This document shows positions 1-64,000 of a DNA stretch of 64,000 nt, in pieces (the first letter of the stretch is position 1; every line of letters starts with the position of its first letter). Location of the stretch: contig NZ_LT900021.1 in NCBI RefSeq assembly GCF_900198835.1, positions 2,046,001 through 2,110,000 of the forward strand. Reading direction: 5' to 3'. Both the position numbers and the translations under genes were made by a program. The stretch comes from Thermococcus henrietii. Its GTDB lineage: Archaea > Methanobacteriota_B > Thermococci > Thermococcales > Thermococcaceae. The notes under the pieces are model-generated. The model saw nothing but the letters and a program-made list of their open reading frames with translations, made no database searches and had not been told where the DNA came from.

Positions 1-1779
1 CAGGAGGCAGTCCAGAAGAACGGACCGGTCTGGAGCCAGCCCTATCGCGACGCCTCAACCGGAAAGTGGGTCGTGACTTACGCCGTTCCAGTCTATTACA
101 ACGGTAAACTCGTTGGTGTCATTGGTCTGGATGTGTTCATAGACACGCTCGCAAAGGCCGTTACAAGCGTTAAGATAGGAAAAACGGGCTACGCGTACGT
201 CGTCGGTCCAAACGGCCTGATATACATCCACCCCGACCCCCAGATTGAGATGAAGCTCAATGTCTTCAAAGAGCCCAGCCTCAAACCCGTCGCCGAGATA
301 ATCAAGAGCGGAGAACCAAACGCCACGACGATATACACATGGGAAGGGGTGCGCGCCGTCGCCGCGGGTGTTAAGATTCCCGAAACGGGATGGTACGTCT
401 TCGCCAAGGTCCCAGTCAGCGAGATAAGTGCGGGCATAATAAAGGCGGTGGACGACACGAGGAAGACAACCCAGAGGGCGGCACTGTACATGACGCTCAT
501 AATCCTCGCGATATCCGCCGTTCTCGTTGGCGCCGCATACAAGATTACCCAGAGCTCGATAAAGCCCCTGGAGGAGCTCAAGCGCGTGGCGCAGGCTTTG
601 GCTGAGGGCCGGCTGAGTGAGGTGAATAGGGAGCTTAAGAGGATTCGGTACTTGGAGGACGATGAGATTGGTGCGCTCATCAAGGCCTTCGAGGCCGTAG
701 GAAAGGACCTCGTTGGAACCTTAAACACGATAGCGACAAAACTCGAACGCCTCGCCGAGGGTGATTTAAGCAACGGCCTCAGCATGGAGGCCAAGGGTGA
801 ACTCAAAGAAATCCTCGAAGACCTCAAAGACACCAACGAGAAACTCAAGGGACTAATCGGCGAAATAGTCAACGTTACCGACGAACTTGAAAAGAAGGCG
901 AACACCCTCGCCCAGATTTCAAAGGATGTTACAGAGGCGATTAACCAGGTCAACGAGGCCGTTCAGCAGGTCAGCATTGAAGCGCAGAGACAGCAGGAGC
1001 ACATCAACGAAATAACCGAGGGAATGCGCTTCGTTGCAGAAACCAGCGCCGAAAGCGTCAGGGCAATGGAGGAGTTCGAAGGAGCCGTTGGAGAGGTAGT
1101 GAACATCGCCAACGAAGGCAGGGAGAAGAGCGAGGTCTCGGCCCAGCAGATAGAGAGCATCCAGGAGACCATGAGCAAGATTGAGCACGCCGTTACAAAG
1201 GTCGCGGAGATGAGCAGGAGTATTGAGGAGATTACGGATGTGATTACGAATATTGCCGAGCAGACGAACCTCCTTGCCCTCAACGCGGCTATTGAGGCGG
1301 CTAGGGCTGGGGAAGCTGGTAGGGGTTTTGCCGTCGTTGCCCAGGAGATTAGGAAGCTTGCCGAGGAGAGCAAGCAGGCTGCAGACAACATCAAGAACAT
1401 AATCGACCAAATAACCACCGAAATCAGGGACGCAGTGGAGAGCACGGAGAAGGGCGTTGAAGTGGTTGGCGAGAGTGCCGAGACCCTCAGGGAGACGATA
1501 ACCTACCTCGGCAACATCGCCGACCTCCTCCAGGAGGCCAGTGGTCGGATGGGTGAGGTGAAGGAGCAGATTATCCGCACGCAGGAGGAGGTTGATAAGG
1601 CGTTGCGTGCTTTGGAGAATTTGGCTGCGAGTGCTGAAGAAACTACAGCCAGTGCTGAGGAGGTTAGTTCTGCCGTTGAAGAGCAGACTGCTGCCACTGA
1701 GGAGCTTGAGAGGGCCGCTAACGACTTGAAGAGAATCGTCGAACAACTCAGGGAAATCATCAGCAAATTCAAACTGTGA
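1..1779 (+). CDS. Methyl-accepting chemotaxis protein, 5' end outside window
   Basis: A chemoreceptor that senses a ligand outside the cell and signals to the CheA kinase. The frame is open from base 1, so the gene starts upstream of the window; the GTG at 73 lies inside a Cache-type sensor domain ([11 protein letters not shown]..., [15 protein letters not shown]) and is not the start. A membrane segment follows at about 481-547 and a HAMP linker at about 550-710. A long coiled-coil signalling domain comes next, with the conserved hairpin tip [20 protein letters not shown] at 1258-1317. The receptor ends 40 bp before the next gene on the same strand, and CheF follows, so this is the end of a chemotaxis/archaellum cluster. 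The family call is very firm; the ligand is unknown. Confidence 0.97.
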
Positions 1780-1819
1780 CTTTCGTTGTTTCCCTTTCCC
1801 ACTTTGAGGGGGTGAGAAC

Positions 1820-2560
1820 GTGGACTGGGTAATGATTGCAGTCATCGCGGTCGTGGTGTTGCTCGGCATGGTGGTTACAGCGTACATCATCACCAACGCC
1901 ATTAGCAACCAGATGGGAGAACTCTACGCGGCGCTGCTCGAGCGGGAGCTGAAGAGCGAGAGCCCCGCCCCGAAAAGGGAGGAGCCCAAGAGAGTCCCCA
2001 AGGAGGAGAAGAAGCAGATGAGCGTCTCGGGGGTTAACGAGGAGGAGCTCATCAAGAAGCTTCGCCAGGTCATCGACGAGAAAGTCCAGCGCGTCCTCGA
2101 CGAGGCCAGGCACAAGAAGGAGAGGCTCCTCATGCTCCTCGACGTCGCGAGAGGCTACACCCTTGGATACATAAGCGAGGACGAGTACAACGCGTTCCTC
2201 ATGAAGGTCCTTGCCGAGCTCGACGAGTTCAAGAAGCTCTGGCTTGCGCGCTTCCCGAGCCAGAAGGACAAGGAGAAGCTCAACCAGGTGATAGCGTACG
2301 TCGCGAGGACGAAGCTCCCGATTACGGTCAAGAGCAAGGACGGCAAGACGGCCGTTAAGCTCCCGCCGGAGGAAGCCCTTATAAGGATAACGAGTAGCAT
2401 CAACAACGCTATAAACATCCTCGACGAAATGATATCCTCGCGCGGCGGGAACCCAGCGGTAACGCCCCTCGAGGTTAAGCTCTCGCAGGAGTGCGAGAAG
2501 CTCCGCGCGAAGGTTGAGAAGCTGGAGAAGCAACTCGAAGAGTACCAGGCCCTCACGTGA
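1820..2560 (+). CDS. Membrane-anchored coiled-coil protein of the chemotaxis cluster, function unknown
   Basis: Not a family I recognise by name. The 246-residue product starts at a GTG preceded by GGGGGTGAG. It has one N-terminal membrane helix (about residues 5-27), then a charged Glu/Lys/Pro-rich linker (about 40-65). A mostly helical cytoplasmic part follows and ends in a coiled coil (EKLRAKVEKLEKQLEEYQ). It sits between a chemoreceptor and cheF, with 18 bp to the cheF start, so it is probably cotranscribed with them. A role in receptor clustering or in linking receptor arrays to the archaellum motor is inference from position only. Confidence 0.85.
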   Translation: MDWVMIAVIAVVVLLGMVVTAYIITNAISNQMGELYAALLERELKSESPAPKREEPKRVPKEEKKQMSVSGVNEEELIKKLRQVIDEKVQRVLDEARHKKERLLMLLDVARGYTLGYISEDEYNAFLMKVLAELDEFKKLWLARFPSQKDKEKLNQVIAYVARTKLPITVKSKDGKTAVKLPPEEALIRITSSINNAINILDEMISSRGGNPAVTPLEVKLSQECEKLRAKVEKLEKQLEEYQALT

Positions 2561-2578
2561 GGGCGGAAGGGATGAGCC

Positions 2579-3604
2579 ATGGCCGTCACAGAAACCCGGG
2601 TCAAGGTAGCCATAATCTCGTCATGGAAGGGCTCTGGTAGGGTAAACTGGCGCGATGCCCTCGGGGTTATTCAGCACGATAGGCTTATTCTGAAGTATCT
2701 TCACATGGGGGAGGTCGTTGGCGAGGACAACTTCCCGTTCTCGTCCCTGACGGACCTGGCCGTGAACGTTCCCGACAACTATAAGCTCAACCCGGAGAAG
2801 GAGCACTTCGGGATGAAGTTCTACGTCCCCGGAAGGGGCGACCTCACGCTCATCCTGACGATAGGCGACAACCTGCTCATATACGACGAGAAGAAGTTTC
2901 AGGAGTTCGTCCACACGATTTTCGAGACGCTTATAAACGGAAAGGCCGTGAGACTACAGCTCGCGAGGATTAAGGGCGGAGCGATAAACATGGACTCCAA
3001 GTGGCAGGACGGTTCGCTGAGGATAGTCTCCGTCAAGTCCGCCAAGAAGGGAAAAACCGAGAGGAACATCGTGGTTCTCGACCCCGACATGAGGCCCATC
3101 CCGATATTCTCGGACGTTGAGGACATGGACGTCGAGGAAGTTGACATGGACGGTAAGAAGGTTCAGGCGTGGAAGATAAAGCACTTCTACGTGAGCGAGA
3201 CCGTAACGTCCTACCTCTACATCCCCGAGAAGAAGACGAGGCTCTTCATCCTGCGCTACCTGCTCAAGTACATACCAGGCTACTTTGAGTTCATCATGAA
3301 GGTCTCGAAGGAGTTCCCAACGCTCCAGGCGGAGTTCAAGGAGGTAATGGAGAAAGAACTTAAAGAACTTGAAAGCCTCGACGAGACGGAGAAGCAAATA
3401 CTCATGGCGCTCTACTCCGGTCTAAACCCGCTCGAGATACACCAGTTCCTCGGCCTCAGCGAGAGGGAAATCGAAGAAATCTACGACAGGATGATAGACA
3501 AGGGGCTCCTCAAGATAGTCATGATAAGGAAGGTCGTAGACCTCACGAGGGAAGGAAGAAAAATAGTGAACAAGCTAATCGAATACGGCCTCGTCTCTAT
3601 GTGA
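2579..3604 (+). CDS. cheF: Archaeal chemotaxis adaptor CheF
   Basis: CheF proteins of archaea bind CheY and link the bacterial-type chemotaxis system to the archaellum motor. The 341-residue protein has the CheF-arch layout. An N-terminal part of beta-rich sequence (WKGSGRVNWRDALGVIQHDRLILKY) is followed by a long middle region. The C-terminus is helix-turn-helix-like (EKQILMALYSGLNPLEIHQFLGLSEREIEEIYDRMIDKGLL), which suggests the family grew out of a winged-helix scaffold. The ATG is preceded by GAAGGGATGAGCC. The gene follows the receptor and the membrane coiled-coil gene with little spacing and overlaps the convergent propeller gene by 8 bp. Confidence 0.92.
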   Translation: MAVTETRVKVAIISSWKGSGRVNWRDALGVIQHDRLILKYLHMGEVVGEDNFPFSSLTDLAVNVPDNYKLNPEKEHFGMKFYVPGRGDLTLILTIGDNLLIYDEKKFQEFVHTIFETLINGKAVRLQLARIKGGAINMDSKWQDGSLRIVSVKSAKKGKTERNIVVLDPDMRPIPIFSDVEDMDVEEVDMDGKKVQAWKIKHFYVSETVTSYLYIPEKKTRLFILRYLLKYIPGYFEFIMKVSKEFPTLQAEFKEVMEKELKELESLDETEKQILMALYSGLNPLEIHQFLGLSEREIEEIYDRMIDKGLLKIVMIRKVVDLTREGRKIVNKLIEYGLVSM

Positions 3605-4868
3605 ACCTCCTCAGGAGTAGCACCGCAACGGCGAGGAGAACTATGAACCCAGGCCCGCATATCGAACTCTTCTGGCTTCCTTTCATTGCATCGACGTTGA
3701 CCACGTAGAACGTTGAACTCGCGGTTCCAATTACCGCCTCGTTGCCCCTCACCGCTATGCTCCTAACGTAGCCCGTGTTCGGGAGCTCGCCGAGGGTCTT
3801 TCCGTCCTTCGGGTTGATGGCGTAGAGGTTTCCGACGCTGTAAACGTAGGTCGTTCCGTTCTCGGCCTTGCTCACGAACCTACCGGTTCCAGCCAAGAGA
3901 ACGCCGTCGGTGTAGGCAAGGACCTTAACGCGGTAGGGGAACTTCCGCTCCCAAAGGGTTTTTCCGGAGGGCAGTTCAACGGCGACGAGCGTTCCGTTTT
4001 TGCCGTCGTAACCACTGACGTAAGCCGTATCGTTGAGAATCAGAATGTCTTCGGTGTAGAAGAGGCTCTCGTTGAGGAGCACCTTTCCACTCGGGGAGAC
4101 CACGTAGAGACGGCCCTTGGAGTTGTCCCAGCCGGTTCCAAGGACCGCGTTGCCCTTCCAAACCTCCAAATCCCTGACCCAGTGACCGAAGCTCACGTTC
4201 CAGAGAAGCTTTCCTTGGCGGGAAATTCCGTAGAGCGAGCCGAACTGCCACTTTCCAACGTAGCCCGAGGGAAAGCCTGAGCTCGCGTAGATTACCCCCC
4301 CAACACGAATCCGGGTGAGCATGTCGTTGAAGGTGATGTTCCAGAGGGGGGTGAAGTTCCCGTTGAGCTTTACGGCGTAAACGTGACCCCTGTACGAGGT
4401 CCGGTTACCTGAGACGTAGAAGTCGCCGTCCACGAGGTAAGCGGTTTCCCCTGAGATTGCGAAGTCGTAGAGCTTGTTAAGGACGTCGTATGTGGCCACG
4501 ACACGACCCAGGTTGTTGAACTTCAGGAGACCACCGAAGCTCCCCACGAGAAGACCTCCCCGAACGGGTACAAGCTTAACTGTGTAGCCGGAGGAGTTCT
4601 GCCACAGTTTGGTTCCGTTGAGCGAAAAAGCCGCGAGGTTACCCAGGTAGTAGATTTCAACGAGGCCCTTTGAACCCACCACCTGTCTGTAGGAGCAGGC
4701 GGCGTAAACTGTCCCATTCGTGAGGGCAACTGCCTCTATGCTCTTCTGGTACTTCACGTTCTCGCAGAGGGTTCCCTTCCACAGCACTGGATTCTGAGAC
4801 GCTGAAACGCTTCCGAGCAGAAGAAACGCCAGTAAAGCCACTAAAATCACTGGAACGCTTCTCTTCAT
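3597..4868 (-). CDS. Secreted PQQ-type beta-propeller protein with CGP-CTERM anchor
   Basis: An extracytoplasmic beta-propeller protein of 423 residues. The start is taken at 4868 (MKRSVPVILVALLAFLLLG...): a GGGGGATT ribosome site precedes it and a TATA box lies at 4898-4908, so the longer frame to 4925 is not transcribed from this promoter. A signal peptide ends near SVSAS. Repeated blades follow with the pattern 'AVKLNG...W' / 'LYAINPKDGKTLGE', as in PQQ-like/WD40-like propellers, with many N-glycosylation sequons (NGT, NSS, NVT). The C-terminus is CGPG, a hydrophobic stretch and RR, which fits the CGP-CTERM sorting signal known in Thermococcaceae. Ligand or catalytic role is unknown. Confidence 0.88.
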   Translation of the reverse strand: MKRSVPVILVALLAFLLLGSVSASQNPVLWKGTLCENVKYQKSIEAVALTNGTVYAACSYRQVVGSKGLVEIYYLGNLAAFSLNGTKLWQNSSGYTVKLVPVRGGLLVGSFGGLLKFNNLGRVVATYDVLNKLYDFAISGETAYLVDGDFYVSGNRTSYRGHVYAVKLNGNFTPLWNITFNDMLTRIRVGGVIYASSGFPSGYVGKWQFGSLYGISRQGKLLWNVSFGHWVRDLEVWKGNAVLGTGWDNSKGRLYVVSPSGKVLLNESLFYTEDILILNDTAYVSGYDGKNGTLVAVELPSGKTLWERKFPYRVKVLAYTDGVLLAGTGRFVSKAENGTTYVYSVGNLYAINPKDGKTLGELPNTGYVRSIAVRGNEAVIGTASSTFYVVNVDAMKGSQKSSICGPGFIVLLAVAVLLLRRFT

Positions 4869-4895
4869 GGCCAATCCCCCAAAAGGAGTGGTGAA

Positions 4896-4910
4896 AAGCT
4901 TATATAAACC
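4896..4910. promoter_or_regulatory. Shared TATA box for two divergent genes
   Basis: The sequence AAGCTTATATAAACC reads as a TATA box on both strands. On the minus strand it lies about 35 bp before the propeller start (4868); on the plus strand about 36 bp before the HEAT-repeat start (4938). Expected transcription starts are near 4880 and 4928. Confidence 0.6.
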
Positions 4911-4937
4911 TTTGCCGTACTCCACTTGGTGGAAGAG

Positions 4938-5681
4938 ATGGAGGAGGAGTTCGACCTAAGGGAGGCACTGGCGACGGGAGAGAGGCTCCAGGAAATCGTG
5001 GCAAGGGCTTCCATAGACAAGGAATTCCTCAAGGAAGTTCTTGAGCTTCTCGACGATGACCTCTGGACGGTTCAGAAGAACGCCCTCCGAGTCGTCGTCG
5101 AGGTCCTGAGGGACATGCCGGAGCTCCATGAGTCACTCCTGACGAAGCTGATGGTTATGCTCAGGAAAAGTGAGGCTGTGCCTTTAACCCAGGAGATAGC
5201 CAGGGCCTTCGGCGTTCTGGCCGAGATTGCACCGGAGAAGGTGAGCAAGGTCGTTCCGGTAATCTTTGCGAACTACCGCATAGGCGACCCCAAGATTAAG
5301 GTGAACTCAACGTACGTCCTCGAGGAGATTATGAAGGCCAGACCAAGCCTGCTCGGCAACGTTTTCAGGGACATAGGATTCATGCTGATTTCAAAGGACA
5401 CATCCGACAAGCTCGCCGCTTTGAACTTCATAGCGGCGCTGAGTGAGAACGGTCTGCGCTACGTAACGCCGTTCTTGCCGAAGCTCTTCGCACTCCTCCA
5501 GGATGAGGACGACCTCGTGCGCGCTAGTGCCGTTGAAACCCTGGTCGCCCTCGGGGAGAAGAACGACAAGCTGAGAAAGGTCGTGATATCGAAGCTCCAG
5601 TCGATAGAGAAAGACAAAAGCGACCTCGTCCAGAAGAGGCTGAAGGAGGGCATGAAACGGCTACTCCTCCTGGAGAGGTGA
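4938..5681 (+). CDS. HEAT-repeat protein
   Basis: A helical-repeat scaffold protein of about 247 residues. HEAT-like units recur, each a pair of helices with the pattern 'LL(D/E)DD...VR..A...L..L' (for example DDLWTVQKNALRVVVEVL, IGDPKIKVNSTYVLEEI, DEDDLVRASAVETLVALG). I place the start at ATG 4938, 5 bp after GGTGG at 4928-4932; TTG 4926 or GTG 4929 would leave no room for a ribosome site. No catalytic motif is visible. Such proteins usually hold partners together; the partner is unknown. Its 3' end overlaps the convergent coiled-coil gene by 21 bp. Confidence 0.85.
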   Translation: MEEEFDLREALATGERLQEIVARASIDKEFLKEVLELLDDDLWTVQKNALRVVVEVLRDMPELHESLLTKLMVMLRKSEAVPLTQEIARAFGVLAEIAPEKVSKVVPVIFANYRIGDPKIKVNSTYVLEEIMKARPSLLGNVFRDIGFMLISKDTSDKLAALNFIAALSENGLRYVTPFLPKLFALLQDEDDLVRASAVETLVALGEKNDKLRKVVISKLQSIEKDKSDLVQKRLKEGMKRLLLLER

Positions 5682-6695
5682 TTCCCCGCCTTCCAACCGC
5701 TCTTGGAGGATTGTCTTGAGGGCCTCTTTGAGCTTCTCGTTCTCCCGCCTGAGGCGCTCGTTCTCCTCCTTCAGGGACTCAACCTCGGCCAGCGCGGACT
5801 TTATCTCCCGAACGGTTTGCTCGAACCGGGATTTGGGAACGAAGTCCTTCTTCAAAACCTCAACAGCCGACCGGGCGTCCTTCGCCCCAGTTAGTGAGAC
5901 GAGCTCCCGCTCAATCGTCTTTATTTCCTTGAGCCTCTCCTCGTACTTCCCAATCTTCTCGCTCAGGGCATCAACGCGCTTTGCCATCTCCTGGAACAGT
6001 GCAAGCCTTTTCTTGAGCTCCTCCAGCTCACGCTCGCGCTCAACGAGTCTCTTTCTTAGCCTCTCGTTCTCCTTCGCCAGACCCCTGAGCCGGACGTTTT
6101 CCTCGACGAGCTTCTCGTAGTGCTCCTGAAGGTCCCTAAGGGCACGGGAAAGGTCAACGCTTATGCCAAAGACCTCCCGCTTCAGCTCCTCTCTCAGGGA
6201 CTCGAGGCGCTCCTCAAGTATGCGGTGAAGGTGCTCGTCGACCTTTTTACCGTAGGCATCCTCAACGCGCTTGAAGAGTTCAGCCGGAAGCCGGTCAAGT
6301 CTTTCCTCCAGCTCGTTTATCCTCGGCACTATGGCCTCAACGCCCTCCAGAAAGAGCGTCCTCTGCTCCAGCTCTGAGATTCTGCTCTCAAGTTCCTTGA
6401 ACTGCTTCTCCACGGAGTAGCTGAGCTCCCGGTGTGAGGTCCCGAGCTCCTCGAGCTTCCGGTTTATGGTCTCAATCTTCTCGCTGAGGAAAGAGCGCTC
6501 AATCCTGAGCTCTCGGATTACCGCAGCAATCGCCTCGAGTGCCAGAAGGGAGTAGTCACCGAGCGTCTCTGACTCTGGAATCGCGGACTTAACCTCGTCC
6601 CAGTTGCGAAGGGTTTTAAGCTCACCGATAACTTCGGAGTGTCTGTCCTTTATGTAGTCCCAGCTCAACCTGCCCCTCGCTGACTTCTTGAGCAT
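5661..6695 (-). CDS. Long coiled-coil protein, function unknown
   Basis: A 344-residue protein that is almost entirely heptad-repeat coiled coil (for example REELKREVFGISVDLSRALRD, LRKRLVERERELEELKKRLA, LKEENERLRRENEKLKEALK). It has a short non-coiled N-terminus (MLKKSARGRLSWDYIKDRHS) and no membrane segment or signal peptide. The start ATG at 6695 follows a TATA-like GCTATTTAAGC near 6727-6738. Such proteins may be structural or SMC-like accessory factors, but no head domain is present and I give no function. Confidence 0.82.
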   Translation of the reverse strand: MLKKSARGRLSWDYIKDRHSEVIGELKTLRNWDEVKSAIPESETLGDYSLLALEAIAAVIRELRIERSFLSEKIETINRKLEELGTSHRELSYSVEKQFKELESRISELEQRTLFLEGVEAIVPRINELEERLDRLPAELFKRVEDAYGKKVDEHLHRILEERLESLREELKREVFGISVDLSRALRDLQEHYEKLVEENVRLRGLAKENERLRKRLVERERELEELKKRLALFQEMAKRVDALSEKIGKYEERLKEIKTIERELVSLTGAKDARSAVEVLKKDFVPKSRFEQTVREIKSALAEVESLKEENERLRRENEKLKEALKTILQERLEGGESPLQEE

Positions 6696-6765
6696 GACTA
6701 CCGACCGTAAAAAATAGCTACAAACCGCTTAAATAGCTTTTGTGTAGGTGGTTACGAGAGAATTT

Positions 6766-6893
6766 AGTGGCCGGCGGCGTTCCCGGTTTCCCGCCCCCTC
6801 TCGGAGGGCAGTACACCCGGGAACGCAGGCGGGCTTAACTTCCGGGGTCGAAACGAGACCGGGTGTAACCCCGCCGCTATGGCCGCCGTGCCG
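6766..6893 (-). rRNA. rrf: 5S ribosomal RNA (solitary copy)
   Basis: Read on the minus strand the sequence starts CGGCACGGCGGCCATAGCGG and ends CGCCGCCGGCCACT. It contains the conserved CCCGGAAGTTAAGCCC and GTACTGCCCTCCGAGAGGGG segments of archaeal 5S rRNA. No 16S, 23S or tRNA gene adjoins it, so this is a free-standing copy; Thermococcales are known to carry a 5S gene away from the 16S-23S operon. The promoter is the TATA at 6913-6922, and its centre is about 25 bp from the RNA start. Ends are accurate to a few bases. Confidence 0.94.
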
Positions 6894-6912
6894 ATAACAC
6901 CTTCAGAGATGA

Positions 6913-6922
6913 CTTTATAAAC
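6913..6922. promoter_or_regulatory. Symmetric TATA box shared by 5S rRNA and a protein gene
   Basis: CTTTATAAAC contains the palindrome TTTATAAA. Its centre is about 25 bp from the 5S rRNA 5' end (minus) and about 27 bp from the ATG at 6944 (plus). It therefore fits as the TATA element for both, with a leaderless mRNA on the plus strand. Confidence 0.65.
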
Positions 6923-6943
6923 TTTGCGGTCCTTCAGGCTTCG

Positions 6944-8431
6944 ATGGAGGAGTTACTCGCACTAATCAGGGAGGAGCGCAGGGAACCCTTAACACCGGAA
7001 GTCAGGGTTAGGGATTTCCTTCGCGAAATCCAGGGGAGGAACGGGGAGGAGGTCGAAGTCGAAGGCTTCCTTCTACTCAGACAACCACCGAACGCGCCGA
7101 GGGACGCGGTTTACTACCTGCTCTCTCCCCTCTCACCGGAAGAACTGAAGAAGAGCAGGCTCAGGGCGTACCTCGTTCTGAGGATAGATGAAGCGAGCGC
7201 GATTGAGGATAGCGTTTATTCCGGCGCCTACGTGAGGGTCAGGGGAATACTTGACGCCTACCCCTACGGAAACCTTAGGCTTCTCCGCGTCATCGAGCTG
7301 AAGGAAACCCCTTACGAGAACCGCTGGCTCCGCTACGAGGGCTATACGCTGAGCCGGGGCGAGCTTGAGAGCCTCATTTCGAGCACGGTCTACGCGAACT
7401 ACGAGACGGAGAGGGCGATAATATACTCCCTCCTGAGCGCCCCGACCGTCATAGGGGCGGGGAACTGGGGGGAGGGGGTGACGTTCTCGGCCTTTAAAGG
7501 AGAGCGCGAGCGCTCGGTTCTCTCACTCTGGGAGGCGTTAAAATACCTCCACTCACTCCTCCCGGAGGAGTTGAAGCTCAGGAGGGACAGGTGGGCGGAG
7601 TTCGACGACGATTTCTTGGGCCTTGACTTCAGATTCGCGAGGCCAAGGGCGAAGTTGGCCTACTACGTCCCCCACACGAGGACCATGCTGAAGAGGCCCA
7701 GGCCGGTGCCCAAGTGGGTGGAGGAGCACTTCAGGGAAAAGAGCGCAGGCTTTCTCAGCCCGAGGCTCGTTATGAAGCCCGAGGACGAAACCGCAACTCT
7801 CGGAGAGGCCCCGCTCGTAATAACCGAGGACGTTGCCTACGAGCGAAACCAAGAACTTGAGGAGCTGATGCCCAACGTCGTCGCCACCGTCATGGTCGCC
7901 AGAAGGCGCGTTGGAGTTTTAAACCTCGGCGAGATGGAGGACTACCGCTACCGCTTCGAGGCATTCCTGATGAGAAACCGGAACGAATACGGGGAGCTCT
8001 TCGATGCCTTAACTCTCTCGGGCAAGGTCTTCAACGTCGGGCTTAGGTACAGGCTTGGGGCGAGGCTTCTCGGCGCGATGGGGCGCTTCGAGGGAAAACT
8101 CGGAAGGGGCCTCATAAGCGACCTGCTCGGGCTGTACCAGGAGATAACCGACACGTGGATAAACGAACTTCCCGACAGGGAAAAGCTGAGGCTCCTGAGG
8201 GAGTACGAGCGCTACATAGGAAACTCCAGGGTGGCGGAGATTGGCGTCAGAATCTTTGAAGACCTCGAGGCGACATCCATTGACGGCACGGTCAGGAGGG
8301 AGGAGTTCTTAAAGGCCCTCATCGAGGCCGGTTTCAGGAGGGAGCACGCGGGGGAGACCCTTGAGAAGCTGCTCCGCGAGGGCTACCTCTACGAACCGTT
8401 TCCCGGAAAGCTGAAGCTGGTGAGGTGGTAA
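6944..8431 (+). CDS. Unknown protein with OB-fold-like N-terminus and winged-helix-like C-terminus
   Basis: I do not recognise the family. The 495-residue product has an N-terminal segment resembling a nucleic-acid-binding OB fold (about residues 30-125, EEVEVEGFLLLRQPP..., GAYVRVRGILDAYPYGNLRLLRVIELKE). A long helical middle part follows. The last ~45 residues look like a winged helix (TVRREEFLKALIEAGFRREHAGETLEKLLREGYLYEPFPGKLKLVRW), much like the C-terminal domain of archaeal MCM helicases. I see no Walker A motif. It starts leaderless at 6944 and is followed 1 bp later by the RNase P subunit gene, so a nucleic-acid role is likely but unproven. Confidence 0.85.
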   Translation: MEELLALIREERREPLTPEVRVRDFLREIQGRNGEEVEVEGFLLLRQPPNAPRDAVYYLLSPLSPEELKKSRLRAYLVLRIDEASAIEDSVYSGAYVRVRGILDAYPYGNLRLLRVIELKETPYENRWLRYEGYTLSRGELESLISSTVYANYETERAIIYSLLSAPTVIGAGNWGEGVTFSAFKGERERSVLSLWEALKYLHSLLPEELKLRRDRWAEFDDDFLGLDFRFARPRAKLAYYVPHTRTMLKRPRPVPKWVEEHFREKSAGFLSPRLVMKPEDETATLGEAPLVITEDVAYERNQELEELMPNVVATVMVARRRVGVLNLGEMEDYRYRFEAFLMRNRNEYGELFDALTLSGKVFNVGLRYRLGARLLGAMGRFEGKLGRGLISDLLGLYQEITDTWINELPDREKLRLLREYERYIGNSRVAEIGVRIFEDLEATSIDGTVRREEFLKALIEAGFRREHAGETLEKLLREGYLYEPFPGKLKLVRW

Positions 8432-8432
8432 C

Positions 8433-8795
8433 GTGGGGAAGAAGTTCCTGAGGAAGAAGGAGCAGAGGGAGAAAAAACGGATAGCGAGGGAGCGCGTTGA
8501 GACGCTCTTCACCCTCGCGGAGAGGGTTTTTCCGTACAGCCCGGAGCTGGCGGACAGATACGTTGAGATAGCCCTTGCCGTCCAGCAGAAGGCCAAGATA
8601 AGACTCCCGAGGAAGTGGAAGCGTCGCTACTGCAAGCGCTGTCACTCATTCCTCGTCCCGGGAAAGAACGCGCGCGTGAGGCTGAGGAGCAAACCCTACC
8701 CCCACGTCGTCATAAAGTGTCTCAACTGCGGGCACATAATGCGCTACCCGTACCTGCGGGAGAAAAAAGCGAGGAGAAAAGGGGAGGAACCCTAA
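8433..8795 (+). CDS. rnp4: RNase P protein subunit Rnp4 (Rpp21/Rpr2 family)
   Basis: A protein subunit of archaeal RNase P, the ribozyme that matures tRNA 5' ends. The 120-residue protein has the family features. The N-terminus is basic and helical (KKFLRKKEQREKKRIARERVETLF), followed by two helices (YSPELADRYVEIALAVQQKAKIRLPRKWKRR) and a zinc site from CKRCH and CLNCGH. In the family it pairs with Rnp3 (Rpp29) on the RNA specificity domain. It begins at GTG 8433 directly after the preceding stop, in one transcript with that gene. Confidence 0.95.
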   Translation: MGKKFLRKKEQREKKRIARERVETLFTLAERVFPYSPELADRYVEIALAVQQKAKIRLPRKWKRRYCKRCHSFLVPGKNARVRLRSKPYPHVVIKCLNCGHIMRYPYLREKKARRKGEEP

Positions 8796-9956
8796 TCAGT
8801 GCCTTCCGCTCTTCTCGGGCTTTGAACCCATTCCCGGGTTCATCTTAACGGTTTCCCTGTTCGTCATGTAAAGCTCGTGGAGGGCCTTCTTGGCATCCTT
8901 GAGGAGCACCCTGGCAACGCTGTAGTTCCCCGCATCAATTGCCTCCTTGACCTTGTCAAGGATTGTCTGAACGGAGCTAACGTTAACTCCTGCCTTCTCA
9001 AGGACCTCAAGCTGGGCCTCAATTTTCTCGAGCTCCATCTCAAGGGCGAGCTTTCCGTTCTTTTCCATGGCCCTGTGGAGCTCCTTGTTGGCCTCCTTGA
9101 GGGCGAACTCGGTCTTCACCTGAAGCTTAAGGGCCAAAGCGTAGGCTCCGGTGACGTTTCCTGCCTGAAGGCTTGCGTTAGCCTGCTCCATGAGCTGGAG
9201 CATCTCCCTAACCTGCTCCATAAGCTGAGTGGAGTTCGTGGTGTTCGCTATCCCCTCGATGGCCATGAGCCTCTCGCGGACCTGCTCCATAATCATCCTA
9301 ACCTGCTCGGCCGTAACGTTGGCCTGAACCTGCTTGGTGGTGCAGTTGCAGGCCTTGAGCTCCCTGGAGACCTTTTCCATGACCTTCTCAGAGGCCTTGC
9401 TCTTGACCATTACCATCTCCCTGACCTGGAACCTCTCCATGAGCCTGGTGACGTTGGTCGACTGGTTGACGTATACTATCATCGCACGGTTCTGGACGGC
9501 GAGCCTAAGAGCGGTCTGGACTGCAAGGCTGTCGTTGCCGGCAACGACGACGCTGGCGTTGAACTTGATTCCAAAGAGCTTGCTGGCGTTGCCCATAACC
9601 GCGAGGTCAGTCTCGTACCTGTTGGCTCCCCACCAGCGGTAAACAGTTATGTTGTACTCTTCAAGGTCGGTAACGTACTCGCTCACAACCGCGTCGGGAC
9701 CGCCTATTATTATAACCTGGTCCGGGGCGTAGCTCAGTATCTCCGCTGTAACGTTCGGGTCGTAGGTGCCCCAGGTGGTCGTCACGACGACCGCACCGGT
9801 CAGGTTGGCGAGGTACTGAGCTATCGCGTTGTCTGCGGCATTGTCGCTGACGAGGATTACTGTGACGGTCTCTTCCGCCGAGGCACCGCCAACACTGAAT
9901 GCCATTCCAATCATAAGCAGTCCGAACAGGACTGCCACCAACTTCTTACCCATCAT
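8796..9956 (-). CDS. Secreted protein with cell-wall-binding repeat 2 domain and helical tail
   Basis: An exported protein of 386 residues. The signal peptide is MMGKKLVAVLFGLLMIGMAFSV..., with cleavage probably after GGASA. Residues ~30-160 match the CW_binding_2 (PF04122) pattern (VTVILVSDNAADNAIAQYLA, VIIIGGPDAVVS, RWWGANRYETDLAVM, VVVAGNDSLAVQTALRLA). The rest is helical and Glu/Lys/Gln-rich with several NVT/NST glycosylation sequons. The C-terminus is basic with no membrane anchor. A ribosome site GGTGATGAG precedes the start, and GCTTAAATAG near 9990 is the likely TATA. It may bind the S-layer; the ligand is unknown. Confidence 0.87.
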   Translation of the reverse strand: MMGKKLVAVLFGLLMIGMAFSVGGASAEETVTVILVSDNAADNAIAQYLANLTGAVVVTTTWGTYDPNVTAEILSYAPDQVIIIGGPDAVVSEYVTDLEEYNITVYRWWGANRYETDLAVMGNASKLFGIKFNASVVVAGNDSLAVQTALRLAVQNRAMIVYVNQSTNVTRLMERFQVREMVMVKSKASEKVMEKVSRELKACNCTTKQVQANVTAEQVRMIMEQVRERLMAIEGIANTTNSTQLMEQVREMLQLMEQANASLQAGNVTGAYALALKLQVKTEFALKEANKELHRAMEKNGKLALEMELEKIEAQLEVLEKAGVNVSSVQTILDKVKEAIDAGNYSVARVLLKDAKKALHELYMTNRETVKMNPGMGSKPEKSGRH

Positions 9957-10179
9957 GGCTCATCACCATTACCAACTACGAAAAAGCCCTATTTAAGCTT
10001 TTTTCACGAAATTAAGGGCAGATAGACGGTTTCTTAAAAATTCGGGGGATTTCGTTTGTTCTTTTGCTTCCCACACCGAACCACAGAGGTTTTCATCGTT
10101 CCAAATCGTTCCAAACGCCAAGTTAGCACCCACTAATCCAAAAGGGGGCATGACAATTCTCCAGAAACCAAAAGGAACG
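9957..10179. other. Intergenic region, promoter of the CW_binding_2 gene
   Basis: It holds the TATA element (GCTTAAATAG on the minus strand near 9990-10000) and AT-rich sequence. A short direct repeat CGTTCCAAA occurs twice near 10096-10116. I see no gene here. Confidence 0.5.
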
Positions 10180-10752
10180 TTAATCTCCGATTATTGCTAC
10201 CGCCCTAACAGGGCTTCCAGAGCCACCCTCGATTCTCAAGGGGAGGCCTATGAACGTGAAGGTTCTCCCAACCAGGGCCTCAAGGTTGACGAGGTTCTCG
10301 AATATCGGAACTTCTTCGCTGAGGAGAATGGTGTGAACGGTCTCGTCGCCGATGCTCATCGCGTCGGTGCCGACGGCTTTAACTCCCTCGGCCACGAGGA
10401 AGAGCGCGACCTCCGGCGAGAGCTCCCTCCCGCCCGTAAGGAAGAGGACAATCCTACCGCGATAACCGGAGTCGGGAATCTCATCGAGCTTAACGGTTCC
10501 CTCGCCATTGCGAACGTCCACCACGAAGGCCTCACCGATGAACTTCTCAAGGGGCATCTCGTCTATCGTCTTTCCGCCGGGAATGAAGTGAGCCGGAGCG
10601 TCAACGTGCGTCCCCGAGTGCTCGCCGAGCTTGAGGGCGTTCATGTAGTAGCCGTCGCGCTCGATGAAGGCCCAGGGCTTGACCTTTACCTCCGGGTCGC
10701 CGGGGTAAACCGGCGTGTCCTCTCCCAGGGGGAGCGAGAGGTCGACTATCAT
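10180..10752 (-). CDS. Cyclase/kynurenine-formamidase family metal hydrolase
   Basis: A member of the cyclase family (PF04199) of Zn/Mn-dependent amide hydrolases. The hallmark is HSGTHVDAPAHF at about residues 43-54, where the His/Asp side chains bind metal. DLSLPLGEDTPVYPGDP near the N-terminus is also typical. The length of 190 residues is slightly below the usual ~210. It is divergent from ahcY, with about 50 bp between the starts. Kynurenine breakdown is unlikely in this organism, so the real substrate is unknown. Confidence 0.88.
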   Translation of the reverse strand: MIVDLSLPLGEDTPVYPGDPEVKVKPWAFIERDGYYMNALKLGEHSGTHVDAPAHFIPGGKTIDEMPLEKFIGEAFVVDVRNGEGTVKLDEIPDSGYRGRIVLFLTGGRELSPEVALFLVAEGVKAVGTDAMSIGDETVHTILLSEEVPIFENLVNLEALVGRTFTFIGLPLRIEGGSGSPVRAVAIIGD

Positions 10753-10805
10753 AACAACACCAACCCTTTTTAACTCCAGAAATTAAAAACCCACCGGTGG
10801 TTGGT

Positions 10806-12071
10806 ATGGACTGCACGAAGGATTACTGCGTCAAGGACATCTCCCTTGCCCCGAGCGGGGAGAAGAAGATTGACTGGGTCTCGCGCTTCATGCCCGTTCT
10901 CCAGACGATAAGGCGGGAGTTCGAGAGGGAGAAGCCCTTCAAGGGCGTCAGAATCGCCACGACGCTCCACCTTGAGATGAAGACGGCCTTCCTGCTCCTG
11001 ACCCTTAAGGCCGGGGGAGCGGAGGTTTCTGCCGCCGCCAGCAACCCGCTGAGCACTCAAGATGATGTCGTCGCGGCCTTGGCGAAGGCCGGCGTCAAGG
11101 TCTATGCCATCAGGGGGGAGAGCAGGGAGGAGTACTACGAGAACATGCACAAGGCTCTGGATATAAGGCCCAACATCATCATAGACGACGGCGCGGATAT
11201 GATAAGCACCGTTCACCGCGAAAGGCAGGAGTTAATAGACGAAATCTGGGGCGCGAGCGAGGAAACAACGACAGGGGTAATAAGGCTCCGCGCGATGGAG
11301 AAGGACGGGGTTCTTAGGTTCCCAATCATAGCGGTCAACGACAGCTATACCAAATACCTCTTTGACAACCGCTACGGAACCGGCCAGTCCACGTGGGACG
11401 GCATAATAAGGACGACCAACCTGCTCGTCGCCGGAAAGAACGTCGTCGTCGTTGGCTACGGCTGGTGCGGAAGGGGAATAGCGATGAGGGCAAGGGGCCT
11501 CGGCGCCACTGTTATAGTCGTCGAGGTTGACCCGATTAGGGCACTGGAGGCAAGGATGGACGGCTTCCTCGTCATGGACATGAAGGAGGCGGCAAAGGTA
11601 GGCGACATCTTCGTGACATCGACCGGCAACATCAAGTGCATTCGCAGAGAGCACTTCGAGCTGATGAAGGACGGCGTCATAATGGCCAACGCCGGCCACT
11701 TCGACGTTGAGATATGGAAGCCCGACCTGGAGGAGCTCGCCGTTGAGATAAGCGAGCCGAGGCCCAACATCAGGGAGTACAAGCTTAAGGACGGAAGGAG
11801 GCTCTACCTCCTGGCCGATGGAAGGCTAGTCAATTTAGCGGCGGCAGACGGCCACCCGGCGGAGATTATGGACATGAGCTTTGCCCTTCAGGCGAAGGCG
11901 GCGCAGTACATCAAGGAGAACCATGAGAGGCTTGAGCCCAAAGTTTACGTCCTGCCGAGGGAGATTGACGAGATGGTAGCGAGGATTAAACTTTCAGCCA
12001 TGGGAATAAAGATTGAGGAGCTCACCGAGGAGCAGAAGGAATACCTTGAGAGCTGGGAGCACGGGACCTGA
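10806..12071 (+). CDS. ahcY: S-adenosylhomocysteine hydrolase
   Basis: It splits S-adenosyl-L-homocysteine into adenosine and homocysteine and so recycles the by-product of SAM methylation; it needs bound NAD. Seen in the sequence are the catalytic region ([30 protein letters not shown]) and the NAD-binding Rossmann motif ([21 protein letters not shown]). [14 protein letters not shown] lies near the C-terminus. The 421-residue length fits archaeal enzymes. I start at ATG 10806, five bases after GGTGG; the GTG at 10797 overlaps that ribosome site. Confidence 0.97.
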
Positions 12072-12104
12072 TTCCCTTTTTCGCTTTCATTCTTGGTGAT
12101 GCCT

Positions 12105-12761
12105 ATGAACTTCGAACCCTTCAAAATAACCCCCGTCGGCTTCGTAAGGAAGGAGCCGGAAACGCACATCGAAATCCTGCCCGAGTTCTGGGAGGCAACG
12201 GAGGGCCTCAGGGAGGGCGACTGGGTCAAGCTCGTCCTCTGGTTCCACGGGAGCGACACGCCGGCAAGGAGAAGAATCCTCAAGGTGCACCCCTACGGGA
12301 ACCCGAAGAACCCGCTCACCGGCGTCTTCGCGACGCGCTCGCCCTACAGGCCGAATCCAATAGCTCTTTACACCGTCAGAATTCACCGCATCGAGGAGGG
12401 CAGGCTCTACATAGACGAGATTGACGCCCTCGACGGAACGCCGGTGGTGGACATCAAGATTTTCGTCGAGCGCTACGACTGCCCCAAGGAAGTGCCGATA
12501 GAGGAGCGGGAAGCCGAGATACCCAAGGGCAGAATGATTGGCGAGGTGAACCTAATCCCGAGGAAAGCGGAGCACCTGGACGAGCTTGAGGAGGTCTCGC
12601 CGGAGGAATACGACGCGCTGATACTCGAAATCGGCCCGAAGACAACGACGTTGACGGCTAAAGAACTCGTCGAGCTCATCGATGCCCTCAATGAGGTCTA
12701 CGAGAGCCTGCCGGTGGAGATAAGGGACAAGCTCAGAACACGTGAAGCGCGCTCGCCTTGA
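12105..12761 (+). CDS. trmO: tRNA (t6A37) N6-methyltransferase TrmO
   Basis: A TsaA/TrmO (UPF0066) enzyme, which methylates threonylcarbamoyl-adenosine 37 of tRNA using SAM. The signature is [21 protein letters not shown] at about residues 80-100 (the RxPxRPNPI motif), followed by [13 protein letters not shown]. The start at ATG 12105 follows GGTGAT at 12095-12100. The C-terminus is longer than in bacterial TsaA and ends in a helical extension. The gene overlaps convergent wtpC by 29 bp. Confidence 0.93.
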
Positions 12762-13767
12762 AGCTGACGTAGACCTCTTTTCCCTTCTCTATCCCGAGTT
12801 CGAGCATCGATGAGCGGGTTATGAAAGCAGTAAGGGTTATATCGCCGAGGGAAAGGTGAACCCTCACGAGCGGACCGAGCTCCTCGATTGACTCAACGAC
12901 CGCTTTAAACTCGTTTCTGGCGGAGCTCTTTATCGGCTCGGTCGAGATTATTATGTCCTCCGGTCTTAAGCCGACCCTGACCCGTCCTTTGGCTTCGACC
13001 GGAAGCTCAATTTCAACACCGTTGACCCCGAGCTTTCTACCTTCGGCGATTCCCTCTATTATGTTCTCGAAGCCGAGGAAGCGAGCAACTTCCTCACTCA
13101 CCGGCCTTGAGAAGACGTCCCTGACCCTACCAACCTGAACGAGCCTGCCGTCGAGCATCACCCCAACGCGGTCGCCGAGGCTTATGGCCTCCTCAAAGGA
13201 GTGAGTCACGTGCAGGGCTGTGAAGCCCAGCTCTCGCTTCCAGCGCTTCATCTCGGTTAACAGCTTCGCCCTCGTCTGGACGTCGAGGTTCGCGAAGGGC
13301 TCGTCGAGGAGGATTAAAGATGGCTCGACGACGAGCGCCCTCGCTAAAGCTACCCTCTGTTGCTCCCCACCGCTCAGCGTCCTCGGCTTTCTGTGGAGGA
13401 GGTGTTCTATCCTAAGGACCTCGGAGATTTCTCGCACTTTGCGCTCTATTTCGGGCTTTGGCACCTTCCTGACCTTCAGGCCAAAGGCTATGTTGTCGTA
13501 GACGCTCATGTTCGGGAAGAGGGCGTAGTTCTGGGGGACGTAGGCTAAACCGCGCTTCTCGGGCGGAAGGTCAGTAACGTCCCTCCCGCCGAGGTAAACC
13601 CTCCCCGAGTCCGGCTCTATTATCCCCGCGATTATCTCAAGGAGAACCGTCTTTCCCGCACCGCTCGGCCCGAGGATTATGAAGTGCTCGCCCTCTTTAA
13701 CCTCGAGGGTTATATCCCTGAGGTAGAACTCCTTCCAGTCCTTGGAGATTCCCTCAGCCCTGAGCAT
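12733..13767 (-). CDS. wtpC: Tungstate/molybdate ABC transporter ATP-binding protein WtpC
   Basis: The ATPase of the tungstate importer, 344 residues. It has Walker A GPSGAGKT (about residues 33-40), signature [15 protein letters not shown] and Walker B LILLDEP. A C-terminal regulatory domain follows ([13 protein letters not shown]..., [19 protein letters not shown]), as in MalK/ModC-type ATPases. It overlaps the 3' end of wtpB by 14 bp and is last in the wtpABC operon. Tungstate uptake feeds the tungsten-dependent ferredoxin oxidoreductases that Thermococcales need. Confidence 0.93.
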
Positions 13768-14506
13768 TGGCCCGCCTCCCTATCAGCCACCTGAGGACGA
13801 CGAAGATGCCGAGGCTTATCGTGACCATGAGGACCGCTATCGGCCGGGAAGCCCTCAGGCCGTAGTTGTTGAAGTACTCAAGGATTAGAACCTGAGCCGT
13901 CATCGGGTAGTAGGCCACAATCAGGATTGAGCCGACCTCGCTTATTGCCCTTGCCCACGTCATTATGGCCCCGCTCGCTATGCTCGGGAAGGCCATCGGA
14001 AGGGAAATCGAGAAGAAGGCCCTCAGCCGTGAAGCTCCAAGGGTCCTCGCAACCGCCTCAAGCTTCTCGTCAACAGCCAAGAAGCCGTCCCTGGCGGAGT
14101 TTATCGTGAAGGACGCCGAGACGAAGAGCATGGCCCCTATTATGCCCTTGTAGTTGTCGAGAATGTAGGTGGAGTACGTAACGAGGAGCATTATGCCCAC
14201 GACGGAGTGGGGAATCACTATCGGAACGTCAACGACCGCCTGAACGAGGCTCTTCCCAGGGAAGTCCTTCCTGGCCAGAACGTAGCCGAGGGGGACGCCG
14301 AAGAGGAGCGCTATCAAAGCGGTCGCCGTGGCCGTTAAAAGGGAGCGCTTGACTGCAGAAATCACAACCGGGTCGTGGAGGGTCCTGACGAAGGCATGAA
14401 AATCCTGGGCCTGCCTGAAGTAAATCATGGCGAGGGGCAGGAGTATGTAGACGATTAGAAAGCTCCCCAGTGCCGCGAAGAAGTAGAGGGTGTAGTCGCG
14501 CCTCAT
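13754..14506 (-). CDS. wtpB: Tungstate ABC transporter permease WtpB
   Basis: The membrane channel of the tungstate importer, 250 residues with about six hydrophobic segments. The EAA loop that contacts the ATPase is visible as [20 protein letters not shown] (about residues 152-171). It lies 37 bp after wtpA and overlaps wtpC, so the three genes are cotranscribed. Confidence 0.93.
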
Positions 14507-14543
14507 TGCACTCCCCCTAAATAGGGAGAGGGGAATAAAAAGC

Positions 14544-15662
<1,119 letters not shown>

Positions 15663-15712
15663 TTAACGTAAATGAAAGTGTTTTCGTGAATTGGGGCGGA
15701 ATAGTCGAAACG

Positions 15713-15726
15713 CATTTATATATAAT
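15713..15726 (+). promoter_or_regulatory. TATA box of the DUF234 ATPase gene
   Basis: CATTTATATATAAT, a strong archaeal TATA element about 33 bp before the GTG start at 15753. It predicts a very short leader. Confidence 0.6.
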
Positions 15727-15752
15727 CGTGTTTATACTATTTGGTGAAAGCC

Positions 15753-17069
15753 GTGGAGTTCATAGACCGCGAGAGGGAAATGGGAGTTCTCGAGCGGGAG
15801 TGGGAGAATCGGCCGTCATTCGTCGTCCTCTACGGCAGGAGAAGGGTTGGAAAGACGAGGCTGATGCGCGAGTTCTCCAAGGGCAGGAATACCTTCTTCT
15901 TCACGTTCCCCGAGGCGATAAGGAAAGTGCAGATGAAGGAATTCAAGCGCGCCCTTGCCTCGTTCTTCGGGGACGGACTGATACTGAAGGTTGAGACCGA
16001 TAACTGGTTCGACCTCCTGAGCTATCTCGCCAAGAGGGCAGACGACTGTCTCATAGTCCTTGACGAGTTCACCTACGCCATAAAGTCCGACCGGAAGATT
16101 CTGAGCGACCTCCAGAGGGCCTGGGACGGAATTTTGAGCGAGAAAAACGTCATGCTCGTCATCTCCGGTTCATTACTCGGCATGATGTGGGACGACGTTC
16201 TGAGCCACGCTTCGCCCCTCTACGGCAGGAGGACGAGGAGCATTCACCTAAGGCCCTTAGATTACCCCAACGCCCTGAAGTTTTTCCAAGACAGGGAATA
16301 TGGAATACGAGCTTACATGCTCGTTGGGGGGATTCCACCCTATCTGAGGCTCGCTTCCCGCTACTCCTCGATTGAGGAGTTCGTTAGAGAGGAGTTCTTG
16401 AGCGACTACGGCCTGTTCTACGACGAACCCTACATAATCCTCGGAGAGGAGCTGAGGGAGCTGAAAAGCTATTTCTCCATCCTCAGGGCGATTGCAGAGG
16501 GCAACAGGAGGCTTGAGAGGATTGCGAACTACCTCGGCCTTCCGGCGAGGAGCGTTTACCCCTACATCGAGACCCTCATGAGACTCGGCTTCGTCGAGAA
16601 GGAAACACCAATCCTCGGGAGCAGGAAGGTAAGCCTGTATCGGATAAGCGACCCGGTTCTGCTGAGCTGGTTCGTTCTGACTTACCCCCAGATGGCCGAG
16701 ATAGCCTCTGGAACCGCCAAGCTCGATGGCCTCTACAAGGTTTTCTCGGTTCGCTTTGAGGACCTCGCGAGGGAGTTCCTTCTCCTCAAGAGGCCGGTCG
16801 AGTTCGAGGCCCTCGGCAGGTGGTGGTTCAGGGGCGAAGAAATCGACATCGTGGCGTTGGGCAAAGATGAGGTCAGCCTGATTGAGGTCAAGTGGAAGGA
16901 CCTGGGCGAAAGGGACGCGAGGAGGGTTTTAGGAGAGCTGGAGGGCAAGGCAAAGCTCGTCCGCTTTGACGGTGCTTTCAGGTTTGGCCTCATCGCGAAG
17001 AGTGTCGGAGGAAAAGAGGAGCTGAGGAATGAAGGCTACCTCGTCTGGGACTTGGAGGACTTCCTCTGA
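15753..17069 (+). CDS. Archaeal ATPase with C-terminal DUF234 nuclease-like domain
   Basis: A member of the archaeal ATPase_2 + DUF234 family. The N-terminal part has Walker A GRRRVGKTRL (near residue 30) and Walker B CLIVLDEFTYA. A winged helix follows (NYLGLPARSVYPYIETLMRLGFVEKE). The C-terminal part resembles a PD-(D/E)XK fold (WWFRGEEIDIVALGKDEVSLIEVKWKD, with the E-I-D ... E-V-K pattern). I start at GTG 15753 after GGTGA at 15743-15747; the TTG at 15741 would have no ribosome site. The family is abundant in hyperthermophile genomes; its role is unproven. Confidence 0.93.
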   Translation: MEFIDREREMGVLEREWENRPSFVVLYGRRRVGKTRLMREFSKGRNTFFFTFPEAIRKVQMKEFKRALASFFGDGLILKVETDNWFDLLSYLAKRADDCLIVLDEFTYAIKSDRKILSDLQRAWDGILSEKNVMLVISGSLLGMMWDDVLSHASPLYGRRTRSIHLRPLDYPNALKFFQDREYGIRAYMLVGGIPPYLRLASRYSSIEEFVREEFLSDYGLFYDEPYIILGEELRELKSYFSILRAIAEGNRRLERIANYLGLPARSVYPYIETLMRLGFVEKETPILGSRKVSLYRISDPVLLSWFVLTYPQMAEIASGTAKLDGLYKVFSVRFEDLAREFLLLKRPVEFEALGRWWFRGEEIDIVALGKDEVSLIEVKWKDLGERDARRVLGELEGKAKLVRFDGAFRFGLIAKSVGGKEELRNEGYLVWDLEDFL

Positions 17070-17101
17070 AGGAAGTTTGAAATTGTTGCACCGCGGTTAG
17101 A

Positions 17102-17665
17102 CTAACCACGATGCAAATTCTCTCTCATCTCAACGAGTCCCTCAACGAGCTCCCGGAAGTAGTTGTAGAACTCGCTCTCACGGAGCTTTTCGAGGGTTCC
17201 CCAGAACTCGTCGAGGTTCCTGAAGCCGGCCTTCTCGTACTCGTAGGCCTGAATCAGCATCTCCAGCCTATCGGCGAACTTCACGAGCTTTCCTTCTGTG
17301 CTCGTCTCCTCCTCGTACTCGCGCCACAGCTTGAAGTACTCCTTCGGTTTTGGCGATGAAAGCAGAAGCTCCATAACCGCTTTCTTCTCGGCCTTGCCCT
17401 TGTCAAGGTAGTACTGGGCAGTCTTCGGGATATCTGTTATCCTCGCCTCGCCGACGTCGTGGAGGAGGGCTATCTTCAAGGCTTTCTCGACGTCGATTTC
17501 GACCCCTTTCGCCTTCAGCTCGTCCGCGAGGAAGAGAGTTATTAAAGCGACGCGGTAGCTGTGCTCGGCCACGCTCTCCGGGTTTGGAACGCCCCTGAGG
17601 AGCCAGCCCGTCCTTGGGAGCCTCTTGAGGTTGCCGAGCTCGATTAGGAGGTCGAGCATGCTCAC
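17102..17665 (-). CDS. HD-domain hydrolase (HDDC2/YfbR-like nucleotidase)
   Basis: A metal-dependent phosphohydrolase of the HD superfamily, 187 residues. The motif residues are visible: VAEHSYRVALITLFLAD (first His), LLHDVGEARITDIP (the HD pair) and LVKFADRLEMLIQA (the last Asp). This spacing matches the HD_3 group, whose members dephosphorylate deoxynucleoside 5'-monophosphates. It overlaps the next upstream gene by 4 bp, so the two form an operon. The substrate is inferred. Confidence 0.9.
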   Translation of the reverse strand: MSMLDLLIELGNLKRLPRTGWLLRGVPNPESVAEHSYRVALITLFLADELKAKGVEIDVEKALKIALLHDVGEARITDIPKTAQYYLDKGKAEKKAVMELLLSSPKPKEYFKLWREYEEETSTEGKLVKFADRLEMLIQAYEYEKAGFRNLDEFWGTLEKLRESEFYNYFRELVEGLVEMRENLHRG

Positions 17666-17970
17666 TCCTCCGTTGTGAAGAGGGCCCTCTCTGTCTCGAT
17701 GGCGGTCGCTATTATCGCGTCCCCGAGGAAGCGACCGTAGACCTTAACGGTGTCGCCCTTGCCTATGCAGGGACTCCCCGCGAAGTCAACCCTTACCCCG
17801 TGGATTTTGAAGGTCGTCCTCCAGCTCGGCAGTTCCATCGGCAGGAACTCGATGACGGGCTTGTCCTCGATTTTGCCTTCGAGGACGACGTTTTTGCCCC
17901 TCAGCTTCCCGTTCAGGTCATCGGGAGTGACGACGTAGTAATAGTGATGACCGAGCTTGACGCGCCTCAT
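17662..17970 (-). CDS. Small OB-fold-like protein, function unknown
   Basis: A 102-residue protein starting at ATG 17970 (MRRVKLGHHYYYVVTPDDLNG), with GGTGAT four bases upstream. The sequence pattern (LRGKNVVLEGKIEDKP..., KGDTVKVYGRFLGDAIIATAIETE) is that of an OB fold. The open frame extends upstream to 18330, but that part lies opposite the GTPase gene and lacks a promoter. It shares a transcript with the HD hydrolase. Confidence 0.82.
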   Translation of the reverse strand: MRRVKLGHHYYYVVTPDDLNGKLRGKNVVLEGKIEDKPVIEFLPMELPSWRTTFKIHGVRVDFAGSPCIGKGDTVKVYGRFLGDAIIATAIETERALFTTEE

Positions 17971-17984
17971 GCCAATCACCTTTA

Positions 17985-18006
17985 AATTCAACCGCTGAGT
18001 TGAATT
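17985..18006. promoter_or_regulatory. Inverted repeat between divergent genes, possible operator
   Basis: AATTCAAC, six bases, GTTGAATT: eight-base arms, exact complement. It sits 14 bp upstream of the OB-fold start and 13 bp upstream of the GTPase start, where a shared operator or overlapping promoters would lie. Confidence 0.45.
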
Positions 18007-18019
18007 AGGGGGTGAAGAG

Positions 18020-18577
18020 ATGATAAAGGTTGCGATAATCGGTGCCGAAAACGTCGGCAAATCAACCCTCATGAACGCACTCGTGGGCGGGAAGGTGAGC
18101 GAGGTGGAGGATTTACCCGGGACGACGAAGGGGCTCGTGAGGAGGCGCTTTGGAAAGCTGAAGATACCCAAGGGTATGAAGAACCCCTTTGGAGGGGCAG
18201 ATGAGTTCGTGCTCATAGACACGGCCGGTCTCTTCGACCCGAGGCTCGAGCTCCGCGGGAAGGTCCTCAGCGAGGAGAAGTTCAAAGAGCTCATAGACGA
18301 GATAGTCTCGGCGGACATAATAATCCACATGGTCGACGCGACCGTCGGCCTTCACAGGGGCATGGAGAAGCTCCACCACATGCTCAAGATGCGCTACGAC
18401 AAGCCGATAATCGTCGTCATCAACAAGATTGACCTCGTTCCAAGGGAGCGCGTGGAGGAGTTGAGAGAAATCATAAAGAAGAGGCTGGAGCAGGAGCCAC
18501 TGGCGTTATCGCTGGTTACCTACGAGGGCTTCAACGAGCTCCTTGAAAGGATTGCCCACATGGCGATGTACGTCTAA
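18020..18577 (+). CDS. Era-like small GTPase
   Basis: A 185-residue P-loop GTPase of the TrmE-Era-EngA-like class. It has G1 GAENVGKST, a G2 region DLPGTTKG, G3 DTAG, G4 NKID, and a probable G5 near ALSLVTYEGF. No extra domain such as a KH domain is present, so it is a stand-alone G domain. The ribosome site is GGGGTGAAGAG. It is convergent with the YjbQ gene with no intergenic base. The cellular role is unknown; ribosome assembly would be a guess. Confidence 0.88.
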   Translation: MIKVAIIGAENVGKSTLMNALVGGKVSEVEDLPGTTKGLVRRRFGKLKIPKGMKNPFGGADEFVLIDTAGLFDPRLELRGKVLSEEKFKELIDEIVSADIIIHMVDATVGLHRGMEKLHHMLKMRYDKPIIVVINKIDLVPRERVEELREIIKKRLEQEPLALSLVTYEGFNELLERIAHMAMYV

Positions 18578-19000
18578 TCACTCCTCCGGCATCTCTGGAC
18601 AGGGACATATCATGACGTAGACCTTCCTGTGCCTCGGGCCGTCGAGCTCGACGAAGAGAATCCTCTGCCAAGTGCCGAGGTTGAGCTCAGCCTGGTCTAT
18701 GGGAACGACCACCTCGGGGTTGAGGAAGATGCTCGCCTTTATGTGCGCGTGCGCGTTCCTGTCAATCCTGTCGTGGGCGTAGGAACCTTCCCTCGGCACG
18801 AGCTCGGCCATCTTGCCCGTGATGTCCTCGATTAAGCCCGGCTCGTACTCGTTTATGAAGAGGCCCGTCGTCGTGTGGTGGGTGAAGACGACCGCTATCC
18901 CGTGCTTCACCTTGGAGCGGTAGACGAGCCTCTGGACCTCGTCAGTTATATCAACAACCTGACAGCGCTCCTTCGTCTCGATACTTATCTCGTACAGCAT
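18578..19000 (-). CDS. YjbQ/UPF0047 family protein (thiamine-phosphate synthase-like)
   Basis: A member of the UPF0047/YjbQ family. The diagnostic parts are VVFTHHTTTGLFINEYEPG (about residues 37-55) and AHDRIDRNAHAHIKASI with the conserved His residues. GTWQRILFVELDGPRHRKV lies near the end. Some members have secondary thiamine-phosphate synthase activity; the main role is unclear. I start at ATG 19000 after GGGGTGATT. The upstream neighbour ends 5 bp before, so they are cotranscribed. Confidence 0.93.
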   Translation of the reverse strand: MLYEISIETKERCQVVDITDEVQRLVYRSKVKHGIAVVFTHHTTTGLFINEYEPGLIEDITGKMAELVPREGSYAHDRIDRNAHAHIKASIFLNPEVVVPIDQAELNLGTWQRILFVELDGPRHRKVYVMICPCPEMPEE

Positions 19001-19005
19001 AACAA

Positions 19006-19287
19006 TCACCCCAGCTCGGCGAGGAGCCTTCTGAGGAGGTGCTCCCTTTCGAGTTTCTCCTTAAAAACAACGGCCTTTAATACCACCGCGGTTTCGTATG
19101 CATCGAGGAGTTCAAATTTGCCGGAGCGAACTTCCTCCTTTAAAACCGAGTAAATCTCCTCGATGGCGTCCTTAAAGACGGGCTCATGAGAATAAACGTC
19201 GCTTCCCGCGAGGAGGAGCCCCACCAGGTCCTTAACGAAGTCAAGTCCTTCTCCGCGCCTCCCCATCAGAGCCTTCAACCTCTCCAT
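19006..19287 (-). CDS. Small helical protein, function unknown
   Basis: A product of about 93 residues starting at MERLKALMGRRGEGLDF. It is rich in helix-forming residues (DFVKDLVGLLLAGSDVY, VLKEEVRSGKFELLDAYETAVVLKAVVF). It overlaps the 3' end of the preceding helical-repeat gene by 47 bp in another frame, or by 26 bp if the ATG at 19266 is used. I do not recognise a family. It probably works with its neighbour, but this is only inferred from the overlap. Confidence 0.65.
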   Translation of the reverse strand: MERLKALMGRRGEGLDFVKDLVGLLLAGSDVYSHEPVFKDAIEEIYSVLKEEVRSGKFELLDAYETAVVLKAVVFKEKLEREHLLRRLLAELG

Positions 19288-20539
19288 GACCAGACCCCTC
19301 AACTTCTTTCTCAACGGCCTTTATGAGTATTTCCGACATCAGCAGAGAGGCAAACCGAGCGTCGCGGACTTCAAGGGCGGTGTCTATGGCTTCCTCAACC
19401 CGTCCGAGTTTGAGGTAGTGGTGGGCAACGTCGGCCATGACAATCGAACGAAGTTTGGGGTTCTGTAGAAACGCCCCTATTCCTCGAGCCGACTCAACGT
19501 CACCAATGAGAACGTAAAAGCGCGCGACTTTGGCTAGCATCTCCTCAGACCGGACGAACCTCGCTATGGTGTTCACGATTCTCTTCTTCTCTGGGGAGGG
19601 CTCCTCGAGAATCCTGTTCATTAAAACCCTGCCAACTTCGAGGGCCTCTTCGTGGGAGAGCGCCGAGAGCAACTCCTTAAGTGCGGAGGGGTTCTTATCG
19701 AGAACATCCAAGGCAACACGCTTAATGGACTCGAGTCCAAGCTTTCTCAAAAGCCCGACCGCAAGCTCCCCCCTCCCCGCGAGTGCGAGGGCAGTGGCCA
19801 GCTCGACCCAAAACTCCTCTCCAAATTTGCGGGATAACCCCTCTGCCAGGGACACGAACGATTCAACATAGCGTTCTATAACCCCCAGCTCGCTTAACCT
19901 GAACGCCAGCTCTTTGAAAGCCTGCTTTGCCCATTCACGTGACCCCATGGCCTCGACCGCAGAGAAGGCATCCCCGTAACTCCCCAAAGATATCAACCCC
20001 TTAGAGAGCTCTAAAAGGGCCTTGGAGCGGTATGGCTCATCCGTTATGTACTCCATGGCAAGCTTAATCTTTCTAATGCGGTAAGCGGTCTTCAGGGAGT
20101 TCCTCTCAAGGGAGCGGGACGCGGCCCTAACCACGGCCACGAGGGTAGACTGCCTCAAATCCCCGTTCGAGATTTCGAGGGCAAAGTTAATTGCCTCACC
20201 TACGTCCCCGAAGGAGACGAGGGCGAGGGAAGCCGTGCGGAGTATCTCATCCCTCTGGGGGTGGGTAAGGAACCTCGATTCGTTTAAAATCCTCGCAAAA
20301 ACTCTCTTATACGCCTTGAGTCCAGAACGACCAAGGGAACTCCCTATTGAAATCAGCGCCTTCATCAGGGCATAGGGGTCATCGATGCCACCCAGGGATT
20401 CAAAGGCGCTGAGAAACGCTTCCCGATAAAGGGGATTTCGAGCGACGGCGAGCTTTTCACCCATCTTCGCGTAGGTAACGGCCCTGACGTAGGGGTCCGG
20501 GATGGCCGCAACTGATTTGAGGGCTTCCTCGATGAGCAT
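19241..20539 (-). CDS. Helical-repeat (TPR/HEAT-like) protein
   Basis: A 432-residue all-helical repeat protein with units about 33-36 residues long, such as DPYVRAVTYAKMGEKLAVAR, FGDVGEAINFALEISNGDLR, LGSYGDAFSAVEAM and LGRVEEAIDTALEVRDARFA. The pattern is related to TPR repeats and recurs in several Thermococcales proteins of unknown function. The start ATG 20539 follows GGTGG. The last ~16 residues (EVEGSGHGEVEGSDGEARRRT) lie in the overlap with the next gene and look less natural than the rest. There is no catalytic motif. Confidence 0.82.
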   Translation of the reverse strand: MLIEEALKSVAAIPDPYVRAVTYAKMGEKLAVARNPLYREAFLSAFESLGGIDDPYALMKALISIGSSLGRSGLKAYKRVFARILNESRFLTHPQRDEILRTASLALVSFGDVGEAINFALEISNGDLRQSTLVAVVRAASRSLERNSLKTAYRIRKIKLAMEYITDEPYRSKALLELSKGLISLGSYGDAFSAVEAMGSREWAKQAFKELAFRLSELGVIERYVESFVSLAEGLSRKFGEEFWVELATALALAGRGELAVGLLRKLGLESIKRVALDVLDKNPSALKELLSALSHEEALEVGRVLMNRILEEPSPEKKRIVNTIARFVRSEEMLAKVARFYVLIGDVESARGIGAFLQNPKLRSIVMADVAHHYLKLGRVEEAIDTALEVRDARFASLLMSEILIKAVEKEVEGSGHGEVEGSDGEARRRT

Positions 20540-20575
20540 GTTGACCACCGCTTTAAAGCTGACCTTATTACTCGG

Positions 20576-20590
20576 AAGCTTTTTAAAAAC
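20576..20590. promoter_or_regulatory. TATA-like element between divergent genes
   Basis: AAGCTTTTTAAAAAC is nearly symmetric. Its centre is about 26 bp before ATG 20609 on the plus strand and about 44 bp before ATG 20539 on the minus strand, so it may serve both genes. The methyltransferase mRNA would be leaderless. Confidence 0.5.
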
Positions 20591-20608
20591 TTACCCAAAG
20601 CGCAATCC

Positions 20609-21709
20609 ATGTATGGAGTGATATTAGGCAAGAATCCCGAGCTTGGAAGAGCGGAGTTCTTCTCATTCGCGAGACGCTTTGGCCTAAAGGTCAAACCTAT
20701 TGAGGAAGGAAAAAACTGGATTGTTTTCGAGTCAAAGCCCTCGATAGAGAGACACTTCCGCTGGCTCGGCGGGTCGCTCAAGCTCGTGAGAATCGTTGGA
20801 GAAGGCGAGGAAGCGATAAAGGACCTCGAATACGCTAAGCTCTTTACGGTCAGCCTCTACGGAAAGGATGACTGGAGGCTCTGGCGGAAGCTGGGGAGCG
20901 CCGTAAAGAGGGAGTTCAAGAGGGAAGGCCCAGCAAAGTTCTTCAAGCCGGCAAAGGTCTACTCCATGCCTGCCGAGCTGATTCTGAAGGGTTTTCCAGA
21001 GGTCAAGGACATCGTCTTCCTGTTCAGGGACGACGGAAGCTTCCTCGTGGGCGAGACGGTCAAGGTTACCGACCCCTTCGAGCTGAAGAAGCTTGACGTG
21101 GAAAGGCCGGTTCAGAGGCCAATCCTCTCGATTCCGCCGAGGCTGGCGAGGATAATGGTGAACCTCACGGAGGTAAGGAAGGGCCTCTTCCTCGACCCCT
21201 TCTGCGGCATCGGAACGGTCCTTCAGGAGTTCGTCCTCCAGGGGTTGCCAGCTTACGGAAGCGACAGAGATACTGACAGGGTGAGGGAAGCGAGGCGAAA
21301 CATCGAGTGGCTCAGAAAAGAGTTCAGGCCCAGGAACTCGGCGAGGATAGAGGTCTGCGACGCGAGAAAGCTGAAGCGCTGTTTCCGCGAGCGCTTTGAT
21401 GCCATAGTCACCGAACCCTACCTCGGAAAGCCCCTGAAGAGGAACCCTGGCAGGGGCGAGGCGATAAAGCTCGCTAACGAACTGGACAGGCTGTACTTTT
21501 CGGTCTTCGAGAGCTTTAGCGATGTGCTCAAGAGAAACGGAAGGATAGTCTTCGTCTTCCCTGCCTACAGGCTGAGGGACGGGAGCATCTACCGGAAGGA
21601 GAGGAGATGGCTCGGAAAACTGGGCTTCGAGGTTATATCCAGGCACCTCGACTACGAAGAAAGGCACCGCTTAGTTAGGGATATCCATGTAATAAAGAAA
21701 AGGGGTTAG
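20609..21709 (+). CDS. TRM11-family SAM-dependent RNA methyltransferase
   Basis: A 366-residue methyltransferase related to Trm11/Trm-G10, enzymes that methylate guanine 10 of tRNA. A THUMP-like N-terminal half is followed by a Rossmann methyltransferase domain. Motif I is FLDPFCGIGTVLQE (about residues 197-210). The motif IV position reads TEPYLGKPL where canonical N2-guanine enzymes have DPPYG. FVFPAYRL and a final GFEVISRH complete the fold. The changed motif IV suggests a subfamily with another position or product. The gene is leaderless. Confidence 0.88.
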   Translation: MYGVILGKNPELGRAEFFSFARRFGLKVKPIEEGKNWIVFESKPSIERHFRWLGGSLKLVRIVGEGEEAIKDLEYAKLFTVSLYGKDDWRLWRKLGSAVKREFKREGPAKFFKPAKVYSMPAELILKGFPEVKDIVFLFRDDGSFLVGETVKVTDPFELKKLDVERPVQRPILSIPPRLARIMVNLTEVRKGLFLDPFCGIGTVLQEFVLQGLPAYGSDRDTDRVREARRNIEWLRKEFRPRNSARIEVCDARKLKRCFRERFDAIVTEPYLGKPLKRNPGRGEAIKLANELDRLYFSVFESFSDVLKRNGRIVFVFPAYRLRDGSIYRKERRWLGKLGFEVISRHLDYEERHRLVRDIHVIKKRG

Positions 21710-22899
21710 GAGAGCTCCTCGACGGGGAGCCTCATCCTGCTCGATGCCAGCAGGAGGAGTATTCCGAGCAGGGCCATCGCGAGGTAGATTATCATCCCCG
21801 TCGTGACGCCCTTCACGAGGACGAACATGACGTTCGGGGCTACCGCGTTGGCAGAGTTCGAGATTAGGCCCAGGGCGAAGCTGGCCTCTGGATAGATTTC
21901 CTTCGGGTAGGCCGCTGGGGCGGTGGTCCAGAAGGCCGGACCCGTTCCCTGGACGATTCCGGTTATCGCTATTCCGAGGAGTGCCAGCGTGTAGTCGTTG
22001 GCGAGTATCGCCTTCCAGACAATGAAGATTCCCGCGAAGGTTACCGCGTAGGAGAGAGTCATGACGCTGACGATGGCCTTGAAGAGACCGCGGTTGCTGG
22101 TGTTCTTAACCGAGAGGCGGTAGCCGAGGTAGCCCATGATTATCGACCACAGGCCCATTGAGACCTCAAGGGTCATGACGAGGTTGGCTACCTGGGAGCT
22201 GCTGAAGTGGACCCTGTTGAGGGTGAATGAACCGAGGGTGAAGATAATCCAGAGCGCCGGGAAGAAAGTGAAACCGAATACCCAAGTGAAGGGCATCTTC
22301 CAGACGTTGCCCTTGGAGGAGCGCTTCTCCTTTGGAATCTCGAAGTCCTCAATGAAGAGCCACCAGATTGCCAGCATGACGTACATGAGGACCGCAGAGA
22401 TTAGGAAGGCTTCCCTGACTGAGGACCAGCTTGCTTTACTTCCACCGGCCCACTTGGCAAGGTTTATGCCGTAGATTCCACCCCAGAAGATTCCCGACAG
22501 TATTACACCTTTAGCGAAGGGCCTCTCGGCCACGAAGAGCCTTCCAATCTGGTTGCTGAAGACCGCTATTAGCGCGACGATGAAGCCCTGGAAGAAGCGG
22601 AGCGCAACCACACCCCACCAGCTGGGCATGAAGGGAATCAGGAACTGCGGAATCGCTGCGAAGCTAACTATTAGAGCCACGCTCCTCTTGAAGGAGCCCT
22701 TAAAAAGGCTCGTTCCACCGAGGAGGAAAGCGACGAAGAGACCGACGACGTACGCGGTCTGCTGGTAGCTCATCATTGCCTCGGTAATTCCGTAGTGAGT
22801 CAAAACCGCGTCCTTAAACTTCTCGAGCATGTGCATCGTTCCAAAGCCGGAAGCAAGGAGAACGGTGTTAAGCAATACCGTTGACCACCTCTTGTCCAT
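21706..22899 (-). CDS. Major facilitator superfamily transporter
   Basis: A 397-residue membrane protein with about 12 hydrophobic segments and a two-halves layout. The loop between the halves is charged (IEDFEIPKEKRSSKGNVWK, about residues 190-208). The start is ATG 22899, after AGGTGG. The motif GIVQGTGPAFWTTAPAAYPKE resembles the glycine-rich helices of drug and organic anion carriers. The substrate is unknown. It is followed upstream by the GDT1-like gene on the same strand with 11 bp between. Confidence 0.9.
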   Translation of the reverse strand: MDKRWSTVLLNTVLLASGFGTMHMLEKFKDAVLTHYGITEAMMSYQQTAYVVGLFVAFLLGGTSLFKGSFKRSVALIVSFAAIPQFLIPFMPSWWGVVALRFFQGFIVALIAVFSNQIGRLFVAERPFAKGVILSGIFWGGIYGINLAKWAGGSKASWSSVREAFLISAVLMYVMLAIWWLFIEDFEIPKEKRSSKGNVWKMPFTWVFGFTFFPALWIIFTLGSFTLNRVHFSSSQVANLVMTLEVSMGLWSIIMGYLGYRLSVKNTSNRGLFKAIVSVMTLSYAVTFAGIFIVWKAILANDYTLALLGIAITGIVQGTGPAFWTTAPAAYPKEIYPEASFALGLISNSANAVAPNVMFVLVKGVTTGMIIYLAMALLGILLLLASSRMRLPVEELS

Positions 22900-22910
22900 G
22901 GCAACCACCT

Positions 22911-23177
22911 CTAAAGCTTTCCAAGTAACATGAGGACGCCGAAGACTATGAAGAGCATCCCGGCGCCCTTCCTAATCAGCGATGCGGGCAACATGTTACC
23001 AAGCTCTTGGCCAATGAGGGCACCTATCAGATTAACGGCCGCAAGGCCGAGGATTGCACCTAAGAAAGCAGTTTTCCATCCGTACTTCGAGGCGAAGGCT
23101 ATGGTAGTCAGCTGGGTCTTATCCCCAAACTCGGCCAAAAAAGTTGTAATAAAAATCATGAGGAGGACGTTTTCCAT
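22911..23177 (-). CDS. Single-repeat GDT1/TMEM165 (UPF0016) cation exchanger subunit
   Basis: A membrane protein of 88 residues with three hydrophobic segments and the family motif EFGDKTQL at about residues 16-23 (E-x-G-D-K-T). Full-length family members carry two such repeats in one chain; here only one is present, so it must work as a dimer or with another subunit. The family moves Mn2+ or Ca2+ against protons. It is the gene between aminotransferase and MFS on the same strand. Confidence 0.9.
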   Translation of the reverse strand: MENVLLMIFITTFLAEFGDKTQLTTIAFASKYGWKTAFLGAILGLAAVNLIGALIGQELGNMLPASLIRKGAGMLFIVFGVLMLLGKL

Positions 23178-23186
23178 CGAACCACC

Positions 23187-24365
23187 TCACAGCTTGGAGA
23201 GCGCTGACTTCATCCTCTCCATTGCCTCGATGAGCTTCTCCTTCTCGGTCGCGTAGCTTATCCTGACCCAGCCCTCACCCTGTTTTCCAAAGGCGGTTCC
23301 GGGGATTACCACGACCCCAGCGTTTTCAAGGAGCCAGTCCGCGAAATCCTCGCTCGTCATGTCGAGCTCCGGGTCAATCTTGACCCAGACGTAGAAGGCA
23401 CCCTTTGGTTTGAAGGCCTCGAGGTGCGGCACTTCACTGAGATGCTTCAGAACGAGCTTCCTTCTCTCGTCGTAGACCTGCCTCATCCTCTCAACGGCTT
23501 CCCAGCTCCTCTTGTCGCGGAGTGCCGTTATGCCCGCAATCTGGACGAAGGACGTAACGTTACCGACGACGTAGGCGTGGAGCTTAATCATATCCCTGAT
23601 GACCTGCTTAGGAGCGATGGCGAAGCCGAGGCGCCAGCCGGTCATGGCAAAGGTCTTCGAGAAGGAGTTCGCGAGAATTGTGTTGTCCGGAGCGTACTTA
23701 ATCATCGGGTAGTGCTTCGCCCCCTCGTAGAGGAAGTGCTCGTAGGGCTCGTCGCTGAGGATGTAAATGTTGTAGTCCTGAGCTATGTCGGCTATGGCCT
23801 TGACGACAGACTTCTTCATAACGGCCCCGGTCGGGTTGTTGGGGTAGTTGATTACGATCATCCTCGTCCTCTTCGTTATAGCCTCGACGAGCTCGTCCGG
23901 GTTGAGGCGGAACTTGTACTCCTCGCGGAGGGGGATCCTGATGATGCCCGCCTCGGCTATCTTCGCGTCCTCCACGTAGCAGACGAAGGCCGGGTCCGGG
24001 ATGATAACGTCATCGCCCTGTTCGAGGATGCTTTGGAAGGCCAAATAAGTTGCCTCGTAAGCGCCAGCGGTAACGATAATGTTCTCAGTCTCAACATCAA
24101 CGTTGTAGAATTCCTTGTAGTACTCCGCTATGGCCTCCCTAAACTCGGGAATGCCCGCGTTGGGTGTGTAATGCGTGTAGCCCTCGTCGAGGGCTCTCTT
24201 AGCGGCCTCCTTAATAACTTCCGGCGTGTCGAAGTCCGGTTCGCCTATTCCGAGGGAGATAACGTTTTCCATCTTCCGGGCCTTCTCGAAGAGCTCCCTA
24301 ATCTTCGAGCGCTGGATTATGTTTATCCTTCCGGCGAGGAAGTATTTTCTCTTCTTGTAGCGCAT
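23187..24365 (-). CDS. PLP-dependent class I aminotransferase
   Basis: A 392-residue fold-type I aminotransferase of the aspartate/aromatic group. It has GIGEPDFDTP near residue 40 and VTAGAYEA in the cofactor loop. VINYPNNPTGAV and ILSDEPYEHF follow, then the lysine-containing NSFSKTFAMTGWRLGF (about residues 232-247) and RISYAT at the substrate carboxylate-binding Arg. Related Pyrococcus enzymes act on aromatic amino acids or aspartate; the substrate cannot be read from sequence. It overlaps nothing and follows a short AT-rich promoter region. Confidence 0.93.
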   Translation of the reverse strand: MRYKKRKYFLAGRINIIQRSKIRELFEKARKMENVISLGIGEPDFDTPEVIKEAAKRALDEGYTHYTPNAGIPEFREAIAEYYKEFYNVDVETENIIVTAGAYEATYLAFQSILEQGDDVIIPDPAFVCYVEDAKIAEAGIIRIPLREEYKFRLNPDELVEAITKRTRMIVINYPNNPTGAVMKKSVVKAIADIAQDYNIYILSDEPYEHFLYEGAKHYPMIKYAPDNTILANSFSKTFAMTGWRLGFAIAPKQVIRDMIKLHAYVVGNVTSFVQIAGITALRDKRSWEAVERMRQVYDERRKLVLKHLSEVPHLEAFKPKGAFYVWVKIDPELDMTSEDFADWLLENAGVVVIPGTAFGKQGEGWVRISYATEKEKLIEAMERMKSALSKL

Positions 24366-24453
24366 TCATCATCCCCCCGGGCACTGCGGGGGTGTAAAAG
24401 GGGCGGTATATAAACCTATCCTTAACCAAACGTTGGAACAAGGGAAATTTCAC

Positions 24454-24861
24454 CTACAAAACTTCGACGAGGGCTGATTTTTCAAAAAAAGTTTTCGTGA
24501 TTTCGTCGGGGCACTCATCGATGGGAAGCTCTTCCAATCCAAGGTCCTCAAGGACACGCTTCGTGTCAGCCTCGTCCCCAAAGACGACGAGGTAATTCTC
24601 ACCAGGTTTCACACCCACTTCCATTATCGCGTCCTTAATCTGGAGTGTTCCAGCCAAGCGAAGGAGCAGTTCTCCTCCTAGGGTCTTTGCGTGGTTGGTT
24701 TTTCGCTCAAAAGCCCTCAAAGCCAGTATCGAGGCGAACGCAACGGCTCTCCAACAGTTGGTATTGACCAGCTGAACGTCACTTCCAAGGTAAGGAAGGA
24801 CTGCCTCAACGTTTCGAACCAAAACCCTCGTAATGAACACTCCATCCGTTACGCGAATCAC
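24454..24861 (-). CDS. cgi121: KEOPS complex subunit Cgi121
   Basis: A 135-residue protein of the Cgi121/TPRKB family, a KEOPS subunit. KEOPS makes the t6A modification at position 37 of tRNAs that read ANN codons, and Cgi121 recruits the tRNA. The recognised core is VNTNCWRAVAFASILALRAFERKTNHAKTL followed by GGELLLRLAGTLQIKDAIMEVGVKPGENYLVVF, with the conserved R-x-x-G-x-x-x-I-x-x-A pattern. It stands alone here; the other KEOPS genes are not in the window, but trmO, which acts on the same t6A base, is. Confidence 0.9.
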   Translation of the reverse strand: MIRVTDGVFITRVLVRNVEAVLPYLGSDVQLVNTNCWRAVAFASILALRAFERKTNHAKTLGGELLLRLAGTLQIKDAIMEVGVKPGENYLVVFGDEADTKRVLEDLGLEELPIDECPDEITKTFFEKSALVEVL

Positions 24862-24908
24862 TCTCGAACCACCATCTTTTCGTTTAGATTCGAACCTTAA
24901 AAGAGTTT

Positions 24909-24925
24909 TTCAAAAAATTTTTGAA
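24909..24925. promoter_or_regulatory. AT-rich palindrome upstream of the RHH-ftsZ group
   Basis: TTCAAAAAATTTTTGAA is a perfect 17-base palindrome around a central A. It lies in the 159-bp gap between cgi121 and the RHH regulator. Confidence 0.4.
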
Positions 24926-24927
24926 AT

Positions 24928-24946
24928 TAATATTATCATAATATTA
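24928..24946. promoter_or_regulatory. Second palindrome upstream of the RHH-ftsZ group
   Basis: TAATATTATCATAATATTA is a perfect 19-base palindrome around a central C, two bases after the first one. Ribbon-helix-helix dimers bind such symmetric sites, and the adjacent gene encodes one, so autoregulation is possible. The TATA of that gene is probably GTATTTAACTA at 24961-24971. Confidence 0.45.
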
Positions 24947-25020
24947 AAACCAAAGCACAAAGTATTTAACTAATTAATCACTATCTACTCCAGCGGCTTA
25001 ATGAACGTGGTGGTGCAGGA

Positions 25021-25212
25021 ATGAGCAGGATGAGAATCATAAGTGTTCAGCTCCCGCAGGGGCTCATAAACGCGATGGACCAGCTCGTTAAGAAGGGTGT
25101 TTACCCCAACAGAAGTGAAATCATTCGCGAGGCTATACGCGAGCTTCTGAAAAAGGAACTGTACCGCCTTGAGGCTGAAAACCGCTCAACGCCTGACTAC
25201 ATCATAAAATAA
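25021..25212 (+). CDS. cdrS: Ribbon-helix-helix regulator next to ftsZ (CdrS-like)
   Basis: A 63-residue ribbon-helix-helix DNA-binding protein. The beta strand is RIISVQLPQGLINAMDQLV and the two helices are NRSEIIREAIRELLKKELYRL. A short RHH protein directly before ftsZ matches CdrS, shown in haloarchaea to control cell-division genes and conserved in euryarchaea; the name is given on this family and context ground. The ribosome site is GGTGGTG. ftsZ starts 68 bp downstream behind its own promoter-like AT stretch. Confidence 0.85.
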   Translation: MSRMRIISVQLPQGLINAMDQLVKKGVYPNRSEIIREAIRELLKKELYRLEAENRSTPDYIIK

Positions 25213-25217
25213 GCCGC

Positions 25218-25240
25218 TTTAAATCAGGTTTTAAATCAGG
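25218..25240 (+). promoter_or_regulatory. Direct repeat in the ftsZ leader
   Basis: TTTAAATCAGG occurs twice, at 25218-25228 and 25230-25240, just upstream of ftsZ. The second copy overlaps the likely TATA (TTTTAAATC). It could be a regulator site or simply a duplicated promoter element. Confidence 0.4.
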
Positions 25241-25280
25241 GCATTAAACCCACGCCATACTTAACATGGGGGTTGGGGCG

Positions 25281-26516
25281 ATGGTGTTTAAACTGCTTGA
25301 GCAGGCGGGAATAAAGATAGACCTCGACGACGAGCCAAAGAGGCCAAAGATGGAAGAGAGTCTCATGGAGGATGACGACGACTTGATAAAGATTGTAATC
25401 GTTGGTGTTGGTGGCTCCGGTAACAACACCATAACGCGCCTGTACGAGCTCGGCGTCCAGGGGGCAGAGCTCATAGCGATGAACACCGACGCGCAGGCGC
25501 TGAAGCACGCAAAAGCCCATAAAAAACTCCTCCTCGGTAAGGAGATAACGCAGGGTAAAGGCTCGGGTGGAGACCCGGAGATAGGCTACCGCGCGGCTGA
25601 GGCGAGCGCCCACGAGATTGCCGAGACCATCGGTGACGCCGACCTCGTCTTCATAACCGCCGGAATGGGCAACGGAACCGGAACCGGGGCGGCACCTGTT
25701 GTGGCGAGGGTCATCAAGGAGCGCGCCAGGCACAACGGTAGGTTTAGGGAGCCCCTCGTCGTGAGCGTTGTAACGTTCCCCTTCAAGAACGAGGGCAAGT
25801 TGAGAATTGAGAAAGCGAGGGCAGGAATAAAGGCACTCCTCTACTACTCGGACACCGTTGTGATAATCGAGAACGACAAGCTCCTCCAGCTCGTTCCCAA
25901 ATTGCCGATAAACGCGGCCTTCCGCTTCGCCGATGAGATAATAGCCAGGATGGTCAAGGGCATAACCGAGACGATTAAGCTCCCGTCGATGGTGAACATC
26001 GACTTCGCGGATGTTTACAGCGTTATGAAGAACGGTGGAGCGGCTTTGATTGGAATCGGCGAGAGCGATTCAAGCAACAGGGCCGTCGATGCAGTCAAGA
26101 ACGCCCTCCAGAACAAGCTCCTCGACGTCGAGTACGGGAGCGGTGAGAAGGCACTCGTTCACTTCACCGTTGGTCCGGATGTCAGCCTTGGAGAAATCAA
26201 CGAGGCCATGAACATCGTCTATGAGAAACTCGGTGAGAAGAGCGAAATCAAGTGGGGTGCAAGGATTGACGAGGACATGGGCAAGATGGTCAGGGCCATG
26301 GTGATAATGACCGGCGTCAAGAGCCCACACATTCTTGGAGGCGAAACGGCACTCCAGCTCGCACCAAAGGAGTCCCTCCTGCCCGCAAAGCCCAAGAAGA
26401 CCTTTGAGTCCTTCGAGGACAAGCTCTACAAGACCATAGCCAGGAGGGAAGAGTCAAAGGGTGGGCTTCCAACCTACGTGAGCAGGGTCCTTGACGACTT
26501 CGAGGACCTTTCCTGA
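25281..26516 (+). CDS. ftsZ: Cell division tubulin FtsZ
   Basis: The GTP-dependent tubulin homologue that forms the division ring. It has an N-terminal GTP-binding loop [10 protein letters not shown] (near residue 42), the tubulin signature [12 protein letters not shown], and the catalytic T7 loop [13 protein letters not shown]-terminal tail of charged and flexible residues ends in [17 protein letters not shown] start at ATG 25281 ([10 protein letters not shown]...), the usual N-terminus in the family; an in-frame ATG at 25266 lacks a ribosome site. It follows the CdrS-like gene and precedes a ParA-like gene on the same strand. Confidence 0.97.
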
Positions 26517-26543
26517 CTCTTTTTAACTCATCGGGTGAAAACC

Positions 26544-27314
26544 ATGGCAGTGGTAATCAGCGTTGCCAATCAGAAGGGGGGAGTCGGGAAGACAACCCTG
26601 ACGATGAACCTCGGCTACGCCCTAGCCGATATGGGCAAGAGAGTCCTACTCGTTGATGTTGACCCGCAGTTCAACCTGACCTTTGGTTTAATCGGAATGA
26701 GGGTTCTCGACTACGCCGAAAGGCACGTCGGAACGCTCATGACAAGGGAGAGCGAAATAGACGAGAGCCTGATAAACGTCCGGGAGAACCTTGACCTTAT
26801 TCCGAGCCACCTGAACCTCTCGGCCAAGGAAATCGAGATAATCAACGCCTACAACCGCGAGAGGAGGCTTGAGAAGGCCCTACTGCCGGTTCTGCCGGAC
26901 TACGACTACGTCCTCATAGACAACCCACCGAGCATGGGAATCTTCCTCGTCAACTCGCTCACCGCTTCCGACTACGTGCTCATCCCGCTCGAGCTCAGCT
27001 ACTTCGGTGTCATAGGGATGCAGCTCATGTTCAACCTCATGAGGATGATTCGCGAGGAGACCAACGAGAACCTGAAACTGCTTGGCCTCGTTCCCAACAA
27101 GTTCACCAAGCAGACCAAGGTTCCGAAGCTCCGCCTCAAGGAGCTCAAGGAGACCTACCCGGACGCGCCGATACTGACGACGATTCCAAAGGCAATAGCC
27201 CTTGAGAAGGCCCAGAGTGAGGGTAAGAGCATATTCGAGTTCGACGGCAAGAGTCGCGCCGCGAAGGCCTTCCTAAAGCTCGCGAAAGAGGTGGTTGAGA
27301 TTGCCGAGGGATAA
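26544..27314 (+). CDS. ParA/Soj-family segregation ATPase
   Basis: A Walker-type ATPase of 256 residues related to ParA/Soj and archaeal SegA. The deviant Walker A is KGGVGKTT (near residue 10), with VLLVDVDPQFN and VLIDNPPSMGIFLVNSL as the A' and B motifs. There is no N-terminal HTH extension and no C-terminal MinD membrane helix, so the DNA-partition type is favoured over MinD. The start is ATG 26544 after GGGTGA. It lies 27 bp downstream of ftsZ and overlaps a small RHH gene, the arrangement of a partition cassette. Confidence 0.93.
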   Translation: MAVVISVANQKGGVGKTTLTMNLGYALADMGKRVLLVDVDPQFNLTFGLIGMRVLDYAERHVGTLMTRESEIDESLINVRENLDLIPSHLNLSAKEIEIINAYNRERRLEKALLPVLPDYDYVLIDNPPSMGIFLVNSLTASDYVLIPLELSYFGVIGMQLMFNLMRMIREETNENLKLLGLVPNKFTKQTKVPKLRLKELKETYPDAPILTTIPKAIALEKAQSEGKSIFEFDGKSRAAKAFLKLAKEVVEIAEG

Positions 27315-27621
27315 AATTCCAAAGCTCTTTGACGGCTCGATAGACGAGCTCACGAAACCGAGTAAGCCCAAGAAGGAGCGCAACCTGAAGAAGGAGAAGA
27401 TGCAGAAAACGCTCTACGTCAGCAGGGACATGAACATGAAACTAATTCAGCTCTACGCCGAGGAAGGGAGGAGGCAGAGCGCCATCGTTGAAGACGCCGT
27501 CAACCTCTACTACTACCTCCGCCTCGCCCTCGGGGAGAAGAAGTTCGAGGAGCTTTTAAGCGCGGTAAAGCGGGAGGACCCCGAGTTCCTTCGCGATTAC
27601 ATCTCAAAACTGAGACCCTGA
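27301..27621 (+). CDS. Basic RHH-type partner of the ParA-like ATPase
   Basis: A 106-residue protein whose first 35 residues are basic and flexible (PRDKIPKLFDGSIDELTKPS..., KPKKERNLKKEKM). They are followed by a ribbon-helix-helix-like part (QKTLYVSRDMNMKLIQLYAEEGRRQSAIVEDAVNLYYYL). This is the layout of small centromere-binding partners of ParA ATPases such as SegB. The start at TTG 27301 is six bases after GAGGTGG; the TTG at 27295 touches that site. It overlaps the ATPase gene by 14 bp, which implies coupled translation. The role is inferred. Confidence 0.82.
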   Translation: MPRDKIPKLFDGSIDELTKPSKPKKERNLKKEKMQKTLYVSRDMNMKLIQLYAEEGRRQSAIVEDAVNLYYYLRLALGEKKFEELLSAVKREDPEFLRDYISKLRP

Positions 27622-27678
27622 ACTCAGGGCCCCACCCCGGGTGAGGTCAAATCAGGGCGAATAAAATAAGCCCTCAAA

Positions 27679-28131
27679 TCATTCGCAGAACTCCTCGACT
27701 ATTCTCCTTATTATCTTGCTCGTCTTCGCCCGGTCGCTCTTGTAGAGGTAGGGAACTCGTATTACCTCAGCGTTTATGCCGTGCTTCCTCAGCTCCTCCT
27801 TGAGCTTCTCGCAGTTGAAGTTCTGGTCCGGGCCGATGGCTATAACGTCCGGGTTTATGCGCTTCACGAGCTCGAAGTCTATCCCGCCGGGCGAGCCGAT
27901 GTAAACCTCGTCCACGTATTTTATCGCCCTCAGCAGTTCAGCCCTGTCCTCGGCCGGGTTTATCGGGTTCCTCCGCTTGTTCCTCCTAACGGTCTCATCG
28001 TGGGCTACTATGACTATAAGCTCATCGCCCAGCTCTTTCGCCTGCTTTAAAAAGTGTATATGCCCGACGTGGAGGATGTCAAAGACTCCACCGGCTAAAA
28101 CGCGGATTCTCCGGCCTTTAGATTCCCCCAT
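27679..28131 (-). CDS. ribL: Archaeal FAD synthase RibL
   Basis: It transfers AMP (or CMP) from a nucleoside triphosphate to FMN to make FAD. The nucleotidyltransferase motifs are [15 protein letters not shown] (the HxGH site, about residues 14-28), [18 protein letters not shown] and the [14 protein letters not shown] end with the conserved S-T-S-like segment. The 150-residue length matches the MJ1179 family. It begins one base after the stop of the PUA gene and closes the operon. Confidence 0.93.
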
Positions 28132-28132
28132 C

Positions 28133-28651
28133 TCATCCCACCGTGACGTTCCAGATTTTATCCTTGGCGTGATGGATGTTCTTCACTGCCTTCCCCTTGG
28201 GCTTCTCCTTCATCGCCTTACCGCTCATGAGGGCTATGCCTATCGCGAGGGGCCTTCCGTACTGCTCCTCAACCACGAAGACGAAGTCGCCCTCCTTGAT
28301 GTTCTCATCGGCATCAACTATGCCAGCGGCCATGACATCGGCGCCGTTGATGATGTATGGAACCGCCCCTTCGTCAACGACAACGCGCCTCGGCCACTTC
28401 CTTAAGTCTTCCTCGTTGGACAGCTCGTAGAGCGCTATGACAAGCGGGAAAATCAGGCCCTTTCTCCGTATGAAGAAGGGCTTTCCGTTGACGAGGAGGA
28501 TTTCTGTTGTCTTGTCGAACTCCGCAACCTCAACGCGGTCCTTCTTGCTCAGCATCTTCTCGGCTATCTCCTCTCCAAAAATCTCGGCCATCTCGCGGAT
28601 TATGGCCTTTACCTCCTTCTTGCTGAGGGGGTGCTTGACCTTCAGCTCCAC
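28133..28651 (-). CDS. PUA-domain RNA-binding protein
   Basis: A 172-residue protein with an N-terminal helical/beta domain ([48 protein letters not shown]). A C-terminal PUA domain follows ([55 protein letters not shown]). The layout resembles archaeal relatives of the MCT-1/Tma20 translation factors. It overlaps pyrF by 10 bp and ribL follows after one base. Confidence 0.88.
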
Positions 28652-29283
28652 GCTCTCACCTCCTCGTAAATCTGTCTCGCGCTCTCCCTCGGGTTATCGC
28701 TCGCGTAAATCGAACGGCCTACGATGATGTAGTCGGCACCGGCCTTTAAAACCTCGCCCGCCTTTCCGCCTTGGGCGCCAACTCCGGGGGTTAGGATTTT
28801 GATTCCCGGCTTGAGCCTCGAGCGGATGTAATTGACACGCTCGGGCCTCGTGGCCGGAGCTATGACCCCAAAGGGCTCGAGCCGGTTGGCGAGCTCTATT
28901 AGCCTATCCGTCACGGGCTGTATGAACTCCCTCGCCCCCGGATGGCTCATCTCGACGACGATTATCGTCTTCCCGAGCTCCATAACCGCCTCAACGCTGT
29001 CGCTCCCGACGAAGCCGTGCGCTATGATGTAATCCGCCCCCGCTTCGAAAACCTTCCCCGCTATCAGCCGGTTGGTGTTGGGAATGTCCGCGAGCTTGAG
29101 GTCGGCTATGACCGGAAGACCGGTCTCCTCCTTGAGTTCGGGGATTATGTCCAGCCCGGAACCGATGATGAGGGGCCAGTTCACCTTAATCGCCCAGAGG
29201 TAGTCCGCCGTTTCGCGGGCTATCTCAAGGGCCCTCTCGCGCTCGTAGACGTCAAGGGCAAGGATAAGCCTGCTCTCGGCCAT
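28642..29283 (-). CDS. pyrF: Orotidine 5'-phosphate decarboxylase
   Basis: It catalyses the last step of UMP synthesis. Key parts are LALDVYERERALEIA at the N-terminus, AIKVNWPL, and the catalytic VIADLKLADIPNTN (D-x-K-x-x-D). LTPGVGAQGG and DYIIVGRSIYAS bind the phosphate. The length of 213 residues is typical of archaeal enzymes. It is placed between the DUF4443 gene and the PUA gene in one operon. Confidence 0.96.
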   Translation of the reverse strand: MAESRLILALDVYERERALEIARETADYLWAIKVNWPLIIGSGLDIIPELKEETGLPVIADLKLADIPNTNRLIAGKVFEAGADYIIAHGFVGSDSVEAVMELGKTIIVVEMSHPGAREFIQPVTDRLIELANRLEPFGVIAPATRPERVNYIRSRLKPGIKILTPGVGAQGGKAGEVLKAGADYIIVGRSIYASDNPRESARQIYEEVRAWS

Positions 29284-29287
29284 CGGC

Positions 29288-29881
29288 TCACCTCACGAGG
29301 GACTTTATCTCCTCCGGCACGTCCTTGAGGAAAACCGCCACGTGGTAGGCGCTTTTCATGGCATCAGCCGGGTTCTCGGCCCAAGTAACGACGACCATGT
29401 CTCCATCATCAGGCCCAAGAACGGAGAGCTTCTCCGCCAGCTCGGGCATGGTCTCCCGCAGGGGCCTGCCGTCCTCTGGGAATACTACCTCCCCGTTTTT
29501 AACGACGAGAATCATCGCACCCTTGGCGAAGAACCTTATTGCCTCGTCGCGAAGCTCGATGCTCTTGAACTCAGGAGGGTTCCTGACGATTAGGGCGTAG
29601 GCCGGAAAGCCCTCAACCCTTCCAACCGCGTGAACCTCCGAAAAGGCCCGCGAAAGCCTCTCAACGAGCTCCCTGCCTTTCCCACTGAGGACGTGGCCCC
29701 TCTGGGAGGACTCTATGAGTTCCATCCTCGAAAGCTTTCTCAAAAGCGTTCTAACGCTCCCCTCGCCGAGGTCAAGGAGCTCTGAAATCGTCTTCCTCCC
29801 AACGGGATTCCTCATCAGGAACAGAACCGCGACCGCGTCTTCAATCGTGAACTCAGGATACGCTCCCCTCTTCCAGCTCAT
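29288..29881 (-). CDS. DUF4443 protein with winged-helix N-terminus
   Basis: A 197-residue protein starting at MSWKRGAYPEF (ATG 29881, after GGTGGGTGAG). A winged helix spans about residues 12-70 (AVAVLFLMRNPVGRKTISELLDLGEGSVRTLLRKLSRMELIESS...). The rest matches the archaeal DUF4443 ligand-like domain. A TATA element GCTTTTAACT lies near 29911-29920, so transcription starts here for the operon DUF4443-pyrF-PUA-ribL. It could control this operon, but there is no direct sign. Confidence 0.82.
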   Translation of the reverse strand: MSWKRGAYPEFTIEDAVAVLFLMRNPVGRKTISELLDLGEGSVRTLLRKLSRMELIESSQRGHVLSGKGRELVERLSRAFSEVHAVGRVEGFPAYALIVRNPPEFKSIELRDEAIRFFAKGAMILVVKNGEVVFPEDGRPLRETMPELAEKLSVLGPDDGDMVVVTWAENPADAMKSAYHVAVFLKDVPEEIKSLVR

Positions 29882-29927
29882 TCTCACCCACCGAGAAAAG
29901 TAGGAAAAGGGAGTTAAAAGCTTGCCG

Positions 29928-31076
29928 TCAGAGCCACTTGGGCTGGAGTCCGGCCCAGATGCGCATCTTCTCGTGGGCAATGATGCGCGGGATGTTGTGC
30001 ATCTCCTTCGGTCCCGGGTTCTTCATGTAGAAGGCGTTGACCTCGTAAACGGTTCCGAAGGCCTTCTTCTCGACGGCAATCTTTCCGAGCCTGACGAGGT
30101 CGACGAGCAGACCTGCCAGAGCCGGGCTGTCGTTTATCCTTCCAGTTATGACGAGCTCGTCGTGGGCGCCGTTGAAGCTGATGTACTCGATGTGCATGGC
30201 GATGAACTTCTTGTCGCCGAGGGGTTCGAGGAAGCCGGTCGGCTTGATGTAGTGCGGGGCGTCGTAGCCGAGGAGGTCTTTGACGATGGAGCTCTTGGTG
30301 AACTCCTTGCTCTTGTTGCGCTCCTTGTCGGTGAGAGCCAGGAAGTCCTGGTTTCCGCCGATGTTGAACTGGGCGATGTCGAGGACGTAGCGGTTCCTCT
30401 GGGCGAGGTGCGCGAGGACGTCAGCCGTCAGCGGGGTGGCGCCGGTGGCTCCGTCGTCGCCGAAGATAACGAGGTTGCTCTCCTTCGCGAGCTCGACGAA
30501 GGCCGAGTCGTTGGCGATGAGGGTTGGAATCGCGTTGACGAAGGCCGCACCGCCGACCTCCTTGGCGTACTTGGCGGCCGCGTAGGCGTAGACCTGGGTA
30601 GCTGTGAGCCTGTCCTTCCTGTCCTCGACGATGGCCTTCTCAAGCTCCTCCCTGTTCTCGAAGGGAACGAAGGCCTCGGTGGTGCAGACGTTGACGAAAA
30701 CGTCAGGCTTGAGCTCCTTCCACTCGTTGACGAGGTGCTCAACGGCCTCGCTGAGGGTCATCTCGTCGTCGAGACCCGTCGCTTCGAGCGGGAGGTTCCT
30801 GAGGCTTCCGAGGTGTATTCCCTTCCTGACGGTGATGCCCTTGAGGCTCTCCGGGGCCTCGGGGTCGTAGGCCTTGACGACCTCGTAGAGGTCCTTGCCG
30901 ACCTTGGCCTTGTCAACGTCGTATGAACCGACGATTTCGATATCCTTAATCTTAATCGGGAGCTCGTCCGCCAGCGGGACGCCGTAGGGCTCGAGCTTTC
31001 CGGCCTTTATCTTCTCAAGACCGCTCGCGAATATGCTTGCAACGTAACCCTGGCCAAGTATAACAACCCTGACCAT
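29928..31076 (-). CDS. ino1: myo-Inositol-1-phosphate synthase
   Basis: It converts glucose 6-phosphate into L-myo-inositol 1-phosphate with NAD, the first step to di-myo-inositol phosphate, the heat and salt solute of Thermococcales, and to inositol lipids. The NAD-binding motif is ILGQGYVASIFASGL at the N-terminus. The family segments VNAIPTLIANDSAF, DDGATGATPLTADV, NIGGNQDFLALT and KEFTKSSIVKDLLGYD are clear. The start is ATG 31076 after GGAGGTGGGTGAA, with a TATA at 31119-31128 (CTATTTAACC on the minus strand). Upstream frame to 31214 is an artefact of the element flank. Confidence 0.96.
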   Translation of the reverse strand: MVRVVILGQGYVASIFASGLEKIKAGKLEPYGVPLADELPIKIKDIEIVGSYDVDKAKVGKDLYEVVKAYDPEAPESLKGITVRKGIHLGSLRNLPLEATGLDDEMTLSEAVEHLVNEWKELKPDVFVNVCTTEAFVPFENREELEKAIVEDRKDRLTATQVYAYAAAKYAKEVGGAAFVNAIPTLIANDSAFVELAKESNLVIFGDDGATGATPLTADVLAHLAQRNRYVLDIAQFNIGGNQDFLALTDKERNKSKEFTKSSIVKDLLGYDAPHYIKPTGFLEPLGDKKFIAMHIEYISFNGAHDELVITGRINDSPALAGLLVDLVRLGKIAVEKKAFGTVYEVNAFYMKNPGPKEMHNIPRIIAHEKMRIWAGLQPKWL

Positions 31077-31159
31077 TTCACCCACCTCCTTTTCGTTGTT
31101 CTCAAATATTTTACAGTGGTTAAATAGTTTTTGGTCGCGAAACCTTTCTGGATATGAGC

Positions 31160-31330
31160 TGACCTCCTCCCTGCCCTGAAGGGCAAGGGTTCCAGCGAGG
31201 AATCTCCTACCCAACTGGCAGAGAGGTTCGAGGGGTTCTCATCAAGGAACCCGTTACAACGGGTTCTTCGAACCCCTCTGGCCTGGTCTTCGGCCAGTTA
31301 CCCCTCCCCTGAGCATAAAGCCCGCTCAGA
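31160..31330 (-). ncRNA. Candidate omega-RNA of the tnpB element
   Basis: In TnpB systems the guide RNA scaffold comes from the 3' end of tnpB and the right end of the element, and the guide is the flanking host DNA. Here the segment from ACCATAACCCCGA in late tnpB to GGAGGAGGTCA shows several stem pairs (GAACCCGTTGTAACGGGTTC, TTGCCC-TTCA-GGGCAG). It is also preserved in the small element at 51914-52281. The guide would start at 31159 (GCTCATATCC...). Extent is approximate. Confidence 0.6.
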
Positions 31331-32514
31331 TTCGGGGTTATGGTCGTCACAACCTTCCTCAAAATGTTGAAAGCTCCAACTAAGTCCGCATTAAACACAA
31401 GCCCCGTTGCGGGACACTTAAACAATCCTCTAACAAAGCGAGCCCCCTCGTGGGGCTTCCCGCAAACGGGGCAAAGCTTAGAAGTGAAAGCCTCATCAAC
31501 AACTACAACCCGAATACCATACTCTTCCGCAACCTCTGTGAGGCGTTTAATGACATAATTGAACCGCCAGACGTGGGAGAGGAGAAAGTTTTGCTTTTTG
31601 CCCTTATCAGAATTCCTCGCTATTCCCTTTGGATAACCAACGATGATTCTACTAACTCCCAAATCGTAGAGCTTCTTAACAGTTTGCCTTACTGCCGTGT
31701 TAATGTAGTGCTTCGCCTGAAGTTTGGCCCTCTCATGCATTCTCTTGAGTTTTCTACTCGTTTTGGCTCCACTCTTGTTGAGTTTCGACTGATACTCAGC
31801 AATCTTCTTCCGCCAGTAGAAGTCAATGCTCTTTAACGGTCTCCCATTGACCAGAAAGCTTTCTCCATTCTCCACATAAGCGACCATCAAATTGTTCACT
31901 CCAAGGTCTATTCCCGCAGAGAGGTTTCCTCTTGGAGTTCTTGGGAGTTTAATCCACTCCCCACTCTCAAGTTTTTCCTCGACTGCGAGGCTTACGTGAG
32001 CATACCACTTCCGCTTTACAGGGTCGTAAGTGATTTCTAAGCGACCCTGCTTCCCCTTCAAGTGTATTCTACCCTTGAACTGGATTTCGAGGCGTCCGAA
32101 TTTGCCAAGACCCTTTAGAATGAGCTTATTCCCTTCAATCCTGTACTGGTCGTTTCTAAGAACGATTAATGGTTTCCTCCTTCCGTCTTCTTTGAGGTAG
32201 TTTGGTGGTTTGGGCTTAAGCCAAGAGGGAAGTTCACCATTCCGCTTCTTCCGGAGGAGTGAGAAGAATGAACGCCAAGCTTCAGCGTTTTTGCGACAGA
32301 TTTGTTGAACGGTTGCTGAACCGATTTCCCGCTTAAACTCTTCATAAACGGTTTTCTCAGTCTTGTTAAAGTCCACGATTTGTTCTTTGAAGAATTGTTG
32401 TCGTCTGAGATAGTTTACTTGGTTCCAGACTTTAGCTTCAGTGTCCGCTAACTGTTGGAGGGTTTTCGCCTGCTCTTTTGAGGGTTGGAGTTTAAGCGTT
32501 ACAGTTCGCTTCAT
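31207..32514 (-). CDS. tnpB: RNA-guided nuclease TnpB of a solo IS element
   Basis: TnpB proteins are RuvC-type nucleases guided by an omega-RNA made from the element's own right end, and they are ancestors of Cas12. The 435-residue protein has the N-terminal MKRTVTLKLQPSKEQAKTL and the RuvC residues in GIDLGVNN, VVVDEAFTSKLCPVCG and NADLVGAFNIL. The zinc ribbon has CPVC but only one Cys in the second half (FKCPATG), a form I also associate with other Thermococcales TnpBs. The frame is intact, so the gene may be active. No tnpA is near, so mobility would need a transposase in trans. Confidence 0.95.
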   Translation of the reverse strand: MKRTVTLKLQPSKEQAKTLQQLADTEAKVWNQVNYLRRQQFFKEQIVDFNKTEKTVYEEFKREIGSATVQQICRKNAEAWRSFFSLLRKKRNGELPSWLKPKPPNYLKEDGRRKPLIVLRNDQYRIEGNKLILKGLGKFGRLEIQFKGRIHLKGKQGRLEITYDPVKRKWYAHVSLAVEEKLESGEWIKLPRTPRGNLSAGIDLGVNNLMVAYVENGESFLVNGRPLKSIDFYWRKKIAEYQSKLNKSGAKTSRKLKRMHERAKLQAKHYINTAVRQTVKKLYDLGVSRIIVGYPKGIARNSDKGKKQNFLLSHVWRFNYVIKRLTEVAEEYGIRVVVVDEAFTSKLCPVCGKPHEGARFVRGLFKCPATGLVFNADLVGAFNILRKVVTTITPNLSGLYAQGRGNWPKTRPEGFEEPVVTGSLMRTPRTSLPVG

Positions 32515-32583
32515 TTCAAAGTATGGTATGAATTTTAGGCTTTAAAAGAGTGTTGTTTTCTCGCTTAAAGACTGTTGGGTTGT

Positions 32584-33888
32584 TTACTGCATCCCCGTCC
32601 TAAAGGACGAGGCATTCAAAAGAATAAAGTAAACCGTCGCCCCGACGCGGAGGTTTGTCAGGACTGCGAGGAGCGCGAAGAGCGCCCTGACGGCGAGACC
32701 TGAAGGAACGAGCAGGAACAGCATCGTCAGGAAGACCCTCTCGTCCCTCTTTCCCGGGAGCTTTCTGAGTGCCGGGACTTCCCGGTAGGCGTCCCTGCAG
32801 AAGGCCCCCTTAAAGCGCTCGGTCGAGTAGCTCACCATGACCGAACCGAGCAGAGCTAAGAGCGCGACCAGATACCAGAGGGGCTCTTTCAAAGCTGAGT
32901 AGGCAAGGAGCGCGAGGAAAGAGCCGTCAACGTAGCGGTCGAGGATTGAATCCACGTAGCCACCGAGCCTGCTCGTCCTCAGCTGGGCCCTCGCGAGCTC
33001 GCCGTCAACGCCGTCGAGAATTGAGCTCAGCTGGTAGAGGATTCCGGCTAAAGGCAGGCTGACGAGCGTTAGGAAGGCCGAGAGCACGCCGAGGGCGAAG
33101 GTGACGACCGTCATCTGGTTTGGAGTGACCTTCTCAACGAGGAGATAGCTGATTCTCGTCGAGATTTTTCTGTTGAGGTGTCTGCTGATGAACCCGTCGC
33201 CGGTTCCCTTGACGGCCGTGAAGACGAGCATCTTTCGGGCCCTCTTGAGCTCCTCCGGCGTATCCACGTCGGTCCAGCCGAGGCCGTCAACGAAGGTAAC
33301 CGGAAGCTTAGCACGCCCGACGACCTCGCTGAGTGAGTAGTCACCGTTTTTCTCGTTTTCAAGCCCTTCCGTCACCTTGAAAATCCCTTCATCGAGGACG
33401 AAGAAGCCGGTATCAACCGCGTCCCAGTCTTTAAGGCCCTTCCCGATTCGCTCGACCCGGCCGTCCTTCACCTTAACCTTCGTCGCCTCGTCAACGTCAA
33501 TCCACCCCGGCCTTCGGTCCGCTATGAGGCCGTTTCCCGTTATGGCCTCCGCAACGAAGGCCTCGCTGTAGACGTGGTCGCTCATGACAAGGACGAACCG
33601 CCCGGAGAGGTGGCCTTTGGCGAGGTGGAGAGAGTGACCGTTGCCCTTGTCGGGCTCGGGGTTTATCACGAGCTCGGCGTTGAAGCCGTTCCTCTCAACG
33701 AACTCGCGGTAAAGGGGGGCGTACCGCTCGTTGGTGACGATTACGAACCTCTCAACGCCGTTCCTCTGGAGGAGGTGCATCGTTCGGTACAGAATCTCCC
33801 TTCCGGCAACCCTGACGAGGCCCTTTGGCCTTCCGCCCATCCTCGTCCCAAGGCCTGCCGCGAGAATCACTGCAGTTTTTGGAGTCAT
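32584..33888 (-). CDS. Bifunctional inositol-1-phosphate cytidylyltransferase / DIPP synthase
   Basis: It joins CTP to inositol 1-phosphate and then couples CDP-inositol to a second inositol 1-phosphate, giving the phosphorylated precursor of di-myo-inositol phosphate. The soluble half has LAAGLGTRMGGRPKGLV (residues ~8-24), the nucleotidyltransferase motif. The membrane half has the CDP-alcohol motif DGVDGELARAQ...GGYVDSILDRYVD. Start ATG 33888 follows GGTGAT. The last 14 residues (FILLNASSFRTGMQ) appear to be encoded by the inserted tnpB element; without it the protein would end after GATV. The partner gene ino1 lies just beyond the element. Confidence 0.92.
   Translation of the reverse strand: MTPKTAVILAAGLGTRMGGRPKGLVRVAGREILYRTMHLLQRNGVERFVIVTNERYAPLYREFVERNGFNAELVINPEPDKGNGHSLHLAKGHLSGRFVLVMSDHVYSEAFVAEAITGNGLIADRRPGWIDVDEATKVKVKDGRVERIGKGLKDWDAVDTGFFVLDEGIFKVTEGLENEKNGDYSLSEVVGRAKLPVTFVDGLGWTDVDTPEELKRARKMLVFTAVKGTGDGFISRHLNRKISTRISYLLVEKVTPNQMTVVTFALGVLSAFLTLVSLPLAGILYQLSSILDGVDGELARAQLRTSRLGGYVDSILDRYVDGSFLALLAYSALKEPLWYLVALLALLGSVMVSYSTERFKGAFCRDAYREVPALRKLPGKRDERVFLTMLFLLVPSGLAVRALFALLAVLTNLRVGATVYFILLNASSFRTGMQ
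32586..32620 (-). repeat. Hairpin near the left end of the tnpB element
   Basis: On the minus strand CCTCGTCC-TTTA-GGACGGGG forms an eight-pair stem with one G-T pair. It resembles the right-end hairpins at 31164 and 52250 in stem size, loop length and the trailing GGGGA. It may be the element's left-end hairpin or a relic of another element's right end. The 3' end of the DIPP synthase frame runs through it. Confidence 0.55.
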
Positions 33889-33910
33889 CGGCATCACCTT
33901 TTTAAGGCCC

Positions 33911-33928
33911 TTGATAAGGCCTCATCAA
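33911..33928. promoter_or_regulatory. Near-perfect palindrome upstream of the DIPP synthase gene
   Basis: TTGATAAGGCCTCATCAA is symmetric except for one pair. It lies 23-40 bp upstream of the DIPP synthase start and about 53-70 bp upstream of divergent dph6, in the promoter region of both. Confidence 0.4.
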
Positions 33929-33980
33929 GAGAACCGAGATTAAATTAACCGCAGGTAATTTAAAGCTTTCGGTGGTGGAA

Positions 33981-34664
33981 ATGCGCGTGGCGGTCCTTTA
34001 CTCGGGGGGCAAGGACTCGAACTACGCCCTCTACTGGGCGCTCAAGCAGGGGTTCGAGGTCAAGTACCTCGTCTCGATGGTGAGCGAGAGGGAAGACAGC
34101 TACATGTACCACGTGCCCAACATTCACCTCACGGAACTGCAGGCGAGGGCGATAGGTATTCCACTCGTCAAGGGCTTCACGAGTGGCGAGAAGGAAAAAG
34201 AGGTAGAGGACATGAAGGCAGTCCTCGAGGGGCTGAAGATTGACGGCGTCGTTGCCGGAGCTTTGGCCAGCGAGTACCAGAAGCAGAGGGTGGACAGGGT
34301 GGCAAAGGAACTCGGCATCGAGAGCTTCGCGCCGGCCTGGCACAGGGACCCCGTTGACTACATGCGCGAGCTGATTGGAATCTTCGACATCGTAATGGTC
34401 GGAGTTTCGGCCTACGGGTTGGACGAGCGCTGGCTCGGGCGGAGGATTGACAAGAAAGCTTTGGAGGAGCTGGTGAAGCTCCACGAGAGGTACAAAATCC
34501 ACGTGGCCGGAGAGGGCGGTGAGTTCGAGACCTTCGTCCGCGACGCGCCGTTCTTCAAGGCCAGAATAGTCTTCGACGAGGTAGAAAAGCGGTGGAACGA
34601 CTGCAACTATTCGGGGGTGCTTGAGGTCAAGAGGGCGCACCTCGAGAGAAAGGACAACCTTTAA
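33981..34664 (+). CDS. dph6: Diphthine-ammonia ligase Dph6
   Basis: It carries out the ATP-dependent amidation of diphthine on elongation factor 2, the last step in diphthamide synthesis. The PP-loop is [18 protein letters not shown] (residues 3-20). The family segments [25 protein letters not shown] and [19 protein letters not shown] are present. The start is ATG 33981, directly after GGTGGTGGAA. The 227-residue length equals the archaeal single-domain form. Confidence 0.94.
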
Positions 34665-34696
34665 TTTTCCTTCCGCGAAGTTTTATCGGTGGGAGC

Positions 34697-34885
34697 ATGG
34701 AGGTTATTGAAGCCGTCTACGACCACGGGGTTCTGAAACCCCTGAAGAAGGTGGACCTAAAGGAAGGCGAGAAAGTTCGCATAGTCCTCAAGAGGTCCCT
34801 CTACGAAGTTATCTCGGAACTTGAGAAGGAGTTCGAGGACGTAGATGAAGACCTCGGGGAAGTTCTCGTGAGGGAGAGAAAGTGA
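34697..34885 (+). CDS. Antitoxin of the AF2212/DUF104 family
   Basis: A 62-residue protein with the DUF104 pattern at the N-terminus (MEVIEAVYDHGVLKPLKKVDLKEGEKVRIVL) and an acidic C-terminal tail that would wrap a toxin. It precedes a PIN-domain gene and overlaps it by 4 bp (GTGA), a common toxin-antitoxin arrangement in archaea. Confidence 0.9.
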   Translation: MEVIEAVYDHGVLKPLKKVDLKEGEKVRIVLKRSLYEVISELEKEFEDVDEDLGEVLVRERK

Positions 34886-35331
34886 TAGTTCTTGATGCAT
34901 CTCTGATTATCGACTCCCTTCTTCCAAAACTTGGGGATAGGCATAAACTCGCTAAAGAGTTGCTTAAGGCAGTCTCAGAGGGCAACATTGTGGTTACAAT
35001 GCCAAGAATAGCGAAGATTGAGATGCTGAGCGTCTTTAGCAGGAAAATAGGAATGAGGGCAATTCAGGTTGTTGAGACCTTAGGAGAGGGCGTTGAGTTC
35101 GTTGGAGAAGAGGAGTTTTACCAAGTTGCGGAGGCTATTGCGCCCAAAATTCATGGGAGGGCCGTGGATACATACTACATAGCACTCGCTTTCAAGAACT
35201 CAGCTATTCTGCTCTCATGTGACAGACGACAGGTAGAAAACGCCAGAGTTGCGGGCGTTGAGGCATACTATGTCCCCGAAGAATTTGACAAGGCAATGAA
35301 AAGAATAAATGAACTCAGGGCTTCACCCTGA
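34882..35331 (+). CDS. vapC: PIN-domain ribonuclease toxin (VapC-like)
   Basis: A 149-residue PIN-domain protein. The acidic residues of the active site are visible at the start (VLDASLII), in the middle (AKIEMLSVF) and near AVDTYYIALAF and LSCDRRQVENAR. VapC toxins cleave tRNA or rRNA and are held inactive by the partner antitoxin. It starts at GTG 34882 overlapping the antitoxin stop, so translation is coupled. Codon usage is somewhat less GC-rich than the surroundings. Its 3' end overlaps the convergent lipoprotein gene by 17 bp. Confidence 0.9.
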   Translation: MIVLDASLIIDSLLPKLGDRHKLAKELLKAVSEGNIVVTMPRIAKIEMLSVFSRKIGMRAIQVVETLGEGVEFVGEEEFYQVAEAIAPKIHGRAVDTYYIALAFKNSAILLSCDRRQVENARVAGVEAYYVPEEFDKAMKRINELRASP

Positions 35332-37840
35332 CCCAGAACCACGCCTTCGAGCAACCGCCCGAAACGCCACAGCTCGAGAACTCAAGGCTCCACTCCTTGG
35401 TCGGAATCGCCGAATCCGGCTCCCAGTCGAAGTAGTCGTCGTCGAAGAGGAGCGTTATGGAAACCTGCCCCATCGGGTCGTCGTCGTTGCCCCAGTTTCC
35501 GGCATCTTCTTCCCAGCCGTCGTATTCGAGGTACAGGAACGGCACGTCCGCCCTCGTGTGGCCGATAATCAGAATCTGCGGTCTCGTAGTGAACCTGTTG
35601 CCCGACAGCACTCCAGACTTTGGATACCTATTGACGGGCTGAACCGGCGCCATTCCCGTCGTCCTCTCGGCCGTTACGTCCGGAACGTCCACTTCCTCCG
35701 GCTTGAAGGAGATGAACCCGCTCGCGTAGAGGTAGTACTCGTCGTCGCCGAGTTCAGTATCCTTCGTGAACTGAACGGTGTCGAGGTAGGCCTGAAGGGT
35801 GTTGTAGCGGAGCGTCCTCGGGACTTCCACGGTTTGGACGAGATAGGTAACCCTCATGTTGCCGTCCGTTGACCAGACCTCGATGAGAACCCCGTCGCTG
35901 TAATCGGCCCTCGCGTCTATCGTGTAGCCGGAGTAGCCGACCATATCCGGCTCGGTTCCGAAAACGGCCAGAATCCTTGAGCCGTAGAACTCGCTCGCGC
36001 TTTCTCCGGTAACGAGCTGGTTGATGAACATTACCCCGTTGTAGCCGTACTTCATCGCGGTTCCAATTTCGCCGGTGGCGAGGCCTAAAGCAGTATCAAC
36101 GAGGAAGCCGACGCCCATCGTGACGTACTTTCCGGGACTGTCGATGTCCCAGCCAGCTGTGTGGACGTAGATTTTCCTGTATTCCCTAACCTCGTCAAGG
36201 GGCATCGCGAAAATCGGGTAGCCGTTGATGAAGGGGTAGCCCACGCTTATAGCCCTATCATCGTGGTATAAAAGCCGGCTGTGGTCGTCCGCCTCGACCC
36301 AGCGCTTTGCTGGATAGCCGACAGCGTAAATCGGCCCGTACTTCCAGTTCAGGTCGTTCTCGTGCTCCCAGTAAACAGGGAAAGCCCACGAGACGAGCTG
36401 AATCTCGCCCTCCGCGCTGTCCTTGTTGCCCTTTATGTAGACGTCCTCGACGACGATGACGAGGTAGCGGTCGACGTCTTTCTCTATGCTGAGCCCGTTG
36501 GTGGCGTTCACCCACAGGTTGCTATGGGACGGGAAGCGGGGCTTCAGCGAAGGCGCGTAAACCTGGCCCGAGAACCAGAGGCGGAAGTAGCGCCAGGGGA
36601 CGAGGGAGAAGAAGTTCTCGATGGTGAACTCGACGACGTGCCGGTCGTTTTCGATGTAAGTGCTCACATTCCCCTCGCGGTAGACGCTTCCGTGCGCGTC
36701 CCTCAACTTAAAGGAGTCCTCGTCTACGTAGGCAATCCAGTCGGCCTCGCCGTTGTCGGTGCTGTCGAAGAAGACCTTCATAGGCATCATGTCGCGGTAC
36801 TTGCGGTCGTCGAGATAGAGCCTTATCATCAGGTCGTAGCCCCTCGCCTCCATGTAGAGCTTTCCTTCCTCCGTAAAGAAGCTGGCCGGCGAGTAGTAGT
36901 CAATCCAGCCCTTCCCGGCCTCGATTACGAAGCTCCCGGTGTAGGGATAGACGAGGCTCGGGCTCTTGTCGGCCATAGTACTCCCGTAGATTCTGAGGTA
37001 AACCCTCTCCGGGAAAATTTCCGAGAAGTTCTCGATTGTGAAGCTCACGCGCCTTCCGTCGAGCTGGACGTTTCCGGCCCCCACTTCAACCGACCCCTCC
37101 CCGGTCAGCTCGTAGAGCCTAAAGCCCGTGGAGTAAAGATGGAGCTCCCAGATTCTCCCGAACTCGTCGCCTTCATCAAAGCGGAGAACCGTTGGCGGAT
37201 AGGTATACTTCCTGCCCGAGAGGTCGATGAAAACTGGAATGTGGACGTAGGCGTTGGCCAGGCTCTCGTTCTCGAAGGTTATCGTGAGCTTAACGCTCCT
37301 TCCGGGGTCGGTCGAGGACGTTAGGAGCGAGACCCGCTCTATAACCTTCCCGTTCGGCTCGAAGGCGTCGCTCCAGAGTGGCCCGGCATATGTGAAGTTG
37401 GCAGTGAGCCTGTAAACGGGGATTATCACAGGCTCGAGCGTGACGTTGAGAAGCCCTATCAAAAAGCCCGGCCCGGTTCCGTTCCCGTTGGTCTCCCCGG
37501 CCTCGCAACCGGAATCGGGGTCGGAGCTTTCATCGCAGAGAACTTTTCCATCCTCGTCGTACTGAAGGCTCGCGTTCGATGAGGGCGTCTCGGTTGGCGT
37601 TGGTGTCTCGGTTTGGGTTCCGGTTTGCGTTTCCGTCGCAGTTGAAGTCTGGGTTTCCGTTGTAGTGCCTGTCGGAGAATCGGTGTCAGAGTGCGCTCCG
37701 ACATCTTCAGAAGATGAGCTTCCGGTATCGCCGTCCTCAGTTCCAGTCGGAACACCGATGCCGTTCCCGCCGAGACAACCGCCAACCAGCACTAACCCTG
37801 TCAGAAGAAGGAGGAGCAAAACCCGTGAGAATTTTCTCAT
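35315..37840 (-). CDS. Large secreted lipoprotein, function unknown
   Basis: An 841-residue exported protein starting at MRKFSRVLLLLLLTGLVLVGGC (ATG 37840, after GGAGGTGTG), with a clear lipobox LVGGC. A low-complexity Ser/Thr/Glu/Pro linker follows (TGTTTETQTSTATETQ...), typical of a glycosylated stalk that holds a domain away from the membrane. The rest is beta-rich with many aromatic residues; related strands recur (RVSFTIENFSEIFPERVYLRIYG near residue 280 and HVVEFTIENFFSLVPWRYFRLWF near 420), suggesting a duplicated domain. A hydrophobic segment near residues 590-615 may be buried. I do not recognise the family and name no activity. Confidence 0.85.
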   Translation of the reverse strand: MRKFSRVLLLLLLTGLVLVGGCLGGNGIGVPTGTEDGDTGSSSSEDVGAHSDTDSPTGTTTETQTSTATETQTGTQTETPTPTETPSSNASLQYDEDGKVLCDESSDPDSGCEAGETNGNGTGPGFLIGLLNVTLEPVIIPVYRLTANFTYAGPLWSDAFEPNGKVIERVSLLTSSTDPGRSVKLTITFENESLANAYVHIPVFIDLSGRKYTYPPTVLRFDEGDEFGRIWELHLYSTGFRLYELTGEGSVEVGAGNVQLDGRRVSFTIENFSEIFPERVYLRIYGSTMADKSPSLVYPYTGSFVIEAGKGWIDYYSPASFFTEEGKLYMEARGYDLMIRLYLDDRKYRDMMPMKVFFDSTDNGEADWIAYVDEDSFKLRDAHGSVYREGNVSTYIENDRHVVEFTIENFFSLVPWRYFRLWFSGQVYAPSLKPRFPSHSNLWVNATNGLSIEKDVDRYLVIVVEDVYIKGNKDSAEGEIQLVSWAFPVYWEHENDLNWKYGPIYAVGYPAKRWVEADDHSRLLYHDDRAISVGYPFINGYPIFAMPLDEVREYRKIYVHTAGWDIDSPGKYVTMGVGFLVDTALGLATGEIGTAMKYGYNGVMFINQLVTGESASEFYGSRILAVFGTEPDMVGYSGYTIDARADYSDGVLIEVWSTDGNMRVTYLVQTVEVPRTLRYNTLQAYLDTVQFTKDTELGDDEYYLYASGFISFKPEEVDVPDVTAERTTGMAPVQPVNRYPKSGVLSGNRFTTRPQILIIGHTRADVPFLYLEYDGWEEDAGNWGNDDDPMGQVSITLLFDDDYFDWEPDSAIPTKEWSLEFSSCGVSGGCSKAWFWVRVKP

Positions 37841-37996
37841 ATACACACCTCCAACCCACACCTCGGCAAGAAAAGAAAGCCACACCGGTCTGGATTGTAG
37901 ATAGTTAGGCGCTCATTCTATTTAGGGCTTTTCATGAATGTCTCTTCACACAGAAAAGTTATTAAAGGAAGTGTAGAATTTACCCCGGGTGGTGGT

Positions 37997-38758
37997 GTGA
38001 TAGAAGTTGAGAACCTCGTCAAGCGCTTCGGCGGGAAGGTTGCGCTCAAGGGAATCTCCTTCACCGTCCGCGACGGCGAAATCTACGGCCTCTTGGGCCC
38101 AAACGGGAGCGGTAAGAGCACCACGATGAGGATTCTGGCCGGGATTATCCCGCCAAGCGAAGGAAAAGTCCTGGTCGAGGGGATAAACGTCGCCGAGAAC
38201 CCGATTGAGGTGAAGAAAATAACCGGCTACATACCCGAAACGCCGGTTCTCTACGAGAGCCTGACCCCGATGGAGTTCTTTTCCTTCGTGGGAAGCATAA
38301 GGGGGATTCCAAAGGGGGAGCTTGAGGAGCGCGTTGAAAGGCTTGTCAAGGCCTTCGGAATCGAGGAATACCTCGGCGAGCTGATAGGGACGCTCAGCTT
38401 CGGAACCCAGCAGAAGGTTTCGATAATAGCCGGTCTTCTCCACGACCCGAAGGCCCTAATCCTCGACGAGGCTATCAACGGCCTCGACCCCAAGAGCGCG
38501 CGCATAATGAAAGAGCTTCTCAACGGCTTCAAGGAGGAAGGAAAGAGCATAGTCTTTTCGACACACATTCTCGCGGTTGCCGAGGCGTTGTGCGATAGAA
38601 TAGGCATAATCTACAACGGCGAATTGATAGCAGAGGGAACCCCTGAGGAGCTCAAGCGCTTCGCCCACGAGGAGAGCCTTGAGGACGTCTTCCTCAAGCT
38701 GACCGAGAGCCAAGAGGAGGTAAGCTCCCTCGTCAGGGCCCTAAGGGAGGCCTTCTGA
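37997..38758 (+). CDS. ABC transporter ATP-binding protein
   Basis: An ATPase of the ABC-2/NatA type, 253 residues. It has Walker A GPNGSGKST, signature LSFGTQQKVSI (a variant of LSGGQ), Walker B ALILDEA with Ala in place of the usual Pro, and the switch His in STHILAVAEAL. The start is GTG 37997 (VIEVENLVKRFGG) after GGGTGGTGG; the longer frame to 37934 has no ribosome site. It overlaps the permease gene by one base. The substrate is unknown. Confidence 0.92.
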   Translation: MIEVENLVKRFGGKVALKGISFTVRDGEIYGLLGPNGSGKSTTMRILAGIIPPSEGKVLVEGINVAENPIEVKKITGYIPETPVLYESLTPMEFFSFVGSIRGIPKGELEERVERLVKAFGIEEYLGELIGTLSFGTQQKVSIIAGLLHDPKALILDEAINGLDPKSARIMKELLNGFKEEGKSIVFSTHILAVAEALCDRIGIIYNGELIAEGTPEELKRFAHEESLEDVFLKLTESQEEVSSLVRALREAF

Positions 38759-40212
38759 TGGAGTGGGAGATAGTAAACGTCCTCTACCGCGAGATGACCT
38801 ATAAACGGCTGAAGGCCAACCCCCAGCTCTCAACGGACTGGAACAAGTTCATCAAGGCCTTCAAGCGGAGCGGGAGCCTCAAGAGAACCCTGCTAAGCCA
38901 GTCAATCCTCTTCGGAATCTTCGGCCTCATGCTCTTTCCGGGCGTCTACTACGTCAAAGACCCCTCAGGCTCGGCGGTAATCTACGCGAGCTACTGCATG
39001 CTCCCGCTGATAATGGCCCTCTACGGAACGGCAGTTACGGCCCAGTACGCGGTTTCGCTCGGCCTCTTTGAGCCTCTACTCTCGCTCCCGGTTCGCGTCG
39101 GCGGAAAGTACCTCAGCGTAATGCTTTTGATTACACAGCTTCCATCGGTTCTCTTCCTCCTCCCCCCGGCAGTGGCCTTATCCCTCAAGCTCGGGCCCGT
39201 TGCTGGAGTCCTCGGCTTCGCTTGGGCGTTCATCGGGACAATGCTCGGCCACACCCTCGGTCTGCTCATCTACGACCGCTTTGGAAAGGCCTCCGGCGGG
39301 AAGTTCTCCGGCCTCAAAACAGCCTTCAAGGCCTTTGGAATACTCCTCGTGATGTCGCTTTTCTACGGCCTGAACTACCTCCAGCGCTACGTTGCAAGCC
39401 ACTATGAAACGCTTAAGGGCGTTTTCGAGAGGTACTCGGTGGCGTATCCATTCTCGGTCTCTACGGTCGAGAAACCCCTCCTCTCGCTCGGCCTCCTGGC
39501 CGTTTACGGCCTTGTGATTGGAGTGGTCTACGTTTCAACAGTCAGGAGACTCTGGAGAAGGATAAGCGAGGGAACGGCAACCGAGAGGAGAGGTGGCAGG
39601 GCGAGGCTCTCGCTCCACAGCCCGGCCCTGGCGCTGGCGCTCAAGGACTTCAAGATAGCAACGAGGAACACGTCCCTCCTAACGGGCCTGCTGATGCCCG
39701 TCGTGGTCATCATCCCATCCCTCGCCGGTGCGTTGAAGTCGGGAAGCGAGGACTCGGCCCTTGGCTTTGTCCTGGCCGTTGGCTGGACCTCCGCCATAGC
39801 GATAGACGCAGTTCTGAAGATAGACGGCAGGGCCTTTGAAGTCCTTCACTCGCTCCCGCTGAGCCTCAGGACGTTTCTGAGGGGCAAGCTCGTGACCATG
39901 ACCGCCGTTCCGGTAACTGCGGGCCTGCTGGCGGTTCTGGGTCTCTCGCTCATGAACCCGGGCTCACTGAAGGTCCTTCCCCTCGCGCTCCTCCTGCCGG
40001 TTTCAACGGCGGGAACGACGCTGACGGTGTTCTACTGGGGAATCAGGGAGGTGGCACTACCCCAGACAACGTGGAAAAAGATGCTCCTCGCCCTGTTCGC
40101 AAACGGGCTGATAATTGGAGCTACAGCTGGGCTGTGGTACGTTGAGTGGTTCCTCTCGCTCCCCTTCGTGCTCCTCGTCGATGTGCTGTTGCTCTGGCAC
40201 CTCAGCAGGTGA
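38758..40212 (+). CDS. ABC-2-type transporter permease
   Basis: A 484-residue membrane protein with about 10-12 hydrophobic segments, starting with a soluble stretch (MEWEIVNVLYREMTYKRLKANPQ). It is translated by TGATG coupling with the ATPase and forms an export pair with it. Substrate not deducible. Its 3' end overlaps the convergent Mth938-like gene by 11 bp. Confidence 0.88.
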   Translation: MEWEIVNVLYREMTYKRLKANPQLSTDWNKFIKAFKRSGSLKRTLLSQSILFGIFGLMLFPGVYYVKDPSGSAVIYASYCMLPLIMALYGTAVTAQYAVSLGLFEPLLSLPVRVGGKYLSVMLLITQLPSVLFLLPPAVALSLKLGPVAGVLGFAWAFIGTMLGHTLGLLIYDRFGKASGGKFSGLKTAFKAFGILLVMSLFYGLNYLQRYVASHYETLKGVFERYSVAYPFSVSTVEKPLLSLGLLAVYGLVIGVVYVSTVRRLWRRISEGTATERRGGRARLSLHSPALALALKDFKIATRNTSLLTGLLMPVVVIIPSLAGALKSGSEDSALGFVLAVGWTSAIAIDAVLKIDGRAFEVLHSLPLSLRTFLRGKLVTMTAVPVTAGLLAVLGLSLMNPGSLKVLPLALLLPVSTAGTTLTVFYWGIREVALPQTTWKKMLLALFANGLIIGATAGLWYVEWFLSLPFVLLVDVLLLWHLSR

Positions 40213-40558
40213 CGTGGAAGATTCCAAGGACTCTTTTCTTTTCGTTGAGCTCGTTGAATAGCTCCACCGCTTTCCCGGTGGGGAGCTCATAGACTTCCTT
40301 GTCCTTCACCAGCTCCCTGCTCTCGGGGAGTAGCGAGAGGTAACCGTAGTAGCCGGTGCCGACGATTAGAACCTCGAAGTCCTCAATAAGGTACTCCCTG
40401 AGCTCGTCGGGGTCAAGTTTGTGGCTCGTTCCGTGTTTGTTTTTGCTCAGCCACTTCTTTCTCTTTTCAACCCTTCCGCTCGGATAAACCACGATGTCGT
40501 GCTCATAGGTTCTTCCGTCAACCACTATCCTCCCGAAGGAGGGGTATTCAAGGTGCAT
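40202..40558 (-). CDS. Mth938-like domain protein (DUF498/NDUFAF3 family)
   Basis: A single-domain protein of 118 residues in the Mth938/AAMDC fold family (PF04430). Family signs are FGRIVVDGRTYEHDIVVYPSGRVE at the N-terminus, FEVLIVGTGYYGYLSLLPE in the middle, and the final PTGKAVELFNELNEKKRVLGIFHVTC. Mitochondrial relatives help assemble respiratory complex I; the archaeal role is unknown. The start overlaps the NERD gene end by 11 bp. Confidence 0.9.
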   Translation of the reverse strand: MHLEYPSFGRIVVDGRTYEHDIVVYPSGRVEKRKKWLSKNKHGTSHKLDPDELREYLIEDFEVLIVGTGYYGYLSLLPESRELVKDKEVYELPTGKAVELFNELNEKKRVLGIFHVTC

Positions 40559-41231
40559 TTTTCCCTACCTCCATAATGTGCCGAGCGTATCTCGCTAACA
40601 GGTCTGACAACCGTGCGACCTCCTGCTTGGAGAGAGTTCGGGGAAGGGAGCACACGTACTCGCATATCTGAGAAGGAAACAAAACCGGAACAGTAGCCCG
40701 GCCTTCAAACACAGTGGCTCCAGAAAACACAAGCATGGGATTAACAAAATACCTCTCCCCATACCGCTCCCTTAGAAATTTTGAAAGTATAGCAGCATTT
40801 CTTTTTGCCAACCTGCTCAGACTCTTTGTAGGGATTATCTTTCCAGACATTGTTTCATAATACCATGTATCCCCATCTGCCTTATAGATCCCGGTGTATG
40901 CTTTGGTTTCAATCGCGAAAATCCCTCTGTCACATACAAGAACGTGATCTATATTGGCAGTTGCGCCAGGGAGCATTAAATCAGAAAGAAGAACTCCATT
41001 AAAGCACTTGCACTCAGAAAGAGCCTCAATAACGTAGTATTCCCCTTCAAATCCTGTTGCCCATCTTTTAGATTTATCGTGAGCATGTTTGGATATCAAC
41101 ACTGACACAAATGCCGCTAGAAAGAACAGTTTGGACAAGAATACACCTAAACCCAAAAATAAAACGGCCATCACAGAGGAAATTTTGTACACCCACCGCC
41201 ATTTGATTGCCTCTTCTCCCGTGTAAATCAT
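40548..41231 (-). CDS. Membrane-anchored NERD-domain protein
   Basis: A 227-residue protein with two N-terminal hydrophobic segments (MAVLFLGLGVFLSKLFFLAAFVSVLI). A nuclease-related domain follows: GFEGEYYVIEALSE, then LPGATANIDHVLVCDRGIFAIETKAYTGIY, with the D...E-x-K pattern of PD-(D/E)XK enzymes. NERD proteins are found on plasmids and in defence contexts, but the substrate is unknown. Its base composition is visibly more AT-rich than its neighbours, which suggests acquisition by transfer. The start ATG follows GAGGTGAAAG; it shares an operon with the Nudix gene 4 bp upstream. Confidence 0.85.
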   Translation of the reverse strand: MIYTGEEAIKWRWVYKISSVMAVLFLGLGVFLSKLFFLAAFVSVLISKHAHDKSKRWATGFEGEYYVIEALSECKCFNGVLLSDLMLPGATANIDHVLVCDRGIFAIETKAYTGIYKADGDTWYYETMSGKIIPTKSLSRLAKRNAAILSKFLRERYGERYFVNPMLVFSGATVFEGRATVPVLFPSQICEYVCSLPRTLSKQEVARLSDLLARYARHIMEVGKNAP

Positions 41232-41235
41232 TCTT

Positions 41236-41739
41236 TCACCTCGGGCCCAGCGCGTCCCTCAAAATCCTCGCGTGGTCAAAGGCCAGCGGAAGCTTCTCAA
41301 CCTCATCAATCGGAACAACCTCGACTTCCTTCGCATCGTCGCCGGCTTTAAGTTCCCCTTCGCCGATGCAGAGAAAGGCAACCGAAACGGTGTGTCCCCT
41401 CGGGTCTCTGCCAGGGTCGGAGTAAACGCCCACCAGTTTGAGGATTCTGACGTCCAGGCCGGTCTCTTCCTTCATCTCCCTCTTCAGGGCTTCCTCAACG
41501 GTCTCGCCGTACTCGACGAAACCACCGGGAAGGGCAAAATGGTTCTTAAAGGGCTCGTTCTTTCGCTTTATGAGAACGACACCGCCCCGATAGAGTATGA
41601 CGCCGTCAACGGTGAGTCCTATGCACCGATGGAGCTCGGCCTTGAAACCGTGTTTTTCTGCGAGGGCCTTAACCTCCTCGCGGAATTCGCTTACATCAGC
41701 CCCCTTTGGGGCCTTGACGAGCAGAACGTAGCGGTCCAT
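41236..41739 (-). CDS. Nudix hydrolase (ADP-ribose pyrophosphatase-like)
   Basis: A 167-residue protein whose Nudix box is GGFVEYGETVEEALKREMKE followed by ETGLDV (GX5EX7REUXEEXGU satisfied). The residue three after the box start and the YSDPGRDPRGHTVSVAF segment resemble archaeal ADP-ribose pyrophosphatases. An N-terminal ~45-residue extension precedes the fold. The start is ATG 41739 after GAGGTGAAAAAG; 41769 is an upstream in-frame alternative. The exact substrate is inferred. Confidence 0.9.
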   Translation of the reverse strand: MDRYVLLVKAPKGADVSEFREEVKALAEKHGFKAELHRCIGLTVDGVILYRGGVVLIKRKNEPFKNHFALPGGFVEYGETVEEALKREMKEETGLDVRILKLVGVYSDPGRDPRGHTVSVAFLCIGEGELKAGDDAKEVEVVPIDEVEKLPLAFDHARILRDALGPR

Positions 41740-41817
41740 CTTTTTCACCTCAGGGAAGTCCCTTCTCATCAGCGTTCAGCGTGCTGACGTTTCATCATCG
41801 GCCGGTTGGAGTTATGT

Positions 41818-42642
41818 CTAATCACTTAAAGCCTCAACGGTTACACCCCTTGCGAGCTCGCCAATCTTGTCGAGGTCAAAATCTACGGAGCGATACCTGA
41901 GGAACAGCGCCGTGAAGGCGACAGCCCGCTTTAGGGACTGGATAAAGGGACACTCCAGGTAAAAACCGGTGAAAGCTCCAAGGAAGACGTCTCCCGCGCC
42001 CGTTGATTCATCTACTTCAACCTTCAGAGGAACGAAACGGTAGGGCCTTCCGTGGAGGTAGGCCTTTCCAGGGTTAGGACCGTCCGAGAGGAGGAGAACC
42101 CCAACAGAGCCGGGGTCAAGGTTCACGTGGGGGAACTCCGCGACGTCGGCGTGCAGGATGCCGACTCCGCGAAGGAACGACCCGTCGCGCTCGACAAGCT
42201 TTACGGGGCCCTTCTCAGGGGAGCGTATGAAACCCTGAAGGTCGGCCGAGACGAGCCCCGCCCGGTTTAAGGCTTCCCTCACGATGTCCTCTGGAATCTC
42301 GTTGGCAACGGGGTTGAGGATTATCGCGTCGTACTTCTGGGCCGGGAATTCAGTAATAGGGGAGGCGCGCGAAATCAGTCTCAGCTCCCTTCTGTTGGAG
42401 TCCAGGTAAGTCAGCTCGTAGGACGTTGTTTCATCGGAGGGCAGGACTGTCAGTTTGCCCAGGGAGCGGAGCTCGTCAATCCACTCCTCCGGGAGCTGAG
42501 AAAAGCTCGTGAGAATCTCAACGTCGCAGAAGCGCGAAAGTGCCAGGGCGGAGTAGTAGGCTCCGCCGCCGAGTCTCTCTTCGATTTTCGAACCGCGCCT
42601 TATTACATCCCTGACGACGTGGCCGACGACGAGGCACTTCAT
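41818..42642 (-). CDS. PfkB-family sugar or nucleoside kinase
   Basis: A 274-residue ribokinase-fold protein. The second PfkB signature is [19 protein letters not shown] (the catalytic Asp is in GAGD), and the first part has the [14 protein letters not shown] motif. The N-terminus is [12 protein letters not shown], as in the family. The start is ATG 42642 after GGTGAAA. The phosphate acceptor could be a sugar or inositol; I cannot decide. It lies alone between two promoters. Confidence 0.88.
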
Positions 42643-42766
42643 TTTCACCAGTCCCAATCTTATACTGTTTGTGAGTGGATATTAAAAACCTTTCCCAAAT
42701 TACCGAAAGGCTTTTAAGGGAGAAAAGCGAAAAGTTTAAAAGGAGATGTCGTTTTGGGGTGGGGCT

Positions 42767-43090
42767 ATGAAGCGCTTAGGGAAGGTTTCTCACTACGCGA
42801 AGCAGGGCTTCCTCATAGTCAGAACGAACTGGGTTCCATCGCTCAACGAGCCCGTCGTTGACAAGGATTTGAAGCCGGTAGGCATTGTTAAGGATGTTTT
42901 TGGTCCCGTTAATTACCCCTATGTTGCCGTTAAACCCCGTGTTAAGGACCCCGAGAGGTACGTCGGTGCTCTTCTGTACGTGGACAAGAGGAGGAAGGAT
43001 AAAAGACCAGGTAAGAAGGCTAAAGTCAGAGGCTCTAAGGGTTCTAAGAGGCCCAAGCGTTCTCGCCCCGCCCCCAGGAGAAGGGGGTGA
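42767..43090 (+). CDS. gar1: H/ACA RNP subunit Gar1
   Basis: A subunit of the H/ACA ribonucleoprotein that pseudouridylates rRNA and tRNA. The 107-residue protein has the Gar1 beta-barrel pattern ([49 protein letters not shown]) and a long basic Lys/Arg tail. The start is ATG 42767 after GGGGTGGGG. It overlaps tfb by 4 bp (GTGA), so the two are translationally coupled, a pairing also known in related archaea. Confidence 0.93.
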
Positions 43091-44007
43091 GAGCGATTAC
43101 TCCGAAAAGGGTTTGTCCCGTGTGCGGGTCAACCGAGTTTATATACGACCCCAGGAGGGGTGAGATAGTCTGCAAGGTCTGTGGCTACGTCATCGAGGAA
43201 AACGTAGTCGATGAAGGGCCGGAATGGAGGGCCTTCGACCCGGACCAGAGGGCCAAGCGCGCGAGAACCGGCGCGCCGATGACGCTGATGATACACGACA
43301 AGGGGCTCTCGACCGATATAGACTGGCGCGACAAGGACATACACGGCAACCAGATAACGGGAATGTACAGGAGCAAGATGAGAAGGCTCCGCATGTGGCA
43401 GAGGAGGATGCGCATAAACGACGCCGCGGAAAGGAACCTCGCCTTCGCGCTGAGCGAGCTCGACAGAATGGCCGCTCAAATGCGCCTCCCGAGGCGCGTC
43501 AAGGAGGTTGCGGCTTCTCTATACAGGAAGGCCGTCATGAAGAAGCTCATTCGCGGCCGCTCGATAGAGGGCATGGTTTCCGCCGCTCTCTACGCAGCGT
43601 GCAGAATGGAGGGAATTCCGAGGACCCTTGACGAGATTGCGGCGGTTTCAAAGGTCACGAAGAAGGAAATCGGGAGGAGCTACCGCTTCCTTGCGAGGGG
43701 TCTCAACCTGAACCTCCGCCCGACGAGCCCGATAGAGTACGTTGACCGCTTTGGAGACGCCCTCGGCGTCAGCTCGAGGACCAAGGAGAGGGCGAAGGAA
43801 ATCCTCCGCGAGGCCATAAAGCGCGGTATAACCAGCGGAAAAGGCCCAACCGGATTAGCCGCGGCGGCGCTCTACGTTGCTTCACTCCTTGAGGGCGAGA
43901 AGAAGACCCAGCGCGAGGTCGCCGAGGTTGCTCACGTCACCGAGGTCACCGTCAGGAACAGGTACAAGGAGCTCGTAGAAAAGCTCGGTATAAACGTGCC
44001 GATGTGA
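43087..44007 (+). CDS. tfb: Transcription initiation factor TFB
   Basis: The archaeal TFIIB homologue that binds the TBP-TATA complex and BRE and recruits RNA polymerase. The N-terminal zinc ribbon is CPVCGSTEF...CKVCGYV (residues ~10-34), followed by the B-reader-like stretch [21 protein letters not shown]. The two cyclin-type repeats begin near residues 110 and 205 ([28 protein letters not shown]). The end [21 protein letters not shown] is typical. Start GTG 43087 overlaps the gar1 stop. Thermococcus species often carry two TFBs; only this one is in the window. Confidence 0.96.
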
Positions 44008-44009
44008 CG

Positions 44010-44498
44010 ATGATAGCGGTTTTAAGCGACACCCACGTGGGGGACAAGGCAAAGGCCCTCCCAATTCCCCTTTTGGAGAAGTTTGAGGAGATTAATCCAG
44101 AGCTCATTCTCCACGCCGGCGATGTAACGTCACCGGAGGTCCTCGAGACTCTTGAGGAGATAGCGCCCGTGATAGCGGTCAGGGGAAACGTTGACCACCT
44201 CAGTCTTCCGGAGGAGGAGATTGTTGAAGCGGGAGGAATGAGAATCGGCGTGATTCACGGGCATCAGCTTCTAAGCCTCAACGCGCAGTTTTTGGGCCTT
44301 AAAGCCCTCGACATGGAGGTTGACCTGCTCGTCTTCGGCCACACCCACCGCTTCTACTTTGACTCCTTCAGCGTCTACGGGAGAAGGGTTTACCTCCTGA
44401 ACCCGGGCTCGCCGACGTTTCCACGGTGGGACGAGGCCGGCTTCGCGGTTCTGAAGCCCGGAGAAGAACCGAGCGTTAAAAGGGTTAAGCTCTGGTAA
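44010..44498 (+). CDS. YfcE/MJ0936-type metallophosphoesterase
   Basis: A calcineurin-like phosphodiesterase of about 162 residues. The metal-ligand motifs are AVLSDTHVGD (D-x-H), LILHAGDVTS (GD), AVRGNVDHL (GN), GVIHGHQL and FGHTHRF (GHTH), all in order. The start is either ATG 44010 or the GTG at 44004 that overlaps the tfb stop (GTGA); neither has a strong ribosome site, so coupling to tfb is likely. MJ0936-like enzymes hydrolyse phosphodiesters; the natural substrate is unknown. Confidence 0.92.
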   Translation: MIAVLSDTHVGDKAKALPIPLLEKFEEINPELILHAGDVTSPEVLETLEEIAPVIAVRGNVDHLSLPEEEIVEAGGMRIGVIHGHQLLSLNAQFLGLKALDMEVDLLVFGHTHRFYFDSFSVYGRRVYLLNPGSPTFPRWDEAGFAVLKPGEEPSVKRVKLW

Positions 44499-44524
44499 AC
44501 GGAAAAGAGAACGGGAAAAGGACA

Positions 44525-44728
44525 TCAGCTCTTGATGGCGAGCTTGATGTCCTCGGCCTTGACGGTCTTCCTGCCGGCGTGCTGGGCGAGGGCGACTGCC
44601 TTCTTGGCAATCTCGAGGGCCTTCTCCTCAAGGTGCTCGGCGAGGACCTTGGCGGCCTCCTCGCTGACGCGGGCGGCACCGGCCTTCCTTATAAGCCTGT
44701 CAACCGGGGCAATTGGAAGCTCGGCCAT
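44525..44728 (-). CDS. Archaeal histone
   Basis: A 67-residue histone-fold protein ([40 protein letters not shown]...) that forms dimers and extended tetrasome-like particles wrapping DNA. The conserved [16 protein letters not shown] start, the RVSEEAAK loop and the [12 protein letters not shown] end match the HMf/Hpk family. Its ribosome site and first bases (GGAGGTGTTGTGAATGG) are identical with those of rbcL. A TATA element (CCTATATAAACC, minus) lies at 44787-44798, giving a leader of about 40 bases. Confidence 0.97.
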
Positions 44729-45080
44729 TCACAACACCTCCTACTTTCTTTTTGCAGGTTTCTGCGTTCTATTCTAGGAGCGAAGGCCTATATAAACCTT
44801 TCGGAAACGGAGCCCTCTGGGTGGGCCTATCGGCGGGATTTCAGTTAATCGTCGAGAATTCCCAATCCGTCGGGCCCATCACTATTTTACACGGAAATGG
44901 CAACCCGCCCGGGAAGATTAAAAAGGGGCCAGAGAACGCTCCAAAAGTCCCGCGGTGGCTCGAAAATCCTTCAAAAAGAGCTTCACTTATGTAAAAATCA
45001 GTCCATCACTCCTCAAAATTTGCCAGTAGGGTTTTTATAGTCATGGGTGATATAGAGTGTTTACCAAGGAGGTGTTGTGA
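44729..45080. other. Intergenic region between histone and rbcL
   Basis: This 352-bp gap holds the histone promoter (TATA 44787-44798) and the rbcL promoter (TTTTTATAG near 45030-45040, ribosome site at 45068-45075). Between them (about 44810-45020) I see only non-coding sequence with no clear box motifs or stable hairpin. Confidence 0.6.
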
Positions 45081-46415
45081 ATGGTCGAGAAGTTCGACAA
45101 GATATACGACTACTACGTGGACAAGGGCTACGAGCCGAACAAGAAGAGAGACGTCGTGGCCGTTTTTAGGGTAACCCCCGCGAAGGGCTTTACAATCGAG
45201 CAGGCCGCTGGGGCGGTAGCGGCAGAGAGCTCGACGGGAACCTGGACGACCCTCTACCCCTGGTACGAGCAGGAGCGTTGGTCTGACCTCTCAGCTAAAG
45301 CCTACGACTTCGTTCAGGTGGGAGACAACGAGTGGATAGTCAGGATAGCCTACCCGGTTCACATCTTCGAGGAGTGGAACATGCCCGGCTTCCTCGCGAG
45401 CGTCGCGGGCAACGTCTTCGGAATGAAGCGCGTCGAGTGGCTCCGCCTCGAGGACCTCTACCTTCCAGAGAGGTTCCTCAGGGACTTCAAGGGACCGGCC
45501 TTCGGTATCAAGGGCGTCAGGAAGAAGCTCGGCATCGAGAAGAGGCCCCTCTACGGCGTCGTCCCCAAGCCCAAGGTCGGCTACTCCCCGGAGGAGGTTG
45601 AGCACCTCGCCTACGAGCTGTTCTCCGGCGGAGCGGACTTCCTCAAGGACGACGAGAACATAACGAGCCCCTGGTACAACCGCTTCGAGGAGAGGGCCGA
45701 GAGGATAACGAAGGTCATGGAGAAGGTCGAGAACGAGACCGGCGAGAAGAAGACCTGGTTCGCCAACATCACCGCCGACATTCGCGAGATGGAGAGAAGA
45801 CTGGAAATCCTGGCCGACCTCGGAAATCCGCACGCGATGGTCGACGTCGTCATAACCGGCTGGGCCGCCCTGGAGTACATTCGCGACCTGGCGGAGGACT
45901 ACGATATTGCGATACACGCCCACAGGGCCATGCACGCGGCCTTCGACAGGAACCCCAAGCACGGCATCTCGATGTTCGTCCTGGCGAAGCTCTTCCGCGT
46001 CATAGGCGTTGACCAGCTCCACATCGGAACGGCCGGCGTCGGAAAGCTTGAGGGTGGCAAGTGGGACGTCATTCAGAACAAGCGCATAATCACCGAGAGC
46101 CACTACAAGCCGGAGGAGAACGACGTCATTCACATGGAGCAGAAGTTCTACCACATGAAGCCGGTCTTCCCGACGAGCTCCGGTGGACTTCACCCCGGCA
46201 ACATTGAGCCCGTCATAAGGACCCTCGGAACCGACCTCGTCCTCCAGCTCGGCGGCGGAACGATGGGCCACCCGGACGGACCGAGGGCGGGAGCAATGGC
46301 CGCGAGGCAGGCAATCGACGCCATAATGGAAGGTATCCCCCTCGACGAGTACGCCAAGACCCACAAGGAGCTTGCCAGGGCCTTAGAGAAGTGGGGCCAC
46401 GTCACGCCGGTCTGA
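45081..46415 (+). CDS. rbcL: Ribulose-1,5-bisphosphate carboxylase, type III
   Basis: The archaeal type III RuBisCO, which fixes CO2 onto ribulose bisphosphate made from AMP in the nucleotide salvage pathway and feeds 3-phosphoglycerate into glycolysis. The 444-residue protein has the catalytic KPK loop (GVVPKPKVGY) and the carbamylated lysine in GGADFLKDDEN. HAHRAMHAAF, the flexible loop with VFPTSSGGLHPG, and LQLGGGTMGHPDGPRAGAMA bind the phosphates. A strong GGAGGTG site precedes ATG 45081. The AMP phosphorylase and ribose-bisphosphate isomerase genes of the pathway are not in this window. Confidence 0.97.
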   Translation: MVEKFDKIYDYYVDKGYEPNKKRDVVAVFRVTPAKGFTIEQAAGAVAAESSTGTWTTLYPWYEQERWSDLSAKAYDFVQVGDNEWIVRIAYPVHIFEEWNMPGFLASVAGNVFGMKRVEWLRLEDLYLPERFLRDFKGPAFGIKGVRKKLGIEKRPLYGVVPKPKVGYSPEEVEHLAYELFSGGADFLKDDENITSPWYNRFEERAERITKVMEKVENETGEKKTWFANITADIREMERRLEILADLGNPHAMVDVVITGWAALEYIRDLAEDYDIAIHAHRAMHAAFDRNPKHGISMFVLAKLFRVIGVDQLHIGTAGVGKLEGGKWDVIQNKRIITESHYKPEENDVIHMEQKFYHMKPVFPTSSGGLHPGNIEPVIRTLGTDLVLQLGGGTMGHPDGPRAGAMAARQAIDAIMEGIPLDEYAKTHKELARALEKWGHVTPV

Positions 46416-46511
46416 TGACCTGTCCGGCTTCAGCTTTTCTTTTCGTCTTCCGTTCAAACTTTTCTCCAAAGGTGATTTAACGCACCCTTCCGTAGTTGCC
46501 CCGGTGGTTCC

Positions 46512-47090
46512 ATGCATCCGGAGGGATTCCTTGAGGTCATAACCGGCCCGATGTTCGCCGGAAAGACGAGCGAGCTGATAAAGAGAATCGAGAGGCAGGC
46601 CTACGCCAAGCGGAAGGTCGCCCTCTTCAAGCCGAGCATAGACGACCGCTATTCGCGAAGCGACGTGGTTGCCCACAACGGCCTCAGGTACAGGGCCTAC
46701 GTCGTCCCCACGAGCGAGGAAGGAGTCAGGAGTATAGTCGAGCTGACGAGAAAGGAGGGCTTTGATGTAATCGGGATTGACGAGGTTCAGTTCTTCCCGA
46801 TGGGTATCGTTGACGCGCTCAACGAACTCGCTGACGAGGGCGTTTACGTCATAGCGAGCGGTCTGAACCTCGACTTCAAGGCGGAACCGTTTCCCGTAAT
46901 GAAGGAGCTCCTCGTCAGGGCAGACAACATCGTTTACCTTACCGCCGTTTGCACGGTCTGCGGAAGACCTGCAACGAGAAGTCAGAGGCTGATAGACGGA
47001 AAGCCGGCCCCGAGAGACTCGCCGGTAATAATGGTGGGAGGAAAGGAAAGCTACGAGGCGAGGTGCAGGCTACACCACGAAGTCCCCTGA
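46512..47090 (+). CDS. tdk: Thymidine kinase
   Basis: It phosphorylates thymidine for salvage into dTMP. The 192-residue protein has Walker A TGPMFAGKTSELIKR (residues ~11-25), the DxxF-type site VIGIDEVQFFP, and the lasso/zinc part TAVCTVCGRPATRSQRLIDG. Type II thymidine kinases have this layout. It starts at ATG 46512 after GGTGG. It overlaps the convergent thrC gene by 21 bp. Together with rbcL it reflects strong nucleoside salvage. Confidence 0.95.
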   Translation: MHPEGFLEVITGPMFAGKTSELIKRIERQAYAKRKVALFKPSIDDRYSRSDVVAHNGLRYRAYVVPTSEEGVRSIVELTRKEGFDVIGIDEVQFFPMGIVDALNELADEGVYVIASGLNLDFKAEPFPVMKELLVRADNIVYLTAVCTVCGRPATRSQRLIDGKPAPRDSPVIMVGGKESYEARCRLHHEVP

Positions 47091-48251
47091 GAGGACCTTC
47101 TCCCACGTCTTCACGTCCTTGAGGCCGTGCCCGGTTGCAACTACAACCACGGTTTCATCTTTGTCTATTACGCCCTCTTCGCGCATCTTCTTGGCGAGGG
47201 CAAGGGCCGTTGCCGAGGACGGCTCGACGAAGATTCCCTCCCTTCCGAGGAGCATGCCCGCCTCCGCCGTCTCCCTGTTGGTGACCGTGTCGAGGTGGCC
47301 GTCGCTCTCTTTCACCGCTTTTATGACGTTCTCGCCATCGACGGGCTTCTTGACCGCTATGGCACTCGCTATCGTCGGAACCTTCTTCTGAACCCTCTCA
47401 ATCGGCTTGCCCGTCTTCCAGGCCCTCACTATCGCGTCATAGCCCTCTATCTGGGCACCGGCAATCCTCGGCAGGTCCTCAACGAGGCCGACTTTATAGA
47501 ACTCCTTAACCCCCTTCCAGATAGCTCTCAGGTGAGTTCCCGCTCCGATTGGAACAATAATCCAGTCCGGAACGTTGTAGCGGAGCTGGTCGAGGATTTC
47601 GAAGCCTGTCGTCTTCTGCCCCTCGACGCGGTAGTGGTAGTTGCCGGTCAGGTAATAGTCCTCCTCCATCGCCTTCCGCTCGGCCTCCGCCAAAGCTTCA
47701 TCGTAGGTCTTCCCGAAGACCTCGACTTTCGCCCCGTACATCCTCGCCTGGGTGAGCTTCTCCTCAGGAGTTCCCTCCGGGACGACGATGGTAACCTCGA
47801 GTCCGGCTTTGGCGCCGTAGGCAGAAACGCTCGCCGCCATGTTGCCGGTTGAGGCCACTATAACCTTCCTCGCGTGGAACTCGAGGGCCTTGGTTATCTC
47901 GACGCTCGAACCCCTGTCCTTGAAGGCTCCCGTCGGGTTCTCGCCTTCGTACTTGACGTAGAGCTTTCCAAAGCCGAGCTTCTCCTCAAGGCGTTTGAGC
48001 CTGTAAAGCCTCGTTCCGCCCTCGTTGAGCGTGACGATTCTCTTGAGGTTTGAAACCGGAAGGAACATCCAGTACTTCCATACGTGCGGGCTCTCCCGGA
48101 ACCAAGGGTCGTCGTCCTCGATTAGGTTCGCTATGTCGTCGTAGTGGTAGGTAACATCGAGCGGGGCGCCACACTTGGGGCATTTGTAGATTCCGGAAGC
48201 GAGCGGGTATTCGGCACCGCAGTGGGTACACACGAGCTTTGCCTCGAACAT
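47070..48251 (-). CDS. thrC: Threonine synthase
   Basis: It converts O-phosphohomoserine to threonine with PLP. The 393-residue enzyme has an N-terminal zinc ribbon (CTHCGAEYPLASGIYKCPKCGAPL), the PLP lysine in NPTGAFKDRGSSVEIT, the glycine-rich phosphate loop near VPIGAGTHL, and VATGHGLKD at the C-terminus. The start is ATG 48251 after AAGGTGG. It is transcribed away from phr, with about 110 bp between the starts. Confidence 0.93.
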   Translation of the reverse strand: MFEAKLVCTHCGAEYPLASGIYKCPKCGAPLDVTYHYDDIANLIEDDDPWFRESPHVWKYWMFLPVSNLKRIVTLNEGGTRLYRLKRLEEKLGFGKLYVKYEGENPTGAFKDRGSSVEITKALEFHARKVIVASTGNMAASVSAYGAKAGLEVTIVVPEGTPEEKLTQARMYGAKVEVFGKTYDEALAEAERKAMEEDYYLTGNYHYRVEGQKTTGFEILDQLRYNVPDWIIVPIGAGTHLRAIWKGVKEFYKVGLVEDLPRIAGAQIEGYDAIVRAWKTGKPIERVQKKVPTIASAIAVKKPVDGENVIKAVKESDGHLDTVTNRETAEAGMLLGREGIFVEPSSATALALAKKMREEGVIDKDETVVVVATGHGLKDVKTWEKVLSGDFVV

Positions 48252-48314
48252 CTCAACCACCTTGGTTTACATAGGATAAGGTGGGTTTTTAAATTCAGCT
48301 TTTAAACCGAAAAA

Positions 48315-48324
48315 GGTTTAAAGG
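48315..48324 (+). promoter_or_regulatory. TATA box of phr
   Basis: GGTTTAAAGG, about 46 bp before ATG 48365. The transcription start should fall near 48343, inside the adjacent palindrome. Confidence 0.5.
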
Positions 48325-48331
48325 CTATTTT

Positions 48332-48346
48332 CTAACTTCAAGTTAG
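48332..48346. promoter_or_regulatory. Perfect palindrome at the predicted phr transcription start
   Basis: CTAACTTCAAGTTAG is a perfect palindrome around a central C. It overlaps the expected transcription start of the heat-shock repressor gene. Phr of P. furiosus is known to repress its own gene by binding there, so this is a candidate operator, though the sequence is not the one I remember for P. furiosus. Confidence 0.5.
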
Positions 48347-48364
48347 GGAAAGGGGGGTGAGAGC

Positions 48365-48958
48365 ATGGAATCGGGCGAGATGGGAAAACTGCTCGACATA
48401 CTCGGAAACGAAACCCGGAGGAGAATTCTCATCCTTCTCACCAAGAGACCGTACTTCGTCAGCGAGCTGAGTCAGGAACTCGGAGTCGGACAGAAGGCCG
48501 TCCTTGAGCACCTGAGAATCCTCGAAAAGGCCGGACTCATAGAGGGCCGAACGGAAAAGATACCCCGCGGAAGGCCGAGGAAGTACTACACCATAAAGCG
48601 CGGCTTCAGGCTTGAGGTACTGCTTACCCCCTACACGTTCGGCACCGAGATGTACGAGCCGAAGAAGCCGAGGCAGACCGCCGAGTACGCCCAGGCGAGA
48701 CAGCTTATAAAATCAACAGAGCCCGCTGAGACGAAGATAGGGGAGCTCCTCCAGTTCCTCGGCGAGATAGAGAGGCGCGTTGATGAGGTTATGAGAACCA
48801 AGCAGGAGCTCGAAGAGGTGAGACTGCTCATAGAGACCTACATAGAGAACCTCCTCAGGAGGATAGCCCAGGAGAACGAGAGGGAATTCGAGAGGCTCAT
48901 GCGCGAGTTCGGTCCGAGGCTTCCGAGGAAGATAGTGGAAGACCTGAACGACTTTTAG
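48365..48958 (+). CDS. phr: Heat-shock repressor Phr (ArsR family)
   Basis: A winged-helix regulator of 197 residues that closely follows Pyrococcus furiosus Phr: LLDILGNETRRRILILLTKRPYFVSELSQELGVGQKAVLEHLRILEKAGLIE, then the wing IPRGRPRKYYTIKRGFRLEVLLTP. A helical C-terminal domain follows. In P. furiosus it represses hsp20, the AAA ATPase and the inositol-1-phosphate synthase gene, an ino1 orthologue of which lies in this window at 29928. The start ATG follows GGGGGGTGAGAGC. A perfect palindrome at 48332-48346 lies at the expected transcription start. Confidence 0.92.
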   Translation: MESGEMGKLLDILGNETRRRILILLTKRPYFVSELSQELGVGQKAVLEHLRILEKAGLIEGRTEKIPRGRPRKYYTIKRGFRLEVLLTPYTFGTEMYEPKKPRQTAEYAQARQLIKSTEPAETKIGELLQFLGEIERRVDEVMRTKQELEEVRLLIETYIENLLRRIAQENEREFERLMREFGPRLPRKIVEDLNDF

Positions 48959-48985
48959 GAAGCGGATAGAGAATAAAGAGGGCCG

Positions 48986-49189
48986 TTAAAGTATCTTGCC
49001 CTCTTCCTTCATCCTGACGAGCCTGGTTATGTAACCGGCAATCCTGTTTCTGATGGTCTTGCTCGTGACGTTGGTGAGCTCCTGAACCATCTTCTTGTTG
49101 TGCTCGAAGTCCCTGGTGAACTTGTCCGGATACCTGTCAAAGAGCTCGCGAGCGGTCCTCTTGATGAAGGTCTGCTTTATGTTCCCCAT
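48986..49189 (-). CDS. rps17e: Ribosomal protein S17e
   Basis: A small-subunit ribosomal protein of archaea and eukaryotes, 67 residues. The whole protein is the family core: [41 protein letters not shown]..., ending [20 protein letters not shown]. The start is ATG 49189 after GAGGTGATGGAA; 49198 is an in-frame alternative without spacing for the ribosome site. Confidence 0.96.
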
Positions 49190-49297
49190 TTCCATCACCT
49201 CTAACTGACCCTGTGGCCGTATCTCAAATCAAGGGCATCTTTTAAAAGTTTTCCCACGTGGCTAAAGGGTTTTATAGTGCCGCGAAAAGCACAACCC

Positions 49298-49723
49298 ATG
49301 CTGAGGGAGGTAATCCACTGCAGGGGGCACGAGAACGTAAGGGCAACTCACCGCTCGACGCTCGAGATAACGACCGAGGACTTTCTAACGCCCCGGGGAG
49401 ACTGCATAATCTGCGTTTCTGCCGACAAGGCTTTGAGCGACCTCAGCGAGGAGTTCAAGGACGCCCTGAGGAGGGGCGCGAGGCTCCGCGTGGTCATACG
49501 CGCCGGAAACCTTTCCGATGAGCTCACCGCATATGGGAGTCCGAACCTGAAGCTCGAAAGCCCGGTTTCGATGGTGATAAGGAGGAGCGACTACATAGAC
49601 GCCAGAACCCTCGCGATAAAAGCTACTAAGTCCGCGAAGGACATCAAAAGGGAGCTCGTCGAGCTCCTCAGGAACCCCGAAACCATTGTCACGGTCGAGC
49701 TCATAATCGAGGAAAAAGCTTAA
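49298..49723 (+). CDS. DUF371 protein
   Basis: A 141-residue archaeal protein of the DUF371 family (PF04027). Typical segments are REVIHCRGHENVRATHRSTLEITTEDFLTPRGDCIICVSADKA and the end of the form VTVELIIEE. The family resembles a small acid-sugar-isomerase-like barrel but has no assigned activity. A TATA element GTTTTATAG near 49267 suggests a leaderless or nearly leaderless start at ATG 49298. Confidence 0.85.
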   Translation: MLREVIHCRGHENVRATHRSTLEITTEDFLTPRGDCIICVSADKALSDLSEEFKDALRRGARLRVVIRAGNLSDELTAYGSPNLKLESPVSMVIRRSDYIDARTLAIKATKSAKDIKRELVELLRNPETIVTVELIIEEKA

Positions 49724-49759
49724 AAGCCCCGACTCTTTTATTTACTTGAGGTGAAGAAA

Positions 49760-50428
49760 ATGCTCGAGGGCTACTACATAGTCGAGAACACCGGAGTCGT
49801 TCCGGCCGAGAGGAGGTTCAAGTTCAAGGACCTGAAGGCGTGGGGCTACGACCTGCACCTCGGAACGATAGACGGAAAGGAGGCTTACTTCGTCTCAAGG
49901 ACGGGAACCCACGAGGAGGGCGAGACCTACACGCAGGACGGCAGGGAGTACCACATCAGCGAGACCCAGAGGGAGATACCGAAGAACGCAAGGCTTTTGG
50001 CGAGAATCGTCATAGAGCGCGGTCAGCCCTACCTTGAGTTCTGGCTCGATACGGAAGAAGCCAGCTACCCGCTCGCCAAGGAGGACCCGAGGCTAATCCT
50101 GCACCGCTTCTGGACGGCCAAGAAGTTCAACCAGCTCGAGAAGCATGTCGGGAGCGTCGGCCTGACCACGGACTTCTTCAAGGACAGGGTTTTTGTGAAG
50201 AGCCTCCCACTGCCCTTCGAGGAGTATCCGCCTAAGGTGAGGAGGGTTCTGAGGGAGGTCAGAGACGTCCACCGCGACCTGACCGGCTTCGGAAGGTTTG
50301 TCTTCCAGTACTACGGCGAGGAAGACAAGACTCACAACTACCGTCTCTGGTGGCTCCTGCCGACGATACACCTCTTCGACGTCGAGGTCTCGAACGAGGT
50401 CGACAAGGTCCTCGCGATGCTCGACTGA
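49760..50428 (+). CDS. Thermococcales protein of unknown function
   Basis: I do not recognise the family. The 222-residue product (MLEGYYIVENTGVVPAERRFKF...) has no signal peptide, membrane segment or known active-site motif. It has many charged and aromatic residues and a probable mixed alpha/beta fold. The C-terminal part (FGRFVFQYYGEEDKTHNYRLWWLLPTIHLFDVEVSNEVDKVLAML) is well structured. The start is ATG 49760 after GAGGTGAAG. The glycerate kinase gene starts 29 bp after its stop with its own TATA. Confidence 0.8.
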   Translation: MLEGYYIVENTGVVPAERRFKFKDLKAWGYDLHLGTIDGKEAYFVSRTGTHEEGETYTQDGREYHISETQREIPKNARLLARIVIERGQPYLEFWLDTEEASYPLAKEDPRLILHRFWTAKKFNQLEKHVGSVGLTTDFFKDRVFVKSLPLPFEEYPPKVRRVLREVRDVHRDLTGFGRFVFQYYGEEDKTHNYRLWWLLPTIHLFDVEVSNEVDKVLAMLD

Positions 50429-50457
50429 TTTTTAAGGTTTCCCTTCAATTTTATCCC

Positions 50458-51777
50458 ATGAGGGACGTCGCCCTTGAACTCGTTCAAACTGCCATACGCT
50501 CGGCAGACCCGTACTTCTCGGTAAAGCGAAGCTTCAACTTTGATGGAAGAAAGATCACCGTTCTGGGCAGAGAGTTTGAGGTAAAGGGCAAAGTTCACAT
50601 CCTCGCCATCGGAAAGGCCTCCTGTAGAATGGCGAAAGCGATTTTTGAGACATTTCCCCAGGGGCTGGTTGGAGACGCGCTGATAGTTACGAAGCACGGC
50701 TATGCAAGGGACTGCGATGGAATTGAAGCGAGGATAATCGAAGCAGGCCACCCGATTCCGGACGAAAATTCCCTGTTGGCGGGAAAGCTGGGCCTTGAGC
50801 TCGCGGAAAAGGTCGGCAGAGACGACATCCTTCTAACCCTTATCTCAGGAGGCGGGAGCGCGCTCTTCGTTTATCCCGCTGAGGGGATAAGCCTCGAAGA
50901 CCTCATCAGGACGAACGAGCTCCTTTTGCGGAGTGGAGCGACGATAAGGGAAATCAACACCGTCAGAAAGCACCTGTCTAAAGTCAAGGGTGGAAGGCTG
51001 GCAAAGGCTGTGAAGGGAACCGTAATTGGCCTGCTCGTGTCGGATGTTGTCGGTGACGACCCGAGCTTCATAGCATCGGGCCCAACCGTGCCGGACCCGA
51101 CAACTTACCGCGACGCCTACGAAATCCTCGTGAGGTGCGGAATCTGGGACAGAGTCCCGGAGAGCGTGAGAAGAGTCATTGAGCGGGGCATGCGCGGGGA
51201 AATCGAGGAGACGCCAAAGGAACTCGGCAACGTCCACAACTTCATAATCGCGGGCAACTCAAAGGCGTGTGAGGCCGTGGCGAGGAAAGCTGAAGAGCTC
51301 GGCTTCAACTCGGCGGTGATGACGACGACGCTTGAGGGCGAAGCTAAGGAAGTCGCTTTGGCGGTCGGCTCGATAATAGAGGAGGTAGCAAAGCGGGACA
51401 GGCCCGTTAAAAAGCCCGCCGTCCTTGTCTTTGGAGGCGAGTGGACAGTGACCGTTGGAGACGCGAAGGGCCTCGGCGGGCCCAACCAGGAGTTCGCGCT
51501 GAGCATCGCCCGGAAAATAGCTGGACTCAACGTTACCATTGTGGCCTTCGACACCGATGGAACTGACGGGCCGACAGATGTAGCGGGAGGAATCGTGGAC
51601 GGGGAGACGTTGAAGAGGCTTGAGGAAGCGGGCGTTGACGTTGAGGAAGCCCTTAGAGACCACGACAGCTACCGCGCCCTCGAAAGGGCCGGCGCGCTTC
51701 TCAAGACCGGCCCAACCGGGACGAACGTGAACTCGATGGTCATAGCGGTTGTGGAAACTTCAAAAGAAAACCGATAA
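50458..51777 (+). CDS. Glycerate 2-kinase (MOFRL family)
   Basis: It phosphorylates D-glycerate to 2-phosphoglycerate, feeding into glycolysis. The 439-residue protein has the glycerate-kinase fold (GKASCRMAKAIFETF near residue 60, LISGGGSALF, SGPTVPDPTTYRDA). A C-terminal MOFRL domain includes PNQEFALSIA, FDTDGTDGPTDVAGGIVDG and TGPTGTNVNSMVIAV. The start at ATG 50458 is leaderless with the TATA TTTTTAAGG at 50429-50437; the longer frame to 50350 lies within the preceding gene. Confidence 0.93.
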   Translation: MRDVALELVQTAIRSADPYFSVKRSFNFDGRKITVLGREFEVKGKVHILAIGKASCRMAKAIFETFPQGLVGDALIVTKHGYARDCDGIEARIIEAGHPIPDENSLLAGKLGLELAEKVGRDDILLTLISGGGSALFVYPAEGISLEDLIRTNELLLRSGATIREINTVRKHLSKVKGGRLAKAVKGTVIGLLVSDVVGDDPSFIASGPTVPDPTTYRDAYEILVRCGIWDRVPESVRRVIERGMRGEIEETPKELGNVHNFIIAGNSKACEAVARKAEELGFNSAVMTTTLEGEAKEVALAVGSIIEEVAKRDRPVKKPAVLVFGGEWTVTVGDAKGLGGPNQEFALSIARKIAGLNVTIVAFDTDGTDGPTDVAGGIVDGETLKRLEEAGVDVEEALRDHDSYRALERAGALLKTGPTGTNVNSMVIAVVETSKENR

Positions 51778-51913
51778 ATACTCCAATCCCGATGATTTTA
51801 GGGTGCAATCAATGGGCTTGAGCAGAAGGGAGCTTGTAAGAAAGCTCTGGCACGTTTCGCCCGGAATCCTCGGGGCCCCGATAATACTCTTCACGCCGAG
51901 ATGGGTCACTTTA

Positions 51914-52281
51914 CCACCCCACAAGCCTTAAAACACCGAAACCCTTTTAAGTCTTGCAAGCGTAATAGAATCTCGAAGAAGCCACCGTAAAACAACCCGA
52001 CGGGATGAGGGGTTTCACGTTACCCTCCAGCATTGGAGGGTTGACGCCGTGAGGCGTCCTTTCAAGAACTGCCCGTTGTGGCAGTCAAAAACTCTAATGG
52101 TGGCCTCAGAAACCATAACCCCGAGCCGGGCTTGCCGGTAGGGGTAATGGGCCGAAGAACCGGCCCGCGGGCTGAACCAAAAGGGACAACCCGAGTAAGT
52201 AATGGGCCCGCAAACCGAACCGCCAACCGGCGGGGGGTTAACTCGTTGGAACCCTCGCCCTTCAGGGCGGGGAGGAGGTCC
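51914..52281 (+). mobile_element. Transposase-less tnpB-derived element (MITE-like) carrying an omega-RNA-like end
   Basis: A 368-bp insertion in the kinase-like gene. It follows TTTA, starts with C and ends in a hairpin (CCTCGCCC-TTCA-GGGCGGGG) and GGAGGAGGTCC. These are the same end rules as the complete tnpB element at 31160-32629. From 52111 it aligns with the 3' end of tnpB and the following right end (ACCATAACCCCGA, GGGCTT, GGGGTAA, GGCCGAAGA, GGAACCC). The middle has two other hairpins (CCCTCCAGCATTGGAGGG at 52023-52040 and GACGCCGTGAGGCGTC at about 52043-52058). It encodes no protein and shows no target duplication. Confidence 0.78.
52111..52281 (+). ncRNA. Candidate stand-alone omega-RNA
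   Basis: The part of the small element that matches the 3' tnpB/right-end scaffold of the full element. If transcribed, the RNA would end GGAGGAGGTC(C) and run into the host sequence GTCGTCGTCTGGTCGCTGG as guide. It could be used by the TnpB encoded at 31207-32514. No expression evidence is visible in sequence. Confidence 0.5.
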
Positions 52282-52809
52282 GTCGTCGTCTGGTCGCTGG
52301 CTTTCCTCTACACACTTCAGCACCTCAAGCTCCTCCGGGGATGGAAGTTCACCGTTCCAGTGGCAGATTTAAGCTACAAAACGATGGCACGGGAAGACGA
52401 GCGCGACAACTTCCTCGGGAGCTTCCTCTTCTGGGTGACGATGGGAATCATCTGCACGGTCTTTCCAAAGCTCATGGCGCTCTCGGCCCTATGGGTCTCG
52501 ACCTTCGGCGACTGCTTCAACGCCATAACCGGGCAGGCCCTCGGCGGACCGAGGATTCCCTGGAACCCGCGGAAGACCCTAGTCGGAAGCGCAACGATGT
52601 TCATTGTTTCAGTTCTGGCCCTCTGGGGTGCACACAGGGTCCTCTCGCTCGACCCGAGCTGGGGCATTATCGCCGGCATTGCCCTCGTCGCCACTTTGCT
52701 TGAGAGCCTTCCCCTCCGCTCGGCCTACGACGAGTTCACGGTTCCCTTCGCGACAGCTTTCCTCCTGTGGCTCGCCTACGGCGGGCCCCTCCTGTCGTCG
52801 GTGTGGTGA

Positions 52810-53610
52810 TTAAACCCGCACAAAACCCCAGCCCCTGAAGTGCGTCTCTATACCCTCCGTTTTTACCCTCAGCGAGCGAACCTCGTCGCGGAGCTCCGAG
52901 AGAAAAGCCCTGAAAAGCTCCTCGCTGGTTAGAACCCGGTAGCTCTCGGGAAACTCGGAGCGAAGCGTTTCCCGAAATTCATCTCCTGCCTTTTTGAGGT
53001 TTAGAACCTCGAAGAAGTAGTAATCGACAAAACCTTTCGTTTCCTCAACAACCCTCGAAACGTCGGTGACGCCCGGTATTATCGGGCTGACGAAGGCGTA
53101 CGTTCTTATTCCCTCCTCGTGAAGCCCCTGAAGGGCGTTGAAGCGGGCTTTCATAACCGGTGTCAGCGGCTCGAGGAGAGCCTTTTCACGGCCCTCAAAG
53201 GAGTTGAGAGTTAAGCCGACCTCAATCGAACGGAAGAGCTTGAAAATCTCGACGTCGCGCGTTACCAGCGGTGATTTGGTGAGTACTGAGAGCTCGTTCC
53301 TTTTGTCCATGAACCGGAGCGTCGAGCGGGTGAGCTTTAGCCCGGCCTCGACCGGCTGGTAGGGGTCGCTCACCGTGGACATCACAACCTTTCCGCTCAC
53401 GTGCTTCCTCGCAAGTTCAGGCGCGTTGATTTTGGCTATCACCCAGCTTCCCCACTCCCTCTCTCTGAACTCCCGAACGACGCTCCTGGCGTAGCAGTAG
53501 GGGCAGGCGAAGGAACAGCCAACGTACTGGTTGGCGCTCCAGGAAACGCCGGGGATCCGCGAGCGCGTGTAGAGTGATTTGACCCTCCGCTTTACAACCT
53601 CAACCTTCAT
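52810..53610 (-). CDS. SPL-like radical SAM protein
   Basis: A 266-residue radical SAM enzyme starting at MKVEVVKRRVKSLYTRS (ATG 53610). The cluster motif is YVGCSFACPYCYARS (C-x3-C-x2-C). SGKVVMSTVSDPYQPVEAGLKLTRSTL follows, typical of the spore photoproduct lyase-like/Rv2578c group. GVTDVSRVVEET and the final ETHFRGWGFVRV are family-like. The reaction is unknown in archaea. The frame to 53760 overlaps the start of the divergent metallopeptidase gene and is not used. It is convergent with the broken kinase gene with no gap. Confidence 0.9.
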   Translation of the reverse strand: MKVEVVKRRVKSLYTRSRIPGVSWSANQYVGCSFACPYCYARSVVREFREREWGSWVIAKINAPELARKHVSGKVVMSTVSDPYQPVEAGLKLTRSTLRFMDKRNELSVLTKSPLVTRDVEIFKLFRSIEVGLTLNSFEGREKALLEPLTPVMKARFNALQGLHEEGIRTYAFVSPIIPGVTDVSRVVEETKGFVDYYFFEVLNLKKAGDEFRETLRSEFPESYRVLTSEELFRAFLSELRDEVRSLRVKTEGIETHFRGWGFVRV

Positions 53611-53647
53611 AAGCGCGGGTACGAATTCATCCTTAAAAGGTGGTCGC

Positions 53648-54295
53648 ATGGAGGTAGAGGTTCGCCGCCGGCCGGTGAGGTACGCGAGGCTCGAGATCAA
53701 ACCCGACGGGAGAATCGTCGTCACCGCGCCGGAGGGCTTCGACGTTAGCGCTTTCCTCAAAAAGCACGAGAGGTGGCTGAAGGGCAGGCTGAGGGAGCTC
53801 GGGGAAGTGAGGAGAGAATCCTCAAGAGGTTTCCCCTTCTTCGGCGAGTTCTACCGGCTCGAGCTGGGGAACGTTCGGGGAATTGAGCGCAGGGACGGCG
53901 AGCTAATCCTCCCCGCCGAGCGCGAGCGGGCGCGGAAGGCCCTGAAGGAGCTCCTGCGAGGCAGGGTAACGGCGCTCGTCGCCCTCTACTCCGTCCTGAT
54001 GGGCCTTTCCCCGGGCAAAATCTACATCAGGAACCAGAGAACGAAGTGGGCGAGCTGTTCGAGCAGGGGAAACCTGAGCTTCAACCTCCGCCTCGCGGCT
54101 TTACCCGAGAGGCTGATTGAGTACGTCGTAATCCATGAGCTGGCGCACCTGCGCTACCTCGACCACTCTAAGGCTTTCTGGAGGCTCGTGGGGAGATTTT
54201 ATCCCGACTATATGACCGCGAGACGAGAGCTGAAGCGCTGGTGGGGGATAATCGAGGTCAACGAGGGGTGGAGACGGCTGGAGGGAAGGGAGTGA
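53648..54295 (+). CDS. YgjP/SprT-like zinc metallopeptidase (DUF45)
   Basis: A 215-residue protein of the YgjP-like family (PF01863). The zinc site is VVIHELAHLRYLDHSKAFWRLV (HELAH and a downstream His, about residues 165-186). The upstream NQRTKWASCSSRGNLSFNLRL is the family signature. The start is ATG 53648. Its product probably cleaves proteins or peptides; the substrate is not known. It overlaps the next gene by 4 bp. Confidence 0.92.
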   Translation: MEVEVRRRPVRYARLEIKPDGRIVVTAPEGFDVSAFLKKHERWLKGRLRELGEVRRESSRGFPFFGEFYRLELGNVRGIERRDGELILPAERERARKALKELLRGRVTALVALYSVLMGLSPGKIYIRNQRTKWASCSSRGNLSFNLRLAALPERLIEYVVIHELAHLRYLDHSKAFWRLVGRFYPDYMTARRELKRWWGIIEVNEGWRRLEGRE

Positions 54296-54690
54296 TTGGG
54301 AGAATCCTTAAGCTCATCGCACTGATGGCGGATGAGATAATCGTTGCCATAGTTCTGCTCGCGGTTCTTCCAGCCCTTGGAATAGACGTGCCGGCCCTCA
54401 TCACGGGGCTGATTCTGGGAATCCTCCTCGTCAAGGACGTTCTGATAGCTCCGTACGTGCTCGGAGGCGGGCTCGAAAAACGGCCCCAGACGGGGCCAGA
54501 ATCGCTCGTCGGCAGAACCGCTATGGTCGTGGAGGACCTCTCGCCCGAGGGCCTTGTGAAGCTCGACGGTGAACTCTGGCGCGCGAAATGCCTTCACGGA
54601 ACGGCGGGAAAGGGAGAGAAGGTCAGTGTCGTGGGGGTTGAGGGGACTAAGCTCCTCGTTGAACCCCCAGCGAGCGAAGAACCTCCGTGA
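54292..54690 (+). CDS. NfeD-like membrane protein with OB domain
   Basis: A short NfeD-type protein of 132 residues. It has two hydrophobic N-terminal segments (LIALMADEIIVAIVLLAVLPALGI, ALITGLILGILLVKDVLIAPYVLGG). A soluble OB domain follows (SLVGRTAMVVEDLSPEGLVKLDGELWRAKCLHGTAGKGEKVSVVGVEGTKLLV). NfeD proteins usually partner stomatin-like proteins or a membrane protease; none is adjacent. Start GTG 54292 overlaps the preceding stop (GTGA). Confidence 0.87.
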   Translation: MIGRILKLIALMADEIIVAIVLLAVLPALGIDVPALITGLILGILLVKDVLIAPYVLGGGLEKRPQTGPESLVGRTAMVVEDLSPEGLVKLDGELWRAKCLHGTAGKGEKVSVVGVEGTKLLVEPPASEEPP

Positions 54691-55081
54691 GCTCCTCCGG
54701 GTGGTTGGTCGAGAACGAGACATCCCAGCCCTTCCGCCTCTTGAGGTAGACGCAGGCCCTCGCAGGCAGGGTGAAGTGAATCTTCGCCGGACAGCTCGTC
54801 CAGCCTTCCCTGACCGCGAACCACTCGATTTCGTCAATCCTAATGGTTTTTCTGATGAAGAAACCGAGGAAACCGCTGAGAAAGATTCCCTCCTCGTAAA
54901 CCCTCACACGGAAGGCCATCGCCTCAAGGATTACCGCTATTGTGAGGGCCGTTGCAACGGTCATTATGAGGACGCCCTGACCGGTGGCAAAGCTCTCGTA
55001 GAGGCCGATTGACATGCCGATTATCGGCGGAAGCAGCAGGATGGTTATCCACCTGGAGTAGAGCGTCTCCTCGTAGAGCAT
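54647..55081 (-). CDS. Two-helix membrane protein with PH-like domain, function unknown
   Basis: A 144-residue protein with two N-terminal membrane segments (WITILLLPPIIGMSIGLYES, VLIMTVATALTIAVILEAMAF). A beta-rich soluble part follows (RVRVYEEGIFLSGFLGFFIRKTIRIDEIEWFAVREG...) that resembles bacterial PH-like domains. The last 44 bp overlap the convergent NfeD gene. No enzyme motif is present. Confidence 0.75.
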   Translation of the reverse strand: MLYEETLYSRWITILLLPPIIGMSIGLYESFATGQGVLIMTVATALTIAVILEAMAFRVRVYEEGIFLSGFLGFFIRKTIRIDEIEWFAVREGWTSCPAKIHFTLPARACVYLKRRKGWDVSFSTNHPEELTEVLRSLGVQRGA

Positions 55082-55145
55082 GGTCCATCGATATAGGTTC
55101 CCGCCAACGCTTTAAACCCCTTCTCAAACCTATGGTGGTGATACG

Positions 55146-55577
55146 ATGGTTAGGATTATGCCCGTTGACAGGCTGACCGACGATGACGTGAGGGAGATTC
55201 TGACGAAGTACCGGAAGATAGCCCTCGTTGGAGCTTCTCCGAAGCCCGAGCGCGACGCGAATGAGGTCATGCGCTACCTCATCGAGAAGGGCTACGAGGT
55301 CTATCCCGTCAACCCCCGCTACTCCGAGGTTCTCGGGCAGAAGTGCTACCCAAGCGTCCTCGACATTCCCGACGAGGTCGAGATAGTTGACCTCTTTGTA
55401 AGGCCAGAGTTCACGAAGGACTACGTTGAGCAGGCGATAAAGAAGGGCGCGAAGGTTGTCTGGTTCCAGTTCGGGACCTACGATAGAGAGGCCTTCAAGA
55501 GGGCAAAGGAGGCGGGCCTTATCGCCGTCGCCCACCGCTGTATCAAGCAGGAGCACGCGAGGCTCATCGGGGACTGA
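55146..55577 (+). CDS. CoA-binding (YccU-like) protein
   Basis: A 143-residue single Rossmann domain of the CoA_binding family. ALVGASPKPERDANEVMRYLIEKGYEVYPVNPRY is the nucleotide-binding beta-alpha-beta. YPSVLDIPDEVEIVDLFVRPEFT and KVVWFQFGTYDREAFKRAKEAGLIAVAHRCIKQEHARL complete the family pattern. It binds CoA or acyl-CoA; the cellular role is not established. Ribosome site GGTGGTGATAC precedes ATG 55146. Confidence 0.92.
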   Translation: MVRIMPVDRLTDDDVREILTKYRKIALVGASPKPERDANEVMRYLIEKGYEVYPVNPRYSEVLGQKCYPSVLDIPDEVEIVDLFVRPEFTKDYVEQAIKKGAKVVWFQFGTYDREAFKRAKEAGLIAVAHRCIKQEHARLIGD

Positions 55578-56524
55578 TATTGGCCTTTAATCCAACTTTT
55601 TCCAGCATTGGATAGCATCTTCTCAAAGCGAACCCCTCTCCAAGCAAGCTTTTTCCCAAAAGCTTCACTAAGAAACTTTGCAACAGCCTTTGGGAAAGGC
55701 TGGCGAAAGAAATGCTCCTTCTAGCCAAAGAGCAGAAAACAGTCGTGCAATAATCAATCAAAACTTTGAAAGGGGTTTAATCCCTCAAACAAACATTTTT
55801 CAAGCAGTTTCACATTTTTATCGGTGCCCTCTGGGCGCTTTTTCAGAGTGAAACACTCACCAAAGGGCAAGTTGAGTAGAAACCCATCTCAGAACTTGCC
55901 AATTCTTAGAAAGGCACGCATCTTCCGCCAGCGCTGAAGCTTTTGGAAAAAGCTTCACCAAAGAAACTTTGCCCGGCAAAGTTTCATCAAAGTTTGTGAT
56001 TCTTTTTGTAGGGGCTCCGGTGAGAGTGTTTGCGCTTTTAATGGGCTCTTGTAGTGTGGCGAATTCCTAAATTTTGGAAGCTTTCTCACGCGGGTTTACA
56101 TTTCCCCGCGCTCCGAAGGAACGCCTCCTAGAGAAACCCCTCCTAAATAACTCCTTTTAAAGAGAATTCCTTGAGAGTACTGCCACTTAAGAGTACAAAC
56201 TCCTTAAAATTTCATTCTTAGAGAAGAATCACGAACCTTGGTCAAACTTCGCGCTCAGCCTTTGAGAAAGGCTGGCGAAAAGAACGCCCTTCTTCTCAAA
56301 AAGCAAAAAGTCAGTCGTGCACTGACCGAGTGCAAGTTTAGACCGGGTTTAACACCAAACAAGACCTTTCAAGCAGTTCCAACTTTGTCATTGGCGTCCT
56401 TCGGACGCCGTTTAAAGAATGGAACACTCGCCAAAAAGCAAGTGAATGAGAAACCCACTAAGAAATGAATACCTCAAAAAGGCACATCATCTTCCACCAG
56501 CGCTTGCGCAAGCAAGGGCTGTTG
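55578..56524. repeat. AT-rich non-coding region with a long tandem repeat
   Basis: About 950 bp without a credible gene, lower in GC than all around it. Two diverged copies of a ~250-bp unit lie in the same direction at about 55684-55935 and 56256-56508. Both begin CAGCCTTTG-GAAAGGCTGGCGAAA. Both contain GTCGTGCA, TTTCAAGCAGTT, a hairpin (GTGCCCTCTGGGCGC or GGCGTCCTTCGGACGCC), GAAACCCA and CATCTTCC-CCAGCGCT. The spacer holds further short related pieces (AAAAGCTTCAC-AAGAAACTTTGC at about 55660 and 55955). Confidence 0.8.
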
Positions 56525-56612
56525 TGGTGCGGGGGCCGGGATTTGAACCCGGGAACCCCTGCGGGACGGGACCCTAAATCCCGCGCCTTTGGCCAGGCTC
56601 GGCTACCCCCGC
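56525..56612 (-). tRNA. tRNA-Leu (UAG)
   Basis: On the minus strand the sequence reads from GCGGGGGTAGCCGAGCC to GGGTTCAAATCCCGGCCCCC plus GCACCA, with an acceptor stem GCGGGGG/CCCCCGC. The anticodon stem CGGGA/TCCCG closes loop TTTAGGG, which gives anticodon TAG. The long variable arm (GTCCCGCAGGGGTT region) is that of leucine tRNA. The CCA end is encoded. A TATA GCTTTTAAAG lies upstream at 56634-56645. The tandem-repeat region lies just downstream of the tRNA 3' end. Confidence 0.93.
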
Positions 56613-56656
56613 GCGGAAGGGAGTTTTCGCTCCACCTTTAAAAGCTTTGAGGGGAA

Positions 56657-56668
56657 AGCCTTATAAGG
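56657..56668 (+). promoter_or_regulatory. TATA box of the DUF2178-HTH-ABC operon
   Basis: AGCCTTATAAGG, 46-57 bp before ATG 56714. The expected start of transcription, near 56688, falls at the junction of the two operator copies. Confidence 0.6.
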
Positions 56669-56670
56669 AT

Positions 56671-56702
56671 GTAAAGGAAACTTTACGTAAAGGAAACTTT
56701 AC
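56671..56702 (+). promoter_or_regulatory. Two tandem palindromic operators
   Basis: GTAAAGGAAACTTTAC occurs twice with no gap, at 56671-56686 and 56687-56702. Each copy is an inverted repeat GTAAAG-GAAA-CTTTAC. They lie between the TATA and the start codon and cover the expected transcription start, as a repressor site should. The operon encodes an HTH protein at 57460, the natural candidate to bind them. Confidence 0.75.
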
Positions 56703-56713
56703 ATGGTGGGAGC

Positions 56714-57094
56714 ATGGATAGGTGGAAGCTCATTGGGTACGCAATCCCCACAACAACGGCCCTCCTGCTGAGCCTCGCACTGTGGAAGGGAAGTGTTCTT
56801 CTGGCCTTCGGCGTCCTAGCGGCCTCAATTGCATCTTCGTTCCTCTACGCGGAGTGGCTCCAAAAACGCGGTGAGGTCATAAGCGATGAAAGAACACTCC
56901 GCATCGAGGAGGCCGCCTCGCGGAGAACTCTCCAGGTGGTCGTGCTGGCAATGGCATTTTCCGTAGTGGTCCTTTCGGTTCTCTCCAAGAGGGAGCCTGG
57001 CCTGAGGAGCGCCTACTACCTCGCCCTTGCCCTGATGGTTTTAACGTCTGTCCTCAAGCTGTGCATGAGGCACTACTACTCGCGGGTGATGTGA
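56714..57094 (+). CDS. DUF2178 membrane protein, first copy
   Basis: A 126-residue protein with four hydrophobic segments (AIPTTTALLLSLALW, LLAFGVLAASIASSFLYAEWL, TLQVVVLAMAFSVVVLSVL, SAYYLALALMVLTSVLKLC). A middle loop EVISDERTLRIEEAASRRT is characteristic of the DUF2178 family. The function is unknown; such proteins often sit beside HTH regulators. It ends with HYYSRVM, nearly the same as the end of its neighbour (AYYERVM). First gene of a five-gene operon. Confidence 0.85.
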   Translation: MDRWKLIGYAIPTTTALLLSLALWKGSVLLAFGVLAASIASSFLYAEWLQKRGEVISDERTLRIEEAASRRTLQVVVLAMAFSVVVLSVLSKREPGLRSAYYLALALMVLTSVLKLCMRHYYSRVM

Positions 57095-57460
57095 ATGGGA
57101 TTCAAAACAATCCACTTCCTGTTTCTCTTCGCGACTATGTTGCTAATGAGCTACTATTCCGGGATAAACACCTACATGAGCTGGCTCTTCTTCACAATCA
57201 CATGGCTCGGGGCGTGGCTCCTCCTGAAGGTGTACAACAAGAGGGAACCAATAACCGACGAGAGGACAGAGCTGATAACCATGAAGAGCCTCTACAACGG
57301 AATGGGGATTGGTCTCGTGGTCTTCGGCTACGAGCTGATATGGCTTATTAGCCATGACAGCGAAACGGCGGTTCTGCTTTCCAAGTGGCTCATTTTACCC
57401 CTGCTTGCAGGCGTTTTGGCCGCGGCAATTCTGAAAGCCTACTACGAGAGGGTGATGTGA
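57095..57460 (+). CDS. DUF2178 membrane protein, second copy
   Basis: A 121-residue four-segment membrane protein with the same loop as the first (REPITDERTELITMKSLYNG) and end (AYYERVM). It begins right after the preceding stop (GTGATGTGAATGG), so the two are probably products of a tandem duplication and may form a heteromer. Its stop overlaps the HTH start by 1 bp. Confidence 0.85.
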   Translation: MGFKTIHFLFLFATMLLMSYYSGINTYMSWLFFTITWLGAWLLLKVYNKREPITDERTELITMKSLYNGMGIGLVVFGYELIWLISHDSETAVLLSKWLILPLLAGVLAAAILKAYYERVM

Positions 57461-57669
57461 TGCGCAACAGGTTGCGCGACCTTAGGGAGGCGAAAGGGCT
57501 AACTCAAGAAGAGCTCGCAAGGGCCTTAGGGGTTACGAGGCAGACGATTATTGCGATTGAGAAAGGGAAATACGACCCCTCCCTAAGGCTGGCCTTCAAG
57601 ATAGCGCGGTTCTTCGGCGTTAAAATCGAGGACATCTTCATCTACGAGGGTGATGAAAATGCTCGTTGA
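57460..57669 (+). CDS. XRE/YozG-like HTH transcriptional regulator
   Basis: A 69-residue helix-turn-helix protein of the YozG-like Cro/CI type (RLRDLREAKGLTQEELARALGVTRQTIIAIEKGKYDPSLRLAFKIARFFGVKIEDIFIYE). It starts at ATG 57460 (TGATG overlap with the upstream stop). It is probably the regulator that binds the twin palindromes at 56671-56702, by position. The ABC ATPase gene overlaps its 3' end by 11 bp. Confidence 0.93.
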   Translation: MRNRLRDLREAKGLTQEELARALGVTRQTIIAIEKGKYDPSLRLAFKIARFFGVKIEDIFIYEGDENAR

Positions 57670-58414
57670 GGTTGAGAACCTTGAGAAGGATTACGGAAAG
57701 GTCAAGGCCCTGAAGGGGGTAAGCTTCTCCATCAGGGAGGGCGAAATCTTTGGCCTCATCGGGCCGAACGGGGCCGGAAAGAGCACGACCCTCAAAATCC
57801 TCGCTACCCTGCTAAGGCCAACCGGGGGGACGGCGAGAATAGCGGGCTACGACGTCGTTAAGGAAGCCGACAGGGTCAGGGCACTAATCAGCTACCTGCC
57901 CGAAGAGGCCGGAGCGTACAAGAACCTCACCGGGAGGGAGTACCTGGAGTTCATGGCGAGGCTTTACGCCAAAGACGAGCGGAAAGCCCGGGAAATGCTC
58001 CAGCTCGGCGCTGAGCTCGCCGGCCTTGGGGAGAGGCTTGACGACAAGGTCTCAACCTACTCCAAGGGAATGACGCGCAAGCTGTTGATAGCGAGGGCCC
58101 TCATGGTGAGGCCGAAGCTGGCAATCCTCGACGAGCCGGCGAGCGGGCTCGACATAGTGAACGCCTACGAGATAAGGAAGACGATAAGGCGCTTCGCGAG
58201 GAGCGAAGGAACGACGTTCCTGATTTCAAGCCACAACATGCTTGAGGTCGAGTTCCTCTGCGACCGCGTTGCCATGATTGCCGGCGGAAGAATCGTGGAA
58301 ATTGGAACGCCGGAGGAGCTGAAAACCAAATACGGCGCCGAGAACCTCGAGGAGGTCTTCATGAGGGCCATCGGCGTGAGCATCCCAGAGCCGGTCGGGG
58401 GTGAGGGCTCATGA
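57659..58414 (+). CDS. ABC exporter ATP-binding protein (NatA-like)
   Basis: A 251-residue ABC ATPase with Walker A GPNGAGKST, signature YSKGMTRKLLIARAL (in place of LSGGQ), Walker B LAILDEPASGLD and switch His in ISSHNMLEVE. The start is ATG 57659 after GAGGGTGA and lies in the overlap with the HTH gene. With the next gene it forms a NatAB-like export pair; the substrate may be sodium or an organic compound. Confidence 0.92.
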   Translation: MLVEVENLEKDYGKVKALKGVSFSIREGEIFGLIGPNGAGKSTTLKILATLLRPTGGTARIAGYDVVKEADRVRALISYLPEEAGAYKNLTGREYLEFMARLYAKDERKAREMLQLGAELAGLGERLDDKVSTYSKGMTRKLLIARALMVRPKLAILDEPASGLDIVNAYEIRKTIRRFARSEGTTFLISSHNMLEVEFLCDRVAMIAGGRIVEIGTPEELKTKYGAENLEEVFMRAIGVSIPEPVGGEGS

Positions 58415-59688
58415 GCGATTTTCTCGTCCTGGCCAAGAAGGAGATAAAGAACCTGATGCGGGACAGAAAGCTGATTTTCGGCCTCATAATCGTGCCCCTA
58501 ATCGTCTACCCGGCCCTTGGAAAGATGATGCAGTTCGGATTCGAGAGTGCCGCCAGTACCACCCACGTGGCGATAGTCAACTTCGACGATGGAAAGTACG
58601 GCGAGCTGCTGATAAAGGCCCTGAACGTCACCCCCAACGTCACCGTAACGGTCATAAGCGCCGGCTCGGTTGATGATGCCCTGCGGAAGGCGCTCCGGGA
58701 GAATCAGAATGTCTTGGTCGTGATTCCCCCCAACTTCAGCGAGAGCATTGAGTCCGATGAGGCCGCTGTGGTCCAGATATACGGGGTTTTCAAGGGTGTC
58801 GGCTCGGGGATGAGGGAGAGCGTGAGCGAGGGCAGGATTAACGCCGTGATAAACGTTCTCTCGGAGGAGATAGCGAAGCTCAAGGTTCAGGAACTCGGCG
58901 CGAAGAACCCGGACGCGGTTCTGCACCCGATAAGGGCGGAGAGCAAGTCGTACCTCCTTGGCAGAATCGTTGACGTTCCCCCAACGGTTGTCTCGCAGGT
59001 CCTGGCTTCCCAATCCTACGGACTGCCCCTCATAGTCTTCCTGATGGTCATGATAACGTCCCAGATGTCGGCGGGGGCTGTGGCGAGTGAAAAGGAGAAC
59101 AAAACCCTTGAGACGCTCCTGACGCTCCCGGTGAGAAGGACGACGATTGTGGCATCGAAGATAACTGGAACGGCAGTGATGGGCGTCATAGCGGCCTTAG
59201 CCTATATGATTGGCCTCAAGCAGTACATGGCGGGGTTCGGGACCCAGACGGGCGTCTCGCTGAGTGAACTCGGCCTCTCGATAACACCAGCCGGCATGGC
59301 ACTCTTCGGCGTCGTCGTCTTCCTGACGATAGCCTTTTCGCTGAGCCTCGCGATGCTATTGGCTGTCTTCGCCGAGGACGTTCAGAGCGCCAACACGGTG
59401 GTCAGCTCGGTCATACTGCCCCTTGCCTTCCCCTCGTTCGTCCTGATGTTCGTTGATATTAGCCAGCTCCCGGCCCTCTGGAAGTACCTGCTCCTCGCCA
59501 GCCCCTTCACTCACCCTGTCGTGGACTACCGCTACGTGATAGCGAAGGACTACACGGCCCTCGGTGCGAGCATAGCTTACCTCGCCATCGTCGCCGGTGC
59601 AACGCTCTACGTAACCGCAAGGGTCTTCGCCAGCGAGAAAATCCTGACCGCAAGGCTCGGATGGGGAAGGCGGAAGGGGAGAGAGTGA
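58411..59688 (+). CDS. ABC-2 exporter permease (NatB-like)
   Basis: A 425-residue permease. A single N-terminal membrane segment (LIFGLIIVPLIVYPALGKMM) is followed by a large extracytoplasmic domain (residues ~40-190). Five or so C-terminal segments follow. ASEKENKTLETLLTLPVRRTTIVASKI is the typical ABC-2 coupling region. Start ATG 58411 overlaps the ATPase stop (ATGA). The operon DUF2178-DUF2178-HTH-ATPase-permease ends here. Confidence 0.92.
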   Translation: MSDFLVLAKKEIKNLMRDRKLIFGLIIVPLIVYPALGKMMQFGFESAASTTHVAIVNFDDGKYGELLIKALNVTPNVTVTVISAGSVDDALRKALRENQNVLVVIPPNFSESIESDEAAVVQIYGVFKGVGSGMRESVSEGRINAVINVLSEEIAKLKVQELGAKNPDAVLHPIRAESKSYLLGRIVDVPPTVVSQVLASQSYGLPLIVFLMVMITSQMSAGAVASEKENKTLETLLTLPVRRTTIVASKITGTAVMGVIAALAYMIGLKQYMAGFGTQTGVSLSELGLSITPAGMALFGVVVFLTIAFSLSLAMLLAVFAEDVQSANTVVSSVILPLAFPSFVLMFVDISQLPALWKYLLLASPFTHPVVDYRYVIAKDYTALGASIAYLAIVAGATLYVTARVFASEKILTARLGWGRRKGRE

Positions 59689-59698
59689 GGGGTTTTCT

Positions 59699-60465
59699 TT
59701 TCTAATTCTCTTTGAGTCTTATTGCAACCAACTTAGCAAAAGACAACCGCATAACCGAATACGACTTTCAATTCTCCTAGAGTCTTATTGCAACTTTGAT
59801 GTTTCGCAGTTTGGGGCTCAGTATGACACTGCTTTCAATTCTCCTAGAGTCTTATTGCAACTTTCGTTCTGCTCGTCATCTATGCATCGAAGCTCATCTT
59901 TCAATTCTCCTAGAGTCTTATTGCAACTCAAAGAGAACGGCTTATGTCTCTGAAAAGATTAAAGCTTTCAATTCTCCTAGAGTCTTATTGCAACAGCCAC
60001 GCTCAAACCCGAGACCAAACACGAACAGAAAACTTTCAATTCTCCTAGAGTCTTATTGCAACGTGGAAAAGTTGGGTCGTGTGGGGCTGGAACTTGGCTC
60101 TTTCAATTCTCCTAGAGTCTTATTGCAACGTGAACGCCAACCAGAAGGCGAACGTTACCGTTACAGCTTTCAATTCTCCTAGAGTCTTATTGCAACAGCG
60201 TTAGAGAAATCGCCGACGTTAAAGAGCCTCTCACTTTCAATTCTCCTAGAGTCTTATTGCAACTCAAAGAGAAAAGAGTCAAACTTATTCTCCGTAAGGG
60301 CTTTCAATTCTCCTAGAGTCTTATTGCAACCTCCCGAGGAAAGACCTCAAAATTTACGAGAGAGTCGCTTTCAATTCTCCTAGAGTCTTATTGCAACTTT
60401 GGGTGAGCCGTGTGGAGCTAAGGCCAATATCAACCCTTTCAATTCTCCTAGAGTCTTATTGCAAC
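59699..60465 (-). CRISPR. CRISPR array, 12 repeats and 11 spacers, no cas genes nearby
   Basis: Repeats are 30 bp. On the transcribed (minus) strand they start GTTGCAATAAGACTC and end GAATTGAAAG, the Thermococcales type whose crRNA 5' tag is ATTGAAAG. Repeat starts on the plus strand are 59699, 59765, 59832, 59898, 59965, 60033, 60100, 60167, 60234, 60301, 60368 and 60436; spacers are 36-38 bp. The eleven repeats from 59765 are identical. The one at 59699 differs at several bases and is the distal (oldest) end, which agrees with transcription from the right. No cas gene lies in the window. Confidence 0.97.
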
Positions 60466-60930
60466 AGGGGGCGAAACTCGTCCTTTCGCCCAACAAAGGA
60501 AGAAGGACCTCTCGATATTTAAGCCTTTCTGGAAATCGGGCTTTAACCCTGGCCTTTTGTGGCTTGTCCAAACCGCTTGATGGGCACTCCCACAAGTGCA
60601 AGCAACCTGATTAGCGCTTCCCCCAGTCGAGGGAATAGCTTACCGCGATTTCCCGAGGTGTTACTGACCTCTGTTGGGTCGTCCAACGGCTATCCTGCGT
60701 TTCTCCCAAAAACAATTTGATTTAAACAGGTTTTACGGTCGTTTAGGCGTTGGAAAGGCATCATTAAAACTGTCCGAAAATATCTCGTTACACAGACCAA
60801 CAAAATCATTCCAATAAGTTACGTCTACATAACCATAAAAATCGATTTCCGGGGTGGGCCTGTAAGAGCATTCTCCAGAGGAAGGCTAAAGTGGGCCGGA
60901 AAATTGTGGAAAACAGCACTCATCCGGATA
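60466..60930 (-). promoter_or_regulatory. CRISPR leader region
   Basis: About 465 bp without a gene between the newest repeat and the next CDS. A TATA GCTTAAATAT (minus strand, 60515-60524) would start transcription about 25-30 bp before the array. The stretch from about 60540 to 60720 is rich in short hairpins. I see no protein gene; the remainder to 60930 is AT-rich and has the 3' end of the UPF0201 gene at its right. Confidence 0.7.
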
Positions 60931-61347
60931 TCACTCAATCGGCACGCCGTCCTTGGTCCTTGGGGCGAGCCACTTCATGAGCTTCCTCGGGTTCTTCGTG
61001 CGGATTATTATCGTTATGGGGCCCAACGGGGATTCCTCGTTGAAGTTCACAACTCCAGCGTAAGCGGCCTGTTTGTTCACCTTGACTATTATCTCCTCGC
61101 CAAAGTAGCCCTCCTCGAGGAAGGAGCGCGCGGTGTCGAGTATCGCCTGCCCCCTGAAAAGCTCGTAGAGCCTGCTCAGCGCTTTCCTGCTCCTCGTCTT
61201 CCCGGTGAGGATTACGTAATCGCCCCGGTCAAAGGCCTCGAACTCCAAATCGGGCACGAGGTTCAGCATCGCCCTCTTTACCTTCTCAAGGCTTTCGGTC
61301 GGGTAAACGTACGCCTCAAGCTCGACTTCCTCAAACAGCTCCTCCAT
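60931..61347 (-). CDS. UPF0201/RNA_binding (PF01877) domain protein
   Basis: A 138-residue archaeal protein of the DUF54/UPF0201 family, predicted to bind RNA. Family segments are [51 protein letters not shown] and [22 protein letters not shown]-like sequence (read here [20 protein letters not shown]). The start ATG follows GGTGAGAGC, with a TATA GGTTTATAAG at 61377-61387. The family is linked to RNA processing by fold only. It neighbours the CRISPR leader but is not a cas gene. Confidence 0.87.
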
Positions 61348-61417
61348 GCTCTCACCGGGCTAAGGTCGAAAGAAGGCTTATAAACCCAACCGCCCAAATA
61401 ATTAGGGTGGCCTAAAT

Positions 61418-62224
61418 ATGTTAGAAGGTTTCATCGAGGGGCTCGCGAGGTACCTCCTCAAACTCAGCGGGGGAAGCCCAATCTGGGTGTCCTTCTACGC
61501 GGGCCTCTTCGTCGCGCTCATGACGTCGCTCGGAGCCATGGTGGCACTCTTCGCCAAACGGATTCCCGAGGGTGGCGTTGACTTCTCGCTCAGCTTCGCG
61601 GCAGGGGTTATGATTGTGGCATCTTTCACCTCGCTCATTCTGCCGGGAATAGAGAGCGCCGGGTTTCCGCCCGTGGCCGTTGGGATAGCCCTCGGCGTCC
61701 TGCTGATTTACGCCGTTGACAGGCTTCTGCCCCACGAGCACCTCGTCAAGGGTTATGAGGGGCCGAAGGGAATGAAGGAACGCCTCAGAAAGGTCTGGCT
61801 CCTCGTTTTCGCGCTCATAATCCACAACCTGCCCGAGGGGCTGGCGGTTGGAACGTCCCTCGTCTACAACCTCGAAGTCGGCCTCGTTACGGCCATAGCG
61901 ATAGGCATTCAGGACTTCCCCGAGGGAACCGTCGTCTCGCTCCCGCTCGCGGTCATACAGAAGAAGAGCCTCGGCCCGGTTCTCATTGGAGTGCTGAGCG
62001 GTTTAGCTGAGATGGTCATGGTAATCCTCGGGGCGGTCTTCTTTACGACCTTCTCATGGAGCCTGCCCTACGGCCTCGGCCTTGCAGGAGGGGCAATGCT
62101 CTACGTCACAGTGAAGGAAATGATTCCAGAGATATACAGGGGAGAGAAGAGCGAGACCCTCGTCACGCTGGGCTTCTTCGCGGGCTTCTACGTCATGCTC
62201 CTCCTCGATTCAGCCCTCGGATGA
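61418..62224 (+). CDS. ZIP-family metal transporter
   Basis: A 268-residue membrane protein with about eight hydrophobic segments. The metal-binding helices carry ALIIHNLPEGLAVG (about residues 136-149) and AIGIQDFPEGTVVSLPLAV, the H-N-x-P-E-G motifs of ZIP transporters. PHEHLVKG is in the variable loop. It imports divalent cations, probably zinc or another transition metal. It overlaps the convergent kinase gene by 32 bp. Confidence 0.93.
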   Translation: MLEGFIEGLARYLLKLSGGSPIWVSFYAGLFVALMTSLGAMVALFAKRIPEGGVDFSLSFAAGVMIVASFTSLILPGIESAGFPPVAVGIALGVLLIYAVDRLLPHEHLVKGYEGPKGMKERLRKVWLLVFALIIHNLPEGLAVGTSLVYNLEVGLVTAIAIGIQDFPEGTVVSLPLAVIQKKSLGPVLIGVLSGLAEMVMVILGAVFFTTFSWSLPYGLGLAGGAMLYVTVKEMIPEIYRGEKSETLVTLGFFAGFYVMLLLDSALG

Positions 62225-62765
62225 TTTCCTCGACGAGGGCCTCTACCTTCTCCTCGTACTCCTCCTTGCTCCCGTCGTTTATCAGCATGTGGTCGGCCAT
62301 CGCTATAACGCCACCGATTCCAAAGCGGAGCTCCTTCCAGTCCCTCTCCTCAAAGTCCTCCCAACTCTGGGGGTCGTCGTGCCTTCCCCTGGCCTTCAAC
62401 CTCTCGAAGCGGAGCTTCGGCGGTGTGTGGACAGCGACGATGATGAGTTCTTCCTCCGGAAAGGCTCCCCTGAAGGTCCCCACCTCGTCAAGGGAGCGAA
62501 CGCCGTCTATGACCACTAACGGGCTCTCCCCCAGAAGGGCCCTCACCTTCTCGACCGCGAGCTTGGCAACGGCGTTCTGACCGAGCTCCTGCCTCAGGCG
62601 AATGCTGACCTTGGCAACGTTCTCCTTGGTGAGCTCGAGGCCCCGCTTTAGGGTCTCCTCGCGGACGATGTCGCCGAGAGAAACGCTTGGAAATCCCCTC
62701 TCCTCAAAGGCCTTGACGATTTTGCTCTTACCTGAACCGGGCATTCCAGTGACTATTACTATCAT
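62193..62765 (-). CDS. UPF0200 family nucleotide kinase-like ATPase
   Basis: A P-loop protein of 190 residues, resembling adenylate and dephospho-CoA kinases. Walker A is TGMPGSGKSKIV at the N-terminus. The lid-like region is FERLKARGRHDDPQSWEDFEERD, and VVIDGVRSLDEV is the second phosphate site. The start is ATG 62765 (MIVIVTGMPGSG), after GGGGTG. The substrate is unknown; I do not equate it with the archaeal dephospho-CoA kinase, which belongs to another family. Confidence 0.88.
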   Translation of the reverse strand: MIVIVTGMPGSGKSKIVKAFEERGFPSVSLGDIVREETLKRGLELTKENVAKVSIRLRQELGQNAVAKLAVEKVRALLGESPLVVIDGVRSLDEVGTFRGAFPEEELIIVAVHTPPKLRFERLKARGRHDDPQSWEDFEERDWKELRFGIGGVIAMADHMLINDGSKEEYEEKVEALVEEIIRGLNRGGA

Positions 62766-62810
62766 TGAGCCCACCCCGAGTAGCTCGGAGGGGATTTAAA
62801 AAGATAACCA

Positions 62811-64000
62811 TCATCGAAGAAAGTCCTCCAGAGTCCCCTTTCTCTTCGGCTTTTCTTCCGTTACTCTTTTCTCGATTCCGAGGTAGCGGTAGATTCCGTC
62901 GAGGATTTTGGCACCTATGCCCTCGACTTCGAGAAGCTCCGCAGGTTTTGCGTTCGCTATCGCCTCAACGCTCGTAAAACCGGCGTTGTAAAGGGCTCTC
63001 GCCCTCTTCCTTCCGATGTTGGGAAGTTTGACAAGTTCGAGGAGCTCCTCGCGGACGCCGTGCTTCAGGCGAAGGTGCAGGTCGCGGAGGTAGTTCAGGA
63101 TTTCCTCCTTCGGCTCGAAGAGCTTGTAGAGCTCGATGAGCGAGTACATGAGCCAGTCAGCAAGCTCAAGGAGCCTGTAGAGGTCGCCGGGGTCTATGAG
63201 GTATGTCTCGTAAATCCTCGCCTCAGGAACCTCGTTAATCCAGTCGAGGAGAACCTTCGCCGTCTTCACCTGTCCGAGGAAGCCCTGGAAGCGCGAATCC
63301 TCGTAGTATGGTATGCTCGCGTAGAGCTTGTCCTCGAGTTCGTAGGCCAGGTCAAGGTAGTCCTCCATCTCGCGCCTCCTCGCTGTTAAATTCGCCATGT
63401 CAGGGGTTGAGGCTATGAGCTGGAAGATTCCGAAGGGGTTCGGATTCTGCTCGATTGCCGGAAAGGCGTCCTTGAACTTCTTGGCCGTGAGCGGGTCTAT
63501 GTAGAGCTGAGACGTTCTCCTGCCGAAGGGTAACGGCATGAAGCTGTCATCGAGGTCAAGGTCGATGAACTCGTTCTCTATGAGGAAGTAAACAACCTCT
63601 TTCGCTTTGTACTCGAGCGAGCTCAAATCCTTCCTTTGGTGGGCGTAGAAGGTCCTCTCAAGGAAGCGGACGAGCTCGGGGAAGTTTTTGATTCCGAAGT
63701 TGGTGATTAAGGCCAAAACCTGACTCCTGAAGGCCTGCTCGTTGGCGAGCATCGAGAAGAGCTTCTCAGGCTTCCCGCGGATGTAGCGCTCCATAAGCTT
63801 GCCCGGCTCGTCAGTTCTGGCAACTATTATCGCCTCGCCGTACTTGTCGTACCTCGGCCTTCCCGCTCTTCCCATCATCTGCTGGATTTCCAGAACGGGA
63901 ATGTCGGTCCAGCCGAAGCCGGCGTAGCGCTTGGTGTCGCGGATTATTACTCTGAATGAGGGTAAATTTACGCCCGCCGAATTGTGCACGATAAAGCCAA
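62811..64000 (-). CDS. hel308: DNA helicase Hel308, C-terminal part, with the end of an intein
   Basis: A superfamily 2 helicase acting on stalled replication forks. The visible part has motif VI EIQQMMGRAGRPRYDKYGE, the winged-helix and ratchet domains, and a helix-hairpin-helix (ELVKLPNIGRKRARALYNAGF). It ends in EEKPKRKGTLEDFLR, a C-terminus that may bind PCNA. The frame is open to the window edge; GTG 63989 is not a start. The edge codons read GFIVHN and then SAGVNLPSFRVIIRD: VHN followed by Ser is the end of an intein, and uninterrupted Hel308 has a TPTL-type sequence before AGVNLP. The helicase N-terminus and the intein body lie outside. Confidence 0.93.
   Translation of the reverse strand, partial: GFIVHNSAGVNLPSFRVIIRDTKRYAGFGWTDIPVLEIQQMMGRAGRPRYDKYGEAIIVARTDEPGKLMERYIRGKPEKLFSMLANEQAFRSQVLALITNFGIKNFPELVRFLERTFYAHQRKDLSSLEYKAKEVVYFLIENEFIDLDLDDSFMPLPFGRRTSQLYIDPLTAKKFKDAFPAIEQNPNPFGIFQLIASTPDMANLTARRREMEDYLDLAYELEDKLYASIPYYEDSRFQGFLGQVKTAKVLLDWINEVPEARIYETYLIDPGDLYRLLELADWLMYSLIELYKLFEPKEEILNYLRDLHLRLKHGVREELLELVKLPNIGRKRARALYNAGFTSVEAIANAKPAELLEVEGIGAKILDGIYRYLGIEKRVTEEKPKRKGTLEDFLR

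Follow-up and report, generated by a model that had tools for sequence, protein, structure and literature searches.

A full-length intein with a LAGLIDADG endonuclease domain in hel308 of Thermococcus henrietii and its distribution across Thermococcaceae

The hel308 gene of the heat-loving archaeon Thermococcus henrietii almost certainly holds a full-length, bifunctional class 1 intein, whose splicing would restore the Hel308 helicase and which homing would have brought into the gene. The DNA analyzed, called the window here, comprises 64,000 nucleotides (bases 2046001 to 2110000) of a one-contig genome of 2,155,760 bases that is 99.96% complete; sequence past its edge was read in that genome, which is designated G000, while other G numbers denote the genomes of relatives. 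On the minus strand from position 64000, the window's right edge reads tt GGC TTT ATC GTG CAC AAT / TCG GCG GGC GTA AAT, i.e., G-F-I-V-H-N / S-A-G-V-N, with the GFIVHN/SAG codons at 63998 to 63972. An earlier note on this DNA had read GFIVHN as the tail of an intein truncated at the window boundary, and the genome bears this out, since a complete insert of 403 amino acids could be read beyond base 64000. The features lying within the window are the following.

63981 to 64000, minus strand: C-terminal end of the Hel308 intein (GFIVHN at 63998 to 63981 plus two bases, 63999 to 64000, of the preceding codon), with the frame open across the edge and block G His402-Asn403.
63978 to 63980, minus strand: C-extein +1 residue Ser (TCG), the nucleophile expected for the second splicing step; a TCN Ser in 15 of 15 carriers.
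62811 to 63980, minus strand: Hel308 C-extein, the final 389 residues from SAGVNLP to the stop, with the part of RecA domain 2 after the insertion point together with archaeal domain 4 (PF21280, 1.3e-37) and the helix-hairpin-helix domain (HHH_5, 6.9e-13); matches to PRK00254 and NF001308.

The complete intein occupies genome positions 2109981 to 2111189, the latter corresponding to what would be window position 65189, and directly follows ...VITATPTL, so the helicase ATPTL expected ahead of the insert is in place. A single open frame of 1165 codons crosses both insert boundaries with Hel308 on either side: 331 residues of Hel308 (MKVDELPVDE...ATPTL), the 403-residue insert (CMHPETPV...SVGFIVHN), and then SAGVNLP to the stop. 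Because this long open frame is accompanied by matches of the insert to the LAGLIDADG_3 and intein N-terminal profiles, the GFIVHN signal at the edge is not due to chance. Without the insert, Hel308 has 720 amino acids, and the insertion point falls between Leu331 and Ser332, within the conserved sequence ATPTL/SAGVNLP in RecA domain 2, which corresponds to motif V in the common SF2 numbering. The insert differs in composition from its host, with a G+C content of 0.48 versus 0.56 overall and 0.55 versus 0.74 at third positions. The frame also has an ATG 41 codons ahead of MKVDELPVDE (genome 2112182 to 2112305); the likely start is MKVDELPVDE, where orthologues begin.

The host protein is identified by profile matches as Hel308, a Ski2-like helicase of SF2 that has domain 4 and a helix-hairpin-helix. 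It contains the Pfam domains DEAD (PF00270), Helicase_C, archaeal helicase domain 4 (PF21280) and helix-hairpin-helix (PF14520), and it scores 1372.8 bits against the NCBIfam model NF001308 (ATP-dependent DNA helicase; cut-off 1216). An intein-free relative 98% identical to the host aligns end to end (1 to 720) with the Pyrococcus Hel308/Hjm structure 2zj2. No second Hel308 copy was found in the T. henrietii genome, and the cell therefore presumably relies on splicing for this helicase.

The insert has the parts of both a splicing domain and an endonuclease; the intein blocks and the homing endonuclease that the earlier note proposed to look for to the right of base 64000 are all present (blocks A, B and F/G), the last as a LAGLIDADG domain. 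Block A provides the nucleophile Cys1, block B has its TxxH as TPEH at residues 62 to 65, and blocks F/G end in His-Asn followed by Ser (VYNLEVEDDESYSVGFIVHN/S); Cys1, TPEH, His402 and Asn403 are invariant in all 15 alleles. Two LAGLIDADG motifs, LLGLWIAEG (169 to 177, E176) and LRGLIEGDG (266 to 274, D273), each have an acidic eighth position, and the insert matches Pfam LAGLIDADG_3 (PF14528) at 2.8e-16. Scores of the splicing part are lower: NCBIfam intein_Nterm (TIGR01445; 7e-5, 23.7 versus 24.5) is slightly under its cut-off, Pfam Intein_splicing reaches 21.2 bits against a curated cut-off of 35.8, and Hint_2 is likewise below its cut-off. The shortfall of Intein_splicing, Hint_2 and TIGR01445 indicates a splicing domain that has diverged from what these profiles describe. 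A Hint fold is supported by an AlphaFold2 model built from a 15-row alignment (pLDDT 85.5, pTM 0.87, with the C-terminal eight residues poor at pLDDT < 50) and by its Foldseek matches to PI-SceI and VMA inteins. The best PDB fold matches were PI-SceI 1ef0 (E 1.8e-19) and the TliVMA intein 7qsu (1.1e-17), PI-PkoII was also recovered, and the endonuclease part of the model matches the fold of I-DmoI. A single-sequence search of the PDB gave PI-PkoII (2cw7) as its sole match (2.1e-9).

We infer both the splicing chemistry and the DNA cutting. Cys1 would form a thioester, Ser+1 would take over the N-extein, and Asn403 would cyclize with His402 assisting, joining the exteins into an intact Hel308. 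The LAGLIDADG domain would cut empty hel308 alleles, whose repair would copy the intein together with a short flank; the intein is probably able to copy itself into empty genes. Since the role of Hel308 is placed at stalled forks and no other copy was found in the genome, splicing efficiency could limit Hel308. For RadA inteins of the same order, splicing efficiency has been reported as limiting (PMC5790916).

The same insert is present at the identical point of hel308 in 15 of 94 Thermococcaceae genomes. In the 71 empty alleles that were read, ATPTL runs straight into S/A-x-G-x-N, and those of the nearest relatives have exactly the uninterrupted sequence ATPTL-S-AGVNLP predicted in the earlier note. 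The closest host genes, in G043 (98% protein identity) and G032 (97%), are both empty. No relative of the intein was found in the phylum outside the family at 1e-25. The earlier note was right that Hel308 inteins are known at this site: the carriers include G023, which is probably Thermococcus kodakarensis KOD1, and whose Hel308 intein is presumably the UniProt entry PI-TkoHel; the allele itself is thus not new, and it is now extended to one further species. A search of open papers returned none on a Hel308 intein. The G023 intein shares the gene, insertion point, 403-residue length and blocks of the T. henrietii copy, but its protein is 76% identical and its host haplotype is SAGINLPA rather than SAGVNLPS. 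PI-PkoII (the T. kodakarensis Pol intein, 2cw7) and archaeal VMA inteins (7qsu and 7qst) likewise combine a splicing domain with a LAGLIDADG endonuclease (fold E 4.6e-14 to 1.1e-17), whereas they interrupt other host proteins at other sites and are 15 to 19% identical in structure alignments. Inteins are well known in archaeal helicases (PMC8301817) and in Thermococcales repair proteins (PMC12713403); the aLhr2 inteins also split the RecA domain of a related SF2 helicase with a LAGLIDADG-bearing intein, but in another helicase family (PMC8301817).

A viral or plasmid carrier of the intein was considered and rejected: viral contigs contained no intein relative, and plasmid and phage matches were stretches 21 to 32% identical in other proteins. 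Among them, the methyltransferase Dmt of phage P1 (OP279344.1, 61915 to 62937) and of P1-like plasmids aligns over the whole intein query at ~25% identity, which suggests an intein-like or endonuclease insertion there.

Trees and silent sites provide good evidence that the intein jumps between related species. A single clade of carriers is rejected on the host tree (AU p 8e-6), presence and absence require at least 13 changes on the tree of 86 hosts, and intein and host trees disagree, e.g., in the placement of G039 and G048. The sister of the T. henrietii intein is that of G021, with 94% identity. At four-fold degenerate sites, these two genomes are 0.772 identical in the intein versus 0.583 in the host gene (p 4.5e-5), and comparison with the more distant G071 gives 0.574 versus 0.39 (p 3.6e-4).

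A footprint of homing was sought around the insertion point in 26 independent close host pairs, 9 of them carrier/empty and 17 like/like. In carrier/empty pairs, codon divergence, scaled to its level across the family, is highest no more than two codons from the insertion (ratio 0.93, z 4.5; mean over the gene 0.40), and the excess declines over ~10 to 20 codons. It is clear in eight of the nine carrier/empty pairs, T. henrietii being the exception, and absent from the 17 like/like pairs (p 6e-5). Such a peak is what short conversion tracts at the homing cut would leave, as would the replacement of occupied alleles by empty ones. T. henrietii showed no excess flank divergence in the pairwise test, so the entry of its own intein left no visible conversion tract. 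A candidate tract in this genome was also rejected, with just 9 donor-like sites (shared with G021 and absent in five near relatives) and no clear clustering at the insertion. Either the haplotype SAGVNLPS was common to donor and recipient beforehand or the tract was short.

The missing footprint in T. henrietii would also fit vertical inheritance, in which the ancestor of G000 and G021 had the intein and G043, G032, G024 and G019/G062 each lost it precisely; the two inteins are indeed sisters, and their hosts belong to one clade. We consider this unlikely, given that several precise losses would be required and that the intein exceeds the host gene in four-fold site identity, not only for G021 but also for G071. 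Homing from a related Thermococcus, after the split from the closest relatives, would be the most likely source of the intein in this species.

The alleles also differ in their apparent stage in the homing cycle. G085 and G073 have Lys in place of the first catalytic acid (E176K) and a deletion in block E that removes D273, while all splicing residues are kept, which from sequence looks like endonuclease decay with the splicing ends retained. The T. henrietii copy is full length with both catalytic acids in place. That it splices with an endonuclease already inactive, late in the cycle, has a precedent at this very site in those two genomes; it is nonetheless improbable in view of the two acids, the full length, the 94% identity to the G021 allele and the well-formed model. 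The sub-threshold scores of certain splicing profiles might even point to an inactive insertion or assembly artifact that leaves Hel308 broken. This we regard as extremely improbable, because the insert is in frame in a nearly complete one-contig genome, 14 other genomes have the same insert, the splice residues are all invariant, and the gene is the sole copy. One site in one family presents empty, freshly occupied and endonuclease-decayed stages of homing side by side.

The codon following the insertion raises the question of target choice. In all 15 carriers, the +1 residue is Ser encoded by TCN. The 71 empty alleles comprise 28 TCN, 17 AGY and 26 Ala, and no AGY or Ala allele has the intein. 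Alanine is unable to act as a splicing nucleophile, so no carriers with Ala would be expected. The absence of AGY is suggestive of target choice at the DNA level. TCN versus AGY gives a Fisher p of 0.006 with relatedness ignored, but phylogenetic pairing, which has low power, gives a median p of 0.25, with the direction always the same; TCN versus all others, phylogenetically paired, gives a median p of 0.03. Since the Fisher signal of TCN versus AGY fails phylogenetic pairing, this link is only a lead. It is possible, if on balance doubtful, that the endonuclease tells Ser codons apart, such that alleles with TCN are cut and then invaded, those with AGY resist while encoding the same protein, and those with Ala, unable to splice, are immune. 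If so, the local haplotype mix at the Thermococcaceae Hel308 site would be partly made by a selfish element. The site suits direct testing of natural homing conversion tracts and target-codon selection.

Residues 332 to 340 of Thermococcaceae Hel308 occur in a few haplotypes (SAGVNLPS, SAGINLPA, AAGVNTPA and AMGVNLPS), which switch between close relatives, and the codon state after the insertion site has undergone at least 24 changes on the host tree.

Elsewhere in the window, a CRISPR array at 59698 to 60467 has ~12 repeats (CTTTCAATTCTCCTAGAGTCTTATTGCAAC) with a spacing of 66 to 68 and a degenerate first copy; the ORFs called across it are not genes. Eight further T. henrietii genes have LAGLIDADG-containing frames: those for B12-dependent ribonucleotide reductase, MCM, replication factor C small subunit, RtcB, DNA topoisomerase I, family B DNA polymerase, ThyX and dTDP-glucose 4,6-dehydratase. 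The frames of these eight genes on contig G000:C1 are located as follows.

466770 to 469100
633337 to 635646
99391 to 99891
1803007 to 1803273
1011968 to 1012225
836479 to 836949
1054798 to 1054962
497582 to 497785

The dTDP-glucose 4,6-dehydratase is a metabolic enzyme, a rarer kind of intein host.
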